A program made the translations under genes and the position numbers. A DNA stretch of 64,000 nt from Vibrio tritonius (GTDB lineage Bacteria > Pseudomonadota > Gammaproteobacteria > Enterobacterales > Vibrionaceae). The DNA lies in contig NZ_AP014635.1 in assembly GCF_001547935.1 (NCBI RefSeq), positions 992,001 through 1,056,000 of the forward strand, given 5' to 3'. Of the stretch, positions 1-64,000 are shown piece after piece. Every line of letters begins with the position of its first letter. Position 1 is the first letter of the stretch. Below the pieces are notes generated by a model. That model ran no database searches and was not told the DNA's origin. It worked only from the letters and a program-made list of their open reading frames with translations.

Positions 1-960
1 GATTGGCCCTAGGATGTATGGCATTGGCAATAGGTTAATCGCCGCAGGAATCGTCACAAATGCTAGGCCTACACCTGCAGAAACAACGTCGGTAATTGGC
101 TTATCTTGTGTAGCAGACATGTAACCTAGTACGGAGAAAATCATGATACCTGCTAGGATAGAGAAGCCACAGTTGATCAGCACTGTCATGAAAGCGTTGT
201 TAGTGATGTCTGATTTCTCAGGGAGGTAACTCGAGTACGCCAGCATGATCGAGAAGCCGATACTTAGGGTGAAGAAGATTTGGCCATAGGCTGCAGCCCA
301 AACTTTTACGTCCCAAATTTTGCTAAAGTCAGGTTGGAACATGTAGTTCACACCTTCAATAGCGCCAGGCAGCATGATGACGCGAGCGATTAACGCAATA
401 ACCATTACAAATAGAACTGGCATCATGATTTTGGATGCACGTTCGATACCTGCTTTAACGCCACCAGCAATCGCAGCGTAAGTTACGCCCCATGCGATCA
501 GCATTGCAAAGGCAATACCCCATTGGATTGAACCAAGGTTGGTTGGTGAGTTATCCCCTAAGTGTAGGTAGTTCGAGAAGAAATAAGCGTTAGTATCTGT
601 TCCCCAGCTTTGGGTGAACGACATCCCAAAGTAAGAAATAGCCCAACCGATTACAGCAACATAATAAACGGCAATGATGGCTGCAATGCCCACTTGGAAC
701 CAACCTAACCATTCAAATTTTTGGCTAATGGCTTTTAAGGTTTTTGGTGCGCTGCCGCGGTGACGCTGTCCCATACTGAACTCAAGGATCATAAATGGGA
801 TACCTGCGGTGATCATGGCAAATAAATAAGGAATGAAAAAGGCACCGCCGCCATTCTCATATGCCATATATGGAAAACGCCAAATGTTTCCTAAACCAAT
901 TGCTGATCCTACTGCGGCTAAGATAAAACCGACTCGAGATCCCCATTGTTCGCGCTTCAT
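1..960 (-). CDS. Sodium-dependent transporter, NSS/SNF family (3' part outside window)
   Basis: The gene starts at 960 on the minus strand and runs off the left edge, so only about 320 N-terminal residues are visible. The first residues (MKREQWGSRVGFILAAVGSAIGLGN) hold the family signature of neurotransmitter:sodium symporters: a first unwound helix rich in Gly followed by NIWRFPYMAYENGGGAF. At least seven hydrophobic segments follow. It should be an inner-membrane Na+-coupled importer of an amino acid or related small molecule; the substrate cannot be read from sequence. An AAGGAGT ribosome site precedes the ATG. It is transcribed away from the rest of the window. Confidence 0.93.
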   Translation of the reverse strand, partial: MKREQWGSRVGFILAAVGSAIGLGNIWRFPYMAYENGGGAFFIPYLFAMITAGIPFMILEFSMGQRHRGSAPKTLKAISQKFEWLGWFQVGIAAIIAVYYVAVIGWAISYFGMSFTQSWGTDTNAYFFSNYLHLGDNSPTNLGSIQWGIAFAMLIAWGVTYAAIAGGVKAGIERASKIMMPVLFVMVIALIARVIMLPGAIEGVNYMFQPDFSKIWDVKVWAAAYGQIFFTLSIGFSIMLAYSSYLPEKSDITNNAFMTVLINCGFSILAGIMIFSVLGYMSATQDKPITDVVSAGVGLAFVTIPAAINLLPMPYILGPI

Positions 961-1618
961 AGTCTACTCCTTACCACTCCGAGTTATGAAGCTTCTCGTT
1001 ACCCGTGCTGTTGATTTCGGGACATATAATAAACAGAGCATCTAGTATGTTACGAAATCTCTATTTGTATCTTCCATGAACTAGCAAAATGTTAGTTATA
1101 AGTGTTGTTGGATAACGAGAACTCAGAATATTATGCTAATAAAAATGATGTGTGTTTGCGAAATCTGATATATTCAGCTACGCGTTAAATTTGAGACTAC
1201 AATTTTCTTCTGGGCATGGCAATAGAATGTAAATGTGATCTTGGTGCATCTTTGTGGCTTATTCATTTAATTAGATATGAATAATTAGTGTGAAATTATA
1301 ATGATTTGCTATTTACCCAGTGGAATTCACTAACAAATTAGCAATATATAAATGATGAGCCTGATTTAATTTTTAGTGCCAACGACTGATTTTTAATCAC
1401 AATGTAGAGTATCACACCACTTTTGACTTCGGGTTGCTTAACTTATGTTACTTGGGTATAGCATAAAGTGATTTGAGAGTGATTGTTCTTGCGTTGAAGA
1501 AACGTGATCAATCTGTTCTAACACGGTTCAATTGTGTGACGCTAACGATATGTAATGAGGGGGAATTTCGGCTATGCTCATAATTTAGGCTGATGCCGAT
1601 TAACTTAAGGAGATGTGT
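961..1618. other. Long non-coding interval with a possible CRP half-site
   Basis: No coding sequence is supported here; the open frame at 833-1045 is a shadow of the transporter. The stretch is AT-rich and should hold the divergent promoters of the transporter and of the small membrane protein at 1619. At 1231-1253 there is AAATGTGATCT followed by a poor right half, which resembles a CRP site on one side only. I see no convincing operator palindrome. Confidence 0.4.
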
Positions 1619-1708
1619 ATGAACTTCGAACTAAAAGCTTCTTTGATCATTACCGCCATTTGCTTTGCTGTTTTTATTGGTTTTGGTTGTGTTGCCATTG
1701 CTTCGTAA
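1619..1708 (+). CDS. YnhF-like small membrane protein (29 aa)
   Basis: A 29-residue reading frame starts MNFELKASLIITAICF and ends CVAIAS. It has an AAGGAG ribosome site 7 bases before the ATG. The polar start with L-K-x-S-L followed by a single hydrophobic helix, and the exact length, match the enterobacterial YnhF membrane micro-protein as I remember it. It should sit in the inner membrane as a single span; its role is not known. It lies 30 bp upstream of the patatin gene and may be co-transcribed. The assignment rests on pattern and length only. Confidence 0.7.
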   Translation: MNFELKASLIITAICFAVFIGFGCVAIAS

Positions 1709-1738
1709 TTTGGCATGTTGGAATAGGTTGTTCTGCTA

Positions 1739-2938
1739 ATGGAGCGAAATAGTGGAACGGTATCCGAAATCAACACACAGGTTGATGAGCTGCAATTATC
1801 GAAATTTCTCGGTGGTAAAAATGCGTTAGTCGCCCAAGGTGGGGGGCAGAGAGGTATTTTTACTGCTGGGGTTTTCGATGCTTTTATTTTGTCTAATTTT
1901 GACCCTTTTAATGACTATTTTGGCACCTCTGCTGGAGCGTTAAACCTGTGCCCTTTTATTTGTCGTCAGCATGGTTTAAGCCGCTCTTTCATTATGGAGT
2001 TAACCACTAACCCTTCTTTCTTTCATCTTTTTAGCTATATCCGCCGTAAGCAGTATCTTAATTTGGATTGGGCTCTGGATAAAATCTTAGATTTTCCTTA
2101 CAAGCTTGATGTCGATATGGGACGACGAACGTTGGGATCGCAAAAAAAAGCGTTTGCCGCCGTAACCGCGATACCTTCGCTAGCCGATCATTATTTGCCG
2201 ATGTTGCAAAAAGATTGGCGAGAGGTCCTTACCGCGACATGTGCTATTCCTGGCCTTTATCAGGGCACTGTTACTGTTGGTAATCAATCTTTTGTTGATG
2301 GTGGTGTATCTGCTGCTATTCCGGTGCAGGAAGCGTGGCGACGTGGTGCACGGTTCATTGCTATTGTTCGTACAGAGTGCATTGCTCAGGGGATGGAGGA
2401 GCACCTTGAGTTGGATATGCATCAGCAGAAGGTGACTTGGTTTCGTGATTCACTAAACCATATTCAACTGCATTGGCAGAACAAATTAGAGCAGTGGAAG
2501 CAGGACTGGGGCAGTTTTTTGGCACAGCAGCGTATTCGCGCCGAGCAAAAACGAGCATTAGAAATTATGAATGGTGGGCGTTGGTTGTTTGGGGCTGATG
2601 ATATTTACCGCTTGAGTCATCTCCTCGGCGATAAATTTGATTCTGGGTTAGCAGACATGCTGATGGTGCATTACCAGACTTATGCGTTGACACAAGAATT
2701 TATTACCTCTCCTCCAGATGATACGTTTATTGTCCAAATTACCCCTGAAGAACCGTTGCGTTCTGGTTCGTTAATGAGTCGTCAAGAGGATTTGCAATAC
2801 GACTACGAGTTAGGACTTAAAGCGGGTTTTCGATTTATCGACAGTTATGAAAGAGCGGTTAAACTATGGTCGCGTAGAACCATTTATGATCAGCTCGGTA
2901 TTGATCACGATAATTCAGCAGATAACCCTACTGCATAA
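1739..2938 (+). CDS. Patatin-like phospholipase family protein (YjjU type)
   Basis: This 399-residue protein has the complete patatin catalytic layout: oxyanion-hole loop GGGQRG (residues 34-39), nucleophile elbow GTSAG (62-66, Ser64) and the Asp of the dyad in DGG (187-189). The family hydrolyses acyl esters of lipids. No signal peptide is visible, so it is probably cytoplasmic or associated with the inner membrane face, as for YjjU-type proteins. The C-terminal 200 residues are helical and carry no catalytic motif I recognise. The stop codon directly abuts the inverted terminus of a MITE-like repeat at 2939, so the native 3' untranslated region has probably been replaced. Confidence 0.9.
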   Translation: MERNSGTVSEINTQVDELQLSKFLGGKNALVAQGGGQRGIFTAGVFDAFILSNFDPFNDYFGTSAGALNLCPFICRQHGLSRSFIMELTTNPSFFHLFSYIRRKQYLNLDWALDKILDFPYKLDVDMGRRTLGSQKKAFAAVTAIPSLADHYLPMLQKDWREVLTATCAIPGLYQGTVTVGNQSFVDGGVSAAIPVQEAWRRGARFIAIVRTECIAQGMEEHLELDMHQQKVTWFRDSLNHIQLHWQNKLEQWKQDWGSFLAQQRIRAEQKRALEIMNGGRWLFGADDIYRLSHLLGDKFDSGLADMLMVHYQTYALTQEFITSPPDDTFIVQITPEEPLRSGSLMSRQEDLQYDYELGLKAGFRFIDSYERAVKLWSRRTIYDQLGIDHDNSADNPTA

Positions 2939-3204
2939 TATACCCAAATGACCTCAAGATGCAGACTTCAGAGCTTCATCAACGAGCACAGGTCAAGCTC
3001 AATGACGGAAGGAATGGTTATTCCCTTTCAACGTCATTGGGCGCAGAAATGGGCTTGTTGATGAGCTCCCAAGGGGCGAGTTGTATTCGCTCCTATGCTG
3101 CGTTACCGATTTTCTACGTAGAATAACTATGTATTCAAATCGGTGCCTTGCCTATGAGCGAATACATTCTCGCTGAAACCGCATCTTGAGGTTACTTGGG
3201 TATA
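2939..3204. repeat. MITE-like palindromic repeat, copy 1
   Basis: The 24-base ends (2939-2962 and 3181-3204) are inverted repeats matching at 22 of 24 positions; they begin TATACCCAA and contain CCTCAAGATGC. Nested inside are further inverted arms: attcgctc/gagcgaat (3085-3092 and 3156-3163) and accgattt/aaatcggt (3105-3112 and 3137-3144). No protein is encoded. A diverged, shorter relative lies at 27780-27935, sharing the internal block with tctatgctgcgtta and ctatgtattcaaatc. The features fit a non-autonomous miniature element that can fold into a long hairpin. Confidence 0.85.
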
Positions 3205-3221
3205 TTTTTATACGGTTTCGC

Positions 3222-3254
3222 AGCTCTCAAGTGAACCCTTGAGAGCTGTTTTTA
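3222..3254 (+). terminator. Rho-independent terminator
   Basis: The stem agctctcaa/ttgagagct (3222-3230 and 3239-3247) is followed by GTTTTTATT. The T-run is on the plus strand, so it ends transcripts from the patatin gene before the convergent pykA. Confidence 0.8.
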
Positions 3255-3266
3255 TTCTACTGATGA

Positions 3267-4712
3267 TTACAACACAGGCAAAATGCGTAAGGTGTTAGTT
3301 GAGCCTTCCACATCCATAATGTCGCCTTGAGTGATGATCACTAAGTCACCAAATTCTAATAGTTTTTGGTTCTTTAGTGCCTCTAATGCGGCTTGCGCTA
3401 CATCATGTCCATCAAGGCCTTTACTATCAAAGTAGAATGGCGTCACACCGCGATAGAGGGAACAGCGATTGAGTGCAATGTCGTTTTTGGATAAGGCAAA
3501 AATAGGGAAGTGGGTGTTTAGACGCGATGTCATTAAAGCAGTACGACCTGACTCAGTAAAGATGACCATTGCTTGTACACCGTCTAGATGGTTGGCAGCA
3601 TAGATAGTCGACATCGCAATAGCTTCTTCTTCTGTCGCAAAAGAGCCTGCAATGCGATAATTCTGATCCTTAGATTCGATCATTTTTTCAGCACCAACGC
3701 AGACATCTGCCATGGCTTTAACCGTTTCTACCGGGTACTTACCTGCCGCCGTTTCTCCAGACAGCATTACGGCGTCTGTTCCGTCCAATACAGCGTTAGC
3801 CACGTCCATGACTTCAGCTCGAGTCGGCATTGGATTGGTGATCATTGTTTCCATCATCTGAGTTGCAGTGATGACCACACGGTTTAATGCCTGAGCTCGT
3901 TTTATCAATTTTTTCTGCACAGCGATTAATTCAGGGTCACCAATCTCCACCCCAAGGTCGCCACGCGCCACCATGATAACGTCGGATGCCATGATGATAT
4001 CATCCATGTTGGCGTCGGTTGCGACGGTTTCAGCCCGTTCGACTTTGGCTACCATGCGAGTGGTAAGCCCTGCATCACGAGCAAGACGACGCGCGTATTT
4101 CATGTCTTCGCCATTGCGAGGGAAAGAAACTGCGAGATAATCCACTTTTATTTCAGCCGCCAGTAGAATATCCCGTTTGTCTTTTTCTGTCAGTGCATCG
4201 GCAGAGAGGCCACCGCCTTTTTTGTTAATGCCCTTGTTATTTGAAAGAGGACCGCCAATCAGAACTTGTGTATGAACTTTTGAACCTTCTACAGACATTA
4301 CATGTAATTGGACTCGTCCATCATCAAGTAGCAAAATATCGTCGCGTTGCACATCTTGTGGTAATGCTTTGTAGTCGATACCAACGGCTTCTTGGTCACC
4401 TTCTCCCGGAGCTAATTCGGCATCAAGCACAAAACGGTCACCTTCGTTGAGTAGAATCTTTCCTTCTTTAAACGTGGATACACGAATTTTGGGGCCTTGT
4501 AAGTCACCGAGTATGGCAACTGTTCTGCCCATGGAGGCGGCAATTTCCCGGACTTTTTGCGCTCGTAACTTATGGTCTTCCGCGGTGCCATGGGAAAAAT
4601 TCATGCGGACGACATTGGCACCTGCGCGAATAATAGCTTCCAAAACGCCATCTTTGTCGGTTGATGGTCCTAATGTGGTGACTATTTTGGTTCTTCTTTG
4701 TACTTTGGTCAT
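3267..4712 (-). CDS. pykA: Pyruvate kinase, PykA (type II) subfamily
   Basis: This 481-residue protein matches E. coli pyruvate kinase II nearly end to end as I know that sequence (for example [11 protein letters not shown] at the start, [29 protein letters not shown] helix, [16 protein letters not shown]). It converts phosphoenolpyruvate and ADP to pyruvate and ATP in the cytoplasm. The Lys in [17 protein letters not shown] blocks, the metal-ligand ERAE stretch and the [12 protein letters not shown] motif are all present. The PykA assignment over PykF rests on the KEGK-LL-GD block and C-terminal ending STNTLRI. It is divergent from mlc, with 283 bp between them. Confidence 0.95.
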
Positions 4713-4995
4713 AAAATACTCCTGAGAGGACAGGGGGCGAAATGCCTGCTAAAAGTGACTCACTATCAAGAGTTTGGAAGTGATTGAAGAATTTACCAGT
4801 GCGAAAGGTATAATTCTAAGCGCGAATTAAATCGATCTTTTTGTGTATGCGAGGTAAGTAGATGCCTAACTATTTGACTTAAGGCGCAAACTTCTCGATA
4901 TATACGTGATGAGGGTCACGGGTAGCCATCAAATCGCTTCACAATTACTTCGCAAAGTAAAAAAATTGGGTAGTTGTTTCTTTCTGGAGTGCGTC

Positions 4996-6219
4996 ATGTA
5001 CATGGCTCAACCAGGCCATATTGATCATATCAAACAGGTCAATGCTGGCCGTGTATATAAACTCATCGACCAAAAAGGTCCGATTTCTCGTATCGATTTG
5101 TCGAAAGAGAGTGAACTTGCACCCGCAAGTATCACTAAGATCACCCGTGAGCTAATAGATGCTCATTTGGTGCATGAAACAACGGTCCAAGAAGCTATTT
5201 CTCGTGGACGTCCTGCCATTGGTTTACAAACCAATAATGAAGGTTGGCAGTTTTTGTCGATGCGTTTAGGGCGCGGTTATCTGACGCTTGCTCTGCATGA
5301 GCTTGGTGGCGAAGTGCTGATCGATAATAAAATCGATATCCATGAAACAGATCAAGACGATCTGTTGGCGAGGCTACTCTTTGAAATTAAAGATTTCTTC
5401 CAAACCTATTCAGCAATGGTAGATCGCGTCACCAGTATTGCAATTACTTTGCCTGGCTTAGTGAATTCTGAAAAAGGCATTGTTTTAGAAATGCCACATT
5501 ACCACGTGCATAACTTGCCGTTAGGGGAAGAGATATTTCGTGCCACAGGTTTGCCTGTGTTTGTGGCCAACGATACGCGAGCATGGGCCTTGGCTGAGCG
5601 TTTGTTTGGTCATTCCAAAGATGTCGATAATTCTATTCTCATCTCCATTCATCATGGTGTTGAAGCGGGTATTATTGTTGATGGTCGAATATTGCAGGGC
5701 CGTCATGGAAGCATTGGCGATTTAAGTCATATTCAGGTAGCTCCTCATGGCTTGCGTTGTGATTGCGGTAACAATGGTTGTTTGGCCACCGTGGCTAGTG
5801 CGGAAGCATTGCGCACGGAAGTCGCTTCTCGTCTACATGATGGTGAAGCGTCGATACTAAGTAGCAAAGATGAAGAAGAGCTTTCTATTGAAGATATCTG
5901 TGTCGCTGCCGCTCAAGGTGATGCATTGGCTATCGATGTGATTGAAAAATTAGGCCACTATCTTGGTTCTGCGATTGCGATCATGATTAACGTGTTTAAC
6001 CCAGACAAAATTTTGATTGGCGGTGTGATGAATCAAGCAAAAAATGTGCTTTATCCTGCTTTGTTGCGCTGTATTCAAGAGCAAAGCTATCCGGTTTATC
6101 AGCATGATTTGCAATTGGTTGAATCTCGTTTCTATAAGCAGGCGACCATGCCAGGAGCGGCATTAATTAAGCAAGCTCTCTACGATGGTTTACTCTTAAT
6201 GAAAGTTTTGGAAGGTTAA
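4996..6219 (+). CDS. mlc: Mlc-type ROK-family transcriptional repressor
   Basis: The protein starts with MAQPGHIDHIKQVNAGRVY, closely like E. coli Mlc (QPGHIDQIKQTNAG). An N-terminal winged helix is followed by the ROK fold. The zinc-binding motif of this family is intact in GLRCDCGNNGCLAT. Mlc represses phosphotransferase-system and sugar-uptake genes and is titrated by dephosphorylated EIICB-Glc at the membrane. An upstream in-frame codon at 4906 would add 30 residues that the family lacks; I prefer 4996 because GGAG sits 6 bases before it and only the sequence from there matches. It is divergently placed next to pykA, which fits a sugar-metabolism context. Confidence 0.92.
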   Translation: MYMAQPGHIDHIKQVNAGRVYKLIDQKGPISRIDLSKESELAPASITKITRELIDAHLVHETTVQEAISRGRPAIGLQTNNEGWQFLSMRLGRGYLTLALHELGGEVLIDNKIDIHETDQDDLLARLLFEIKDFFQTYSAMVDRVTSIAITLPGLVNSEKGIVLEMPHYHVHNLPLGEEIFRATGLPVFVANDTRAWALAERLFGHSKDVDNSILISIHHGVEAGIIVDGRILQGRHGSIGDLSHIQVAPHGLRCDCGNNGCLATVASAEALRTEVASRLHDGEASILSSKDEEELSIEDICVAAAQGDALAIDVIEKLGHYLGSAIAIMINVFNPDKILIGGVMNQAKNVLYPALLRCIQEQSYPVYQHDLQLVESRFYKQATMPGAALIKQALYDGLLLMKVLEG

Positions 6220-6327
6220 GCTTGGTCGCGTTTTTTAACGTTACCGATATTTTCATCAATCGGTGAGTTTACATTCTAATTAACTGGCTATAATGTTATG
6301 TAAGTTTGTTTATTTTCGGGAATCTCT

Positions 6328-7269
6328 ATGTCAGGTGTTTTAAATACGGTCGATGCACGCACCAACCTTGTGGGTGAAAACCGGCTTGAGCTATTGCTGT
6401 TTAGTCTCAATAGCAGTCAGATTTTTGCTATCAACGTATTTAAGGTCAAAGAGGTGATCAAAGTGCCTGTGTTGACCAAAATGCCGGGCTCTCATGCGCA
6501 TATTACGGGAGTGGCTTCTTTACGAGGCGAGCCTGTGCCAGTGATTGATTTGCGCAAGGCGATTGGCTTTCCAGAAAGCCGTCTTGAAAATCCAGAGCAG
6601 AATTTAATCATTACAGAATATAACCGTTCGACCCAAGGTTTTTTGGTTGGGCAGGTACGTAACATTATTAACACGACTTGGACAGATATCCAGCCACCAC
6701 CGAAAACGTCTGGTCGGTCAAACTACCTCACAGCGATTACTCAAGTAAAAGAGACAGACCGTTCTCATATCGTTGAAATTATTGACGTAGAAAAAGTGTT
6801 GGCAGAAATCATTGATTATGATGTGTCCATTTCTGAAGAAGTTCTGGATAAAGATTTGATGTCGGAAATGGATGGTCGTCGTGTATTGATTGTTGATGAC
6901 TCAACTACGGCACGTAATCAGGTCAAAGGCACATTATCACAGCTTGGTCTAAACATTATTGAGTGTCGTGATGGTTTAGAAGCGTTGAATTTATTGAAAG
7001 GCTGGTGCGATCAAGGTAAGAACATTAATGAAGAGTTATTAATGATGATCACCGATGCAGAAATGCCTGAAATGGATGGTTATCGACTCACTTTTGAAGT
7101 TCGCCAAGACCCAAGAATGAAAGATTTGCATATCGCTCTTAACACTTCTTTGAGTGGTAGTTTTAACGAAGCGATGGTGGAAAAGGTAGGTTGTAACCGC
7201 TTTATCTCGAAATTCCAGCCTGATATGTTAGTGCAAATTGCGCAAGATAGATTACGTGAGCTGCTCTAA
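6328..7269 (+). CDS. cheV: Chemotaxis protein CheV (CheW-receiver fusion)
   Basis: The 313-residue protein has an N-terminal CheW-like domain (about 18-165) followed by a response-regulator receiver domain (about 184-310). The receiver has the acidic pair in VLIVDDS (Asp190, Asp191), the phosphoacceptor Asp243 in MITDAEMPEMDG, and a conserved Lys in FISKF near the end. CheV couples chemoreceptor arrays to CheA and is thought to tune adaptation by being phosphorylated. Two chemoreceptor genes occur later in this window (38802 and 41207). Confidence 0.95.
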   Translation: MSGVLNTVDARTNLVGENRLELLLFSLNSSQIFAINVFKVKEVIKVPVLTKMPGSHAHITGVASLRGEPVPVIDLRKAIGFPESRLENPEQNLIITEYNRSTQGFLVGQVRNIINTTWTDIQPPPKTSGRSNYLTAITQVKETDRSHIVEIIDVEKVLAEIIDYDVSISEEVLDKDLMSEMDGRRVLIVDDSTTARNQVKGTLSQLGLNIIECRDGLEALNLLKGWCDQGKNINEELLMMITDAEMPEMDGYRLTFEVRQDPRMKDLHIALNTSLSGSFNEAMVEKVGCNRFISKFQPDMLVQIAQDRLRELL

Positions 7270-7290
7270 TAGTTACGTTATTTCCATGTG

Positions 7291-7320
7291 AAGGCGCCAT
7301 AAAGGCGCCTTCACTGTTTT
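7291..7320 (+). terminator. Terminator after cheV
   Basis: The perfect stem aaggcgcc/ggcgcctt with a short loop (7291-7312) is followed by CACTGTTTT. It separates cheV from the convergent imuC. Confidence 0.7.
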
Positions 7321-7358
7321 AGTGGGATGCAAGCAGTCCATCTAATGTATGAATGACG

Positions 7359-10300
7359 TTAGTGAAAGTCGCGTGATTTAGCTTGCAAGCTCCCGAGCTG
7401 TGACGTCATATCAATCAAACGCCCCGCAATGACATGACAAACCTCACCTTCTTTTTCCAAAATACCCTTCACCATCAAAATCTTGGCGTTGAGGTAAGGT
7501 TGTTTTTGCGCGCGAGCGGTAGCGCGCCATACCACGACATTGATGTTGCCCGTGTCGTCTTCGAGGGTAAAAAAGGTGACGCCACCTGCTGTTCCTGGCG
7601 ATTGGCGTCCGGTGACAACACCCACAACCGTCACTAGTGAGCGATGAGTTTGCAACGCCAAATCTCGTTGCCGGACAAAATGACCTAACGCGCCTGCGCT
7701 CTCGAGTAGTGTGATTGGGTGATGCTCTAGCGATAATCCAAGCGCGGCATAATCCTCAATTAAATTGTCCGCCCTACTCGGGGTCGCATAGTGGGCTACT
7801 GCTGGCTCTTGCAAGTCACGAAACAGCGGTAAGTCACTGACGCTATCCATTAATTCCCATCGCGTGGCATAACGATTATTGGCAAGTTGTGCCATGGCGT
7901 TTGCAGATGCCAAGGCTTCGATATCTTTGCGATTAAGTCCTATTTGTTTGATTTGGTTAATATGGCAAAAGCCCTGTTCAGGGCGGTCACCTAATAGGGT
8001 AAATGCTCCTTGGGTACTGAGTCCTTTTACTTGGCGCAGCCCGACGCGAATGCCCTGAGCATCTTGTGCGGTGATCACGGTGTAATCATATTCGGAAGCA
8101 TTAACGCATACAGACTCGACACGGATTCCATGGCGTTTAGCATCTTGAATTAGCTGAGATGGTGAGTAAAACCCCATCGGTAAGCTATTGAGCAACGCTG
8201 TGTAAAACTCCGCAGGATAATAGTATTTCAGCCAAGCGGAACAGTAAGCCAATACGGCAAAAGAGGCCGAGTGGCTTTCAGGAAAGCCATATTCGCCAAA
8301 GCCGCAAATTTGATCATATAAGGTTTGGGCAAAGTGATGACTGTAGCCACGACTTTCCATGCCATCGATCAGTTTGTCTTTGAATTTGGCAAGTTGACCA
8401 TTTTTTTTCCACGATGCCATTGCTCGGCGTAGTTGATCAGCTTCTCCGCCGGTAAATCCAGCGGCCACCATGGCTAACTTAATGACCTGCTCTTGGAAAA
8501 TCGGAACGCCCATCGTCCGTTCTAGCACTTGTTTCACTGCGGATGAAGGGTAAGTTATGGGTTCTAAGCCATCGCGACGTTTGAGAAATGGGTGCACCAT
8601 GTCGCCCTGAATGGGGCCAGGACGGACAATCGCAATTTGAATCACCAAATCGTAATAGCAGCGAGGCTTCAAACGGGGCAGCATCCCCATTTGTGCGCGT
8701 GACTCAATTTGAAAGACCCCAACCGTATCGGCGCGTTGAATCATGCCGTAAACATTCGGGTCATCTTGCATACGCGTAATGTCGGCAATCGATAACTGCC
8801 GTTGATGATGCTTGGCAATCAGATCAAAACATTTGCGGATTGCCGTGAGCATGCCAAGGGCAAGCACATCGACTTTTAGTAGCCCTAAACTTTCGATGTC
8901 ATCTTTGTCCCACTGAATGATGGTGCGCTCTGGCATGGCGGCATTTTCAATGGCTACCAGCTCATAAAGCGGACCAGAGGAGATAACAAATCCGCCCACG
9001 TGTTGGGATAAATGACGCGGAAAGCCCATAATTTCATTAACCAAGGTAATAAATTGCTCGCCTTTTAATGAACCAGCAGCAAGCCCTAGTTCAACCACTT
9101 GTGCTTGCCAGCCTTGGTCTTTATCACGCCGATTGACGTTTTTAATAAAAAACTCCAACTGAGACTCTTCAATTCCTAGAGCTTTCCCCACATCACGTAC
9201 CGCACTTTTGAAGCGATATGAGATGACTGTAGCGGCAATGGCTGCTCGTTCACGACCATATTTTTGGTAGAGATATTGAATGACCTCTTCACGACGTTCG
9301 TGCTCAAAATCCACATCAATATCTGGCGGTTCATTACGTTCTTTACTAATAAAACGTTCAAACAACACGGAAATTTGGCGAGGGTCGACGGAGGTGATCT
9401 CTAAGCAGTAACAGACCACCGAGTTGGCGGCAGAGCCTCGACCTTGATAGAGAATGGCCTGACGCTTGGCAAACATCACCATGTCGTGAATCGTGAGAAA
9501 GTAAAATGGATAATCTAGCTCTTCAATTAAATCCAGCTCTTTGGCGATGATTTGTTCAATTTCAGCCGGAACACCCGTAGGGAAACGCAGCTGTTTACCT
9601 TGTTCAACCAAATGGCGTAAATAGCCTATTGCTGTTTCTCCTGATGGCACCAATTCACTTGGGTATTCATAACGCAATGAGTCTAAGGTGAATTGGCATT
9701 GCTCAGCAATGTGGATACTCTCAGCTAACCATTGATTAGGAAAGAGTTTCTCCAATTTAGTTTGGCTACGTAACGCTCGTTCTGTATTGGTGAGTAGGTG
9801 TGATTGAACCTGTTGTACAGGTTGTCCTTCTTTAATCGCGGTAAGAATGTGCTGTAATGGGAGGCGAGTGGCATTGTGCATTAATACGCCGCCGCATGCG
9901 GTAATCGGCAGAGTAAGCTGGCTTGCGAGCTGGCGACAATGATCCAAATACTGATGTTCATCTGCATTGAGATGACGCTGGACCGCGATCCAGAGTCTCC
10001 CCGTATGGTATTGTTGAAGCCACTGTCCCCAATGTAAGTCTTGGCCTTTATTTTGCGGCACCCACAAAATAAAGCAGTGTTTTACTGACATCAGGTCCCA
10101 CTCAGAAAGCTGATAATGGCCCTTTTCGCTGCGCCGTCGGGCATTGGTGATGATACGACAGAGTTCAGCATAGGCTTGACGAGTGGGGCAAAGTAGTACG
10201 ACTTGGCATTCATTATTGAGCCAGAAGAGACTGCCGACAATTAAGCGTATCGCTAACTGATGCTGTTTTATTGCGGTATAAGCACGTACCACGCCTGCTA

Positions 10301-10430
10301 TAGAGCACTCATCGGTAATGGCGATGGAGTGATAACGTAAGAAATCAGCCTGCAAAGCCAACTCTTCTGCATGAGATGCGCCAGTTAAAAAGGAGAAATT
10401 GCTCTGACAAAACAGCTCTGCGTACGCCAT
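7359..10430 (-). CDS. imuC: Error-prone DNA polymerase ImuC/DnaE2
   Basis: This 1023-residue C-family polymerase is the shorter DnaE2 type, about 140 residues less than replicative DnaE. It opens with the PHP domain (YAELFCQSNFSFLTGASH). The polymerase core contains RGSAANSVVCYCL and the catalytic acidic block PDIDVDFEHERR, and a helix-hairpin-helix/OB region lies near the C terminus (VVGVVTGRQSPGTAGG...). With ImuA and ImuB it forms the SOS mutasome that replicates across damaged templates and causes induced mutations. It is the last gene of the imuA-imuB-imuC operon, 63 bp after imuB. Confidence 0.96.
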   Translation of the reverse strand: MAYAELFCQSNFSFLTGASHAEELALQADFLRYHSIAITDECSIAGVVRAYTAIKQHQLAIRLIVGSLFWLNNECQVVLLCPTRQAYAELCRIITNARRRSEKGHYQLSEWDLMSVKHCFILWVPQNKGQDLHWGQWLQQYHTGRLWIAVQRHLNADEHQYLDHCRQLASQLTLPITACGGVLMHNATRLPLQHILTAIKEGQPVQQVQSHLLTNTERALRSQTKLEKLFPNQWLAESIHIAEQCQFTLDSLRYEYPSELVPSGETAIGYLRHLVEQGKQLRFPTGVPAEIEQIIAKELDLIEELDYPFYFLTIHDMVMFAKRQAILYQGRGSAANSVVCYCLEITSVDPRQISVLFERFISKERNEPPDIDVDFEHERREEVIQYLYQKYGRERAAIAATVISYRFKSAVRDVGKALGIEESQLEFFIKNVNRRDKDQGWQAQVVELGLAAGSLKGEQFITLVNEIMGFPRHLSQHVGGFVISSGPLYELVAIENAAMPERTIIQWDKDDIESLGLLKVDVLALGMLTAIRKCFDLIAKHHQRQLSIADITRMQDDPNVYGMIQRADTVGVFQIESRAQMGMLPRLKPRCYYDLVIQIAIVRPGPIQGDMVHPFLKRRDGLEPITYPSSAVKQVLERTMGVPIFQEQVIKLAMVAAGFTGGEADQLRRAMASWKKNGQLAKFKDKLIDGMESRGYSHHFAQTLYDQICGFGEYGFPESHSASFAVLAYCSAWLKYYYPAEFYTALLNSLPMGFYSPSQLIQDAKRHGIRVESVCVNASEYDYTVITAQDAQGIRVGLRQVKGLSTQGAFTLLGDRPEQGFCHINQIKQIGLNRKDIEALASANAMAQLANNRYATRWELMDSVSDLPLFRDLQEPAVAHYATPSRADNLIEDYAALGLSLEHHPITLLESAGALGHFVRQRDLALQTHRSLVTVVGVVTGRQSPGTAGGVTFFTLEDDTGNINVVVWRATARAQKQPYLNAKILMVKGILEKEGEVCHVIAGRLIDMTSQLGSLQAKSRDFH

Positions 10431-10493
10431 GGGGACTCCTTTGAAAGAGGTGAAGGCTACTGTTTGTAGCTCTTAACGTTAACGGGTTGGAAA

Positions 10494-11903
10494 TTAGCTA
10501 AATAGCCCATGGATAAACCACTGCTGCTCTGGCGTGCGAAAAACCCATAACCAGCGCCCTTGCGCCGATTGAGCAATAAAATAGTCGCGGATGATCGCTT
10601 CACCATCCCACCAGCCTGTGGCGATCCGTTCAGGCCCATGGATTAAGGTGACCTGTTCAATGAGCGCTTCCGGCGTCGGATAAAGCCATGTCGGGCGCAG
10701 TTGCGCTTGTCGATGTGTTGCTGGTGGTGTGACAATTGGATCAACGTAGCTTGTCGCTTTTTCTGGGCGAGGATCATCACTGCGAGCCGGACGAAATACA
10801 TGTTCTGTCCCGAGTTTGGCTTGCAACAACCCTATCAATTCTAATGAGCTTTGCCGCCCTTTATTGCCTTGAAATAGGTCACGAGCTTCGCAAGAGGCAA
10901 TAGCAGAACGAACAACTTTAAGAGTTAAGGCCATCACAGGGTGCTCCAATTTTATCGACTCCATCGTTAAACGGCATAGCGTAAGCCAGCGATCAGTGTG
11001 GTAATCACCTTGGGCAGAGGTAAAGGTGAGTGTCTCTTGCTTTTTATCCCGTTGAATTAAGGTGAGCGCTAACTCATAAGCCACTTGGTTACGTAGGCGC
11101 AAAAACATCTCCAGCTGTTGCAGCAGTTGTGTTAATGGCTTTTCTAACCATTGGATATTGGTGATCTCATAGAGCAGGTCAAGGTGACCATGAAATTGCT
11201 CTTTTGGATGATAAAACGGTAAGGGATGATGAAATTGCCCAAGTAACCGTCCCACATAGTTAACCAAGTCGATATCAAAGCGTCGCGCAATCTCTTGCAT
11301 CGGCAGAGCAATCAGATCGCTTACTAAGCGAATCCCTACACGGCTTAGTTTCTCTTGATGTTGTAGGCTAAGTTCAGTTGCTGAAAGTGGGTAGGTGAGT
11401 AAGCGTGCGCGTAATGTTTCTCCATCTAAGGTCAGAATGTTTTCCGCTTGTTTAGCCAGGAGCATGGCGCTCAGTGGTGAAAACCCCGTCGCATAGCCAT
11501 AACGAAGCGGATGATGCGTTGGGTAATTAGCAAGATGTTGTTGCACTGCCTTCCAATAGTTTTCTAAACCCGAATAGAGAGTCAGCATATCGGTAACTTT
11601 GAGCAGTAACCCTTGCGGAGGAAATAACACAATGTCCGAGGTGACGAGGTAGAGCCATTGTGCCAAGTGCTCAAGCATGGCGGCTTCTTGCTTTGGTTCA
11701 TATGGCTGTACTTGTAATTGTGAGCAGAGCGAAGCGGCCGCATCAAGTCCCATGCCTAATTGAATCCCTTCTTCGATGGCCGCTGAACTTGCTTGAACGA
11801 TGTGGTGATCGCGCCCTTTAACCAATATTAAAGGGCGTTCATCTTCCGTAAAAATGGTATCCAATTGCAGCGATGGAAAATGCAGATACAACCAAGTTTG
11901 CAT
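10494..11903 (-). CDS. imuB: ImuB, Y-family polymerase-like mutasome protein
   Basis: This 469-residue protein starts with MQTWLYLHFPSLQLDTIF, the usual ImuB opening. It has a DinB/Y-family fold, but the catalytic carboxylates of active Y-family enzymes do not stand out, consistent with ImuB serving as an adaptor to the sliding clamp and to ImuC rather than as a polymerase. Its start is 3 bp from the end of imuA, so the two are translationally coupled. The C terminus (RWLWVFRTPEQQWFIHGLFS) is the conserved tail that contacts partner proteins in related systems. Confidence 0.94.
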   Translation of the reverse strand: MQTWLYLHFPSLQLDTIFTEDERPLILVKGRDHHIVQASSAAIEEGIQLGMGLDAAASLCSQLQVQPYEPKQEAAMLEHLAQWLYLVTSDIVLFPPQGLLLKVTDMLTLYSGLENYWKAVQQHLANYPTHHPLRYGYATGFSPLSAMLLAKQAENILTLDGETLRARLLTYPLSATELSLQHQEKLSRVGIRLVSDLIALPMQEIARRFDIDLVNYVGRLLGQFHHPLPFYHPKEQFHGHLDLLYEITNIQWLEKPLTQLLQQLEMFLRLRNQVAYELALTLIQRDKKQETLTFTSAQGDYHTDRWLTLCRLTMESIKLEHPVMALTLKVVRSAIASCEARDLFQGNKGRQSSLELIGLLQAKLGTEHVFRPARSDDPRPEKATSYVDPIVTPPATHRQAQLRPTWLYPTPEALIEQVTLIHGPERIATGWWDGEAIIRDYFIAQSAQGRWLWVFRTPEQQWFIHGLFS

Positions 11904-11906
11904 ACG

Positions 11907-12581
11907 TTATCCTTGCTTTTGTATCGGAAACGGAACCACAACTGGTGAGGTCAGTGGCTTGGTTAAACTGCTCCAGCGCTGACGAAAATTCACCACAAAT
12001 GGTTCACTCGACCAGCCACCACGCCGTTTGGCAATAGTGACTTGAATACCGTCACTGTTTGCTGCCAATTGTAGGCTCAGCGTAACTGGTAGAGAAAACA
12101 GATGTTGTTGCTGTGGACGAAAGAGAAAATGCAAACTTTCGCCCGTCTCACTGGCTACTTGTAGACGCCTCGCTTGATGCACTTCGAGTTCTTCTTGCCA
12201 CAATAACACTTGGCTACAGGCACCACTTTTCAAACACTGCTCTGCAGCCCACAGGGCTTCTTTAGCACTGCGTGGAGTCAGCACTAGCACTTGGCTAAGC
12301 ATCAGGCCGGCATGTTGGAGCGCTTCACTATGAACGTTTCCTGGCGGATTAATCAATACCGTGAGACGTTCATTGTGTTGCTGTAAATAAGGCAGCAGCA
12401 GCCGAAATTCACCGATACCAATAGGACTTTGAATTTCAACCACACCATGGGTAGGAAAACCACCGCATAAGTGTGTATCCAGTTCTGGATAACCTGTCGT
12501 TTGGTAATCGGATGTTGTTTTCGTCTCCGAACCTTGCCAGAGCCAATGTTTGTTTTTGAGCTGTTCTATCAATTCATACAT
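11907..12581 (-). CDS. imuA: ImuA, RecA/SulA-like mutasome component
   Basis: The protein is 224 residues from the ATG at 12581 (MYELIEQLKNKHWLWQG). It has a degenerate RecA-like fold (GGFPTHGVVEIQSPIGIGEFRLL in place of a Walker A loop). ImuA is needed for damage-induced mutagenesis with ImuB and ImuC. The open frame extends 16 codons further upstream, but those codons cover the LexA box at 12592-12607, so the shorter start is far more likely. It is the first gene of the operon. Confidence 0.9.
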   Translation of the reverse strand: MYELIEQLKNKHWLWQGSETKTTSDYQTTGYPELDTHLCGGFPTHGVVEIQSPIGIGEFRLLLPYLQQHNERLTVLINPPGNVHSEALQHAGLMLSQVLVLTPRSAKEALWAAEQCLKSGACSQVLLWQEELEVHQARRLQVASETGESLHFLFRPQQQHLFSLPVTLSLQLAANSDGIQVTIAKRRGGWSSEPFVVNFRQRWSSLTKPLTSPVVVPFPIQKQG

Positions 12582-12591
12582 AATAAAATAC

Positions 12592-12607
12592 CTGTATATA
12601 TGTACAG
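12592..12607 (-). promoter_or_regulatory. LexA (SOS) box of the imuABC operon
   Basis: CTGTATATATGTACAG is a perfect CTGT-N8-ACAG SOS box. It ends 11 bases upstream of the imuA start codon on the minus strand. This directly supports damage-inducible transcription of imuA-imuB-imuC. Confidence 0.93.
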
Positions 12608-12763
12608 TATATTTCTCTTGCGAGAACATTCAAGAAAAACTTGTGCGGATGAAATCTATTGGGACAAAATCGCACCAATTTAGGTTGAAGATGAGGGGCT
12701 GGAAAGGCGAAGTGGCAGTGACTTGCTGAGGTTTGAGAAGGTATTCGATGCTTGGTGATAAAC

Positions 12764-12797
12764 AAAAAAGCTGAACAGTCGCCTGCTCAGCTTTTTA
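12764..12797. terminator. Bidirectional terminator downstream of the GST gene
   Basis: A strong hairpin (aaaaagctga / tcagcttttt) has A and T runs on both sides. It can end the minus-strand GST transcript at 12839. Confidence 0.8.
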
Positions 12798-12838
12798 TTC
12801 AATGGTAATGACCAAATCAGTCTTTTGGGCGCTAAAGC

Positions 12839-13441
12839 TTAGATTAAACCTTCTGCTTTCAGAGCGGCTTGAACTGCTGGGCGCTGTGCTACGCGTGCTG
12901 AGAATGCAGCAAGTGTTGGCCATGGTGTTAAGTCGAATTTAACGATATTTGCCCAGTTAAGCACGGTAAATAGGTAAGCATCGGCAATCGAGAACTGGTT
13001 AGCAAATAGGTAATCGTTGTCACCAAGTTGTTCTACGATCCAACCAAGACGTTTAGTTAGAGTCGCTTCTGCTGCTTGACGTGCATCGGCTGATTGGGCT
13101 GGATTGAACATAGAACCCATAGGTTTGTGTAATTCAGTCGAGATGAACACCATCACACTTTGTAGTTGGTAGCGTTCTTCACCCGCAGCTGGAATCAAAC
13201 CTGCTTCTGGTTTTAGGTCTGCAAGGTATTGAGAAATCACTAAGCCTTCAGTCAGTAGATGGCCGTTGTCCAATTGCAGTGCAGGAACGTAACCTTTTGC
13301 GTTTAAAGCTAAAAAGTCGGCGCCTGATTGCGTTTTCTTGGCTTTGAGATCAACTTGATCAAGTTCATGAGATAGGCCCAGCTCTTCTAGAACGATGTGT
13401 GGTGCGAGAGAACAGGCACCTGGAGTAAAGTAGAGTTTCAT
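12839..13441 (-). CDS. Glutathione S-transferase family protein
   Basis: The 200-residue protein has the thioredoxin-like N-terminal domain (KLYFTPGACSLAPHIVLEELGL, with the catalytic-region Ser/Cys stretch of beta-class GSTs) and an all-helical C-terminal domain with the N-capping motif FSIADAYLFTVL. Cytosolic GSTs of this type conjugate glutathione to electrophiles or bind them; the substrate is not evident. It is monocistronic, with its own terminator at 12764-12797. Confidence 0.92.
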   Translation of the reverse strand: MKLYFTPGACSLAPHIVLEELGLSHELDQVDLKAKKTQSGADFLALNAKGYVPALQLDNGHLLTEGLVISQYLADLKPEAGLIPAAGEERYQLQSVMVFISTELHKPMGSMFNPAQSADARQAAEATLTKRLGWIVEQLGDNDYLFANQFSIADAYLFTVLNWANIVKFDLTPWPTLAAFSARVAQRPAVQAALKAEGLI

Positions 13442-13577
13442 GTTAGGAACTTCCTTGCCAAAAGGCGTTGATTAACTATTTGGGTATATCTATTTTGTAG
13501 AAGCTCTAGTCTAAACATGACGTTCAAACAAACAAGTACTTACTATTTGGTAAGTGCTTGTTTATTTGACGATAAGA

Positions 13578-14321
13578 TTAACGTTTGGGTTGGGCATCAA
13601 TGCATTGACCATGTACCGCGGCGCTTTCTGGAGCCATTAGATACACGTACAGAGGAATGATGTCTTCTGGGGTTTTTAGCGTGTTGGGATCTTCGGCTGG
13701 GAAGGCGCTCGCACGCATACCAGTACGGGTGCCGCCGGGGTTGATGGCATTAACACGAATCGGAGTATCGCTCAGTTCATCGGCGAGAACTTGCATCATT
13801 CCTTCTGTGGCAAATTTTGATATAGAGTAGGTTCCCCAGAATGCACGGCCAATATGGCCTACAGTTGAACTGGTAAACACCAAGCGCCCTGCTTGAGATT
13901 TACGTAGCAGAGGTAACAATGCCTGAGTCATCAAAAACTGTGCTTTGACATTCACTTGCATAACGGCATCGAATGTTGCTTCTTCAATTTGCTCTAAAGG
14001 GCACAGATCGCCAAGCAGGCCTGCGTTGTGCAAAATACCATCTAAGCGGCCAAACTGTTGCTCGATAGTGGCTGCCATATCAAGGTAGTTTTGCTTGGTT
14101 GCACCGAGCATATCGAGAGGAATAATAGCGGGCTGTGGGTAACCTGCTGCTTCAATGTCATCGTAGGTCTTTTCCAATTTTGCAACGGTTCGGCCAAGCA
14201 AAATGACAGTAGCGCCATGGGCTGCATAACTTAAGGCGGCTTGTTTACCGATGCCATCACCAGCGCCAGTCACTAGAATAACTTTATCATGCAGTGCAGT
14301 GGGAGATACGGAATAATCCAC
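13578..14321 (-). CDS. yciK: YciK-like short-chain dehydrogenase/reductase
   Basis: This protein of about 247 residues is a classical SDR. The cofactor loop is TGAGDGIGK, the NAG motif is present in HNAGLLGD, and the catalytic Tyr and Lys are in YSISK. It matches E. coli YciK in start and spacing. I chose the GTG at 14321, which has AAGGAG 6-7 bases upstream; the longer frame to 14366 adds a lysine/asparagine-rich stretch that the family lacks. YciK is an oxidoreductase of unclear substrate. It is divergent from sohB, an arrangement kept in E. coli. Confidence 0.9.
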   Translation of the reverse strand: MDYSVSPTALHDKVILVTGAGDGIGKQAALSYAAHGATVILLGRTVAKLEKTYDDIEAAGYPQPAIIPLDMLGATKQNYLDMAATIEQQFGRLDGILHNAGLLGDLCPLEQIEEATFDAVMQVNVKAQFLMTQALLPLLRKSQAGRLVFTSSTVGHIGRAFWGTYSISKFATEGMMQVLADELSDTPIRVNAINPGGTRTGMRASAFPAEDPNTLKTPEDIIPLYVYLMAPESAAVHGQCIDAQPKR

Positions 14322-14409
14322 GAGCGACTCCTTGTTGTTAGAATTTCGTTTCAGTCTTGGTGACAAGATGGTTACAATACACTAATTCGCATGAAAGAGG
14401 ATAAGAACA

Positions 14410-15471
14410 TTGGAATTTTTGATGGACTATGGTCTGTTTCTGGCCAAGATTGCAACCATTGTAGTTGCTATCGTCGTATTGTTAGTCGTTATCAAATCCG
14501 TCGGTGGTAAACATCACAGTGCGAAAGGGGAGTTGGAAGTCACTAACTTGACCGAAAAGCACAAAGAGACGGTTGAGCATTTAGAACATTATTTGCACGA
14601 CGATGCTTTTTTGAAAGCGCGTTATAAAGCGGAGAAAAAAAGCGAAAAAGAGAAACACAAAGCCCGTGAAAAGGATGTTAAAAAATCAGCAAAAGCCGGT
14701 GATTTAAGTTCTAATCGTGATCCTCATCTTTTTGTGCTGGATTTCAATGGTAGCATTGATGCAAAAGAAGTTGCCGCTTTGCGCGAAGAGATCACCGGTG
14801 TTTTGGCGGTGGCTAAAGAAGGTGATGAAGTCTTACTGCGTCTAGAATCTGGTGGTGGTATGGTGCATGGCTATGGCTTAGCGGCATCTCAACTGGATCG
14901 CATTAAAAATGCAGGACTGAAGCTCACTATCTCTGTTGATAAAATCGCAGCGAGTGGCGGTTATATGATGGCTTGTATTGGTGATCAAATTGTATCTGCG
15001 CCATTTGCGATTGTTGGTTCTATTGGGGTAGTGGCTCAGTTGCCTAACTTCAATAAGCTTCTTAAAAAACATGACATTGAGTATGAGCAACTCACCGCGG
15101 GTGAATACAAACGTACGCTAACCATGTTTGGCGAAAACACCGATAAAGCTCGTGATAAGTTCAAGCAAGAGCTGGAAGAAACCCATGTGTTGTTCAAAGA
15201 TTTTATCCGTGAACATCGTCCTGAACTGGAACTAGAAAAAGTAGCAACCGGTGAGCACTGGTTTGGTACTCAAGCTCTTGAACTGGGGCTGGTGGATGCG
15301 ATTAAAACGTCTGATGACTTAGTGGTTGAAGCGTGCAAAGAGAAAACCGTGTTAGCTATCCACTATGTGCAGAAGAAAAAGCTGACGGACAAAATCGCTG
15401 GTGTTGCCGGCGAAGCCGCAGACAGTGTATTTATGAAGTTACTCAACCGCGGCCAACGTCCTATTGTATAA
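14410..15471 (+). CDS. sohB: Protease SohB (S49 family)
   Basis: This 353-residue inner-membrane serine protease has an N-terminal transmembrane helix (LAKIATIVVAIVVLLVVI), a charged linker of Lys/Glu repeats, and a signal-peptide-peptidase-like catalytic domain with LRLESGGGMVHGYG, IAASGGYMMAC and APFAIVGSIGVVAQLPN. The conserved Ser and Lys of S49 peptidases fit these blocks. The reading frame begins with TTG at 14410; alignment to E. coli SohB (MELLSEYGLFLAKI) supports this unusual start codon over the ATG 12 bases later. It is divergent from yciK. Confidence 0.93.
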   Translation: MEFLMDYGLFLAKIATIVVAIVVLLVVIKSVGGKHHSAKGELEVTNLTEKHKETVEHLEHYLHDDAFLKARYKAEKKSEKEKHKAREKDVKKSAKAGDLSSNRDPHLFVLDFNGSIDAKEVAALREEITGVLAVAKEGDEVLLRLESGGGMVHGYGLAASQLDRIKNAGLKLTISVDKIAASGGYMMACIGDQIVSAPFAIVGSIGVVAQLPNFNKLLKKHDIEYEQLTAGEYKRTLTMFGENTDKARDKFKQELEETHVLFKDFIREHRPELELEKVATGEHWFGTQALELGLVDAIKTSDDLVVEACKEKTVLAIHYVQKKKLTDKIAGVAGEAADSVFMKLLNRGQRPIV

Positions 15472-15497
15472 AACGGTTTGATTTGAACAGTGATAAA

Positions 15498-15520
15498 AGC
15501 TCTGCAATGCAGAGCTTTTT
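15498..15520 (+). terminator. Terminator after sohB
   Basis: The stem agctctgc/gcagagct is followed by TTTT. It ends sohB transcription before the REP cluster. Confidence 0.8.
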
Positions 15521-15530
15521 GTTTCCTTCT

Positions 15531-15664
15531 CTTACAAGGACAGGCACTTCAACAATACCTAATAAACGCTATCTTTTACGGGGACAGACATCTTAATTTC
15601 TCTTATGAGGACAGACACTTTAATACAGATGTCTTAATCATGTTTACAGGGACAGGCACGCTAA
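15531..15664 (+). repeat. REP-like repeat cluster A (four units, plus orientation)
   Basis: Four units of about 22 bases share the core GGGGACAGRCACNYTAA or close variants. They lie at 15531-15552, 15575-15597, 15601-15623 and 15640-15663. They are non-coding and sit directly upstream of the RAYT gene. The same core appears in reverse orientation at 18171-18271 and 18338-18356, and forward at 31627-31811. RAYT transposases are known to act on such REP sequences. Confidence 0.85.
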
Positions 15665-15782
15665 TGTTGGCGTTTGTTAAGCCGTAAATTTTTGAACTGA
15701 CTCGCAGTAAGTCTTTGTTCTCCTTCAATCTCCATATTTTTCGTGTCACAACAGCAGCAGTTTCTTTATCTGGATGTTGATG

Positions 15783-16742
15783 ATGACTATAGCTCGCCGC
15801 CACCAAGTTGATACCACGATCACGCCTTATTACCACTGTGTTTCTCGTTGTGTTCGCCGCTCGTTTCTATGTGGTGTCGATGCAGTGTCAGGTAGAAACT
15901 TTGAGCACCGTCGGGAGTGGGTGGAAAAACGGATACTCTATTTAGCAGAAATTTATTGTATTGATATCTGCGCTTATGCAGTGATGAGTAACCACTACCA
16001 TTTAGTCGTGCATATCAATGAAGCCAAAGCGGCTGAGCTTTCCGGTTTTGAAGTTATTGAGCGTTGGGGCAAGCACCATCATTTACACCCGCTTGCTCAG
16101 CGTTATCTTAACGGAGAGATTACAACGAAGAGCGAAAACGTGGCTGCCAACAAATTAATTGAAGAGTGGCGTAAAAGACTCGCGTCTCTGAGCTGGATGA
16201 TGAAAGAGCTTAATATGGCGATTGCCAAACAAGCCAATACTGAGGACGAATGCACGGGACATTTCTGGGAGGGACGCTTTAAATCACAAGCGCTTTTAGA
16301 TGAAAAAGCATTACTAGCTGCGATGACTTATGTAGATCTCAATCCAGTAAGAGCCAATGCCGCGCCGACACCAGAAGAGTCGGAACATACTTCACTTAAG
16401 CTGCGTTTATCTGCTCTGGAAAATCAACAGCCTACACCGTCTTCCTTGTTTCCATTCGTTGGTGGCGAGCGAATGGATAGCAAGGACGGTATTCCGTTTC
16501 GGTTAATGGATTACATCGAGTGGGTTGATTGGGTAGGGAAACATCATTATTCAGAGGGTCGTTACTCAGTGGACCAAACACTCCCGCCGTTATTAGCGCG
16601 TTTGTCGGATAATCAACGAGAGTTTTTAGATCTTTGTACCTGTATTGAACAGCGGCGATGTCTGTGGATTGGGCCTAAAGATCAATTACTTCAGGCCAAA
16701 CAGCAACTGAATAAACAACGTATTCATGGTGTAGTGTGCTGA
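15783..16742 (+). CDS. REP-associated tyrosine transposase (RAYT, Y1/IS200-like)
   Basis: This protein of about 319 residues opens with MTIARRHQVD and YYHCVSRCVRRSFLCG, the standard opening of the Vibrio/Shewanella members. It contains the HUH metal motif in YAVMSNHYHLVVH and the GHFWEGRFKSQ block. A tyrosine nucleophile should lie in the following helical segment. RAYTs are single-copy domesticated Y1 transposases that nick REP hairpins and are thought to spread them. Frames also start at 15774 and 15780; 15783 best fits the family. It is surrounded by REP clusters and followed by a convergent esterase gene. Confidence 0.9.
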   Translation: MTIARRHQVDTTITPYYHCVSRCVRRSFLCGVDAVSGRNFEHRREWVEKRILYLAEIYCIDICAYAVMSNHYHLVVHINEAKAAELSGFEVIERWGKHHHLHPLAQRYLNGEITTKSENVAANKLIEEWRKRLASLSWMMKELNMAIAKQANTEDECTGHFWEGRFKSQALLDEKALLAAMTYVDLNPVRANAAPTPEESEHTSLKLRLSALENQQPTPSSLFPFVGGERMDSKDGIPFRLMDYIEWVDWVGKHHYSEGRYSVDQTLPPLLARLSDNQREFLDLCTCIEQRRCLWIGPKDQLLQAKQQLNKQRIHGVVC

Positions 16743-16749
16743 GCTTGTG

Positions 16750-18057
16750 CTATTCAGATAGAACGTAATGTAACCCTTGCATTAATCCACCACGCCAGCA
16801 CAGGCGTTCATGCCCGCCATCATAGGTACTAAAGAGGGTTTTGACTTGACCATGAGCGCTTAAAGCATCGGCGACTTGCTGATTTAATTCCACCATCCGT
16901 TTTTCCCTTAATCCTACATCGAGGTACGACTTAATGGTGACCTCTTTAGGTAGTTCATTTTGAATAAAATCAACGAACTTAGCGTCTAAAGTTGGTAGAA
17001 CCTCATCCTTTGATTGCTGACGAATTTGCTCGCGATGAGGCCACCAAAAGGATCCCGATGAACTGACCACGCAGCCAAAGCGCTCTGGCCAGTGAAGAGC
17101 GGCATACATCGACGTTAAACCGCCATAACTTTGCCCGGCAACTACAGTTTTGAGTGGATTGCGAGAAACTTGATAAAGGGCCTCTATTTGGGGGAGCAAC
17201 TCTTGTTGAATCGCTTGCCAATAGATGGGATTACAGGTGAGGTCCTCACCGCGATGGCGACGATTGATCGCATCGATCATCACATAGACCGCCTCAGGTA
17301 GATAACCGCTTTGGGTATTGTCATCTAGGGCAGAGAATACTGGCATTTGCTTGGCCCAAAAATCCCCATCTTGCATGATAATAATAGGCAAGTCAGTTGC
17401 TTGTGAAGATGATGTGCTATAGCACCAAACTTGACGAGATTTGTTCATTAATGCTGATTGCCAAGTAAACTCAACCACTTCTGCTTGCGCAAAAGCTTCG
17501 CCCCCTGTTTGGTCAAAACGCTCCCACCCTGGCTGATAAGGCGCTTCTGGCATCGCATATTGCGAGTATTCTTGACCCCATAGGCAGTTTGGTAGGTTAC
17601 GCTTTTGTAATGGATCAACGGTTGCATAGTTGGCCATTGTGCTCATAAGCCATTGCCTATGCTGCTGTTTTTGTTCTTGCATCGTTCCGTGATAGTGGGG
17701 TTGAATCCCATCTTCAGGAACAGGTACAAACGCATATGCTCCGCGCCAAGCATTCGGTAGGCGGCAACAAAAATAGTAGAGGTCAGAATCTTGATACTGA
17801 GTGAATTTGTCTGGGGTGAAACTGTGATGGTCTGTAATGCCGTGAATATCCAAATAGACGGCTGCAACCGGATAGGATGCTGTGTTTCTCCAAATAAAAC
17901 AGGCGTCTGCGTAGCCGCTGTCTGTTGGTAGCAACAAAGGTGTGCCGATGTATTCCAATTCATCCCACCATTCTTGAGAGCCTACAGAGAGAGTATTCAG
18001 CTTGGAGTTATGCTCAAGAAATGAATGAAGATCAGCTGAAGATGTATTAAGTTGCAT
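16750..18057 (-). CDS. Enterochelin-esterase-like alpha/beta hydrolase
   Basis: The 435-residue protein resembles Fes-type siderophore esterases. An N-terminal carbohydrate-binding-like domain (with FIWRN and YYFCCRLPNAWRG) is followed by an esterase domain with IIIMQDGDFW, the nucleophile elbow GQSYGG and a C-terminal catalytic His in DGGHERLCW. No signal peptide is seen, so it is cytoplasmic. By family it would release iron from imported catechol siderophores. A Fur-box-like palindrome upstream (18124-18142) supports iron regulation. No siderophore synthesis or transport genes are nearby in this window. It sits between inverted REP clusters. Confidence 0.8.
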   Translation of the reverse strand: MQLNTSSADLHSFLEHNSKLNTLSVGSQEWWDELEYIGTPLLLPTDSGYADACFIWRNTASYPVAAVYLDIHGITDHHSFTPDKFTQYQDSDLYYFCCRLPNAWRGAYAFVPVPEDGIQPHYHGTMQEQKQQHRQWLMSTMANYATVDPLQKRNLPNCLWGQEYSQYAMPEAPYQPGWERFDQTGGEAFAQAEVVEFTWQSALMNKSRQVWCYSTSSSQATDLPIIIMQDGDFWAKQMPVFSALDDNTQSGYLPEAVYVMIDAINRRHRGEDLTCNPIYWQAIQQELLPQIEALYQVSRNPLKTVVAGQSYGGLTSMYAALHWPERFGCVVSSSGSFWWPHREQIRQQSKDEVLPTLDAKFVDFIQNELPKEVTIKSYLDVGLREKRMVELNQQVADALSAHGQVKTLFSTYDGGHERLCWRGGLMQGLHYVLSE

Positions 18058-18123
18058 GCGCCATCCTTACCAGACTAATGAAATACGCCCCGCAAAGAGT
18101 AATCAATTCAACTAAATAAGGCT

Positions 18124-18142
18124 AGAAATAATAACTATTATC
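18124..18142 (-). promoter_or_regulatory. Candidate Fur box of the esterase gene
   Basis: On the minus strand the sequence reads GATAATAGTTATTATTTCT; its core ATAATA-GT-TATTAT is a perfect inverted repeat. It lies about 67 bases upstream of the esterase start. The match to the Fur consensus is partial (about 12 of 19 positions), but the target gene is of the iron-acquisition type. Confidence 0.5.
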
Positions 18143-18170
18143 AACAATATTAATGTGTTGGATACACTGC

Positions 18171-18271
18171 TTACGATGTCTGTCCTCGTGCTTATGGTGT
18201 CTGTCCTCGTAAAATAAAGATGCCTGGCCTCATAAAATACAAGGCTTTTAGCGTGCCTGTCCCTGTAAGAG
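18171..18271 (-). repeat. REP-like repeat cluster B (about four units, inverted)
   Basis: Units with the core GTGCCTGTCCC or TGTCTGTCCTCGTAA are the reverse complement of cluster A. They flank the RAYT-esterase pair on the other side, giving an inverted arrangement. They lie in the spacer between the esterase and rrtA. Confidence 0.83.
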
Positions 18272-18281
18272 ATTCGATAGT

Positions 18282-18845
18282 CTATAAAGCAGGCTTGCTA
18301 CTTTTTCTTTGATATAACAAATGGTTGGTTAGGGCGGTTAGGGTGCCTGTCCCCATACCGGCAAGGTGCGCTTGAATGGCGACTTTGGCGTTGATGAGGT
18401 GTGCGGTTTCGGCGGCGGGGCCGAAGATTTGTTCCCACATAACCTTGGCGATAACACCGATAAATAAAAGCCAACTGGAGCGGCGTCCTTCGAGTGCTTC
18501 TTTTAAAGCGAAAAACGCAAATAGACCGTGTAATGTGCCTGACAAACCAACGTAACTCGTGAGCGAGCTAAAGAGTAGGCATACACCCACGGCGATACTG
18601 ACCCCGATACTGACCAGCACTAATTGGCGACTTTGTGGTTTGAAAATAAACCCACCCAGCCATAAAGCCGCTAGATTCATTAAAAGATGGGGAAAGTTGG
18701 TATGAGTGAAGTTTCCTGTTAGGATGCGCCACCACTGTCCGTGTTCAATCGAGGTCAGTTGCCAAGCCGCAAAACTCGCGAAAGGCTCAAATTGTAGCGC
18801 TAGACAAACTAAACTCATTAACAGCAGCGATAGGTAAAGATTCAC
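18282..18845 (-). CDS. rrtA: Rhombosortase-like rhomboid protease
   Basis: This protein of about 187 residues has six hydrophobic segments. The rhomboid signatures are present: WWRILTGNFTHTNFPHLLMNLAAL, nucleophile Ser in GLSGTLHGL and the catalytic His in AHLAGMG. The compact size and these blocks fit the rhombosortase branch, which processes GlyGly-CTERM tails of secreted proteins in Vibrio. I place the start at GTG 18845 (GGGA about 7 bases upstream); ATG 18818 is an alternative. A REP unit is embedded in its 3' coding region (18338-18356), where it encodes the GMGTGTLTAL stretch following the catalytic His. Its start codon is only 3 bp from that of the divergent tapT. Confidence 0.85.
   Translation of the reverse strand: MNLYLSLLLMSLVCLALQFEPFASFAAWQLTSIEHGQWWRILTGNFTHTNFPHLLMNLAALWLGGFIFKPQSRQLVLVSIGVSIAVGVCLLFSSLTSYVGLSGTLHGLFAFFALKEALEGRRSSWLLFIGVIAKVMWEQIFGPAAETAHLINAKVAIQAHLAGMGTGTLTALTNHLLYQRKSSKPAL
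18338..18356 (-). repeat. REP unit inside the rrtA coding sequence
   Basis: On the minus strand ATGGGGACAGGCACCCTAA reads exactly like the cluster consensus and is in frame within rrtA, encoding M-G-T-G-T-L. It is part of the last transmembrane helix next to the catalytic His. Confidence 0.8.
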
Positions 18846-18848
18846 AAT

Positions 18849-19460
18849 ATGTCCCGTTATTGTTCTCAGTGTGGTAAAGCCCACAAAGTATGTATATGCA
18901 GTGTGATAACCCCACTTCATAGTGATGTTGAGCTTATCATTCTTCAACATCCGACAGAAGAACATCGTCCGATGGGGACGGCTCGCATCCTCAGCTTATC
19001 GCTCAATAATAGCCAAGTTTTGATTGGTGAGGACTTTCGCCAAGATGAAACGCTCAATACTTTGTTAAGCGAAGAGGGTGTGGCTCACTATGTACTTTAT
19101 CCTAGTGATACTTCAATATCCGCAAGTGATGTGATTGCCCTGCATCAACCTCAGCAAAAGGTTCGGGTGATCTTATTGGATGGAACTTGGAAAAAAGCAT
19201 TCAAAATGTGGCAAATCAACACCCAACTACATGCATTACCTGCACTGCATCTACCAACAGATCTCAAAGGCAATTACCGGATTCGTAAAGCACCCAGTGA
19301 TAATGCCTTATCCACCGTTGAAGCGGGTTACCATCTTCTTTCTATGATGGAGGTCGACGCCGATTTTTCTCCGCTATTAACGGCGTTTGAGCAAATGGTC
19401 GATGCTCAAATCCGTCATATGCCGCCAGGTGTATTTGAGCGCAATTACCTCAATAAATAG
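18849..19460 (+). CDS. tapT: tRNA-uridine aminocarboxypropyltransferase (DTW domain)
   Basis: The 203-residue DTW-domain protein begins with a zinc-binding CSQCGKAHKVCIC cluster. The name motif D-G-T-W is in LLDGTWKKAFKMW, and RIRKAPSDNALSTVEAG is the other conserved block. In E. coli, TapT (YfiP) makes acp3U47 in tRNAs from S-adenosylmethionine. The 5' part of the frame overlaps the long open frame on the other strand, but the rrtA start at 18845 resolves this. Confidence 0.9.
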   Translation: MSRYCSQCGKAHKVCICSVITPLHSDVELIILQHPTEEHRPMGTARILSLSLNNSQVLIGEDFRQDETLNTLLSEEGVAHYVLYPSDTSISASDVIALHQPQQKVRVILLDGTWKKAFKMWQINTQLHALPALHLPTDLKGNYRIRKAPSDNALSTVEAGYHLLSMMEVDADFSPLLTAFEQMVDAQIRHMPPGVFERNYLNK

Positions 19461-19480
19461 TGAGCATGGAACGCCCTTAA

Positions 19481-20791
19481 CTAGCCGAATAACTCCTGAT
19501 GAATACGTTGAGCATAGCCATCAGTCATTGCTGCGATATAGTCACACAAAACACGCATCCCATCACTGTGGGAGCATTCTGCCGCCGCCCATTTCTCTTT
19601 GGTCGCTTGTGGCAAGAGCCTTTCTGGATCTGCACTCAATGCTTCAAATAGATCCATAATCACTTGCTGACCACGATATTCAAAACGCTGCACGTTCGGT
19701 ACTTGAATCACATACTTATTGACAAAGCCTTTAAGTACATCAAGGGCTTCCGACATTTCTGGCGTCAAATAAGCGTTATAAGCCAGTAGTGGGTTATCAA
19801 AATTCGCGGCTACTTTTTTTACACTAATACTGGTTAGCAGTGCATTAACTATGCTGCCTATCGCATCTTTACGCACATAGTGCTTGTCAGAAAAAAGCAT
19901 GTCGGTAAGTTCATCAAGTTCAGTCGCAAACCAGCTTTTAGGAAAACGAGTGAGAGCGTCATAAGCACCTTGCTGCCATTGTGTTTTCGTTACCATGCCT
20001 AACACAATTGCATCTTCTAAATCATGTACGCCGTAGGCAATATCATCGGCCAACTCCATAATTGAGCAGTCGAGAGATTTAAATTGGGTTTTCTGATGCT
20101 CATAGGGCGTTGTTGCAGGCCCTCGCATCTGTTTAATAAGCTGACGATCTTTGTCTGATAGAGGTTCAAATACCCAACTAAGCATCGTACCATCGCAGTC
20201 ATAAATCCCCTTGGCGGGCATCCAATCACGAGCTTTGAGTTGGCGAAGTTCAACGGTTTGGTGCAATTTTTCTGCGCGGGTATCACTTAGCAGAGCGGGG
20301 TACTTGAGTAACCCTAACAAAGTCCGACGAGCTAAATTCATTCCATGATGTTCGGTATATGGTTCTAGGCTCGTCACAATACGAAATGTTTGTGCATTGC
20401 CCTCAAAACCGCCATGTTCACGCATCATGTAATTCAACGCGATTTCCCCACCATGACCGAAAGGTGGGTGACCAATATCGTGCGCCAAACAAAGTGAATC
20501 GATCAAGCTGTCTGATGGCATTAATTCGCGCAGCTCGGGCTGTTTATTTTTGATTTGCGCGACGATACCCGTGCCAATCTGTGCCACTTCAAGTGAATGA
20601 GTTAGCCGCGTACGGTGAAAATCATTGAGACTGGTGCCATGCACTTGAGTTTTGGCTTGCAGGCGACGAAAAGCAGCGGAGTGCAATATCCTCGCACGGT
20701 CGCGCTGGAATGGGGAACGATGATCGTTTAAACGAACTTTATGTTCGTCATTATTACGTTCTTGCCATTGTTCACTGATTGAAAAAGACAT
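19481..20791 (-). CDS. dGTPase-like HD-domain nucleotidase
   Basis: The protein is about 436 residues. The HD metal-binding motifs are clear: RLTHSLEVAQIG, CLAHDIGHPPFGHGGE and MELADDIAYGVHDLEDAI. It belongs to the deoxyguanosinetriphosphate triphosphohydrolase-like family, shorter than E. coli Dgt. Such enzymes cleave dNTPs to nucleosides and triphosphate, and some limit phage replication. I prefer the start MSFSISEQW at 20791, which has AAGGAG upstream; the frame is open 7 codons further. It lies 44 bp after yfbR and is likely co-transcribed with it, which makes sense for nucleotide-pool control. Confidence 0.92.
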   Translation of the reverse strand: MSFSISEQWQERNNDEHKVRLNDHRSPFQRDRARILHSAAFRRLQAKTQVHGTSLNDFHRTRLTHSLEVAQIGTGIVAQIKNKQPELRELMPSDSLIDSLCLAHDIGHPPFGHGGEIALNYMMREHGGFEGNAQTFRIVTSLEPYTEHHGMNLARRTLLGLLKYPALLSDTRAEKLHQTVELRQLKARDWMPAKGIYDCDGTMLSWVFEPLSDKDRQLIKQMRGPATTPYEHQKTQFKSLDCSIMELADDIAYGVHDLEDAIVLGMVTKTQWQQGAYDALTRFPKSWFATELDELTDMLFSDKHYVRKDAIGSIVNALLTSISVKKVAANFDNPLLAYNAYLTPEMSEALDVLKGFVNKYVIQVPNVQRFEYRGQQVIMDLFEALSADPERLLPQATKEKWAAAECSHSDGMRVLCDYIAAMTDGYAQRIHQELFG

Positions 20792-20835
20792 TACCTCTCC
20801 TTCTGTCGCCACCTTTTCCCTAAATTTACAACCTG

Positions 20836-21420
20836 TTAACTAATTTCGTCTAGGGTTAATTCGAAACTCGGCGCAAAGGTATGGAGAAAATAATCCATTT
20901 CTTCGGTATAGCGTTCTTTGAGTGTGACATCGAGGCGTTTTTTCGCTAACGCGTACTCTTGGTTACCCGCACTGAGCTCTTCTAAGCATTTTAGGTAAGC
21001 GCAAATGCAGTCGGCTTGTTTCACCACTGCTGCATCTTCCTGATCCGCCGAGTCTGAGAGTAGAAACGGAGCAAAATCGTCTTGCAGTTCTTCAGGTAGC
21101 ATAGAAAGCAGGCGTTTTTCTGCTGCGGCTTCTATCTTTTTGTACTCTTTGGCAATTTCAGAATTGTAATATTTGACTGGAGTGGGTAAGTCACCCGTCA
21201 GCACTTCACTGCTGTCGTGGTACATCGCTTTGATGGCAATGCGTTCAGGATTGAGTTTTCCACCAAATTTTTTGTTTTTGATGACGGCAAGCGCGTGGGC
21301 AACAAAAGCAACTTGCAGGCTATGTTCGGAGATATTTTCTTTGGAGATAGAACGCATTAGCGGCCAGCGCTGAATGAGTTTCATACGTGCAAGGTGGGCA
21401 AAAAAATGACTCTCTTTCAT
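20836..21420 (-). CDS. yfbR: 5'-deoxynucleotidase YfbR
   Basis: The 194-residue HD phosphohydrolase matches E. coli YfbR almost throughout ([65 protein letters not shown]). It dephosphorylates deoxyribonucleoside 5'-monophosphates. The start at 21420 is chosen because the family begins with this MKxSHFFAH; the longer frame has four extra residues. It is upstream of the dGTPase on the same strand. AlaA lies next, as in E. coli, where yfbR and alaA are also neighbours. Confidence 0.95.
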
Positions 21421-21542
21421 CTGCGAAAACATCCTTAATTAAAAATGTCTTGTCAGTGTACAAAAGAGAGTCACTTAACGATACCGTTAAACGGTTAGTT
21501 TCTGCTCATTAGAATGAGGTCATTGTCATTTTCTTAACGAGT

Positions 21543-22760
21543 TTATTTCTGTTTATACGTACTTAAGAAGCGTTCAAAGCGACCGATGGCATCTTCGAGT
21601 GTTTCCACATGAGGCAGAGTTACGATTCGTACATGGTCAGGCTCTGGCCAGTTAAAACCACTGCCTTGAACGAGTAACACTTTTTCTTGAACCAGAAAAT
21701 CTTGAACCAGTTGTTGGTCATCTTTTAAATTGAATTTTTTCTTATCCAATTTAGGGAAAAGATACATTGCCCCTTTCGGTTTCACACAAGAAACCCCAGG
21801 GATTTGGTTGATCATTTCCCATGCACGGTCACGTTGTTCAAGAAGACGTCCACCCGGTAAGATCAGCTCGTTAATACTCTGGTAGCCACCGAGAGCGGTT
21901 TGAATAGCGTGCTGCATCGGCACGTTGGCACACAAACGCATCGAGGCCAAGATATCCAATCCTGCAATAAATCCAGATGCCAGATGTTTAGGGCCGGTTA
22001 GGAACATCCAACCGCCACGAAAGCCACAAACACGATAAGCTTTTGATAGACCATTAAAGGTCATCACCAAAATGTCATCGGCTAGGGTCGCTACAGAAGT
22101 ATGAGTGGCACCGTCGTACAAAATTTTGTCGTAGATCTCATCGGCGAAAATGATGAGATTATTTTGTCGTGCTATTTCGACGATTTCTAGAAGAAAATCA
22201 CGCGAATAAACCGCACCCGTTGGGTTGTTTGGGTTGATTAAAACAATGCCTCGGGTTTTCTTTGAAATCTTTTTCTTGATGTCATCGAGTGAAGGTAACC
22301 AATCTGCTTGTTCATCACAGAGGTAGTGTACAGCATTACCACCAGCCAAAGAGACGGCAGCGGTCCAGAGCGGATAATCCGGAGCGGGAACCAGCATTTC
22401 ATCGCCATTGTTTAACAAGGCTTGCATCGACATCACAATCAACTCAGAAGCGCCATTACCAATGTAGACATCTTCTACATCGAGACTGCGAATGCCTTTT
22501 TTCTGATAGTGTTGTACTACTGCTTTACGAGCAGAGTAGATGCCTTTTGAATCACAATAGCCTTGTGATGTTGGCAAATTACGGATCACGTCGACCAGGA
22601 TTTCATCCGGGGCATCAAAACCAAATGGGGCAGGGTTACCGATGTTGAGCTTCAGTATTTTATTCCCCTCTTCCTCCATGCGTTTAGCATGTTTGAGTAC
22701 TGGACCCCTAATGTCGTAGCAGACATTATCGAGTTTTGACGACATCCCGATATTTTGCAT
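21543..22760 (-). CDS. alaA: Glutamate-pyruvate aminotransferase AlaA
   Basis: The 405 residues equal the E. coli AlaA length. This is a class I/II PLP aminotransferase; the Schiff-base Lys is in FNGLSKAYRVCGFRGGW, and the phosphate/ring contacts are in NPNNPTGAVYS and IIFADEIYD. It makes alanine from pyruvate and glutamate. Confidence 0.95.
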   Translation of the reverse strand: MQNIGMSSKLDNVCYDIRGPVLKHAKRMEEEGNKILKLNIGNPAPFGFDAPDEILVDVIRNLPTSQGYCDSKGIYSARKAVVQHYQKKGIRSLDVEDVYIGNGASELIVMSMQALLNNGDEMLVPAPDYPLWTAAVSLAGGNAVHYLCDEQADWLPSLDDIKKKISKKTRGIVLINPNNPTGAVYSRDFLLEIVEIARQNNLIIFADEIYDKILYDGATHTSVATLADDILVMTFNGLSKAYRVCGFRGGWMFLTGPKHLASGFIAGLDILASMRLCANVPMQHAIQTALGGYQSINELILPGGRLLEQRDRAWEMINQIPGVSCVKPKGAMYLFPKLDKKKFNLKDDQQLVQDFLVQEKVLLVQGSGFNWPEPDHVRIVTLPHVETLEDAIGRFERFLSTYKQK

Positions 22761-22978
22761 TGTTTTGTTCCTGATTGTAATTGTTTTGTATTATCAAACT
22801 ACACTAAATGACTTTTTTTTAGAATAAAAATCTAAAAAAATAATTGTTATTGATAAGTAACCAAAATTGAGCTGAGACAAGCAGATGGGAAAAAGATGGG
22901 GTACAACCTTGATTTAAGTGTGCTCTCTCAATAGAGTAGCCCACAGTAACACCGAATCTCTTGTTCTCCGAGGTCGCT

Positions 22979-24286
22979 TTGTCTAATTTTCACCAGTCTA
23001 TTGTTCAACTGATAGAACAAATTTACCAAGCTGAGGATCACGCTCTACGCATCGAACTACCGTTGGACGATGCTCCGAAATGGTCGTTGATCGATTGGCT
23101 TGATGTACAGCCCGTGTTTCCCAAGTTCTATTGGCAAGATCGTGATGCCAGTGAAGAAGTTGTTTCTCTTGGTGCGGTGCACACATTTACTGACCCAGCG
23201 CCAGCGTATGCTGTGCTTGGAGAGCATCAACGTGTATGGGGTGGACGCTCCTTTGATGGCGGCACGCAAAAAAATGCCAGTGGCTTACCTTCTTTCTTCT
23301 TTTTGCCACAAGTGGAGTTGATTCGTCGTCAAAATCAGTGGTTTCTTGCTGTTAACCTCAATGCAGACCGCTTGTCAGTGATTGAAACGTTACACCGGCT
23401 AGAGACGCAACAAGTACAAATGGCAGAAATTGATGCTCAAATTACCGATGTTCGTCATGCTCCGACGCAAGCTCACTGGTCAGAATTGATCGATGATGTC
23501 CTGAGCAGTGTTGAACAACAGCACGTTAAAAAAGTGGTGCTCGCGCGCGAAACCTGTTTAGCGCTTTCTAAGCCTCTTAGTGCGGCTCAACTGCTTAAAG
23601 TCAGCTATGCGAACAACCACAACAGTTTTCATTTTATGTTGGTGCTTAATGAGCAGGAGAGCTTTATGGGTTCGACTCCTGAGCGTTTGTATCGTCGTTA
23701 TGGTAATGAGCTGCAGACCGAAGCACTCGCGGGCACTATCGGTCGTGGTCAGACAAACGCAGAAGATGAAGCGTTGGCTTACTGGTTATTACATGATGAG
23801 AAAAACATCAATGAAAACCAGTACGTTGTCGATGACATTGTCGACCGAATCACCCCTCATGCTAGTGAGGTGACTGTTGAGCCAGAGGTAAAATTGGTAC
23901 AACTGCGTAAAGTTCAGCATTTGCGTCGCCGTATTCAAGTAGCGCTTAAGTCTGGTATTAATGGTGTGCAGCTATTAAGTGCTTTGCAGCCAACGGCTGC
24001 CGTATCGGGCGTGCCACGTAAAGAAGCTTTTCAATTTATCTTAGATAAAGAGCCGTTTATCCGGGGTTGGTATGCAGGATCGATGGGCTACTTTAGCCAT
24101 GAACAAGCTGAATTTTGCGTTGCGATTCGCAGCGCGTTAGTACTCGATAAAGAAGTTCGTCTGTATGCTGGAGCTGGGATTGTCCCCGGCTCAATTGCCG
24201 CATACGAATGGCAAGAATTGGACAAAAAGATGTCAACGCTAAAAAGCCTGATTGATGAATCTCACTCGCTTGAGGTTGTGCAATGA
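22979..24286 (+). CDS. menF: Isochorismate synthase MenF
   Basis: This protein of about 435 residues is a chorismate-utilizing enzyme of the ADC-synthase fold. Conserved blocks are KKVVLARE, ESFMGSTPERLYRR, TEALAGTIGRG, AVSGVPRKEA and EFCVAIRSALV. It converts chorismate to isochorismate, the first step of menaquinone synthesis. No ATG fits; TTG at 22979 has GAGG 5 bases upstream and gives MSNFHQSIVQL, while TTG at 22961 would add six residues. It heads the men operon and overlaps menD by 4 bp. Confidence 0.93.
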   Translation: MSNFHQSIVQLIEQIYQAEDHALRIELPLDDAPKWSLIDWLDVQPVFPKFYWQDRDASEEVVSLGAVHTFTDPAPAYAVLGEHQRVWGGRSFDGGTQKNASGLPSFFFLPQVELIRRQNQWFLAVNLNADRLSVIETLHRLETQQVQMAEIDAQITDVRHAPTQAHWSELIDDVLSSVEQQHVKKVVLARETCLALSKPLSAAQLLKVSYANNHNSFHFMLVLNEQESFMGSTPERLYRRYGNELQTEALAGTIGRGQTNAEDEALAYWLLHDEKNINENQYVVDDIVDRITPHASEVTVEPEVKLVQLRKVQHLRRRIQVALKSGINGVQLLSALQPTAAVSGVPRKEAFQFILDKEPFIRGWYAGSMGYFSHEQAEFCVAIRSALVLDKEVRLYAGAGIVPGSIAAYEWQELDKKMSTLKSLIDESHSLEVVQ

Positions 24287-25995
24287 GCCACGATCAAGCG
24301 GTATTGAACCGTATTTGGAGTAAAACGCTACTCGAAGAGATGGCCCGTTTAGGGGTACGTCATGTTTGTGCTGCACCGGGATCGCGTTCTACGCCTTTGA
24401 CGTTAGAAGCGGACCTCAATGATAAATTGACTTTACATACCCATTATGATGAACGTGGGTTAGGCTTTTTGGCGTTAGGTCTTGCTAAAGCCAGTGGTCA
24501 GCCAGTGGCGGTGATTGTCACTTCAGGTACAGCAGTTGCGAACTTATTACCTGCCGTTGCGGAATCTAAATTGACCGGCGAACAACTTATTATTTTGAGT
24601 TCAGATCGCCCTGTCGAATTGCTTGACTGTGGTGCTAACCAAGCGATCAACCAAGTGGGAATCTATTCTTCTCATGTGAATCACAGTGTGAATTTGCCTT
24701 CGCCATCAACTCAGGTGCCCCTGCGCTGGCTGTTAACCACTGTCGATGATGCTATGTACCACCAGCAAAAGCGACGTGGCAGTATTCATATTAACTGCCC
24801 TTACCCTGAACCGCTGTATTCTAATGGTTCGGAAGAGCTATATAGTGATTATCTTGCCCCCATCACCGCGTGGCGAGAGTCGAATGCGGTTTATTGTCAG
24901 CGTGATGCGGCTATCCAGGTTACCGCTCCAGAAGTGGCTGATTGGCTGGATAAAAAGGGGGTTGTTGTACTCGGAGCTTTGAGTTTAGAAGACGCTAAGG
25001 CTGCGCAACATTTTGCTCAAGCACTGGGGTGGCCATGTTTGTGCGACCCGCAAGCGGGTGTGAGCAGCGATTGGTCTGGCTTTGATTTGTGGTTGCAAAA
25101 TCCACAAGCAAACCGCGAGCTATCTAAGTGTGATCACGTGGTTCAATTCGGCGCGAGAATCGTTTCAAAGCGATTGAATCAATGGATTAATCGTCATTTA
25201 AGTTCGGGCGGTGTTGGTTACGATTATGTCTCATCAAGTGAGTTACGTAATAACCAAAGTCATTTACCGCAGCGGCATTGGGTTACTGATATTCCTCAGT
25301 GGGTTGAGCAAAGACTGCAACAGCGAACTCTACGCCATTGCCCACATGCAGGATGGGGCGATCATTTGAAAAATATCGCTCGTCAATGCCGTGAACTCGC
25401 CCAATTACACAGTGCGACGGGTAAATTATCTGAAATCGCAGTAGCGTTAGAATTGAACCAAATGCCGACGACTGCGACGCTATTTTTGGGTAACAGCTTA
25501 ATCATCCGTTTAGCGGATATGGTGAGCTCTCTGCCTTCGGTTCCTGTCTACGCTAACCGTGGCGCTTCGGGTATTGATGGTTTAGTGGCAACCGCAACGG
25601 GCGTGCAGCGTGCGACCAATAAACCACTGCTTATGTTATTGGGTGATACGTCGCTTCTGTACGATATGAATTCGTTGGCGCTGTTGCGTCAGACTTCTCA
25701 GCCTGTCGTGGTAGTGGTGACCAATAACGACGGTGGCGCGATTTTCGATCTCTTGCCTGTGCCTGAAGAGAAACGTCAAGCGTTGTACCAGATGCCTCAT
25801 GGCATGACATTTGAACATACTGCAGCGCAATTTGGTTTGGCATATGAATGTCCCGAAACTTTAGAAGCATACCAAACAGCGCTAAATGACCATTTCGCTC
25901 ATGGTACTGGTGCATTATTGGTGGAAGTCACAAGCATTCCGGGTGAAGCGTCACAGCATATCAAACAGCTGGTGGGTGAGCTAAATGCTGGCTAA
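24283..25995 (+). CDS. menD: SEPHCHC synthase MenD
   Basis: This 570-residue ThDP-dependent enzyme has the N-terminal APGSRSTPLTL and HYDERGLGFLALGLAKASG blocks and the C-terminal metal/ThDP site (LLGDTSLLYDMNSL and NNDGGAIFDLLP). It condenses 2-oxoglutarate with isochorismate. It is coupled to menF by an ATGA overlap and to menH by an 11-bp overlap. Confidence 0.97.
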   Translation: MSHDQAVLNRIWSKTLLEEMARLGVRHVCAAPGSRSTPLTLEADLNDKLTLHTHYDERGLGFLALGLAKASGQPVAVIVTSGTAVANLLPAVAESKLTGEQLIILSSDRPVELLDCGANQAINQVGIYSSHVNHSVNLPSPSTQVPLRWLLTTVDDAMYHQQKRRGSIHINCPYPEPLYSNGSEELYSDYLAPITAWRESNAVYCQRDAAIQVTAPEVADWLDKKGVVVLGALSLEDAKAAQHFAQALGWPCLCDPQAGVSSDWSGFDLWLQNPQANRELSKCDHVVQFGARIVSKRLNQWINRHLSSGGVGYDYVSSSELRNNQSHLPQRHWVTDIPQWVEQRLQQRTLRHCPHAGWGDHLKNIARQCRELAQLHSATGKLSEIAVALELNQMPTTATLFLGNSLIIRLADMVSSLPSVPVYANRGASGIDGLVATATGVQRATNKPLLMLLGDTSLLYDMNSLALLRQTSQPVVVVVTNNDGGAIFDLLPVPEEKRQALYQMPHGMTFEHTAAQFGLAYECPETLEAYQTALNDHFAHGTGALLVEVTSIPGEASQHIKQLVGELNAG

Positions 25996-26761
25996 TCAAG
26001 TAAAGCGTTGTTGCCATCAGTCGAACCAACCGGTGTTGGTTTTTTTACATGGGCTTCTTGGTAGCGGCGCGGATTGGCAGTCCGTGGTGAGTATGTTAGA
26101 GCACGACTGGATGACGATTGATTTGCCATTTCATGGTAAGAGTCATGCTGTAGAGTGCGATGGCTTTAACTCTTGTGTAGCACTTGTGGTCGAAACTTTA
26201 GCGGCAACGCTACAAGAGAATACGCCAATAATACTGGTCGGTTATTCATTGGGGGCACGTGTGGCAATGATGGCTGCCGCAACGGGGGCTCTAAAAGATC
26301 TAAATATTCAGGGTTTGATTTTAGAAGGCGGTAATTTTGGGTTGTCTTCTGCGGCTGAGCGAGAATCTCGATGGGCTAATGACCAGCGATGGGCCGATCG
26401 TTTTGCTAATGAATCAATTGAACAAGTGTTAGCCGATTGGTATCTGCAACCGGTATTTAGTTCATTAAACCATGAGCAAAGACAAACATTAATTGCTGCG
26501 CGTAGTGATAATCTTGGTGGACAAATAGCAAAGATGTTACGTGCCACATCGTTAGCGAAACAGCCTTATCTGCTGTTTGATTTAAAGTCGCTTATCTTAC
26601 CCATGCACTATGTCTGTGGGGAGCACGACACCAAGTTTCGCGCACTTGCGCAGCAAAGTGGTCTGGCATTTAGTCAAGTCACTAGCGCCGGACACAATGT
26701 ACATAAAGAGCAACCCAAGGCGTTTGCTCAGATTATTGAAGATTTTATTCTTCAGCACTAA
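25985..26761 (+). CDS. menH: SHCHC synthase MenH (alpha/beta hydrolase)
   Basis: The 258-residue alpha/beta hydrolase has the oxyanion region [12 protein letters not shown], the nucleophile in [11 protein letters not shown] (Ser), and a C-terminal catalytic His in [11 protein letters not shown]. It eliminates pyruvate from SEPHCHC in the menaquinone pathway. It overlaps menD and is followed by menB. Confidence 0.93.
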
Positions 26762-26807
26762 TTTATCTGTCAACTCTATGTTGACCACAACAACAATGGG
26801 AATCACC

Positions 26808-27674
26808 ATGGCGAAAACTGTAGGCATTTCAGAAGAAGAGCTTTACGCACCGGTTGTATGGACTGACTGCGGCGAGAGCTACGAAGACATTCACTATGAA
26901 AAATCTGAAGATGGGATTGCGAAAATTACCATCGCACGTCCACAAGTGCGTAACGCATTCCGTCCGCAAACTGTTAAAGAAATGATTAATGCTCTGGCTG
27001 ATGCTCGTTACGACGAAAGCGTTGGCGTGATCATTCTTACTGGTCTTGGCGAAGATGCATTCTGCTCTGGCGGTGACCAAAAAATTCGTGGCGACTACGG
27101 CGGCTACAAAGATGAAACCGGTACTCACCACCTCAACGTATTAGACTTCCAACGTCAAATCCGTACTTGTCCAAAACCTGTGATTGCTCAAGTTGCTGGT
27201 TGGGCTGTTGGTGGTGGTCATGTTCTACATATGATGTGTGACCTGACTATTGCAGCAGAAAACGCTCAATTTGGCCAAACAGGACCTAAAGTGGGTTCAT
27301 TTGATGGTGGTTGGGGTGCTTCTTACATGGCTCGTATCGTAGGTCAAAAGAAAGCGCGTGAAATTTGGTTCCTTTGCCGTTTTTACGATGCTCAAGAAGC
27401 ATTGGACATGGGTCTTGTGAACACGGTTGTGCCACTAGCAGACCTTGAAAAAGAGACGGTTCGTTGGTGTCGTGAAGTTCTACAACACAGCCCAATGGCT
27501 CTACGTTGTTTGAAAGCTGCATTGAACGCAGACTGTGATGGTCAAGCGGGCCTACAAGAACTGGCTGGTAACGCAACCATGCTGTTCTACATGACTGACG
27601 AGGGTCAAGAAGGACGCAACTCGTTCAACGAAAAACGTCGTCCAGACTTTAGCAAGTTCCCTCGCAATCCATAG
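26808..27674 (+). CDS. menB: 1,4-dihydroxy-2-naphthoyl-CoA synthase MenB
   Basis: The 288-residue crotonase-fold protein is nearly collinear with E. coli MenB ([93 protein letters not shown]). It closes the naphthoate ring from O-succinylbenzoyl-CoA. The frame stays open back to 26610 inside menH, but only the region from ATG 26808 matches the family; the extension is an overlap artefact. Confidence 0.96.
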
Positions 27675-27706
27675 AATCGTTATCCTTGGAGCGAATGGGT
27701 TCTAGC

Positions 27707-27734
27707 ACAGCAAGAGAGTTGACTCTCTTGCTGT
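27707..27734 (+). terminator. Strong hairpin after menB
   Basis: The perfect 12-bp stem acagcaagagag/ctctcttgctgt has a 4-base loop. The T-run after it is weak (ATTCTCCCC), so it may attenuate rather than fully end transcription into menC. Confidence 0.55.
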
Positions 27735-27779
27735 ATTCTCCCCAAGAATGACTATACTCTACACGCAAATCGGTTTGAT

Positions 27780-27935
27780 CATGCCTAAGTGACTTGGATG
27801 GACAGCATTACGCTAATTTCTTCTATGCTGCGTTACTGATTTTCTGCGTAGAAGGTCTATGTATTCAAATCAGTGCCTTGCTTAAGAGCGAATATACTTT
27901 CGCTGAACCAGCATCTAAGGTGACTCAGGCATATA
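27780..27935. repeat. MITE-like palindromic repeat, copy 2 (diverged)
   Basis: It shares the internal block (tctatgctgcgtta, tttctgcgtagaa, ctatgtattcaaatcagtgcc, gagcgaata) with copy 1 at 2939. The termini are degenerate inverted repeats (catgcctaagtgac... / ...gtgactcaggcata). It is about 156 bp against 266 bp for copy 1 and lies between menB and menC. Confidence 0.78.
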
Positions 27936-27961
27936 TTATTTAATACGTTATTAGGATAACT

Positions 27962-28960
27962 ATGCGCAGCGCAAAACTCTACCGCTATACTCTGCCAATG
28001 GACAGTGGTGTTATTCTTCGTGATAACAAACTTAAAGAACGTGAAGGTCTGATTGTTGAACTCTGCGATCAAGGGCGAACAGGACGCGGTGAAATTGCCC
28101 CGCTAGTAGGATTTAGCCACGAAACCTTGGCTGATGCACAGCAAATGGCTCAAACTCAACTGGAGCGTTGGGTGCGAGGCGAAACTCTCGATTTTAATTC
28201 TCTTTTCCCTTCCGTTGCGTTTGGCATTTCGATGGCTGAATTAGAGCTGGCTGGCGAATTGCCCGAGGCGGGTAACTATCGTGCCGCTCCCTTGTGTACA
28301 GGCGATCCCGATGAACTCATTCCAGCATTAAATGCGATGGAAGGGGAAAAAGTCGCCAAAGTGAAAGTGGGTCTTTATGAACCTATTCGTGATGGTATGT
28401 TGGTGAATCTCTTCCTTGAGTCTATGCCCGATTTAACCTTGCGTTTGGATGCCAACCGCGCTTGGACTAAAGAAAAGGCAGATAAGTTTGCTAAATACAT
28501 TACTCCCTCGCTACGTCATCGGATTGCATTTTTAGAAGAACCATGTAAATCGCCAGCGGATAGCCTCTCTTTTGCAATTGATACCGGAATTTCGATTGCT
28601 TGGGATGAAACCTTGCAAGAAGTGGTGACCAAGCCAGATTTTTCTTTGGAAGATCTTATGGGCGGGAAAACCATCGTTATCAAACCAACACTGATTGGTT
28701 CGGTGCAGCGTTGTCAGGCACTTATTCAACGTGCTAGTGAATTAAAACTGCAAGCCATTATTAGTTCAAGTATCGAGTCAAGCCTTGGCTTAACTCAACT
28801 GGCGCGTATGGCAAAATGGTTGCTGCCGAATGAAGTGCCAGGATTAGATACTATTGGTTTATTTAAAGCACAGCTAGAGGTGTCTTGGCCTGATTGCCAA
28901 TTACCCGTGATGACGTTGGCAGAGCAGCCTGTCGTATGGTCATCGGAGTCTGATCAGTGA
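27962..28960 (+). CDS. menC: o-Succinylbenzoate synthase MenC
   Basis: This 332-residue enolase-superfamily enzyme has the catalytic Lys in KVKVGLYEP, metal ligands Asp, Glu and Asp in RLDANRAW, FLEEPCK and AWDETLQE, and the second Lys in VIKPTLIGS. It dehydrates SHCHC to o-succinylbenzoate. It is coupled to menE by a 4-bp overlap and separated from menB by a hairpin and the MITE-like repeat. Confidence 0.95.
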   Translation: MRSAKLYRYTLPMDSGVILRDNKLKEREGLIVELCDQGRTGRGEIAPLVGFSHETLADAQQMAQTQLERWVRGETLDFNSLFPSVAFGISMAELELAGELPEAGNYRAAPLCTGDPDELIPALNAMEGEKVAKVKVGLYEPIRDGMLVNLFLESMPDLTLRLDANRAWTKEKADKFAKYITPSLRHRIAFLEEPCKSPADSLSFAIDTGISIAWDETLQEVVTKPDFSLEDLMGGKTIVIKPTLIGSVQRCQALIQRASELKLQAIISSSIESSLGLTQLARMAKWLLPNEVPGLDTIGLFKAQLEVSWPDCQLPVMTLAEQPVVWSSESDQ

Positions 28961-30366
28961 TCACTCCTTGGAAAAGGTGGCGCACCGTTGCGCCACACCA
29001 AATTGCACTTAAAACTGACCAAGGTGAATTAAGCTGGGATGAATTGTGTCAAACGGTTGATCGCTACAGTGCCCATTTGATCAAACAAGGTGTGGCATCA
29101 GGGGATGTGGTCACTTTAGTGGGCAAAAATCATATTGATACCTTGTTTGTTTTTTTAGCTGCGCATCAGGTTGGGGCCATATGCGCACTCACTATGCCGC
29201 AGCCAGTAGCACAGCTGGAAGTTAAGTTTGATACCCTGTATCCCCAAGGTCGTTCAGCCCTTATCTGGCTGGCCCCTAGTGCGCAAGTCACAGAAGATGA
29301 ACTTTATAACCTTAAGCGTCCGGTGACGGTATTGTGTTTTAATGAGGCTTCAATAACCGAAAGCAACATTGATGACTTTCAGGCCTATGATGAACGAAAC
29401 CTCGCTAGCCTCATTTTTACTTCTGGCTCGACAGGTGTGCCCAAAGCGGTTGCCCATACTCATCAGCAACACTTTGCTTCCTCTTCTGGCTTGCTTGAAT
29501 GGTTTCACTTTAACCAGCAGCACTGTTGGTTACTCAGCTTGCCGATGTATCACGTCTCGGGTCTTTCGATTGTCTATCGCTGGTTAACCGCTGGTGCTTG
29601 TCTAAAGCTTGGTTCGGGGCATCTCACCGACGATATCCAAGGTGTAAGTCATGCTTCTCTGGTGCCAGTGCAGCTTAAACGGCTACTCGAGAGTGGTATC
29701 GATCTTAATCTCACCCACGTATTGCTTGGTGGCAGTCACATTCCCCAAGAACTTGGTATGCAAGCAGCGCAGCTTGGTATCGAAACGTGGTTGGGTTACG
29801 GCATGACCGAAGCAGCTTCAACGGTGACCGCAAGGCGAGTCGAAACTGGCTTAGGGGCTGGGCAAGTTATCCCAAACCGTAAGCTTGAGATTAGAGATGG
29901 ACGCATCTATATCGGCGGCGCTACCTTAGCGTCTGGTTATTATCAGCAAGGGTACTTAGTTTCTTTCACGGATGAGCAAGGTTGGTTTGATAGCAAAGAT
30001 CTAGGGCAATGGAACCAAGGTGATTTAGAGGTGATCGGCCGTGCGGATAACCTGTTTATCTCTGGCGGTGAAAATATTCACTGTGAGGAGATTGAAGCCG
30101 TACTCAATCGCCACCCAGATGTCGCCCTAGCTATGATTGTACCAATGGAAGAGACCACCTTTGGTTATCGGCCAGTGGCAGTGTTGTCTACCACTCAGAG
30201 TCTTGAAAAAGCGTATTGGGATAAGTGGTGTGCCGACTATTTGGAAAAATTTAAGTGGCCCATTGCCTATTTCTCGATGCCAGAAGAACTGACCACATCG
30301 GGTATTAAAGTGTCGCGAGCGGCGCTTAAAACATGGCTTAAAGAGCATTATTCTGCTTCGATATAA
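28957..30366 (+). CDS. menE: o-Succinylbenzoate-CoA ligase MenE
   Basis: The 469-residue AMP-forming acyl-CoA ligase has the P-loop-like LIFTSGSTGVPKAVAHTH, the GYGMTEAASTVTARR block, DSKDLGQW and the hinge GRADNLFISGGENI. A C-terminal Lys lies in SGIKVSR. It activates o-succinylbenzoate for MenB. It is the last gene of the men cluster. Confidence 0.95.
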   Translation: MITPWKRWRTVAPHQIALKTDQGELSWDELCQTVDRYSAHLIKQGVASGDVVTLVGKNHIDTLFVFLAAHQVGAICALTMPQPVAQLEVKFDTLYPQGRSALIWLAPSAQVTEDELYNLKRPVTVLCFNEASITESNIDDFQAYDERNLASLIFTSGSTGVPKAVAHTHQQHFASSSGLLEWFHFNQQHCWLLSLPMYHVSGLSIVYRWLTAGACLKLGSGHLTDDIQGVSHASLVPVQLKRLLESGIDLNLTHVLLGGSHIPQELGMQAAQLGIETWLGYGMTEAASTVTARRVETGLGAGQVIPNRKLEIRDGRIYIGGATLASGYYQQGYLVSFTDEQGWFDSKDLGQWNQGDLEVIGRADNLFISGGENIHCEEIEAVLNRHPDVALAMIVPMEETTFGYRPVAVLSTTQSLEKAYWDKWCADYLEKFKWPIAYFSMPEELTTSGIKVSRAALKTWLKEHYSASI

Positions 30367-30461
30367 GCAGAAAGTTATGAGTTAGACCAAAACAGAATTT
30401 TCGCTTCTTATAACTGCAAAGCATAATAATCGTAATAACCACCTATTAGGGAATGACGATT

Positions 30462-30647
30462 GTGTTAGCGAAAATTCTGTTAATCTTGACCATTGTGCTG
30501 CAGCTATCCGTAGCGATTGCTGAACAGGGCTGGATTCGTTCTGCATCGGAATTCAGCGCCTTCTTGCTCGTTATTGTTCTTGCTATTTTGATTCAAGCTA
30601 AACGGGGTGAGTCAGCAACCAGCCCAACGATGAACACGATATTGTAA
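30462..30647 (+). CDS. Small hydrophobic protein, unknown function
   Basis: The 61 codons from GTG 30462 encode two hydrophobic segments ([19 protein letters not shown] and [15 protein letters not shown]). AGGGA lies 9 bases before this GTG; the ATG at 30453 sits right on that site and is less likely. Its 3' end overlaps the convergent transporter gene by about 50 bp. I do not recognise a family. It could be a real small membrane protein or a chance frame. Confidence 0.45.
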
Positions 30648-31521
30648 TCCACAAGAGAACGCCAAATACAAAAGGTTTTGGCCCCGATTGCTTTAAGCGT
30701 TCCACCGAAATACCACAACCAATCAGATACAAACACACCACCAATGCCTGTTTTGCTATGGCAAAAATACCGTGGTAAATCACTTGCCCTGCTGGCAGTA
30801 AGTCGGCAATGCCAATCGCAATACAATAAAACAAGATAAAGTACGGAATGGTGATTTTGCGTGATTCACTTCGAAACGCAAACGCACTCAAAAATGCGAC
30901 CGGAATAATCCATAGTGCCCGCGCAAGTTTCAGTGTTGTTGCCGTCTTTAATGCTTCAGTACCATAAGCCGAAGCGGCGCCCACCACAGAAGATGTATCG
31001 TGAATTGCTATCGCAGCCCATGTACCAAACGTCGCTTGGTTTAAATGCAGTAAATGACCAATCATCGGAAAGAGAAACAGCGCAACCGAATTAAGCACAA
31101 ATACCGTACCAAGCGCCAAACCAATTTGATTGTCGTCCGCTTCAATTGCTGGTGCGACCGCCGCGATAGCACTCCCACCACAAATGGCAGTACCAGAGGC
31201 GATTAGATGCCCCGTCTTACTATTAAGCCCAATAATTCGAGCGACTAGCGCCCCTATCACTAATGTGCCCAGTATCGTACACATCACCAACCCAATACCA
31301 TGGCTAGTGACAGTGAGTGCTTGCTGCAGCGGAATACCAAACCCAAGCCCAATAATGGAATAGGAGAGCAACTTTTTAGTCAGTTTCGTTAAGGCAAGGT
31401 TGTCTGGAATAAGACCAAGTGACGAAATAAAGAAACCCAGAACCAGAGCGGTAGGCGACGTGATGATCGGGGTGAGCGAAAGCAACAGTCCTAACCAAAA
31501 TAAAAGATGCTTGAGTTTCAT
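30598..31521 (-). CDS. YeiH/UPF0324-family membrane transporter
   Basis: The protein is about 307 residues with around ten hydrophobic segments. Family blocks include [31 protein letters not shown] and an N-terminal FFISSLGL. Members are annotated as putative sulfate exporters; the substrate is not proven. The start MKLKHLLFW at 31521 is preferred over the frame's first Met four codons upstream. A REP cluster follows upstream at 31627-31811. Confidence 0.88.
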
Positions 31522-31626
31522 ATAACAGGCCAAAAAGTAATAACGAATGCACGCATTGTAACGTAAGTCACACTGTCAGAAAGTCTTAATGTTTTGAACA
31601 GTCGTTAAGTAAAACTGAACATCTGA

Positions 31627-31811
31627 TTTTATGGGGACAGACATCGTAAGAACCTATCTTGCACTACGAATGTCTTATGAGGACAGACACGTTAAGGTAG
31701 GCGCAATGTTACGGGGACAGGCGCCCTAAGATGCAGCGTTTTACGGGGACCGTTTTACAGGGACAGACACGCTAATAATTTTAGATTTTACGGGGACAGG
31801 CACGTTAAGGT
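31627..31811 (+). repeat. REP-like repeat cluster C (six units, one partial)
   Basis: Units are at 31627-31650, 31673-31697, 31707-31730, 31738-31751 (truncated after GGGGACC), 31752-31775 and 31786-31811. The consensus is TTAYGGGGACAGRCACGYTAA. All point the same way. It fills most of the spacer between the YeiH-type gene and the acyltransferase gene, and lies about 15 kb from the only RAYT seen here. Confidence 0.87.
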
Positions 31812-31864
31812 AAGTTACTAACGATATGAATTAACGAAGATATTGATCAAGATTGAAGATTACG

Positions 31865-31898
31865 CAAAACAAAAGCCACTGCGAAAAACGGCAGTGGC
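31865..31898 (-). terminator. Terminator of the MFS-acyltransferase gene
   Basis: The stem gccactgc/gcagtggc (31875-31882 and 31891-31898) is followed on the minus strand by TTTTGTTTTG. It lies 44 bp after the acyltransferase stop codon. Confidence 0.75.
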
Positions 31899-31941
31899 CT
31901 TAGTGGTTTTGTTTGAGTATCTATCGCTTAGCCGTGCAGAT

Positions 31942-33810
31942 TTAACGGTAATCACCGCGGAGATCGCACACCTTCTGGCGCAGTATTTCGTTATTTGCTT
32001 TGCCGGGGGAGACTGGGATGCCCACTTCGAGCTCGATATGCGAAAGCCAGCTTTGTGGAATGCCTTTGCAAGCACGGCCTTTGCGGCGGCTGAAATAACT
32101 GCGCCACAGGCCTTTCAGAGCCACGGGAATGACTGGTACCGGGCAACGCTTGAGTATCACGTCCATCCCTCGCATAAAGGGTTGTACTTCTCCATCAGGG
32201 GTTAAGCGACCTTCTGGGAAGATGCATACCAACTCACCATCTTTCAATGCTTGTTCAATCTCATTAAACGCGCGACGAATGGTGTTACCGCGACTGGCGT
32301 TAATAGGTATTACCCCGGCTCGGCGTAAAAAGCGAGCCACTGGCGGGTAGTTGGCATAATCTTCTTCCATGACAAACCGAATCAGCCGTGGACATGCGGC
32401 ACTGAGCAGTAGCGCATCAAGATAGCTCACATGGTTAGACACAATCAATGCGCCGCCTTCTTTGGGAATAAAATGCATATTTTTATGATGCACACGATAA
32501 AAAAGGTGACTAAAGGCCCAAATTAACAAGCGAACCACATGAATAGGGTAGTGGTAAAGCAGCCAGCCTGCGACCAACAAATTGAGTAGTGCAATCACCC
32601 CAAACAGTTGTGGGATTGACAGATGCAGCAAACTTAATCCTATCATGCCCAAAATGGCGCTACCGACCATAAACAATGAGTTATAGATGTTGAGTGCCGC
32701 AATCACTTGCGCTCTTTCTGTCACTTTAGATCTATGTTGCATCAGAGAGTAGAGAGGAACGATAAACATCCCACCACTCATACCCAGGAGCAATAAGTAC
32801 GCAAAGGTTGGCCACAGTGCTTGGTATTGCACAAAGTCGGAAAATCTATCAAGTGTTGGCAAATCTTTCGGCACGGAAGTCGCAAACAGAAAGCCAAACA
32901 ACGTAATTGCGATACTGGCTAACGGCAACATACCCAGTTCGATGCGGTGTGAAGTGATTTTGTCATAGCTAAGTGAACCTAACGCAATGCCAACAGAAAA
33001 TAGCGCCAGTAGGAACGACACCGCGCTCTCGCTGCCATGCAGGTATTGATGAGTAAAATTCGGAAATTGAGTGAGATATACAGCACCTAAAAACCAGAAC
33101 CAACTAATGGCCAGAATCGCGCGGTAAATGGTGTGATTTTTTTTGGCAATGCGTAATGTTGCTCGAGTGTGAGCAATGGGCTTCCAGCGAAATTTAAGCT
33201 CTGGAGCACTGGCGGGTGCGGTTGGAATCCAGCGGCTGGCAACATAGCCGAGCAGAGCAAACAGCACCACAGAGCCAGCCGCGATATGTATCGCATAAGA
33301 TGTTGAAGCGATCATTCCCGCGCCAATGGTGCCCAATAGAATGGCAAGAAAAGTACCGGTTTCGACTAAGGCATTACCGGGAACAAGCTCTTCTGGTTTG
33401 AGCTGTTGGGGAAGTAGGGCGTATTTGACAGGTCCAAAGAATGCCGACTGAGTCCCCATTAAAAAGAGAATCACCAGCAGTAGGCCGTAACTTTGCGTAA
33501 TAAACCCCACAGCACCCAGAGCCATGATGGCAATTTCGAGCAGTTTTACTTTGCGAATAAACGAGGATTTTTCGTACTTATCTGCCAGCATTCCCGCAGA
33601 GGCAGAAAAAAGAAAAAACGGCAGGATGAAAAGACCTGCCGCTAAATTTATGAACAAATTGCTAGAAATCGGTAAGGTTTCTGCGCTCGCAAACGCAACC
33701 AATAGTAACAACACATTTTTAAAAATGTTGTCATTGAACGCACCGAAGAACTGCGTGACAAAATAGGGTAAGAAACGACGTTCTAGCAGTAAAGAGGATG
33801 ATTTTGTCAT
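31942..33810 (-). CDS. MFS transporter-acyltransferase fusion (LplT/PlsC type)
   Basis: The protein is about 622 residues. Residues to about 400 form a 12-helix MFS domain beginning FLPYFVTQFFGAFNDNIFKN, typical of lysophospholipid transporters (LplT). The last 200 residues are a PlsC acyltransferase: HX4D motif in SNHVSYLDALL, FPEGRL motif and VPVIPVAL. It probably flips lysophospholipid and re-acylates it. Related proteins often add a third AMP-ligase (Aas) domain; this one ends after PlsC. ATG 33810 has AAAGGAG upstream. It follows the TetR gene by 14 bp and is probably in its operon. Confidence 0.9.
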   Translation of the reverse strand: MTKSSSLLLERRFLPYFVTQFFGAFNDNIFKNVLLLLVAFASAETLPISSNLFINLAAGLFILPFFLFSASAGMLADKYEKSSFIRKVKLLEIAIMALGAVGFITQSYGLLLVILFLMGTQSAFFGPVKYALLPQQLKPEELVPGNALVETGTFLAILLGTIGAGMIASTSYAIHIAAGSVVLFALLGYVASRWIPTAPASAPELKFRWKPIAHTRATLRIAKKNHTIYRAILAISWFWFLGAVYLTQFPNFTHQYLHGSESAVSFLLALFSVGIALGSLSYDKITSHRIELGMLPLASIAITLFGFLFATSVPKDLPTLDRFSDFVQYQALWPTFAYLLLLGMSGGMFIVPLYSLMQHRSKVTERAQVIAALNIYNSLFMVGSAILGMIGLSLLHLSIPQLFGVIALLNLLVAGWLLYHYPIHVVRLLIWAFSHLFYRVHHKNMHFIPKEGGALIVSNHVSYLDALLLSAACPRLIRFVMEEDYANYPPVARFLRRAGVIPINASRGNTIRRAFNEIEQALKDGELVCIFPEGRLTPDGEVQPFMRGMDVILKRCPVPVIPVALKGLWRSYFSRRKGRACKGIPQSWLSHIELEVGIPVSPGKANNEILRQKVCDLRGDYR

Positions 33811-33824
33811 GCGCGCTCCTTTAC

Positions 33825-34415
33825 TCACCAGTTGGTGAGATAGTGGGAGAGCAGATTTTCTATCAACTCTTTTCCGTCAATGGGTTCTTTGGCGAAAAAT
33901 TTATCATCGACACTTAACAGGGTGATACCGTGTACGCCAGACCATAACACGCGGCTTGCTTGCAGTACTTCGTAATTCGAACGCTGTGGTGCGATGACTT
34001 TTAGCAGTCCTTCCAACATGCCGGTCATATTATCGATACGGTCGCTTTGCCATTCAGGCAATGTATCGCCATTCATGTTGTGTTCAAAAATCAACTGCCA
34101 ACGGAAAGGGTTCGCTTGGGCGAAATCGTGGTAGCAATAGGCTAATTGGTACAAGGCTTGTTCTGGGTCTTTACACTGACTTACCACATCCTTAGCTTGA
34201 GTCGCTAACTCATCTAAAGTATTGGCAACAACGTGTAATAGTAACAAATTGTAATTACCGAACACATTGACTAGAGTACTGGGCACATAACCTATCATGC
34301 CTGCGATTTTTCGTAAGCTAAGGTCATGATAAGAATGATCTTCCAGAAAATTATTTACGGCTTCCAGAGTGAGGCTGACCAGTTCTTCTCTGGTATGATC
34401 GTTTCGTCTAGCCAT
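33825..34415 (-). CDS. TetR/AcrR-family transcriptional regulator
   Basis: The protein is about 196 residues. The N-terminal helix-turn-helix reads YHDLSLRKIAGMIGYVPSTLVNVFGNYNLLLLHVVANTLDEL, as in TetR proteins. The C-terminal ligand domain is of the type seen with fatty-acid or membrane-lipid regulators. ATG 34415 is preferred over 34424. It is the first gene of the unit with the MFS-acyltransferase, and divergent from the Tim44 gene, so it probably controls the acyltransferase and itself. The intergenic stretch 34430-34460 contains two TTCAATA elements around TGTACA that could be its operator. Confidence 0.88.
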   Translation of the reverse strand: MARRNDHTREELVSLTLEAVNNFLEDHSYHDLSLRKIAGMIGYVPSTLVNVFGNYNLLLLHVVANTLDELATQAKDVVSQCKDPEQALYQLAYCYHDFAQANPFRWQLIFEHNMNGDTLPEWQSDRIDNMTGMLEGLLKVIAPQRSNYEVLQASRVLWSGVHGITLLSVDDKFFAKEPIDGKELIENLLSHYLTNW

Positions 34416-34602
34416 GATATCCATTCAATAATGTACAATGTTCAATATAGTAATGAGCTGATTACGGAGCGTCAACTTCTCTGATTGCAATATTCTGAAA
34501 CAACAACGCTGGTTCAAAAGATTTTCTTATTGCAAGTTAGCCGCTATGATTCAGACAATTAAATGAGCTTGTCAGCCCAGATTAAGACACAAAAGGAAGA
34601 CT

Positions 34603-35469
34603 ATGAAACGACTATTCTCATTCGTCGCACTTCTCATGGTTTCGGTGATGGTAGTACCTCATGCCGATGCGAAGAAGTTTGGTGGCGGTGGTTCGTTCGG
34701 TAAGAGCTTTAAAACGGCTCCTGCGCCGAAGTACCAAAACAACTCAACATCGAAGCAAAATACCTCAACTGCCGCACAGCAAAACAACAGTCGTAAAGGA
34801 TTGATGGGCGGTCTACTTGGTGGTTTGCTTGCTGGTGGTTTACTTGCGGCATTCTTTGGTGGTGCCTTCGAAGGTATCCAATTTATGGATATCCTAATTC
34901 TTGGTTTGATTGCGTTTGTTGCGTTTCGTTTCCTACGCGGCATGCTCGCAGCAAAACAAGGCAGTATGAATCAGCAGCAACCGGTATTTGGTGGTGCAAA
35001 TCGCCAAAGCTTTGAGCAGCCAAACGTGCACAACTTTGAACAACCACAGGCAACTGGCGGTTTTGGGGCTAACGTTCAATCCGATGTACCTCACAACTAC
35101 CCACCGGGTTTTGACCAAGTTGGGTTTGTTAACGGTGCTCGTTAACACTACCGTGTGTTGCAAGGTGCTTGGAACTACAACCAACTGGATAAGATTCAAG
35201 AGTATGTTTCTCAGAGCTTATTTGAAGATCTGAAAACAGAACGCGCGAAACTGCAGGGTGAGCAGCACACCGACGTTATGTATGTTGATGCTGAAATCGT
35301 TCGCTGCGATTACGATGCTAACAAAGCTCAACTTAGCTTGCAGTTCTCAGGTCGCTACCGCGACGCGGTAGAAGGTATTGAAGAAGATATCGAAGACATC
35401 TGGCACCTAGAACGTGACCTAACTGTCGCGAATGCTCCATGGCTCATCGTGGGTATCCAAAACAGTTAA
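34603..35469 (+). pseudogene. Tim44-like domain protein split by an in-frame stop codon
   Basis: The first 180 codons encode a signal peptide (MKRLFSFVALLMVSVMVVPHADA), a Gly-rich segment (KKFGGGGSFGKSFKTAP), transmembrane segments and a Gln/Asn-rich linker up to FDQVGFVNGAR. A TAA follows at 35143-35145. The same frame then continues HYRVLQGAWNYNQLDKIQEYVS and the full Tim44-like domain to WLIVGIQNS at 35469. Intact relatives read GAREHYR as I know them, so GAA to TAA is a single-base change. No frameshift is involved. Either a recent null mutation, a sequencing error, or reinitiation at GTG 35155 would explain it. Confidence 0.88.
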
Positions 35470-35500
35470 TCCCACGTTTAGCGGTAAGCAAGGGATAACA

Positions 35501-35528
35501 AAAAACCGGCAGAACATGCCGGTTTTTA
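35501..35528. terminator. Bidirectional terminator
   Basis: The stem aaaaaccggc/gccggttttt has A and T runs on both sides. It serves the Tim44 gene and the convergent antiporter. Confidence 0.87.
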
Positions 35529-35555
35529 TCTGCTTATCGATAGGTGATCTTAAAG

Positions 35556-36851
35556 TTAGTGCTGAGTGATTGGCGTTTGACTTTGATCGACGTGTTTTGC
35601 TTTGGTGATCATCGGAGTAATGGTTGAGCCCTGTACGATGATAGAGAACAGTACAACAGCATAAGTCATTAGTACGAAGATCTCTTTGAGTTCCACGTGA
35701 GCGATTGGCGTCGTCACGCCGGATGGAATGGCCATCGCCATCGCAAGTGCGAGACCGCCACGTAAACCACCCCAAGTGAGAATCTTAACCGACTCGGAGT
35801 TGTAACGACGAAAACGGTTAAAGCCGACATAAGAGAGACGCACACTAAGGTAACGAGCACATAGTACTAAAGGAATCGCAATGACGACCGCAACCAGGTC
35901 GATACGATGGAATGAGAATGTCATCATAATCAGGCCGATCAACAAGAACAAAATCGCGTTTAAGATTTCGTCTGTCAATTCCCAAAGGTGCGTTAATTGG
36001 TAAGACTCTTCTTCAGACAGAAGATTACGCGTAATGTTACCAATGATAATACCTGCTACAACCATCGCCAACGGGCCTGAAACGCCAATATGTTCAGCCA
36101 TGACATACCCAGCAGTTGGTACTAGCATGGTCAAGATAATGCGCATCAAGCTATCTTGCGTCACTTTAATCAAGAAGTGGAATAGGGCACCGAGTACCGC
36201 ACCAAACAACACACCGCCAATCGCTTCGTGAGCGAACAGCTCAATTGTGCCACCAATGGTTGGTGTGCTTGAACTGAATGCGATTTGGAAAATCGTCACG
36301 AACACCACTAAACCAACCCCATCGTTAAATAGAGATTCGCCTTCAATTTGAATGGAAATACGTTGTGGCGCTTTCATTTTTTTTACAATCGCCAATACCG
36401 CAATTGGGTCGGTTGGTGAAATTAGCGCACCAAATAGGCAGCAATAGATAAATGAAATAGGAATGCCTACGTAACCGAAAATGGCCCACAATGCCCCACC
36501 GATAAAGAAGGTAGAAAGCAGCGTTGCTACGAGTGCAAGAAAGGCAATTTCAAATTTCTGGTCTTTGAGATGGTTTAAATTGATGTTAAGAGCCCCACCA
36601 AAGAGCAGAAAACCTAGCACACCTTTAAGCAGAAAATCATCAAACTGGATGTTTTTCAACATAGTTACAATTGGTTGCTCGCTATCGGCAGACAGCACAC
36701 CCATGTAACTTAAGCTCAATACAATTGCGGCAATCAGTACAGACCAACCTGTAATAGCGATGGTTGTTTGAAAACGACCAAAACGATGGTTTATCAATGA
36801 AATGATGATAGCCACTGCAGCAATCATGCACACGGTGTCATAAACAGACAT
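35556..36851 (-). CDS. CPA1-family Na+/H+ antiporter (NhaP type)
   Basis: This protein of about 431 residues has 12 or so hydrophobic segments. CPA1 blocks are present: ALISPTDPIAVLAIVKK, EGESLFNDGVGLVVFV, and GGLRGGLALAMA. The ND in FNDGVG is the ion-binding pair of electroneutral NhaP-like antiporters. It exchanges Na+ or another monovalent cation for protons. The ATG at 36851 is preferred to the TTG two codons upstream. The C-terminal tail is short, without a TrkA-C regulatory domain. Confidence 0.9.
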   Translation of the reverse strand: MSVYDTVCMIAAVAIIISLINHRFGRFQTTIAITGWSVLIAAIVLSLSYMGVLSADSEQPIVTMLKNIQFDDFLLKGVLGFLLFGGALNINLNHLKDQKFEIAFLALVATLLSTFFIGGALWAIFGYVGIPISFIYCCLFGALISPTDPIAVLAIVKKMKAPQRISIQIEGESLFNDGVGLVVFVTIFQIAFSSSTPTIGGTIELFAHEAIGGVLFGAVLGALFHFLIKVTQDSLMRIILTMLVPTAGYVMAEHIGVSGPLAMVVAGIIIGNITRNLLSEEESYQLTHLWELTDEILNAILFLLIGLIMMTFSFHRIDLVAVVIAIPLVLCARYLSVRLSYVGFNRFRRYNSESVKILTWGGLRGGLALAMAMAIPSGVTTPIAHVELKEIFVLMTYAVVLFSIIVQGSTITPMITKAKHVDQSQTPITQH

Positions 36852-37253
36852 AGACAATATACCCGGTAAGTAGACGTTAAGAGAGGTCTCTCAACAGCAG
36901 TCGACAGGATAATAAAGAGTCTATTTGGGTGAGAGATCTCAAGGACGGCTAATGTTGCCCAAAAATAAGCACTTTGGCTATGGATATTCGCTAAATAAAG
37001 GAACGTTTGGCGATTAAATAAGCAAAAATGACCAAAAAAAGAAAATTACATACTTTGTAACAATGTAGATGTTGAAAATATATTCATTAATGATATGAAA
37101 ACAAAATTCACAGTGGGATATCGTGATGGATATTATAAGAAATAGACTTCATATTGATAAAAACAAAAGCGCCAACTTTCGTTAGCGCTCATGTCGGACT
37201 GATTTTGGCAGCGGATTATCCATTACCCACTTATATTTTTGTGTAAATGTAAC
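36852..37253. other. Intergenic spacer without a gene
   Basis: It is AT-rich, with no coding sequence I can support. It should hold the antiporter promoter (right of 36852) and, near its other end, the terminator listed at 37155-37189. Confidence 0.5.
37155..37189 (-). terminator. Terminator of the NlpE-like lipoprotein gene
   Basis: The stem agcg-c-aac/gtt-gcgct (37168-37189, one mismatch) is followed on the minus strand by TTTTGTTTTTA. Confidence 0.65.
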
Positions 37254-37769
37254 TTATTGTTTATGCAATAGGTATTGACTTGCCATATCGCCAGCAACAC
37301 GGTTGCCTGCTGCATCCAGTTTAATTAGGGTATTGTCTTCAATTGCGTATTGAGCCGGTTTGCCTCGACCATCATCAAGAGTCAGCTTTGTACCCTCTGG
37401 GTCCCATGCAAACTTACCTTCAGATTTCTGCTCTTTGCCTTTCACGGTTTGTGTCATGGTAAAGCTTTGATCTGCATTCAGGGTAATCGTTGTGTCAACA
37501 GGTTTACCGTCAGTACCTAGAAGTGAACCTTGGTATGTACCTTGCCAATCAAGGTCTGCTGTTTTTTGTTGCAGTGGATCAACGGCTGTTGGCGCTGAGC
37601 CTTCCACACTAGTGGTCATATCGCCTGTAGCTGCGGGTTCAGAATTTTGTTGTACGGAACCTGCAACAGGTTGTTGGTCTGCTGCGGCAGTGTCTGCTTT
37701 CTCAGCGTTGTCGTTACAGCCAGCCAAAATAATTGTTAGCGCACTCAATGCAAAAATCGACTTTTTCAT
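37254..37769 (-). CDS. NlpE-like envelope lipoprotein
   Basis: The 171-residue precursor has a lipoprotein signal and lipobox (ALTIILAGC, lipidated Cys18). A low-complexity Ala/Gln/Ser linker leads to a C-terminal domain of about 90 residues with WQGTYQGSLLGTDGKPVDTTITLNADQSF, the pattern of the NlpE N-terminal domain. E. coli NlpE is an outer-membrane lipoprotein that reports envelope or copper stress to Cpx, but the CxxC motif of that protein is not visible here. I use ATG 37769, which has GAAGGA upstream; the longer frame reaches 37835. A terminator follows. Confidence 0.85.
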   Translation of the reverse strand: MKKSIFALSALTIILAGCNDNAEKADTAAADQQPVAGSVQQNSEPAATGDMTTSVEGSAPTAVDPLQQKTADLDWQGTYQGSLLGTDGKPVDTTITLNADQSFTMTQTVKGKEQKSEGKFAWDPEGTKLTLDDGRGKPAQYAIEDNTLIKLDAAGNRVAGDMASQYLLHKQ

Positions 37770-38090
37770 CGTATATTCCTTCTCAGTTTGCGATACAAAC
37801 GGATGTCGTTGTTTTGTGGGGCCATTATTGAGCAATCTTGTGTAAACAGCGTCAAATAACCGTCATCCTTTCGCTAACTGCTGTAAGAAAGTTGTCAGAA
37901 AATGGTTAAGTGTCAAAAACTTATACAGTTAAGTCAAATTTGTCACAATTGACCCGTGTAAATTGGTATTTGTGAAACACCAATAAAGAGGAGGTTAGGA
38001 GATTTCCAGTTGTTATTGGTTGCCTAATAGAGTTGGTATTGCTAGCTTAGAGAAAATATTTCTCCAGTTTTCTATTTAAAGAGGTCAGCT
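37770..38090. other. Divergent promoter region, no gene
   Basis: This 321-bp spacer lies between the divergent lipoprotein and Lrp-family genes. No coding frame is supported and I see no convincing operator palindrome. Confidence 0.45.
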
Positions 38091-38549
38091 ATGGACTTGG
38101 ATCCAATTGATCGCCAACTTTTGGCTATGTTGCAAGCGAATGGCAACGTTTCATTGAATGATTTGGCTGAAGCGGTCAATCTTACCACGACCCCATGTTG
38201 GAAACGTCTTAAAAAGCTCGAAGAGTCTGGCATCATCAAAAAGCGAGTTGCTCTATTAGATGCGGACAAATTAGGTCTCTCATTTATAGCTTTTGTGATG
38301 ATAAAAACCAATGACCATTCACACGAGTGGTATCGTCGTTTTGTTCATGTCGTCGAGGAGTTTCCTGAAGTGATGGAGTTTTATCGTATGGCGGGTGAGT
38401 ACGACTATATGATGAAGGTGCTGGCAAAAGACATGAAAAACTTCGACGAGTTTTACAAGAAGTTAGTGAATAGTATCGATGGTATAAATAATGTTACATC
38501 AACATTTGCTATGGAATCGTTAAAATATACGACAGAATTACCAGTTTAA
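38091..38549 (+). CDS. Lrp/AsnC-family transcriptional regulator
   Basis: The 152-residue protein starts [51 protein letters not shown], a standard Lrp winged helix. A RAM effector-binding domain follows ([43 protein letters not shown]). Such proteins form octameric dimers that sense amino acids. It is too distant from Lrp itself to name. It is probably monocistronic, with the chemoreceptors following after 252 bp. Confidence 0.92.
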
Positions 38550-38801
38550 TAAATGGTATTTTGTCTCATTAATAAGAATGGTAAATGCAAGCTTTTTATT
38601 AATTAATCTTTATATTAATAAAGCATAAAGAGTACTGATTGATAAACTAATTGATCTGTCAAATTCGTTCAGGTTCGCTCACCCTTTCTATATACTTCAC
38701 CTTCAAACAATCTGGTTGTCTACTCAACATTCCGTTGGCCTTATTCTCTATAGGTCATCAACAACCGAGATGCTATTCATCAAAAATACAAGGCTCATAA
38801 T

Positions 38802-40718
38802 ATGTCATCTTTTCAATCGTGGCTGCAGAACCGATCTGTTGGATATAAATTGGGATGTGGTTTTGGATTAGTTATTCTTCTTACCGTACTTGTCGCCTTT
38901 ACTGGTCATTACAGTTTAAATATGGTGTCGAGTCGGGGTGATAAAGTAACGGCATCGTACAACATGGACATGTTGTTATTGACGGCTAAGTTAAATTTTA
39001 ATGATTATGTTACAACGCGTAATAAAACCAACGCCGATGCAACATTAAATAATCTCAACACGCTAAAAAATGAGTTAACGAAAGAGCGCTCACTTTATGT
39101 TGACCAACAAGATTTAGAAGAGTTTGATTTCCTCATCAAAAACACCGATATATTAATTGACAATATTCGTAAGCAAATTGCTTCATTAGAAAAGAGTGAT
39201 CAATTAAAGGCGCAGCTTGACCAAAGCTATGCCGATTTAGCGAGCGAAGTAAAACGTATCTTTAATAGTGACAATGACATCGATAGCCGCTTCTCTTCCG
39301 ACACTCGTAGCCAAGCATTAGCCGTTCTATTTAATCTGAGCCGCTACTTAACCAGAACTGCGGTATATACTCATACCTCTGAAGATATGGATATCAGTAA
39401 AGATATGTTGCTGAATGAGAAAAGCCTGGCGGTAATTAATCAGCTTCCAGCTGCTACTCGAAGGATGTTTATGGCGCAAGGGCTGGATAAAATATTAAAA
39501 GAATACGATCAAGAATTAAAATTGTTGGTTCAAGTGAATCATCAATATCGCGAATATTCTAAAGCGGTCGAAAGCAAAGGTTTTGAAATAATAAACAGTG
39601 TTGGTCGATTGGTGAATTCCCAAAAAACCAAAAGGTTACAAGATAAAGGCACGGCGGCCTACATTGCTACGTTTGTTTCGGCTGTGGCTATTGCTGTTGG
39701 TGTATTCGCTGCTTGGTTGATTTGGCGCATGATTACCCAGCCTTTGCATGAGACGGTTAAAATAGCGCAGCGTATTGCAGATGGTGACTTGACTCAGGCC
39801 GTAACCACGTCACGTAAAGACGAGTTGGGAACCTTACAAAATACCATCGGACATATGACGTCGATGCTCAATAGCCTTATTGCGCAGATTGCGAGCTTAT
39901 CAGCAGAATTAAGTTCTGCGACCACACAGTACGCTCAATCATCAAAGGCAAATAGCCAGCGGATGCAAAATCAGCAGAGAGAAAGTGAACAAGTCGCAAC
40001 GGCAATGAATCAAATGAGCGCGACAGTAAACGAAGTTGCACAATATGCCGAACAGGCCTCTCATGCCACTCAGGAAGCGGGAACAGTGGTAGAAGATGGT
40101 CATAACATTGTTCGTGACACTGCCACCCAAATGCGCAGCTTAGCCTCTAACATCAGTAATAGCGCGGTCGCAATGGAAGACTTAAAACGCTATAGCGATG
40201 ATGTTGGCAAAATTCTTGATGTGATCAATGGGGTAGCAGAGCAAACCAATCTATTGGCTTTGAACGCTGCTATCGAAGCGGCAAGAGCAGGGGAGTCTGG
40301 GCGCGGTTTTGCTGTAGTAGCGGACGAAGTTCGTAGTTTGGCTAGTCGTACTCATCAATCTATCCAAGAGATTGAAACCCTAATTGGTCGACTTCAATCT
40401 GGTGCAGACGACTCGCTGCACAGTATGCAGCAGAGTAAAGAGTATTCAGAAGTTACTCTTGCTCGCTCTAACGATCTGCAGCAAGCCTTTGACCAGATAA
40501 GCGAAGTGATCCGACGGGTACAAGATATGAGTGTGCAAATTGCAACCTCTTCCGAGGAACAAAGCTTGGTGTCTGACGACATTAGCCAAAGTATGGAGCG
40601 TGTTAATGTGATCACTCAAGAAGTTGCCGAGCAGGCACTTGAAGGCGAAGAGGGAATGCAATCTTTGCTTGCACGTACGCAGCAGTTGCATGAATTGACG
40701 ACTCGTTTTCAGATATAA
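38802..40718 (+). CDS. Methyl-accepting chemotaxis protein (first of tandem pair)
   Basis: This 638-residue receptor has TM1 near residues 15-35, a periplasmic helical sensor of about 250 residues (four-helix-bundle type), TM2 near 290-310 ([23 protein letters not shown]), a HAMP domain and a cytoplasmic signalling hairpin. The tip motif is [40 protein letters not shown]. There is no NWETF-type pentapeptide at the C terminus. The ligand is unknown. It is the same length as the next gene (41207) and clearly paralogous, suggesting a tandem duplication. Confidence 0.95.
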
Positions 40719-41206
40719 CGTAAACGAAAAATCAAATTAATGATTTATGGGCCGGCTATGTAGTCGGCCTTTTTCTCTTTTCTGGCTAAGGCAAAATGGT
40801 CTGCAGTAGATTTTATGATACAAGTGGGTCGTAAAAGTGATCTTCATAATGAGATCTTTACCCCAAAATAAGCACGATGTTACTAACTAACTTCATATTC
40901 ATGCACAATATTCATACCGTTATTACTTATAGATTAAACCAAATATAAAGGAATATTTGATATTTTATTCTAACATATGGCGAATATAACGGGTGATTTA
41001 TTTATATAATTAAGAGCTAATTAATGTCATGTTAATTAACTTTTATAGATTGTATTTTTCTATAGCCGTAGTTGATAAATTATCAATTGAATCAATGCAA
41101 TCCGTTGTATAGTATTCACGCCTCTAAATTACGTTTTATTACATTAATCAGCCGCTGTGCTGTTAATTTTATTTATCAGAATGTGAGTTTCCTATAAGGT
41201 ATAAAA
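40719..41206. other. Intergenic spacer between the two MCP genes
   Basis: It is strongly AT-rich and without a supported gene. It starts with the terminator of the first receptor (40750-40775). AAGGTATAAAA before 41207 provides the ribosome site of the second receptor. I saw no clear sigma-28-type promoter. Confidence 0.5.
40750..40775 (+). terminator. Terminator of the first MCP gene
   Basis: The hairpin ggccg...cggcc (40750-40769) is followed by a T-run. Confidence 0.7.
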
Positions 41207-43123
41207 ATGTCATCTTTGATCAAATTGATTGAGAATCTAACGGTTGGTAAAAAACTAAGTTATGGTTTTGGGTTAGTACTCATTTTAACTATTGTTGTTT
41301 CTATTTCTGGCCACATGAGTATTACCCGCGTTAATAATTCTGCATTGCAGCTCAAAACGATTTCTGATCTTAATACACTAGTTGCTAGTGCAAAGGTGAA
41401 CTTTACGCTCTATTTACTGAATGGGAATAGTGATGATAAAGCATTGGTTTATAAACAGTTAGAACAGTTTAAAAATACATTATCTAAAAATAAATCACTG
41501 TTTACCTCACCATCTGATTTAAAAACAGTTAATGATCTAATTGATGAAACAAGCTCACTTGTTACTCAGATTGATACGCTTTTTAGTTATAAAGATGGCA
41601 TGGAAAAGGATGAGCAGGATTTAATGAACTTATCTGACCAAGCTTTAGATAAAATAGCCAACGCGCTAACATTAATGAGTGCCGATGATATCAATTTAAT
41701 TGATGAAGACAGAAATTCAGCCACGATGGCGCTGTTTAGTATTTCCCAATACATCAATGAAATTAACCAATACGTAGATAATCCGGCAGGCGGTGTTGAT
41801 AAGCATCGAGTCGATCAGATGAAAACTGGGCTAAACCGTTTAAATGTGCTGTCTTTTATTGCCAAGCGTAAACTAGGTTTGGATTATTTTAACCAATTTA
41901 TTCTCGACTTCGACCAAGAAGCTAAAGACTATAACCATGCCTACGAACAGACTGCTGAAATCAATAAACAAGTCGAGCAACAAGGATTAGTTGTTATTGA
42001 CGGTGTGAGTACGTTGGTACAGCATTTGGCCCAAGCTCAAGAGTCCAAATCAGAGAACGCGAAATTGTTGATCACCACTATTTCAATCAGTGTTCTTGTT
42101 ATCGGGGCGCTACTGGCATGGTTAATCAGTTATGTGATTACTAAACCTTTGCACGATACGGTAGATTACGCAAATAGTGTGGCACAAGGGCATCTCCAAG
42201 AGGCGGTTCAAACAACACGTAAGGATGAATTGGGCTTATTGCAAAATAGCATGGCGACCATGAGCGGAATGTTACGCCAAATGATCAATGAAATTATAGA
42301 GCTAGCAGAACAAGTTTCTGCCGCGACGACGCAAACCTCGGTGCTTACTAAAAATACGTCCGACCGCATGCTCAACCAACAGCAAGAGAGCGAACAAGTC
42401 AGTACGGCAATGAATGAAATGAGCGCCACAGTTCACGAAGTCGCTAAACACGCGGAACAAGCATCAGTTTCAACCCAAGAAGCGGCTCAGGTAGTCAAGC
42501 ATGGCCATGAATTGGTCCATGAAACCGCGATTCAGATGCGTAGCCTCGTTGATAACATCAATCAAAGTTCTATCTCAATGCATCAACTGAAAGAGTTTAG
42601 CGATGAAGTGGGTAATATTCTTGAGGTGATCAATACGGTTGCAGAGCAAACCAACCTCTTGGCACTGAATGCGGCAATAGAAGCGGCGCGAGCTGGTGAG
42701 TCTGGGCGTGGCTTTGCTGTGGTGGCGGATGAAGTGCGTAATTTGGCCAGTAGAACGCATCAGTCGATTCAAGAAGTGGAGACCTTGATTGATCGTTTAC
42801 AAAAAGGCGCTGATGAGTCGCTAGAGTTAATGAAAGCGAGCCAAACCTATTCTGAAAGCACGTTACAACGCTCACATGAACTGACGGAATCGTTCGAACA
42901 AATCAGCTCAGTAATGGCGCAAGTTGAAGACATGGGCATTCAAATTGCTACATCTTCAGAAGAGCAGAGCTTAGTTTCGGAAGAGATAAGCCGCAGTATG
43001 GTAAAAGTGAATGACATTACGCAGCAATCTGCCCGAGATGCTGATGAAACCAAAGGTGCGATTGAATCTCTTGCGACGCAAGCCAACCAACTACAGACGC
43101 TTACTCGACGTTTTAGCCTTTAA
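41207..43123 (+). CDS. Methyl-accepting chemotaxis protein (second of tandem pair)
   Basis: The 638-residue paralogue of the preceding receptor has the same domain order: TM1, four-helix-bundle periplasmic sensor, TM2 ([25 protein letters not shown]), HAMP and signalling hairpin with [39 protein letters not shown]. The periplasmic parts have diverged much more than the cytoplasmic parts, as expected when ligand specificity changes after duplication. A bidirectional terminator follows. Confidence 0.95.
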
Positions 43124-43130
43124 AGAAAAA

Positions 43131-43160
43131 AGCCTAGCGAACTATCGCTAGGCTTACTTT
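43131..43160. terminator. Bidirectional terminator
   Basis: The stem agcctagcga/tcgctaggct is flanked by A-rich and T-rich runs. It serves the second MCP and the convergent micro-protein at 43160. Confidence 0.87.
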
Positions 43161-43273
43161 TATCCAAAGATGAGCGCAATGAGGAAAACAACGACAAATA
43201 GCCCCGCAAATACTTTCAATAATGGCCCGATCTCAGGAGTTCCACCTGCTGGTGGTTTGTTACAACAACTCAT
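43160..43273 (-). CDS. Small membrane protein, 37 aa, CC motif
   Basis: The frame encodes MSCCNKPPAGGTPEIGPLLK followed by a hydrophobic helix (VFAGLFVVVFLIALIFG) and stops. A near-perfect CAGGAGG ribosome site stands 5 bases before the ATG, and a terminator lies directly after the stop codon, so this looks like a complete, independent small gene. A Cys-Cys pair near the N terminus followed by a proline/glycine-rich stretch could bind a metal or be acylated. I do not recognise a named family. Confidence 0.75.
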   Translation of the reverse strand: MSCCNKPPAGGTPEIGPLLKVFAGLFVVVFLIALIFG

Positions 43274-43336
43274 ACTGCCTCCTGTTTTTTTGCGTTAAAA
43301 CCACTATAAAGGTTTCCCTAGGGACAAGGTAAAGCG

Positions 43337-44200
43337 TTAGTTTTGTTTAAAACGCATCACACCTTCTTGCACGGCAGATGCGACTAATGTGCCATCGCGT
43401 GAGTATATTTCCCCACGAACTAAACCACGCCCATTGGACGCGGTCGGACTTTCAATGGCAAACAATAACCAATCATCCATCTTGAATGGACGGTGATACC
43501 ATATCGAGTGATCAATTGTCGCTACTTGGAATTTCGGGGTCATCAAAGATACGCCGTGTGGTTGTAATGCAGTAACTAAGAACCCCCAATCTGAGGCGTA
43601 GGCTAATAGGTATTGATGGATCAATTGATCGTCTGGCATTGGGCCGTTGGCTTTAATCCAAAGGTATTGTTTAGGTTCAAGTTTTTCGGGTCTTAATGGG
43701 TTAACCACGGTGACCGGACGCACTTCAATCGGGCGTTCGCCACAGAAGGTTTTTTTCAATGGTTCTGGCAATAAATGCGCGATCTTGGCAGCAATTTGAT
43801 TTTCCGAAGCAAAGTTCTCCGGCCCAGGAATGGTTGGCATGGTATTTTGATGCTCAAATCCTTCAGCGGTTTGTTGATAAGACGCCGTGAGGTAGAAAAT
43901 AGAGCGCCCATTTTGCATCGCTTTTACACGGCGAGTACTGAAACTTTGCCCATCACGCAGTGTTTCCACATCGTATAAAATAGGTTGTTCAGGATCGCCC
44001 GGATAGAGAAAATAGCTGTGAAACGAGTGAACCGTTCTTTGAGAATCAACCGTATATCGAGCTGCAGAAAGCGCCTGACCAATCACTTGTCCACCATACA
44101 CTTGTGGTAAGCCTAAGTTTTCGCTTTCCCCTATAAACGTGTTTTCATCTTGTCGAGAGAGTTGCAGAAGGGTTAATAATTCAGAGAGAGCTTTACTCAT
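43337..44200 (-). CDS. tesB: Acyl-CoA thioesterase II TesB
   Basis: The 287-residue double-hotdog protein has [21 protein letters not shown] and [17 protein letters not shown] near the N terminus, and [22 protein letters not shown] with the catalytic Asp in the C-terminal half. It hydrolyses acyl-CoAs to free fatty acids and CoA in the cytoplasm. It matches E. coli TesB in length (286 aa). Confidence 0.95.
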
Positions 44201-44284
44201 GCGGCTAACGATTCCTTTATATCAAGATGAAGTAACAGTACTTACAGTCGTCAGGATAGGCAAGGAAAGATAGCGGATTTGAAC

Positions 44285-44596
44285 TTATTCTTGCTCCGGA
44301 TTCCAGCGGTATTGACGAAGTTTGATTTTTCCTTCTTGGGAAACCTCGATACCTTCTGCCGTCAATTTCCTTTTTTGTCGTAGGAGATCATCGCCTTTTA
44401 ATGAGATGCGTCCTTGGCTGTTGACAACACGATGCCAAGGCAATTTTGAGCCTTCAGGTAGCTGACTCAGTGCTTTACCCACATGGCGAGCATAGCCTGG
44501 AAAGCCCGCCATTCGGGCGACCTCACCATAAGTAGTTATACTACCTTCGGGTATTCTATCAATGACATAGAAGATCTGTGCTAAAAATTGATCCAT
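44285..44596 (-). CDS. Alkyltransferase-like protein (ATL)
   Basis: The 103-residue MGMT-fold DNA-binding domain has the motif GSKLPWHRVVNSQGRIS. The reactive Cys of the PCHR motif in true O6-alkylguanine methyltransferases is replaced by Trp, which defines alkyltransferase-like proteins. They bind O6-alkylguanine lesions and hand them to nucleotide excision repair rather than repairing directly. It corresponds to E. coli YbaZ, which is slightly longer. Confidence 0.9.
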   Translation of the reverse strand: MDQFLAQIFYVIDRIPEGSITTYGEVARMAGFPGYARHVGKALSQLPEGSKLPWHRVVNSQGRISLKGDDLLRQKRKLTAEGIEVSQEGKIKLRQYRWNPEQE

Positions 44597-44649
44597 ACTA
44601 ACAGTGTCCTACTTATAAATGTGCCAAGGAAGGGTTAAGGGGGGATCTC

Positions 44650-45396
44650 ATGTTATTTTCAATACTTCAGTTTGGTATTACAACCTTATTAGCAGTGGTT
44701 TGTGCGAGAGCCATGGGTTTAAGTGGCAATGACATTCCATTTATCGCGTTGGTAATACCAGCTTTATGGATACTTCCTCGCGGCGGGATCGCCGGAATTT
44801 TATTACTTGCTGCTATGGCGGCCTATGGTATGACACTGTCTTATCAGCCCGCGTCACTTTCAGTGAGCGTGTGGGTATTATTCCCGCTACTTATGGTGGC
44901 ATTCTCGCACCGAAGTAATATTGGCGTGGTGGCATGTTGCGCCCTGATTACTCTCACCCTTGAAGTGGGAATTATGGTGACTCAAGCATCAGGCAAGCTG
45001 GGCGGTACTCCGATGGTCACCGTGATTCAAATTTTGTGTGTATCAATGATTTGGTGGATCGCTCGAAGTTGGAAACCACGTCAAGGGCATAGCTGGTGGG
45101 CTCTGTTTTTAGTGATTCCACTATGGGTTGCTGACCTTGGGTATGCTGCACTGCTTTCTTTGACCATTGTTGGGATCATGGCATCAATGGAAACCATCCG
45201 CTCTACTTTTAAAGATACTGAATTTTGTTGGCATACTCTGTTTTGTTGGACATTACCTTCGGTAGGGTTTGCCACCTTTGTTTTGTCGCCCGACTTAGAC
45301 GTGCCTAACCCCGTTTTCGTTGTTTGGATGTGTTTGCTAGTTACCGCATGGATGACGGATTATATCCTTCGCAGTAATGAAGAGCAGTTAGAATAA
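44650..45396 (+). CDS. Polytopic membrane protein, unknown function
   Basis: The 248-residue protein has about seven hydrophobic segments with short polar loops, starting MLFSILQFGITTLLAVVCARAMG. No signature family is recognisable. A GGGGGA-type ribosome site precedes the ATG. It lies 53 bp from the divergent ATL gene. Confidence 0.75.
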   Translation: MLFSILQFGITTLLAVVCARAMGLSGNDIPFIALVIPALWILPRGGIAGILLLAAMAAYGMTLSYQPASLSVSVWVLFPLLMVAFSHRSNIGVVACCALITLTLEVGIMVTQASGKLGGTPMVTVIQILCVSMIWWIARSWKPRQGHSWWALFLVIPLWVADLGYAALLSLTIVGIMASMETIRSTFKDTEFCWHTLFCWTLPSVGFATFVLSPDLDVPNPVFVVWMCLLVTAWMTDYILRSNEEQLE

Positions 45397-45544
45397 GTCG
45401 GAACTTGGTATCGAAATGAAATCGATTACCCCTTAAAAACGTGTAAAAAGAGTGCGATGCTGCCAGGTTATTTTTGGGCATTGTTGAGAATTATCTATAT
45501 AATGTGCGCCTAAAATATTGATAACGAATAACTCAACAACGTCC

Positions 45545-47512
45545 ATGCATAACAAACTTATCCTTTGCGGATGGTTGCTCGCACTTTTTGTTTCTCTCCC
45601 AAGCCGTGCTCAAATTAGTGACCCCGTAAAAATGTACCACGTAGCGACAGAATCCGATGATGTCGTGTCTCGGGTACTTTTTGATGCAATAGCGCATCAA
45701 TTTGGTATTGATATTCAATACGCCACATACACAAGTTACGCTGATTTATTAAACGCGGTAGAACGAGGCGACGCTGATTTTGCAGCCAACGTTACCTACA
45801 CAGATGAGCGCAACAAATATTTCGATTTTTCTAGTCCAACTAACGTGGAATATTCTTATCTATTTACACGTACTATGCGGGACTTGAGTTCGTTACATAA
45901 GGTTGCGGCCCCTCGTAATTCAATATACGGCAAGCTGTTACAAGATAAATACCCTCGTCTTGAAATACGATGGTTTGATGGTGTTAATGAAGCCATCGAT
46001 ATGCTTAAAACCTCACAAGTTGATGGGGTGGTTTCCGCTATCAATCAATTGCGACCAATGTTAGCGAAGGGCTATGAAGCTCAGTTAATCAACAGTGAAA
46101 TGATGGTACATCCTGTCTCTATCATTGCCACCAAAGGTAAGCATCAGCAATTACTCAAACAGTTTGAGCATTTTGCTTATACCAACGACATACAAAAATT
46201 GCTGCGAGATACCATAGAGCGTTATCAATTTGAATTGCGTCGCCAAGCACTAAGGCAGCGAGTGTTAGACAGCGGTATAAACCCACAGCGAACCTTAAAG
46301 GTGAAATTTCAAAACTTGCCAATTTACGCCAATTACCAAAGCGATGGGCAAGTGAAGGGAATTAGTGCAGATGTTGTGATGGAAGCCTGTGATGTTTTGC
46401 TACTGCGTTGTGAAATTACCAGCCGAGAAAATGAAACTTGGGAACATATGTATCAGCAGTTGCGTGATGGGCAAATAGACGTTGTTGCACCAATCATTAT
46501 TTCTGATGAGCGCAAGAAATACATTAACTTTAGCGATAGTTACTATCGCCCTCATGCCTTATTAATTAAGCGTGAACATTACAAAGATAATGTCTATCAC
46601 GATATAACGGAAATGGTAGTAGAGCGCATAGGGGTAATTAAAGACGATTTCTTCGAAGAGTTGCTGCATCAAATCTTGCCCCATAAGTCATTGTATACGT
46701 TCAATTCTCAGCAAGATCTGGTTAAAGCTGTGCTTGACGGGAAAGTGGATTACATTGTGCTCAGTGAAGCCGACTACATTCAAGTACTAAGAGATTCGCC
46801 TAAAATGCTGCCCTTGGTGGTGGACGAAATGGTTGGCGATTTTTACCAATTCGATGTGGCAGTTGGGTTCAAAAAGGATGTAACTGGCCATAATTTAGCC
46901 TATTTGTTCTCGCAAGCGATCAATATTATTGATACCGACCTAGTAATCAAACAATATGAATATCAGCCAGATTGGCGTTCGAACATGGCGTTACAAAAGC
47001 GTTATGACCGTAACTCTCAAATCATGCTGGTGCTAGTGATTGTGCTTTTGGTCTTTATCGGTTTTTATGTGCAACGACACCTGATTATCGATTCATTAAC
47101 GAAAGCCCGTAATCGTCGAAGTTTGTGTCGTCGTTTTTTACACGGAGTCCCAAAAGACATCTCTTTGGTTTACGTGGAAGTGAATAACTTTAAAGAGATC
47201 AATGAAAAGTATGGCTTTGATATTGGAGATGCCGTGCTTAAAGAGCTGTCGCGTAGAATGAAATCACTATGGAAAGGCCAATGTTATCGCTTCAGTGGTG
47301 ATGAGTTTGTAGCGGTAAACCTCGCTTCACCGAAAGATGTTCAAGATTACATCGAGCGCATAGAAAGCTACATTTATGTTGATTCAGAGCGTGAGTTGAG
47401 CTTCCCCGTAGATTTATCGATTGGCGTATCGTTGTCTCGTGAACGCACTATGCCATTACGTGAAGTGTTGCACCTCATTTATCAGCAAATGAAGAACAAT
47501 AGATTATCGTAG
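45545..47512 (+). CDS. Diguanylate cyclase with two periplasmic substrate-binding domains
   Basis: This protein of about 655 residues has a signal peptide (MHNKLILCGWLLALFVSLPSRA), two tandem SBP_bac_3 (Venus-flytrap) domains covering roughly residues 25-480, a transmembrane helix (IMLVLVIVLLVFIGFYV) and a C-terminal GGDEF domain. The active-site loop reads FSGDEF rather than GGDEF; the first Gly is Ser, a variant still found in some active cyclases. Like BvgS-type sensors, it probably couples binding of an amino acid or similar ligand to cyclic-di-GMP. The open frame extends to 45518, but ATG 45545 gives the signal peptide. Confidence 0.88.
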   Translation: MHNKLILCGWLLALFVSLPSRAQISDPVKMYHVATESDDVVSRVLFDAIAHQFGIDIQYATYTSYADLLNAVERGDADFAANVTYTDERNKYFDFSSPTNVEYSYLFTRTMRDLSSLHKVAAPRNSIYGKLLQDKYPRLEIRWFDGVNEAIDMLKTSQVDGVVSAINQLRPMLAKGYEAQLINSEMMVHPVSIIATKGKHQQLLKQFEHFAYTNDIQKLLRDTIERYQFELRRQALRQRVLDSGINPQRTLKVKFQNLPIYANYQSDGQVKGISADVVMEACDVLLLRCEITSRENETWEHMYQQLRDGQIDVVAPIIISDERKKYINFSDSYYRPHALLIKREHYKDNVYHDITEMVVERIGVIKDDFFEELLHQILPHKSLYTFNSQQDLVKAVLDGKVDYIVLSEADYIQVLRDSPKMLPLVVDEMVGDFYQFDVAVGFKKDVTGHNLAYLFSQAINIIDTDLVIKQYEYQPDWRSNMALQKRYDRNSQIMLVLVIVLLVFIGFYVQRHLIIDSLTKARNRRSLCRRFLHGVPKDISLVYVEVNNFKEINEKYGFDIGDAVLKELSRRMKSLWKGQCYRFSGDEFVAVNLASPKDVQDYIERIESYIYVDSERELSFPVDLSIGVSLSRERTMPLREVLHLIYQQMKNNRLS

Positions 47513-47651
47513 GTGAACTGAACAAATCGTCTATAGTGTAAGCACTTAACACCAATTTTTTGAATTTTATTGGTAACAGGGTTGCATTAGAGTAGGGGAT
47601 GTTTAATAATCTCCGCACTCTTTGGTGACACGAAAACACTAAAGTGATCTA

Positions 47652-47757
47652 TGGAGGCTCTGGTCCTCCCGCAACACTAGTTTGTGAACCTGGTCAGGCC
47701 CGGAAGGGAGCAGCCACAGCAAATGACGTGTGTGCCGGGATGTGGCTGGGGCTTCCA
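47652..47757 (+). ncRNA. ffs: 4.5S RNA of the signal recognition particle
   Basis: The core CAGGYCCGGAAGGGAGCAGCC (about 47695-47715) and CGTGTGCCGGGATGTGGC (47728-47746) are the invariant SRP Alu-less domain IV, binding Ffh. The ends tggaggct... and ...agcttcca-type pair to close the long hairpin. It closely resembles the E. coli ffs sequence. Its 3' end (47744-47760) is repeated at 56867-56883, so it is the integration site of the following island. Confidence 0.97.
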
Positions 47758-47760
47758 CCC
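47744..47760 (+). other. attL: ffs 3'-end core repeat
   Basis: GGCTGGGGCTTCCACCC at the end of ffs recurs exactly at 56867-56883. The integrase gene begins 85 bp to the right. The pair marks the ends of the island and leaves ffs intact, the usual pattern for tyrosine-integrase insertion into an RNA gene 3' end. Confidence 0.88.
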
Positions 47761-47844
47761 TTTTGTCTCTTTCCTGAGAAAAATCAATCCCTTACATTTC
47801 AGTTGATTATGTTTGTTTGCGCAGGTACTGACCTCAGGTACTAA

Positions 47845-49906
47845 AATGCGCTATTTATCACAATTAAAAAATGGCTCTTGGCAGTTTAGATTTCAGATTC
47901 CGGCGCAGTTTCGCGAACTACTGGATCATAAATGCGAATATAAGCGAAATTTCGGGTTTATTGATAAAAGCTCTGCTAGATTGCTTGCGTTAGAACATGA
48001 AATAGAGATTCGCAAACGCATGAGTGCCGTCGTCTACAACAGACAAACTTCAAACTTCGATCAGACATTTGTCGATGACATCATTTCTACTAAAGGGAAT
48101 GAAGTTAAGGCATGTATTCTTATGTGCATCGATGCATTTAAGAAAGATGTTCGTTTGAAACAAGCACTAAGATTTTCAGTAATTGCTGCCCAAAGCGAAC
48201 CTTCTATCTCGCCTTCCGGTTGTCTAATTGATGTAGCAAGTGGCGGTGCGCTGAGACAGTTAAGATCGATACACCCCAGAGAATTATCAGCGCAAGATCG
48301 GACGCAGGCATATTTAGATACAATTGATTTCGATTCAAAGGCGAAGAGTAGTACCGAATATGACCTACTTGATCAACAGCTCCGAATGATTCATTTGATT
48401 GCTATAAAAGCAAGAATGGCGATAGAACTAGAGGAATTTGAATTAGCTTATGACTTAAGTCAGTTGCTTGGCTATGGCTCTCTTGACGAGACTAAATGCA
48501 AAAAATATTTATTGACTAATGTTCAGTCGTTAAAGACAACTCAGCCTTTAGAGCCTTTAGAGCCTTTAGAGCCTTTAGAGCCTTTAGAGCCTTTAGAGCC
48601 TAAATTCTGGAAAGCTGGTAATCAAGACAATACGGTATCTATAACACCTAAAATTGAACGTCTGATTCCAAGTAATAGTAATGTTGAGACACCAGACAAA
48701 CCCTCATATAAGTGTATAAATGGCTGGCTGGAAGAATATTCAGAATTAAAGTATGGCTTAAAGGCAATCAAAAATAGAATAGATAGAGAACTGCTTATAG
48801 AAGATCGTCATATCGATGCTCAGGTGCGAAAAGCTAGAATTGTTCATCAGCTAATAGGTAAGAAGAACATGTATGATATCACGAGAAGTGATGCAACTCA
48901 GTGCTTGATGACCTTATTCGATTTTCCCAAGGATCCAAAGAACAACCCAATATATGGTGACTTGTTCAGAAATTCTGATGAGTCAGAGTGGATTACTATA
49001 AATCAGCAGCTCAAATTAGAGACAATAATGAAGAAAACAGCCGCTAGGTATATAGAAGCTGCTTCTACAGTGTACAAACAAGCTATTCGATACGATAAAA
49101 ATTTCACTTACAATCCTTTTGAAGGGATATCTTCAGAAATTGGAAAGGATGATGATGAAATCGATGATAAATTCCCTCTAAGTCAGAATGATTTGAGAGT
49201 CATATTTTCAGATCCTATCTTTACTGAGCATAAGTTTTCGTTAAATCATATAACCAAGCAGCTATTAACTTATCAGTATTGGTTACCTATTTGCAGTTTA
49301 TTGACAGGAGGGCGACCTAATGAACTGGCACAGTCTCGTTGTGGGGATATACGTAGTGAGAAGGGGATAGTCTATTGGGATATCAATAAAGATAATATCA
49401 ATAAAAATAATACCAATACCAATACCAATAAACGGCTCAAGAATAAATCGGCAAAAAGGAAAGTGCCGATTCATCCAAAATTAATTGAACTCGGATTTCT
49501 TGAGTTTGTTAAGGGTAGACCAAAGCACGAATTAATTTTTAATGACCTCAACTATATGGGGAAAGATGGCTACTTTGGTAAAGTTGGAGAATGGTTTAAA
49601 CGACATTTTGCAAAGCCTAACAACTTTAAACAACAGAAAAAGTCATACTACAGCTTTAGACATACCTTCGCGGATTTCTATAAACAACAAGATAATATAG
49701 CTCCTCATCTTTCGGGGGCTCTTATGGGGCATAAAGATCCTTCCATAACCTATGGTGTTTATGGTCATCAACTTCCCTTAGAGAAGTTGAAAAAACTTAT
49801 TGATATACTTGATTTTGATGACGTCTTGAAAGGTGTTAAGCCTTTTTATCAAAGAGTTAAGTGTGATTCTTCTAGAGCTGATAACGATTGGCAAATTGCA
49901 GAATAG
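47845..49906 (+). CDS. Tyrosine recombinase (integrase) with PLE repeat linker
   Basis: This protein of about 687 residues starts MRYLSQLKNGSWQFRFQIP, a typical N-terminal segment of this integrase class. The catalytic domain has Arg in LTGGRPNELAQSRCGDI (near 490), Lys in KRKVPIHPKL, the SFRHTFADF box, and GHKDPSITYGVYGH with the nucleophile Tyr (near 640). The frame is open from 47813, but that stretch covers the arm-site repeat, so 47845 is preferred. A linker with the tripeptide P-L-E repeated six times (48545-48598) separates the two halves. It catalyses excision and insertion at ffs. Confidence 0.92.
48545..48598 (+). repeat. 9-bp minisatellite (six copies) inside the integrase gene
   Basis: CCTTTAGAG is repeated six times exactly, encoding Pro-Leu-Glu each time. 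The repeat is in frame, so copy-number change would not disrupt the protein. Confidence 0.95.
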
Positions 49907-49928
49907 CTATAAAATTGATATGATGTTT

Positions 49929-50098
49929 ATGCTCTTTAGCTTGTGGCTCAAATTTTAGCCTAGTCGGGCGATTAGCCAGACTCAAACTTATTGAACGGGT
50001 TTTTGGGTGCGAAAGCACATAAAGCTTTACGCCCCGCTCTCGTTCCTCGTTTGGGGCGTAAAGCTTTATGCACTTTCGCGTCCTCTAGTAAAGAGCTT
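49929..50098 (+). ncRNA. Retron msr-msd non-coding RNA
   Basis: It lies directly upstream of the retron reverse transcriptase. The a1/a2 pair gctcttta/taaagagc (49931-49938 and 50089-50096) closes the RNA. The branch-point context TTTAGC sits at 49935-49940, giving a likely priming G at 49939. Two small msr hairpins follow (49945-49960 and 49963-49981). The msd is a long near-perfect hairpin, arms 50009-50035 and 50053-50079, with a 17-base loop. The layout is that of retrons making branched multicopy single-stranded DNA. End points are estimates. Confidence 0.88.
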
Positions 50099-50104
50099 CC
50101 TTTA

Positions 50105-50126
50105 ATGCCCTCAACTATGAGGGCAT
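50105..50126 (+). other. Short perfect hairpin between retron RNA and RT gene
   Basis: The stem atgccctca/tgagggcat has a 4-base loop but no T-run. It could set the 3' end of the msr-msd RNA or attenuate transcription into the RT gene. Confidence 0.5.
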
Positions 50127-50144
50127 ACATTTTAGAGCTGTTAT

Positions 50145-51173
50145 ATGACTAAAATTGCCAAGCAACTTCTCAGTTCACCTTTTATACATTCATATGCTTA
50201 TAAAGAATTGGATGAACTGATGGATAATGTGACACAAAAGGACATTGATTCGTTTGTTGAGCTCACTGTTGATGATGCAATCATTAACGGACCAAAAATG
50301 TACAAGGTTTATGCTATCCCCAAGCGTAATGGTGGTCGAAGAATTATTGCACACCCATCACAGCCTTTAAAAGCTGTACAAAGAGATCTAATAGAGATTC
50401 TAAAGAGTCAGTTACCTATACATGATGCTGCATTTGCATATCAACAAGGGAAAAGTATAAAAGGCAATGCTGAAGTTCATCGGTTTAATAAGTTCTTTTT
50501 GAAGATGGACTTATCAAACTTCTTCAACAGTATTGATGTAGATTTATTTTATAATCATCTAGATTTGAATAGCGTTAACATTGATATTGAAGATAAAAGC
50601 ACAATAAAAAATATAATCTTTTGGCGTCCTCAAAAGAATGAGACGGGTGAGTTAAGGTTAAGTGTAGGTGCTCCATCATCCCCATTAATATCAAACTTCA
50701 TTATGTACAAGTTTGATTCAATAATATCAGAAGTCTGTGCATCATTTAAAATAAAATATACTAGATATGCTGATGATTTGTTTTTTTCTACAACTGTAAA
50801 AGGAGTTTTATTTAAAATTCCTGATATAGTTGAGTTTATTTTAAAGTCTAAGTATGACGATGTTTTAACAATAAATAAATCAAAGACTAGCTTTTCATCG
50901 AAAGCTCATAATAGGAATATTACAGGTATTACTATTACTAATTCAAACGAGCTTTCATTGGGTAGAAATAGGAAAAGATATATATCTGCATTAGTTCATA
51001 AATATCGTATTGGATTATTGGATGATAATGCTACTGAAAGTTTGCAGGGGCTTCTGGCATTTGCAAAAAATATAGAACCTAAATTCCTAATGAGACTTAA
51101 AAATAAGTATTCGAACGATGTTATTGAATCTATTATAAGTGGTAGGTGGAAAAATCATGAATCAGAAGAATGA
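50145..51173 (+). CDS. Retron reverse transcriptase
   Basis: The 342-residue RT has the catalytic YADD at about residues 208-211 (YTRYADDLFFS), a retron-specific NAxxH (NAEVH, 108-112), and the ITG variant of the VTG motif in NRNITGITITN. The finger blocks (YKVYAIPKRNGGRRIIAHPSQPLKAVQ, LKMDLSNFFNSI, VGAPSSPLISN) are complete. It extends the msr-msd RNA from an internal 2'-OH. The gene overlaps the ATPase gene by 17 bp. Confidence 0.96.
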   Translation: MTKIAKQLLSSPFIHSYAYKELDELMDNVTQKDIDSFVELTVDDAIINGPKMYKVYAIPKRNGGRRIIAHPSQPLKAVQRDLIEILKSQLPIHDAAFAYQQGKSIKGNAEVHRFNKFFLKMDLSNFFNSIDVDLFYNHLDLNSVNIDIEDKSTIKNIIFWRPQKNETGELRLSVGAPSSPLISNFIMYKFDSIISEVCASFKIKYTRYADDLFFSTTVKGVLFKIPDIVEFILKSKYDDVLTINKSKTSFSSKAHNRNITGITITNSNELSLGRNRKRYISALVHKYRIGLLDDNATESLQGLLAFAKNIEPKFLMRLKNKYSNDVIESIISGRWKNHESEE

Positions 51174-52812
51174 TAGAAAGACGCGAACAACCACTGACAA
51201 AGTTGAGTATGCATCTTTAGGTCACTTAGGTTACCTATATGAGGTTGCTGAATGGTATAAGACTGGACGCTATTCTTGTGTGAAAGATGAAGCAAAGTCT
51301 GAAGAATACCTAAATGCAGCCCGGATTGGTCTTGAATCAGAAAAGATTTATTTTGATGAGTTAGAACTTATTAATTTTAAAGGGATAACCTCAACGCAAA
51401 CTCGAATAAATTTAGACCCAAATTTAAATGTTTTTGTCGGTGTTAATGGAAGTGGCAAAACTTCCATTATTGACTCGATTGTAAAAGTTACCTCATGGCT
51501 TGTCTATGGTATCAGGAATAACGCCAATGGGAAGTCGATAGAAATTAACGAAATTAACAATCATCCAAACAATAAAGATTGCTTTATTAAAGCTAAGCTG
51601 TGTATTGGTGATAAAAGCGATTTTAATATTGAGTTGTTTAAAAGTAAAAATAAATCTACAAGGTTAAAAAGTGAGTTAGCTGAGTTTAAAAATATTTCAG
51701 AAGCTTATAGTTATTTTAATGATGTAGATTATGATAATTTTCCATTACCTCTATTCGCTCACTACTCTGTAAGCCGTGCTCTTGATATAAAAGATGAACA
51801 TGGGAAAAGGGATAGTGAAGAAATAGTATTTCAGAATAAGCTAGATGGCTATGCCAATTTCTCAGAGAGCAATCATAATTTCAAAAAATTATTAGAATGG
51901 TTAACACAACATGATCTTGTAAATAAAGAAGATGTTGTTAAGAAAACGGAGTTCACTGTAGTAACGGCTGAGTATAACACGACAAAAAAAATCTATGATT
52001 CTTTGACACAAGACCTTAAAGCTCATGCTGATGTCGGTAAGCCATTGGAAAAAAAACTTATAGAATTGAGGAAACAAATTGAACTTCTAATGCCAAGTCA
52101 AGACAACGATGATGATGAAGTTAGAGCTGTGAAAGATGCAATATATGCATTTATGGATATAAAAAACATAAGGGTGGAAGTAACAAAAGAAAGCATATCC
52201 ATTCTTATGGAAAAAAACAACATAACTATTTCAGCAATGGATTTATCTCAAGGAGAGAAAGCTCTATTTGCTCTTGTTAGTGACATAACTCGTAGATTGA
52301 TTCTGTTAAATCCAAACAAAGATTTTGATGCGCGTAATGGGTTCGGTATCGTGACTATTGATGAAATAGACCTGCATTTACATCCTAAATGGCAACAAGA
52401 TATTGTTCTACAGTTGACTAAGGTTTTTCCAAACATTCAATTTATCTTAACGACCCATAGTCCCCAAGTGATATCCACTATTCCTAATTATTGCGTTAAA
52501 GTTCTCAACAGCGACGATGATGGAAAATTGAGAATTTCAGAACCAGAGTTTTCTTTAGGCTCCGAATCTAAAATGATTTTGGAGGATATATTTCTTGTTG
52601 ATTCACGACCTAGCAATGTAGAGGAAGTTAAGAAGCTTGGGCGTTATAAAGAGTTAATACGGGCAGATAATTGGGATACTGAAGAAGCGGAACGCTTGGA
52701 GCTAGAACTTGCGAAATGGGCTGGAGAGCATGATCCAGTTATGAAGCAACTGAAAATGGATGTGAGATTACGTAAACGTCGTAGAGGAACTGCTTTTAAT
52801 GAAAAAAATTAA
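51157..52812 (+). CDS. Retron-associated PtuA-like ATPase
   Basis: This protein of about 551 residues has a short N-terminal helical segment (LGHLGYLYEVAEWYKTGRY) and an SMC/ABC-like ATPase: Walker A in GVNGSGKTSI (near residue 94), signature LSQGEKALF (near 362), Walker B in TIDEIDLHLHP (near 400) and H-loop THSPQV. The architecture RT-PtuA-PtuB is that of type I-A retrons such as Ec78/Eco7, which trigger growth arrest when phage is sensed. By precedent, RT/msDNA restrains the effector pair. ATG 51157 has GGTGGA upstream; the frame is open from 51139. Confidence 0.94.
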   Translation: MNQKNDRKTRTTTDKVEYASLGHLGYLYEVAEWYKTGRYSCVKDEAKSEEYLNAARIGLESEKIYFDELELINFKGITSTQTRINLDPNLNVFVGVNGSGKTSIIDSIVKVTSWLVYGIRNNANGKSIEINEINNHPNNKDCFIKAKLCIGDKSDFNIELFKSKNKSTRLKSELAEFKNISEAYSYFNDVDYDNFPLPLFAHYSVSRALDIKDEHGKRDSEEIVFQNKLDGYANFSESNHNFKKLLEWLTQHDLVNKEDVVKKTEFTVVTAEYNTTKKIYDSLTQDLKAHADVGKPLEKKLIELRKQIELLMPSQDNDDDEVRAVKDAIYAFMDIKNIRVEVTKESISILMEKNNITISAMDLSQGEKALFALVSDITRRLILLNPNKDFDARNGFGIVTIDEIDLHLHPKWQQDIVLQLTKVFPNIQFILTTHSPQVISTIPNYCVKVLNSDDDGKLRISEPEFSLGSESKMILEDIFLVDSRPSNVEEVKKLGRYKELIRADNWDTEEAERLELELAKWAGEHDPVMKQLKMDVRLRKRRRGTAFNEKN

Positions 52813-53575
52813 TAAGGGAGCAGAACCTCAGACTCTTACTGACTATCGATCCATGAATCCTGACGACGATTGGAAAAAAGGATTTAAGAAGAATGCAGGT
52901 CAGCAGCCGAATCAGGACGTTAGAGAGTATTTAGTAAAAGAACAAAAGGGACTTTGTGTCTACTGTGAAATTGATCTGAAGGATGGTGGAGGGCAAGCCC
53001 TTCACGATTTTAGAGTGGAACATTTTTATCCGGAAAACCCATCTCAGACTGATAAAAGGAATGATGGTGTCAATTATGCTCTTCTTTGGAATAATATGTT
53101 TGGTTGTTGTACTGGTGGGAATGCTCAATCAGTAACTGAAAGTGAATTTCGTTATACTAACCCTGATTTTAGTTGTGATGTTAATAAAGGTAATCATGAT
53201 TGGACTGATGAACTTTTAAATCCGCTCACAGATATACCACCTTTCCCCCCAATTTTTGATTTTAATGAGGACGGTGAAGTTTCTGTCTCTATTAATTGCC
53301 CTGAAGAAATCAAACATAAGTCTGAGAAGACTATTGAGCTATTAGGGTTAGACTCTGAAAGACTTCGTCGATTTCGTAAGGCTATTATTGAAGATCTCAA
53401 TCAAAAATTACAAGAATACGATGACGACAACTTAGATGACGCGATGATTGAATTAGCTTCTACTTATTTGCTGGAGGACGACCAAGGGTTATACGCATCA
53501 TTTTTTTCCACAATAAGATGGTATTTAGCAGATGCAGCAGAAAAAGTTCTAGAAGATAATAATTATAATGGTTAA
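52799..53575 (+). CDS. Retron-associated PtuB-like HNH nuclease
   Basis: The 258-residue HNH-family protein has zinc/catalytic segments CVYCE, RVEHFYPE and LLWNNMFGCCTGG, in the order and spacing of PtuB. It overlaps the ATPase gene by 14 bp. In studied type I-A retrons this pair is the toxic effector; precedent suggests tRNA or DNA cleavage after phage infection. It is the last gene of the retron operon. Confidence 0.93.
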   Translation: MKKINKGAEPQTLTDYRSMNPDDDWKKGFKKNAGQQPNQDVREYLVKEQKGLCVYCEIDLKDGGGQALHDFRVEHFYPENPSQTDKRNDGVNYALLWNNMFGCCTGGNAQSVTESEFRYTNPDFSCDVNKGNHDWTDELLNPLTDIPPFPPIFDFNEDGEVSVSINCPEEIKHKSEKTIELLGLDSERLRRFRKAIIEDLNQKLQEYDDDNLDDAMIELASTYLLEDDQGLYASFFSTIRWYLADAAEKVLEDNNYNG

Positions 53576-53586
53576 TCTTTTAGTAT

Positions 53587-54432
53587 CTATCTTGGTTGAT
53601 TTTTATTAATTATTTCTTTGAATTTTTCAAGTGTGCCATGTGCTTCATTTGAATATCCGGTTTTTGTCAATTTTTCGTATGTTTTATACATGCGACTGTA
53701 TTGTCTATTCACCTGCCTCAAGTCATTTTCTTCTTTAGCTTTTATCCATTTATCGACTTGATTCTGCAATTGTCGAATGAGCTTAAGCTCTTCCTTCGAT
53801 TGTTCTACTCGTGAATATTGCATCTTCCATTGTTCTAAACGCTTTGAGCGCCCAATTTCCAAAGGTGTATAGTCGTTTATTGAATAGTTTGTATGCTTAA
53901 GTACAGAAAGGGTAAATGCAGATTTTAATGCTCTTGTTGCTCCTTTCTTCTGTAACTGAGTTAGCACGCCTTTTCCAGCAAGGACTTTCGACACAATAAA
54001 ATGAACATGGTCACCAGTTCCCCTTGAATTGTTCTGATTCTGCTGATGTAGTACCGCACGAATGCCTTTTTTATAATTTTCATAATCTGATGAACTCAGG
54101 TTACAAACCTGAGCTAAAGCCTTAACACAATCAATAGTGATTGATTTCCATTGCTGAGGCGTCGGAGATATACCTTTGGGCAGAGTTATGCAATATTCAA
54201 CTGCGTATGAGGAGAGAGGGCGACCACCTCTTTTTTGTTTCTGTTGCTGATATAGTTTGTATTGTTCACCTAAAATTGCCATTCTGCGCGATGTTTCTGG
54301 TGAACCTATTAGTGAAATAATTTTTGTTTCTTTATGACTTGCATTTTTAGTCGAGACTAAATAACGTTCCCTCTTCATTATTCCGTTAGATCCATCTTTT
54401 ACTGCCTGTGTTATAACCGTCCAATTTTTCAT
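53587..54432 (-). CDS. Relaxase-like (MobA-type) protein
   Basis: The 281-residue protein carries GDHVHFIVSKVL, the HxH-containing motif of HUH relaxases, and an N-terminal VITQAVKDGSNGIMKRERYLVST segment. The last third is a charged coiled coil. It probably nicks an origin of transfer and lets the island be mobilized by a helper conjugative system; no type IV secretion genes are present. It is convergent with the retron operon. It is shorter than full MobA proteins, so a Rep-like role is an alternative. Confidence 0.7.
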   Translation of the reverse strand: MKNWTVITQAVKDGSNGIMKRERYLVSTKNASHKETKIISLIGSPETSRRMAILGEQYKLYQQQKQKRGGRPLSSYAVEYCITLPKGISPTPQQWKSITIDCVKALAQVCNLSSSDYENYKKGIRAVLHQQNQNNSRGTGDHVHFIVSKVLAGKGVLTQLQKKGATRALKSAFTLSVLKHTNYSINDYTPLEIGRSKRLEQWKMQYSRVEQSKEELKLIRQLQNQVDKWIKAKEENDLRQVNRQYSRMYKTYEKLTKTGYSNEAHGTLEKFKEIINKNQPR

Positions 54433-54623
54433 GTCTTTATTTTAAATATATTAAATATAAAAACTTGATGCAAACTTTTATTAATATTCCGAGTTCAAGA
54501 TAGGACAACGGATAAATACCTTAGTTGTTCCATCTTGTCGGGGTGCCCCCAAACCCCAAATAAATTTGTTTTTATATATAAAATTTCATTTAATGTATTA
54601 TATAAATAAAACAAATTATAATT
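54433..54623. other. Spacer with candidate oriT
   Basis: Between the divergent relaxase and small hypothetical genes, 54538-54557 reads TCGGGGTGCCCCCAAACCCC: a short GGGGTGCCCC palindrome beside a C-rich run in an otherwise AT-rich spacer. Its position just upstream of the relaxase start is where an origin of transfer would lie. This is inference only. Confidence 0.35.
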
Positions 54624-54974
54624 ATGCCAAATACTTTCAAAAAGATTATTAATTCAATTAGTGAGAATATACAAAACAACCACGGAGAATATGTTTTAAA
54701 CAAGGTAGTAAAAATATGTATAGAATCTAATTATATTAATTATTACGATATAAATAATAATTCAAATAAATATAAATGGATTCAACAAGTAGTATCAACG
54801 CACTTAATGGTAAATCGTGTTCTTGGTCACTGCTATAAAGATGATGAAATTAAATTTACGTCACAGCAGGTAATAGAAAATGAAGACCTTGTCGTGAACA
54901 AAATAATTGATGATATTTGTGCTAAATTTTTAGCATCAATACCAGACTTCACTAGCAATTGTTTTAAATTTTAA
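54624..54974 (+). CDS. Small AT-rich hypothetical protein
   Basis: The 116-residue frame is Asn/Ile/Lys-rich (MPNTFKKIINSISENIQNNHG) and helical in appearance, with no domain I recognise. No good ribosome site precedes the ATG. Codon use is very AT-rich, as in the rest of the island. It may be a real accessory gene or a chance frame in low-GC DNA. Confidence 0.5.
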   Translation: MPNTFKKIINSISENIQNNHGEYVLNKVVKICIESNYINYYDINNNSNKYKWIQQVVSTHLMVNRVLGHCYKDDEIKFTSQQVIENEDLVVNKIIDDICAKFLASIPDFTSNCFKF

Positions 54975-55029
54975 GTTCGACAAGTGAATATCCCCCATTT
55001 GGGGGATATTTGTATGCAGGCAACGCAGG

Positions 55030-56652
55030 TTATGCAGTGTAGGTGGGAGCATATTTTGGATGTACTAGATACTTTCTTGTCGGTTGCTCAACGACTTTGA
55101 TATAACCAGAATCCAAAAGTGTCGATAAGGCTTCATCACGATCTTTTGCTGTTTTTAGGTTGCTCCATCCTTTCTGCGACAATTGGTGTTTAGTAAACTC
55201 CGGATAAAGGTCAGGCAATTTGCTCTCCAGTTTAACAGCTGATGATGTTTCTTGTGTTTGTAAACCTAAAGCGAATATCTTTTTTACATGTGTGTTTAGA
55301 TATTTAATCCACTTGAAACTAAGCAACAATGTTTCTTCTGATATATAAGGGCACGGTTTGAATTCTTTTTGATCTTTATATAAAATCGCATATGTTTCAG
55401 CCTCATTATAAATGTGAAATATCGATGCTAACTTTCCACATGTGGCAATTTGTTTCGTCAAGAATGGTTGTAAACTTTCAGGAGATTGTTCAATCTTATG
55501 AATAAATTTCCTATTCCATTCTTCCCACAAACGCTGTGCATTTGTATCAAACTTTAGTTTAATAGGTTCGAACGGCTGATGAATCTGTGCAATTGTTTCT
55601 ATCACAGAGTAAAGTCTCATATTAGAGTATGTATCTGGTAAAATATCCGTATACTCCATACCCTCTATATCAGGGAAAACGGAAAATTGCAAAAGCCGTT
55701 CCAGAAATCCATCGTCTTTTAGACCATGTAGTTTTTCCTTTACTATTGGGACAATAAGAGAGGGTTGGATACCTCCAAATATCTGTAATATAACACGATC
55801 AATTTCGACAATTTCGACATTTTCGCGCCCAATCCTTTCTTGGACATATGATGACTTGGATGCATTAAATGCTTCAAGGTAGAAAGATCTTTCATGCTCT
55901 CTTGCTTGTGAATTCATCGATGCTATAAAGCCAGATAATTCATCTCTCCAATTTAGAACGCCGCTTGGGTTTTCGGAAAGTCTTATTTGCATTGCCTCCA
56001 CTGTCCCATCATTTATATACACATTTCTGAGGTACGGTCTTTTAGGTTCGGTCAGACTAGCCAATTTTTTAATACATTCCATTTTCAACTCCGAATCTCC
56101 GATTTCATGAGCTTGTTCAGCTTCCGATTGAATTCGTTGATAATCTTTGTCGTACATCTTTTTTTCGAAGTTATATACCGTTTTAGTTTCTTTTCCTTCG
56201 ACTGAAAAAATTTCCGTCTGAATTTTTTGTAGCATGCCTAGCCCTAATGCAGCAGATGGAGTTTTCATCGATGAAGCAGGACCAATTAGCGCCCCCCACA
56301 AGACGATTGGTATTGACCAATCATCATTTTCTTTGGGGACTAACTCTACACTTCCTCCGCAAATCGTACTGATTACGATCAGTAAAGTCGTAGCAGTAAA
56401 GTCAGGTTTAGTATTGTTTAAACGTTCTGCATGATTGAAGACCGCATCTGCCATATAGCCCGGCAACATATCACGCGTAAGTTCTTGAGGTGAGGGTAGT
56501 CCAGTTGCAACAAGCTCTCTCGGATCTGACCATTTACCTTCATTTAAGGGTGGGGTAGCTGCATTGCCTGCATAACCTGCATGTTGGTCATTTAGTTTTT
56601 CTTTTGTGTTTTGCTCTAGGCTTAAAGTCCCTCGACTATCATTTTTTTTCAT
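55030..56652 (-). CDS. DUF3987 domain protein (YfjI-like)
   Basis: The 540-residue protein has a P-loop-like GPASSMKT (124-131) and the conserved LRLYSVIETI... and LSFKWIKYLN regions of DUF3987. Such proteins are common in phage-like islands and are sometimes linked to primase or RepA-type replication; a specific function is not established. It is the last gene before attR. Confidence 0.8.
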   Translation of the reverse strand: MKKNDSRGTLSLEQNTKEKLNDQHAGYAGNAATPPLNEGKWSDPRELVATGLPSPQELTRDMLPGYMADAVFNHAERLNNTKPDFTATTLLIVISTICGGSVELVPKENDDWSIPIVLWGALIGPASSMKTPSAALGLGMLQKIQTEIFSVEGKETKTVYNFEKKMYDKDYQRIQSEAEQAHEIGDSELKMECIKKLASLTEPKRPYLRNVYINDGTVEAMQIRLSENPSGVLNWRDELSGFIASMNSQAREHERSFYLEAFNASKSSYVQERIGRENVEIVEIDRVILQIFGGIQPSLIVPIVKEKLHGLKDDGFLERLLQFSVFPDIEGMEYTDILPDTYSNMRLYSVIETIAQIHQPFEPIKLKFDTNAQRLWEEWNRKFIHKIEQSPESLQPFLTKQIATCGKLASIFHIYNEAETYAILYKDQKEFKPCPYISEETLLLSFKWIKYLNTHVKKIFALGLQTQETSSAVKLESKLPDLYPEFTKHQLSQKGWSNLKTAKDRDEALSTLLDSGYIKVVEQPTRKYLVHPKYAPTYTA

Positions 56653-56866
56653 AAGTTACATTTGATTTAAAAGTAACTTAGAAATTTTGAAATATGCTTG
56701 TCAACACCTTGCGAAAAAAAATTAAAAAGTGAGTTTTTTAGTGCGTTTAGAAGTGATATTGTTCATCTCAGGACTGGTACTTGTTTCAGGTACTAAACTT
56801 AAATTCTCAAGCCTGCGAACACTTAACTTATTGAAAATTAGGCAAGTATTTTTCGTAATTGGAAGA

Positions 56867-56883
56867 GGCTGGGGCTTCCACCC
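56867..56883 (+). other. attR: second copy of the ffs 3'-end core
   Basis: GGCTGGGGCTTCCACCC is an exact copy of 47744-47760. Only this tail of ffs is present here, with no upstream part of the gene. The Tn7-like terminus begins 7 bp further right. Confidence 0.87.
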
Positions 56884-57000
56884 ATTTCATGTCGCTGAAA
56901 GCATAAAGTGTCCAATTAAAAGCATAAGCTGTCCTTTTAAAACTCATAAAGTGTCCTAAACTTAATTTGGTTGTTTTATTACAACGTTAAGGGACAAGTT

Positions 57001-57624
57001 ATGTACGTTCGAAATCTCCGCAAACCATCTGCAACAAAAAATGTGTACAAGTTTGCGAGTTCTAAAAACCGAAGTGTCATTTTGTGTGAAAGTTCTTTAG
57101 AACGAGATTGTTGTTACCATCTCGAATACTCAAAGGACGTTATTTCATTCCAATCACAACCCGAAGGCTTCTATTATTCTTCAGGTAACAAACGCTGTCC
57201 CTATACTCCTGATTTTCTCGTCCGAAACCAAGATGGTTCAGAGTATTACCTTGAAGTAAAACCTCTTGCTAAAACCTTTTCTGAAGATTTCAAACGTTCC
57301 TTCGCTCTAAAGCGAATTGCAGCACAGCATCAAGGGAAACCACTGGTATTAGTCACAGATAAGCAGATACGTAATGGAGTGTATCTAGAAAACCTTAACT
57401 TAATACATCGATATAGTGGGCTAGTGGATTTCAGCTTGTCCTCAACAAAAATTGTTGAGGAGTTGAGTACTGCAGGAAGAATGTGTATTCGTTCGCTTGC
57501 GGATAACCTGAAACTATCGATTGGTGAAGTGATAGCAGTCGTCTTTCGTTTAGCTGGATTAGGCAGAGTTAATGTGCCTTTAGATTCTGCAATTAATGAG
57601 ATGTCTGTGATCTCGGTGAATTGA
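57001..57624 (+). CDS. tnsA: TnsA-like transposase endonuclease subunit
   Basis: This 207-residue single-domain TnsA, shorter than Tn7 TnsA (273 aa), is the size seen in the CRISPR-associated lineage. The restriction-endonuclease-fold active site is E34, D71 and E85-V-K87 (SSLERD, YTPDFLV, YYLEVKP). It cuts the 5' ends of the element during cut-and-paste. ATG 57001 has AAGGGA upstream; the frame is open from 56971, inside the terminal repeats. It is followed by tnsB one base after its stop codon. Confidence 0.92.
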   Translation: MYVRNLRKPSATKNVYKFASSKNRSVILCESSLERDCCYHLEYSKDVISFQSQPEGFYYSSGNKRCPYTPDFLVRNQDGSEYYLEVKPLAKTFSEDFKRSFALKRIAAQHQGKPLVLVTDKQIRNGVYLENLNLIHRYSGLVDFSLSSTKIVEELSTAGRMCIRSLADNLKLSIGEVIAVVFRLAGLGRVNVPLDSAINEMSVISVN

Positions 57625-57625
57625 A

Positions 57626-59539
57626 ATGGTCATGCCTTTTGATGATGAGTTTGAATCCATAACAGATGATACTCAGGCCGAATATGATGCATCTTCTGAG
57701 GCTAAGCTAGCTCGAAAACAATACCAACCACTTGATTCAGTTACTATTCATGAACGAGACCTGTCATCTTTTTCTGAAGAACAGAAAAATAAGGCATTGG
57801 AGCGATACAAACTTATTTCTGCTGTCGCTAAAGAGATATCCGGTGGTTGGACACCTAAAAATATTAACCCATTAATTGATAAATACAGTCCCAACTTATC
57901 GATCAAACGGCCAAGTTACAAATCAGTTATTCGTTGGTATAAATCCTTTTGTGAGAGCGATGGAAACATTGTGTGTTTAGTGGATCACAATCACTCAAAA
58001 GGAAATAGAACCAAACGAATTATTGATGACGAATCCTTTTTTGTTGAGGCCACTGAACGTTTTCTTGATGCAAAAAGACCCAACTATTCACAAGCGTATC
58101 AGTTTTACTGTGACAGAATTGAAATTGAAAACAGCAATATTATTTCCGGTCAAATATCCAAAGTTAGTTATCAGGCGTTTAAAGAAAGACTGAAAAAACT
58201 TCCTCCTTATGAAGTTGCATTAAAACGATTTGGTCAAAATTATGCGAACAAGCTTTTCAACTACTATCAATCATCAGTTCCGACCACGAGAATATTGGAA
58301 CGTGTAGAGCTAGACCATACGCCACTCGATTTAATCCTTCTTGATGATGACTTACTGATACCTTTAGGTCGAGCCTATTTGACGTTACTGGTCGATGTGT
58401 TTAGTGGCTGTATTATTGGTTTCCATCTTGGTTTCAATCCCCCTAGCTATGTCTCTGTTGCTAAAGCGATCATCCATTCAGTAAAAAGCAAAGACTATGT
58501 TCATGATTTGAATATTGAGCTCACTAATGACTGGTTATGCCACGGGAAAATGGAAACACTGGTTTTTGATAATGGAGCTGAGTTCTGGTCAAAAAGCGTA
58601 GATCAAGCCTGTATGGAAGCTGGAATACACGTTGAGTATTGTAAAGTGGGGCAACCGTGGGAAAAGCCTCGGGTTGAAAGGAAATTTTTAGAAATTATTC
58701 AGGGAATTGTTGGATGGGTTCCGGGAAAAACTTTTTCGAATATATTGGAAAAAGATCGGTATGACCCACAAAAAGACGCCGTAATGCGGTTTAGTAGTTT
58801 TGTTGAAGAGCTGCATCGTTGGATTATTGATGTTCATAATGCCTCACCTGATTCTCGGAATACGAAGATTCCCAATTACCATTGGAAAAAGAGTGAAGAA
58901 GCCTTGCCACCCGCAGCGCTCAGTGACCGAGATGAAAAGCAGTTTCGAATCATCATGGGGGTTATTCATGAAGGCGTTGTGACAACTAAAGGTATAAAAT
59001 ATAAGCACTTAATGTATGACAATGTGGCGTTAGAACAATATCGGAAGCAGTACCCACAAACAAAAGAGTCTCGTAAGAAAACAATAAAGATTGACCCCGA
59101 TGATCTGTCTAGCATATTCGTTTATCTGGAGGAAATCGGTGGATACACCGAAGTTCAATGCAAAAATGATCCTTTGGGATACACAAAGAAACTATCACTG
59201 AGTGAGCATGTTCGCATTACTAAAATACATCGTGATTTTATAAAAGGCCAAGTAGATGCTTTATCATTAGCGAAAGCTCGGCAAGCACTTCATGAACGTA
59301 TTAAAACGGAGCAAGAGCACCTTTCTTTAATGTCGGTTGAGAGCCGAGCGAAAAAAGCCAAACATGGTAAGAAAATGGCAGCTCTTTCAGGTATATCAAA
59401 TGAGCAACCTATGTCCATACAGAATGCTTTAGAAAACAAGAATAAGCAGTTAGATGACAATCTTGACGAGCCTACTCCTGTGGATAATCTCAAATCGCTC
59501 TGGAATAAACGCAAAGCGATGAAAAGGTCTAAAGAATGA
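57626..59539 (+). CDS. tnsB: TnsB-like DDE transposase
   Basis: The 637-residue DDE integrase-fold protein has catalytic Asp near 230 (VELDHTPLDLILLDD), Asp near 314 (LVFDNGAEFW) and Glu near 351 (PWEKPRVERKF). An N-terminal HTH region (about 45-130) precedes it and a C-terminal beta-barrel and Lys-rich tail follow, where partner contact is expected. It joins 3' ends to target DNA. It overlaps tnsC by 4 bp. Confidence 0.95.
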   Translation: MVMPFDDEFESITDDTQAEYDASSEAKLARKQYQPLDSVTIHERDLSSFSEEQKNKALERYKLISAVAKEISGGWTPKNINPLIDKYSPNLSIKRPSYKSVIRWYKSFCESDGNIVCLVDHNHSKGNRTKRIIDDESFFVEATERFLDAKRPNYSQAYQFYCDRIEIENSNIISGQISKVSYQAFKERLKKLPPYEVALKRFGQNYANKLFNYYQSSVPTTRILERVELDHTPLDLILLDDDLLIPLGRAYLTLLVDVFSGCIIGFHLGFNPPSYVSVAKAIIHSVKSKDYVHDLNIELTNDWLCHGKMETLVFDNGAEFWSKSVDQACMEAGIHVEYCKVGQPWEKPRVERKFLEIIQGIVGWVPGKTFSNILEKDRYDPQKDAVMRFSSFVEELHRWIIDVHNASPDSRNTKIPNYHWKKSEEALPPAALSDRDEKQFRIIMGVIHEGVVTTKGIKYKHLMYDNVALEQYRKQYPQTKESRKKTIKIDPDDLSSIFVYLEEIGGYTEVQCKNDPLGYTKKLSLSEHVRITKIHRDFIKGQVDALSLAKARQALHERIKTEQEHLSLMSVESRAKKAKHGKKMAALSGISNEQPMSIQNALENKNKQLDDNLDEPTPVDNLKSLWNKRKAMKRSKE

Positions 59540-60522
59540 ATCTATCTGCTAAACAAGAAATTGCTATTGATGAGTTACTAACTCAATACCACAATTCATT
59601 CGTTATATATCCAGATGTGCAACAGATATTCGATGGCCTTGATTGGATTGTACGTCGCAGTCAATTTGGCAATTTTACGCCATCGATGCTTATAACTGGT
59701 GGCACTGGGGCAGGTAAAACATCACTCATTAACTATTATCTAAAACACCATTTTAATGATAATGAAGTGTTGGTGACGCGTGTCAGACCGAGCTTTATCG
59801 AAACATTGATTTGGGCGATTGATAAGTTAGGTCTTCCTCATAATACCCGTTCGAAAGGTTCTGAAATTGGCTTACAGGATTATTTCATTAACAGTGTTAA
59901 AAAATCCAATCTTAAGCTCTTAGTTATCGAAGAAGCTCAAGAATTATTTGAGTGTGCATCTACCAAAGAAAGACAAAAAATTCGTGACCGGCTCAAAATG
60001 ATCAGTGATGAATGCCGGTTACCTATTGTGTTTATAGGAATTCCGACTGCCAAACTTATCTTGGAAGACTCTCAGTGGGATAGACGAATTATGGTCAAAA
60101 GAGAATTACCATATATTCGAATCACATCCGCATCATCAGTAGATGTATACATCGATTTACTTGAAGAACTCGAAAAGCAACTTCCAATTCCAGTTGAACC
60201 GGAACTTTCGGATATGGATACAGCGATGAGATTACTAGCAGCGACCAAAGGTATGCTTGGAGCTATTAAAGAGTTAGTCGGTTATGCATTAGAACTTGCA
60301 TTACTAGCAGGTAAATCAGCAGTGACCAATGAAGACTTTGTATTGGCATTCGAAACAATTAATGGCCCTGATGTTCTTAATCCCTTTACAACCAATATCG
60401 ATAACCTATTGATACCGCAAGTTATAGAGTACGAAGGATTTATCATTGACCCTGAAAGTGGGGAAATCAAATTTACTAAACAGCTATTTCAAGACATGCC
60501 GTTAGCAGCGCTATTAGGGTAA
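59536..60522 (+). CDS. tnsC: TnsC-like AAA+ regulator
   Basis: The 328-residue AAA+ ATPase has Walker A in GGTGAGKTS (55-62) and Walker B in LLVIEEAQEL (near 130). It is short, as in CRISPR-associated Tn7 elements, against 555 residues for Tn7 TnsC. It links target selectors to TnsAB and gives target immunity. It is the last of the tnsABC operon. Confidence 0.94.
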   Translation: MNLSAKQEIAIDELLTQYHNSFVIYPDVQQIFDGLDWIVRRSQFGNFTPSMLITGGTGAGKTSLINYYLKHHFNDNEVLVTRVRPSFIETLIWAIDKLGLPHNTRSKGSEIGLQDYFINSVKKSNLKLLVIEEAQELFECASTKERQKIRDRLKMISDECRLPIVFIGIPTAKLILEDSQWDRRIMVKRELPYIRITSASSVDVYIDLLEELEKQLPIPVEPELSDMDTAMRLLAATKGMLGAIKELVGYALELALLAGKSAVTNEDFVLAFETINGPDVLNPFTTNIDNLLIPQVIEYEGFIIDPESGEIKFTKQLFQDMPLAALLG

Positions 60523-60525
60523 CCC

Positions 60526-60828
60526 TTACTTAGACTCAATCAATTTTTCTAACAGTTCCTGTTTCTCCTCTGTACTCAGCTTATCAATCAAGCACGCAAG
60601 CTCAGCAGACATCTCATCCTTACAGAAAAAGTAGTTTAGAGGCACATCGAGCTCTTCTGCCATCCGAGTTAATGTACCAATGTCGGGTACATGACGACCC
60701 TTTTCATAATGGTTCATTCGACCACTTGCAGAACTTTGTTCCATACCAATTTTCACACCCAAATCTTTTTGGGTGATCTTGGCTTTTTTACGTGCTGCTT
60801 TGAGCCTCGCTGGGATTGGGTTTTCCAC
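60526..60828 (-). CDS. XRE-family transcriptional regulator
   Basis: The 100-residue protein has an N-terminal helix-turn-helix (RLKAARKKAKITQKDLGVKIGMEQSSASGRMNHYEKGRHVPDIGTLTRMAEELDVPLNYFF) and a short acidic tail. The start is GTG 60828; no ribosome site is evident, so it may be leaderless. It faces away from the operator region 60859-60907 and very likely binds the two palindromes there, regulating itself and the 60933 operon. Confidence 0.9.
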   Translation of the reverse strand: MENPIPARLKAARKKAKITQKDLGVKIGMEQSSASGRMNHYEKGRHVPDIGTLTRMAEELDVPLNYFFCKDEMSAELACLIDKLSTEEKQELLEKLIESK

Positions 60829-60858
60829 TTAGACATTCTTTTTTGTACCTATAGATAA

Positions 60859-60907
60859 CTTAGATTGTCTAAGTTTTACTTATTTTTGTATACTTAGCAA
60901 TCCTAAG
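60859..60907 (+). promoter_or_regulatory. Divergent promoter with two XRE operators
   Basis: Two 15-bp palindromes, CTTAGATTGTCTAAG (60859-60873) and CTTAGCAATCCTAAG (60893-60907), share CTTAGN5CTAAG and are 34 bp apart. A plus-strand promoter TTGTCT-18-TATACT (60865-60870, 60889-60894) has its -35 inside the first operator and its -10 overlapping the second, so bound repressor would block it. Further half-sites (CTAAG) follow at about 60918. Confidence 0.83.
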
Positions 60908-60932
60908 TTTTTTAAGTGCTAAGATAGTCGTG

Positions 60933-61496
60933 ATGAACAAAACACCGAAGTTATTAAAACCGATGTATAACCTTTTGATAGAAAAGAACATGGATAACTT
61001 TTCTATCCTTCAAGCTAGGGATGAATTACTAAAATCGACGGATCGGTTTAGTGACGAAAACGAAGCAAGAAAGTTCATTCATAGGCAAGTTCATCATTTA
61101 GCTTCAAAAGGGTATTTGATCATACTGGGAACGGGTAGGCAAAAGCGGTTTAAGAAGACAGAGTTGTTCAATAAAACTGTATTTTCAGTGAGAACAGAAA
61201 AATCTAAACCTAAGTCAGTCATCATCAAGCATGAATCACAAGAGCCGCCAACTAAGAGACTTGATGACCATATTGTGCTGATCAAAGAACGTAACCAATA
61301 TCAAGGCGAGTTAGCTATTTCGTTAGCTGAAGCGGAAGAGTACAAAGCTTTACTGGGACGCTTTCCTGATCGTTCAACGCTCCTATTTCCACTGCATTCG
61401 GCAGCTAAAGAGAAAGCAGCTACCATCTTAGGAAAGATGAACGCAGTTAATGCGTTAATTGCATCGATTGAGCAAGATGGTAACCAAACGTGTTAA
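60933..61496 (+). CDS. Winged-helix-like small protein, unknown function
   Basis: The protein is about 187 residues. The first 80 (LLKPMYNLLIEKNMDNFSILQARDELL...HHLASKGYLIILGTGRQKRFKKT) look like a winged helix-turn-helix with a charged wing. A basic/Pro linker and a C-terminal coiled coil follow (LAEAEEYKALLGRF...KEKAATILGKM). I do not recognise a named family. It is the first gene of an operon under the XRE operators and overlaps the helicase gene by 7 bp. The GTG at 60930 is an alternative start. Confidence 0.72.
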   Translation: MNKTPKLLKPMYNLLIEKNMDNFSILQARDELLKSTDRFSDENEARKFIHRQVHHLASKGYLIILGTGRQKRFKKTELFNKTVFSVRTEKSKPKSVIIKHESQEPPTKRLDDHIVLIKERNQYQGELAISLAEAEEYKALLGRFPDRSTLLFPLHSAAKEKAATILGKMNAVNALIASIEQDGNQTC

Positions 61497-62869
61497 GAGC
61501 GTGGCAAGAAGGCTGCGTTAAAGCTGCCATTCAAAAATACCAATCGGGACATCGACATTTCTTGTGTCAGGCGACGCCTGGTGCAGGTAAAACGGTCATG
61601 GCAGCTGAATTGGCAAAAGCACTGATTGATATCGGCAAAGTTGATCTGGTTGTATGCTTTTCTCCATCGATTTCTGTTGCTGAAAACATGAGATCTACTT
61701 TCTCTTGGAAGCTGGATTGCCAATTTAGCGGTAGCTTAGGTGAGATGGGCGGCTCTTATACTTACCAAAGCCTCAAATATCAATCCGATGGATTTTGGAA
61801 AACCATTCGCAAGTATCGTGTGCTGGCAGTGTTTGATGAGATACACCATTGTGCTGCTGATGAAGATGGTCGAAGTAATTTATGGGGTGAACAAATCGTC
61901 TCTAAACTTCAGCATGAAGCAGAGTACACATTGGCCTTGACGGGAACGCCATGGCGGTCTGATAAAGCTTCAATTGCTTTGGCAAGCTACACCAATCCTG
62001 AAGGGCAGATTATTTGTGACTATCAATATAGCTTAAGAGAAGCCATACACGAGAAAGTGTGCCGAATCCCTAAACTTGTTTTGGTCGATAACGACAATCT
62101 AACTATAACAGAAGGGGCTCAGCGGAAATCATTTTCTTCTATCGTTGAAATGCTTAAACAATCTCGCAGCTCATATCAGGACATCATTCAGAATGAGCAG
62201 GCATTGGGTTACTTAATTTCTTTAGGTTGCCGGCGTTTAGCCACGATTAGGCAAGTTAATGAAAATGCGGGAGGGTTGATTGTTGCTGCATCTGTCAAAC
62301 ATGCTCAGAAGATACAAAGTATGTTAGTAAACCGTTTTAAGCAGACGGCAACGATAGTGACTTATCAACACGATAACCCACTTCAAACGATAGATAATTT
62401 TCGTGAAAGTGACTGCCAATGGATTGTTAGTGTTGGAATGATCAGTGAAGGTACGGATATTCCTAGGTTACAAGTCTGTTGTCACCTTAGCGCGGTAAAA
62501 ACTGAGCTTTATTTCCGTCAGGTTTTAGGCCGAATTTTGCGAACCAATGGAGAGCAAGAACAAGAAGCATGGCTCTATACATTTGCAGAAGAATCATTAG
62601 TGGGTTTTGCTGAGCGTATCGAGCAAGACATTCCAGAAACTTGCCAGTTTATTAACTTAGCTGAAGCTGAAAACAACAATACTGAAGTCGAATTTGCTGT
62701 TAGTTCACCAGGAATATCATCGGGTGGAATGTCTACAGCATCAAGTCGATCGATGTTCTCTTGGGAGTTATTTGGGGATGGGGAAGAACTTGTTGATTCC
62801 CATCTCTCGCAACAAGAGTGTGTGCTAATGGGGACGTTTAAACAGAGAGTGATTGCTGCGTTTAGTTGA
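61490..62869 (+). CDS. SF2 DEAD/DEAH-type helicase
   Basis: This 459-residue helicase has a Q-motif-like start (MLRAWQEGCVKAAIQKY), Walker A CQATPGAGKTVMAAEL, a DEIH box (AVFDEIHHC), motif III TGTPWRSD, and the C-terminal RecA domain with SVGMISEGTDIPRLQ and FRQVLGRILR. It resembles type III/ResIII-like helicases found in defence islands. No nuclease domain is fused. The GTG start overlaps the stop codon of the preceding gene, so the pair is translationally coupled. Confidence 0.85.
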   Translation: MLRAWQEGCVKAAIQKYQSGHRHFLCQATPGAGKTVMAAELAKALIDIGKVDLVVCFSPSISVAENMRSTFSWKLDCQFSGSLGEMGGSYTYQSLKYQSDGFWKTIRKYRVLAVFDEIHHCAADEDGRSNLWGEQIVSKLQHEAEYTLALTGTPWRSDKASIALASYTNPEGQIICDYQYSLREAIHEKVCRIPKLVLVDNDNLTITEGAQRKSFSSIVEMLKQSRSSYQDIIQNEQALGYLISLGCRRLATIRQVNENAGGLIVAASVKHAQKIQSMLVNRFKQTATIVTYQHDNPLQTIDNFRESDCQWIVSVGMISEGTDIPRLQVCCHLSAVKTELYFRQVLGRILRTNGEQEQEAWLYTFAEESLVGFAERIEQDIPETCQFINLAEAENNNTEVEFAVSSPGISSGGMSTASSRSMFSWELFGDGEELVDSHLSQQECVLMGTFKQRVIAAFS

Positions 62870-63045
62870 TGGTTTTGGGGAATAGAAAAGCAGCGCTGAT
62901 CTAATGTATCTCTATCAGCAGTACAGTATTATCCATGTGAATTTACACCATTAAGTGTTTAAAACGTAAGCGCACCACAAACCCCACATTCTAATCAGGC
63001 TTTGCCCACTTTATGATCACATCTCCAATCCAAAGGAGATGTGAC

Positions 63046-63366
63046 ATGAATAAACGACGTACCGACCAAGAATGGCTTTCGCTGATTGAGCAATGCCAAG
63101 CCAGTTCGCTCACACAACAAGCTTTTTGCCAAAAACACGACATTAGCGTATCGACGTTTTACGCTAAGCGGCAGCAGTTGAGTGTTAACCCATCCCCAAC
63201 TCAGAGTGGCTTCGTTAAGGCCGAAATTATTGAAAAAACCACCTGTCGCAAGGTGACCCAGACGTCGGTAGCCAACATGACTTTGATGGTAAATAACGTC
63301 GAATTGAGTATTCCTCAAGGCACGCCACCACACTATCTTGCTGAGTTGATTGGAGCCTTGTCATGA
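63046..63366 (+). CDS. tnpA: IS66 accessory protein TnpA
   Basis: The 106-residue protein (MNKRRTDQEWLSLIEQCQASSLTQQAFCQKHDISVSTFYAKRQQL) is the helix-turn-helix OrfA of IS66. AAGGAG precedes ATG 63046; the frame is open from 63013. It overlaps tnpB by 4 bp. Confidence 0.9.
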   Translation: MNKRRTDQEWLSLIEQCQASSLTQQAFCQKHDISVSTFYAKRQQLSVNPSPTQSGFVKAEIIEKTTCRKVTQTSVANMTLMVNNVELSIPQGTPPHYLAELIGALS

Positions 63367-63716
63367 AGCGCATGATGACCGCGCCAGTGGTGTATTTATA
63401 CCGCGAGTTTGTCGATTTCAGAAAGTCTATCAATGGTCTGGCGCTGTTGATTGAATCCGAAACCGACCTTGAGCTAGGCTCTGGGGCATTGTTCCTCTTC
63501 ACCAATAAACAACGCGATAAAATCAAAGCGTTGTATTGGGACCAAACGGGTTATGCGCTCTGGTATAAACGCCTCGAAAAAGCCAAGTTTAAATGGCCCA
63601 CACAAGAGAAAAATGCCGTGTTTACCTTAACGCAATTTGACCTCGACAGGCTGCTTTCTGGCTTCACAATAATCGGCCATAAACCGATAAAAATCGACAG
63701 TTTTACAATGGGTTAA
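63363..63716 (+). CDS. tnpB: IS66 accessory protein TnpB
   Basis: The 117-residue protein matches IS66 Orf2 (VYLYREFVDFRKSINGLALLIE, GALFLFTNKQRDKIKALYWDQTGYALWYKRLEKAKF). Its role in transposition is accessory. It is coupled to tnpA by an ATGA overlap. Confidence 0.93.
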   Translation: MKRMMTAPVVYLYREFVDFRKSINGLALLIESETDLELGSGALFLFTNKQRDKIKALYWDQTGYALWYKRLEKAKFKWPTQEKNAVFTLTQFDLDRLLSGFTIIGHKPIKIDSFTMG

Positions 63717-63775
63717 TGGCAATAAAAGTCAGATAAACCAAGCCTTTTTTATCGGTATAAAGTACAATAACCACC

Positions 63776-64000
63776 ATGAAAAAGACGACCCCCGACATCA
63801 ATCCAGACAGCCAAAACATCGCGGAACTTCAAGCGATGGTGAAGGCGTTGATGTCTGAGCAAGAAGCTTGGCAGCAAAAAGAATCACAGTGGCAACAAGA
63901 GCGCCAATCCTTGATTGAGCAGTTCAAACTGGCACTTGACCGTCAGTTCGCCAAACGCTCTGAAGCGTTAAAACCGTATAACGAAGCTCAGGGCGACTTC
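63776..64000 (+). CDS. tnpC: IS66 transposase TnpC, N-terminal part
   Basis: Only the first 75 codons are visible (MKKTTPDINPDSQNIAELQ...LDRQFAKRSEALKPY), with the coiled-coil start and the LDRQFAKRSE motif of IS66 TnpC. The DDE domain lies outside. Confidence 0.9.
   Translation, partial: MKKTTPDINPDSQNIAELQAMVKALMSEQEAWQQKESQWQQERQSLIEQFKLALDRQFAKRSEALKPYNEAQGDF

Follow-up and report, generated by a model that had tools for sequence, protein, structure and literature searches.

Two described type I-A retrons offer the closest points of comparison for the locus reported here, Retron-Eco7 (Ec78; PDB 9l7p, 9kjx and 9nnb) and Retron-Eco4 (Ec83; PDB 9e8z and 9e90). According to the available text of one report (PMC11555353), the PtuAB effectors of Eco7 are toxic and are neutralised by the msr-msd RNA together with the reverse transcriptase (RT), and both Eco7 and Eco4 are toxic and anti-phage. 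The accessible portions of two further papers (PMC12887533, PMC13158370) describe the Eco4 and Eco7 complexes as dissociating upon infection. A review describes retrons as one polycistronic cassette.

Positions 49931-53575 (plus strand) of the window, i.e. the whole stretch of 64,000 nucleotides of Vibrio tritonius DNA that was analysed, carry an entire type I-A retron: msr/msd non-coding RNA (ncRNA), RT, PtuA and PtuB. The gene order is that of Eco7, and the RT, PtuA, PtuB and a single-hairpin msDNA (predicted in our case) are shared with Eco4. The retron belongs to a known type, within a branch whose RT has an extra front piece. Very probably it is a complete and intact type I-A retron serving as abortive-infection defence, and our analysis makes a tripartite system the most likely form of that defence. 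It adds an intact retron from the extended-RT clade, on a mobile island; relatives of this island bring with them other defence systems.

Gene content and reverse transcriptase

The protein-coding part of the locus comprises:
50145..51173, plus strand: retron RT, 342 aa, with an N-terminal extension of about 24 aa (PADLOC RT_I-A, 434 bits; NCBIfam NF038233; trees)
51157..52812, plus strand: PtuA, AAA/SMC-type ATPase effector, 551 aa (PADLOC ATPase_I-A, 497 bits; NF041760)
52799..53575, plus strand: PtuB, HNH endonuclease effector, 258 aa (NF041761, 178 bits, cut-off 150; PADLOC PtuB, 263 bits)

An initial annotation had held that all parts of a retron were visible, and each structural element that it named was located. 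Matches to the Rfam msr, PADLOC and NCBIfam models agree on the PtuAB (type I-A) architecture: an msr/msd with a1/a2 and a predicted branching G lies upstream of the RT, the RT belongs to the type I-A / St85 clade and has the YADD, NAxxH and [VI]TG motifs, and a PtuA-like ATPase and a PtuB-like HNH protein are encoded in its operon. The overlapping frames of PtuA and PtuB amount to 17 and 14 nt shared with their respective upstream neighbours. A stand-alone Septu system (PtuAB without RT and ncRNA) is ruled out by the presence of both RT and msr.

RT_I-A is the best PADLOC model for the RT, followed by RT_II-A at 370 bits, and the protein passes NF038233, the NCBIfam St85 RT model (320 bits, cut-off 235). 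The motifs announced earlier were found as NAEVH at residue 108, YADD at 208 and ITG at 259. In trees that covered 34 of the best 120 of 2229 RT homologues, the protein groups with retron St85 / type I-A RTs and not outside the retron clades, so that it passes the refutation test proposed with the initial annotation. Its own clade (24 rows, support 98) has about 24 extra N-terminal residues, which are missing from the I-A RT sequences found in PDB. The structural model (pLDDT 94.3) has Ec78/Eco7, Ec83 or 'retron IA' entries as all of its top six PDB matches, Ec78 being the best, and by sequence Ec78 also scores higher than Ec83 (291 against 269 bits). The Ec78 RT (locus L103) is 48% identical to ours, but falls in a different clade and is without the N-terminal extension; the Ec83 RT chain, of 312 aa, aligns only from residue 51 of our RT onward. 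Type I-A retrons with the same extension, and with RTs in our clade, occur in the selC island of E. coli Eco_24-2013 (L104; RT 52%, PtuA 54% and PtuB 56% identical to ours) and in Vibrio owensii (P0003 RT 58%, P0124 PtuB 64%). The E. coli retron adjoins tRNA-Sec, on a different island.

Non-coding RNA and msd hairpin

The elements of the ncRNA, all on the plus strand, are:
49931..49999, plus strand: msr RNA (Rfam RF00170, 76.6 bits, cut-off 52)
49931..49938, plus strand: a1 repeat, 8-bp perfect complement of a2
50000..50086, plus strand: msd, the reverse-transcribed region, its extent placed between the Rfam msr and the a2 motif
50009..50035, plus strand: left arm of the msd stem, 27 nt (inverted repeat and fold)
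50041..50048, plus strand: CGTTCCTC motif in the msd apical loop (within one mismatch in 24/34 distinct ncRNAs)
50053..50079, plus strand: right arm of the msd stem, 27 nt (inverted repeat)
50089..50096, plus strand: a2 repeat, 8-bp perfect complement of a1

For comparison we used the RF00170-matching loci, 44 with our own (L038) included. L004, L005 and L069 coincide in place with L037, L036 and L033 and so were not entered; contig ends truncate L041 and L100, which were left out; and L094, L098, L106, L109 and L104, whose sequence from a1 until shortly before a2 duplicates that of other loci, were counted once. As no a2 was found in L107, 33 ncRNAs enter the terminator and a1/a2 counts and 34 the loop count, our locus being in both. 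In L102 (a pattern match), L105 and L108 no msr was matched at the gathering score. A scan of 369 genomes of the class for RF00170 under strict filters yielded no match beyond our own locus, while searches with the RT gave one relative among genome contigs and none in IMG/VR.

The predicted branching G is 49939, directly after a1, and the TTTAGC context and a1/a2 pairing reported earlier are both present. The ncRNA has a folding energy of -89.1 kcal/mol (z = -8.1), a value that none of 200 shuffles reached. Folding had been suggested as a check, and its outcome is divided: the msd hairpin forms with one two-base mismatch, but the a1/a2 helix is absent from the minimum-energy fold, where part of a1 (49931-49935) pairs with 50134-50138, and in the centroid fold a1 and a2 are both unpaired. 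The a1/a2 assignment is therefore made on complementarity and on the relatives and not on the minimum-energy fold; the repeats pair at 8 of 8 positions in 26 of the 33 distinct ncRNAs, our own included, and compensatory changes are present.

Both inverted-repeat search and fold bear out the 27-bp msd stem with its single two-base internal mismatch (arms 93% complementary, loop of 17 nt at 50036-50052). What does not hold is that this stem is unusually long or near-perfect, since it counts 30 pairs where the 34 distinct ncRNAs, ours among them, have a median of 24 and a range of 8-33, and 12 of them have no mismatch at all. Mismatch-free msd stems already appear in the available parts of published work (PMC3335539, PMC4569332).

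The apical loop had been regarded as a possible variable sensor. This view is not supported: allowing one mismatch, CGTTCCTC recurs in 24 of the 34 apical loops (our own included) as against 4.9% of shuffled ones, and the Ec78 locus has it without mismatch; the motif was picked after viewing the data, several of the ncRNAs are near-copies, and 10 of the 34 loops are without it, among them that of L104, whose ncRNA is identical to that of L067. Nor is the loop more conserved than the stem: mean pairwise identity is 0.588 for loops and 0.609 and 0.615 for the upper arms (435 pairs from 30 ncRNAs; L045, L047, L049 and L052, with unclear hairpins, omitted), and only in the 170 pairs with arm identity below 0.6, a biased subset, is the loop ahead (0.546 vs 0.497). 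The loop thus holds a recurring motif yet is overall no more conserved than the stem. By effector, the motif is found in 18/23 ncRNAs of PtuAB retrons, 6/7 of those with an St85-type effector and 0/4 with effector not assigned, the last group including L096, whose contig ends after its RT. Retrons with the St85-family (NDT-type) effector, e.g. L107 and L002, which we take to be 'type II-A', share the Rfam msr family and have neighbouring RTs, but their effector gene precedes the RT and a PtuAB match is absent; these effector genes are related to the one annotated in L107 as 'retron St85 family effector protein'. A motif common to retrons with differing effectors would suggest a role tied to the RT or msDNA, not to the effector.

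Putative promoter and terminator-like hairpin

Two further elements flank the ncRNA:
49896..49924, plus strand: putative ncRNA promoter, TTGCAG, 17 nt, TATGAT, ending 6 nt 5' of a1 (read from the sequence)
50105..50126, plus strand: 9-bp hairpin followed by a weak T-run, terminator-like (inverted repeat)

In 21 of the 34 distinct ncRNAs the best promoter site has a spacer of 17 and lies 6-7 nt before a1, although the top-scoring site of our own locus is a different one from 49896..49924 and many single-site scores are no better than those of shuffles. A plain promoter scan gives an overlapping site at 49888/49915. A hairpin with a T-rich tail 3' of a2 occurs in 28 of 33 ncRNAs (our own included, weak there) against 1.4% of shuffles, under a looser rule (a tail with 4 or more T among 6 nt, beginning 0-3 nt past the stem) and with shuffles of single bases, not dinucleotides. 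As a canonical terminator the hairpin of our locus was rejected, since a stricter scan does not report it and only the looser rule counts it.

These observations suggest, tentatively and with somewhat less than even confidence, that in RF00170 retrons, whether their effector is PtuAB or of the St85 type, the ncRNA may be its own transcription unit, with a promoter 5' of a1 and an intrinsic terminator 3' of a2; this proposal includes the two extra RT helices of our clade, which would probably touch the PtuAB complex. An ncRNA ending at the terminator would imply that expression of the RT and toxin genes depends wholly on read-through, in place of the single polycistronic cassette of the review. 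Antitoxin RNA would then exceed the toxin at all times, and a true terminator after a2 would be a built-in means of keeping it so.

The same hairpin, standing between ncRNA and RT, and the weak match of the promoter to consensus could also be read as signs of a silent passenger, its genes intact by chance and unexpressed. We find this improbable, as the three reading frames are all intact, as are the protein motifs listed, and an RT and a PtuB, each 96% identical to ours, occur elsewhere among the matches listed.

Effectors and proposed mechanism

PtuA scores 490 bits with NF041760, the NCBIfam equivalog of Ec78 PtuA, just below the cut-off of 500, and has the motifs GVNGSGKT, LSQGEK and TTHS; its best PDB matches are Ec83 (209 bits) and the type I-A retron 9n69 (200 bits). 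PtuB exceeds the cut-off of NF041761 (NCBIfam Ec78 PtuB), was matched by PADLOC HNH_I-A/PtuB as well, and has CxxC, H75 and an invariant N99. Its model (pLDDT 96.4) matches Ec83, Septu, Ec78 and 'retron IA' entries in fold, the two best being from Ec83, in agreement with the profile scores of 146 bits for Ec83 (Eco4) versus 36-39 bits for Ec78. On these scores Ec78 was rejected as the closest characterised effector, and because PtuB is nearest Ec83, an Eco4-like effector action is favoured from sequence comparison. Ec83 PtuB is about 25-27% identical to ours in the Foldseek alignment. PtuA and PtuB are 30% and 24% identical to those of the Ec78 locus (Ec78 PtuB has 216 aa, ours 258) and PtuA scores Ec83 and 9n69 about equally, so effector specificity is not safely transferable. 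L106, considered as a candidate for Ec83, is not Ec83 itself (293 bits).

The same system might instead act as in Eco7, with PtuAB cleaving tRNA-Tyr and thereby stopping translation, which we consider unlikely. Eco7 PtuAB depletes tRNA-Tyr according to the available text of PMC11555353, and stand-alone Septu, in the accessible part of PMC13096335, cleaves the variable loop of tRNA-Tyr and loses immunity if PtuB H75 or N91 is changed; our PtuB has H75 together with N99. However, its far greater closeness to Ec83 than to Ec78 speaks against such an action, and tRNA sequencing for Eco4 PtuAB, as given in the available text of the former paper, found no tRNA lowered.

By analogy with the relatives, the ncRNA would be transcribed from a promoter just upstream, and the RT would prime on the 2'-OH of G49939 and use the msd as template for a hairpin msDNA no longer than about 87 nt. 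The RT-msDNA would keep PtuA-PtuB inactive in a complex, to which the N-terminal RT helices, more speculatively, would probably add a contact. PtuAB would be freed once a phage function destroys or modifies the msDNA, and would then cleave nucleic acid and stop growth ahead of phage release. Since PtuB is nearest Ec83, an Eco4-like substrate is more probable than tRNA-Tyr, the target in Eco7; ssDNA cleavage is named for Ec83.

Genomic setting

The retron lies on an integrase island of 9.1 kb, which has a 17-bp repeat of the ffs end at its borders and is adjoined by a Tn7-like element:
47658-47754: ffs (RF00169)
47744..47760, plus strand: attL, copy 1 of the 17-bp direct repeat, which runs across the 3' end of ffs (exact repeat, by script)
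47840..49906, plus strand: tyrosine recombinase, the island integrase (PHROG integrase families, best E 4.3e-23)
53587..54432, minus strand: backbone protein of 281 aa with an HVHF (HUH-like) motif (by motif)
55030..56652, minus strand: backbone DUF3987 protein (PF13148, E 1.1e-52; weak DNA-primase match to phrog_3022, E 5.3e-6)
56867..56883, plus strand: attR, copy 2 of the 17-bp repeat (exact), then the end of the Tn7-like element

Integration at ffs (SRP-RNA), as first proposed, is borne out by the integrase adjoining ffs and by the exact direct repeat of the ffs 3' end at each edge. Searches of Pfam, PADLOC and NCBIfam with the integrase reading frame (from 47813) were without match, as were those of Pfam, PADLOC, NCBIfam and PHROG with the HVHF protein, relatives of which are found in 20 of 99 genomes, our own included. 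The related islands L117-L120 have an integrase match at one edge and the gene for the HVHF protein at the opposite edge, and L121 and L122 gave no match to our integrase. A strand-biased integrative element was considered and rejected; the available text on such elements (PMC9345347) says that they do not encode an HUH endonuclease and lists a cluster of four core genes.

This setting bears on whether the msDNA could be physiological, controlling protein abundance as in Salmonella St85, with defence secondary. Such a role of St85 msDNA is a published proposal (the available part of PMC4569332), but here the locus is the cargo of a mobile island whose relatives carry restriction systems, and its effectors are PtuAB, toxic and anti-phage in the related Eco7 and Eco4 (available text of PMC11555353); we therefore hold it to be highly improbable.

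Beyond attR, the sequence agrees with the published right end of an SRP-RNA Tn7-like element, and in the relatives L058 and L065 ffs is followed directly by a similar Tn7-like end.

A complete PtuAB-type retron

Judged from its sequence, the retron in the window is real and complete and belongs to a known system type, and both the clade feature of its reverse transcriptase (RT) and the comparative feature of its non-coding RNA (ncRNA) are worth testing. The genome comprises two contigs (5.22 Mb), the window being 992001-1056000 of contig C1, and two RNAs in the whole 64 kb exceed the Rfam cut-off, ffs (SRP RNA) and the retron msr.

Features of the retron island and the adjoining element (window positions)
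47658-47754, ffs (SRP RNA), Rfam
47840-49906, + strand, integrase
49931-49999, retron msr, Rfam, 76.6 bits
50145-51173, RT, first of three overlapping genes after msr
51157-52812, PtuA, overlapping the RT gene by 17 nt
52799-53575, PtuB, overlapping the PtuA gene by 14 nt
53587-54432, 281-aa HVHF-motif protein, relatives in 20/99 genomes (own included)
56884-60522, near part of a Tn7-like element, starting right after the retron island at the same ffs site
56971-57624, TnsA, family search

The complete I-A architecture proposed in the initial annotation was borne out by the Rfam msr and by PADLOC matches for all three proteins, the top models being RT_I-A for the RT (434 bits), ATPase_I-A for PtuA (497 bits) and PtuB for PtuB (263 bits; HNH_I-A 182 bits). 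Against NCBIfam, the RT scored 320 bits with the St85-family RT (cut-off 235), PtuB 178 bits with the Ec78 PtuB (cut-off 150), and PtuA 490 bits with the Ec78 PtuA, about 10 below the cut-off of 500. The RT carries NAEVH (residue 108), YADD (208) and ITG (259), PtuA carries GVNGSGKT (95), LSQGEK (363) and TTHS (432), and PtuB carries CVYC (53), RVEHF (72-76, including H75) and WNN (97-99); an alignment of 65 PtuBs shows no variation at H75, W97, N99 or C104.

An N-terminal extension marks one RT clade

A tree of 74 RTs (66 in-group and 8 outgroup rows) places the window RT inside a 24-row clade (SH-aLRT 99), all members of which have at least 51 residues through the conserved Tyr53. Among the other 42 in-group rows, 39 have 28-33 such residues, and the loci L047, L105 and L070 have 41, 44 and 52, the last value being inflated because the sequence was taken from stop to stop (the annotated L070 RT gene gives 317 aa). 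A second tree, made by a 'quick' method without bootstrap from an alignment lacking the outgroup and the extension columns, still had a branch that set the 24 rows apart (support 98), with a single change of state. By protein name, members come from Vibrio owensii, Serratia, Pantoea, Proteus, Enterobacter, Photobacterium, Aliivibrio and Shewanella, joined by the retron of an E. coli selC island, L104. In the PDB search, the six nearest RT sequences (E < 1e-50) have lengths of 310-322 aa, and their alignments start at residue 44-51 of the window RT. AlphaFold2 predicts helices at residues 3-9 and 12-25 of the extension (block pLDDT 91-96; whole model 94.3), and the six best matches of the fold search were all Ec78/Eco7, Ec83 or 'retron IA' entries.

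Two extended-RT I-A retrons, L104 and L067 (Klebsiella aerogenes, RT annotation split in two pieces), lie near tRNA-Sec (selC) with an integrase in between. L070 is a whole I-A retron (ncRNA, RT, ATPase, PtuB) in the filamentous vibriophage PQ189325.1.

Structure of the retron RNA

Loci matching RF00170, the Rfam retron msr family, were taken from Vibrionaceae genomes (20 of 329 match at E <= 0.001, own included, and 16 exceed the cut-off), E. coli, plasmids, a filamentous vibriophage and IMG/VR, the IMG/VR loci being biased to close relatives because they were found with a pattern built on msr. From 41 loci, removal of two cut by contig ends and five identical copies left 34 distinct ncRNAs, window included.

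A 216-nt stretch holding the window ncRNA folds at -89.1 kcal/mol (z -8.1), and none of 200 shuffles was as low; its minimum-energy fold contains the msd hairpin that had been described and lacks the a1/a2 helix described with it. Across the 33 ncRNAs having an a2, a1 and a2 pair at all eight positions in 26, and the first three positions show the exchanges G-C/A-T, C-G/T-A and T-A/C-G. The msd arms in the window are 27 nt long and 93% complementary around a 17-nt loop, or 30 pairs with two mismatches by our script's wider rule. With a median of 24 pairs in the 34 ncRNAs (range 8-33) and no mismatch in 12 of them, this stem is long, not exceptional, contrary to its earlier description as unusually long and near-perfect. 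For this retron family, msDNA stems free of mismatches have already been described in PMC3335539, as has a promoter lying 5 bp 5' of msr-msd.

Of the 34 ncRNAs, several of them near-copies, 24 carry CGTTCCTC in the apical loop with at most one mismatch (17 exactly), against 4.9% of shuffled loops. By effector, the motif occurs in 18/23 PtuAB retrons, 6/7 with a St85-type effector and 0/4 not assigned (L096 placed here). Ec78 has it exactly (locus L103, which is Ec78 itself; RT 693 bits against chain 9l7p). Against this, ten of the 34 loops do not have it, and average similarity among loops is no higher than among the upper stem arms.

In 31/33 ncRNAs the 78 nt downstream of the a2-motif start include a hairpin with 7 or more bp, 3 or more of them G-C (single-base shuffles 5.7%), and in 28/33 it is followed by at least four T in six (1.4%). 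Hairpin sequences differ widely among distant loci, so that pairing is kept rather than sequence. It could be a terminator or, equally possibly, merely protect the RNA 3' end; in the window its tail, CATTTT, is weak, and a stricter terminator scan did not report it. No report of a terminator between a retron ncRNA and its RT was found among the openly accessible papers listed.

Predicted effector action

PtuA is closest in sequence to that of Ec83 (Retron-Eco4; 209 bits), followed by 9n69, another I-A retron (200), and Ec78 (Retron-Eco7; 176). For PtuB, Ec83 was the only PDB sequence match at E <= 0.001; a 65-sequence PtuB profile gave 146 bits for Ec83, 64 for Septu, 57 for the 9n69 retron and 36-39 for Ec78, and the first two fold matches of the PtuB model (pLDDT 96.4) were chains of Ec83 entries, about 25-27% identical over the alignment. 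According to PMC11555353, Eco7 PtuAB lowers tRNA-Tyr levels, and msr-msd together with the RT neutralises it; the toxicity of Eco4 PtuAB comes with no loss of tRNA. Two further papers describe complexes of Eco4 and another I-A retron that dissociate on infection, leading to degradation of single-stranded DNA or tRNA (PMC12887533), and, for Ec83, degradation of msDNA when phage stimulates the system, single-stranded DNA cleavage also being named (PMC13158370). Because PtuA and PtuB are nearest to Ec83, these published behaviours lead us to favour a predicted Eco4-like action for the window PtuAB, but with PtuB identity of about 25-27% it is no more than a lean.

The ffs island and its neighbours

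The 17-bp GGCTGGGGCTTCCACCC spans the ffs 3' end (47744-47760, attL) and recurs exactly at 56867-56883 (attR), an offset of 9,123 bp; in the 104 kb searched, no part of 47650-47860 gave a longer exact repeat. This repeat at both edges, with a tyrosine recombinase inside, upholds the initial call of an ffs-integrated island, which holds that large recombinase, the retron, the HVHF-motif protein, a 116-aa ORF and a DUF3987 protein. The recombinase matches a PHROG integrase (E 4.3e-23). Matches to it at E <= 1e-20 occur in 56 of 329 Vibrionaceae genomes (own included), and the best one outside its own genome is 31% identical over nearly full length. In another genome of the genus (G246; L110 1603-2014), a closely related integrase-end remnant of 430 bp (89%) is situated at ffs, with other genes behind it. 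The window integrase gene contains a tandem repeat at 48543-48607 (repeated Pro-Leu-Glu) and a second short, Asn/Thr-rich repeat at about 49395-49440.

Directly after attR, TGTCGCTGAAAGCATAAAGTGTCCAATT matches the right end printed in PMC6360697 (Table 1) for the SRP-RNA Tn7-like element of V. cholerae DRAKES2103. Next to tnsA are tnsB-like and tnsC-like ORFs, the family search having covered TnsA alone. In two related genomes (L058, L065) a similar Tn7-like end directly follows ffs; two elements thus share ffs in tandem, the retron island lying between ffs and the Tn7-like element.

Four related islands (L117-L120) have integrase matches at one end, then cargo, and the HVHF-protein gene at the other end. 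PADLOC matched six of 10 chosen cargo proteins of related islands, namely type IIG in L117 (1/3) and type I restriction in L118 (3/3) and L121 (2/2), with neither of the two chosen from L119 matched. HVHF-protein islands may possibly form a modular family carrying defence systems. About 24 kb after attR (L053 17202 to L054 16722), a very large repetitive adhesin-like gene, read from its translation, adjoins genes whose translations read as type I secretion-like.
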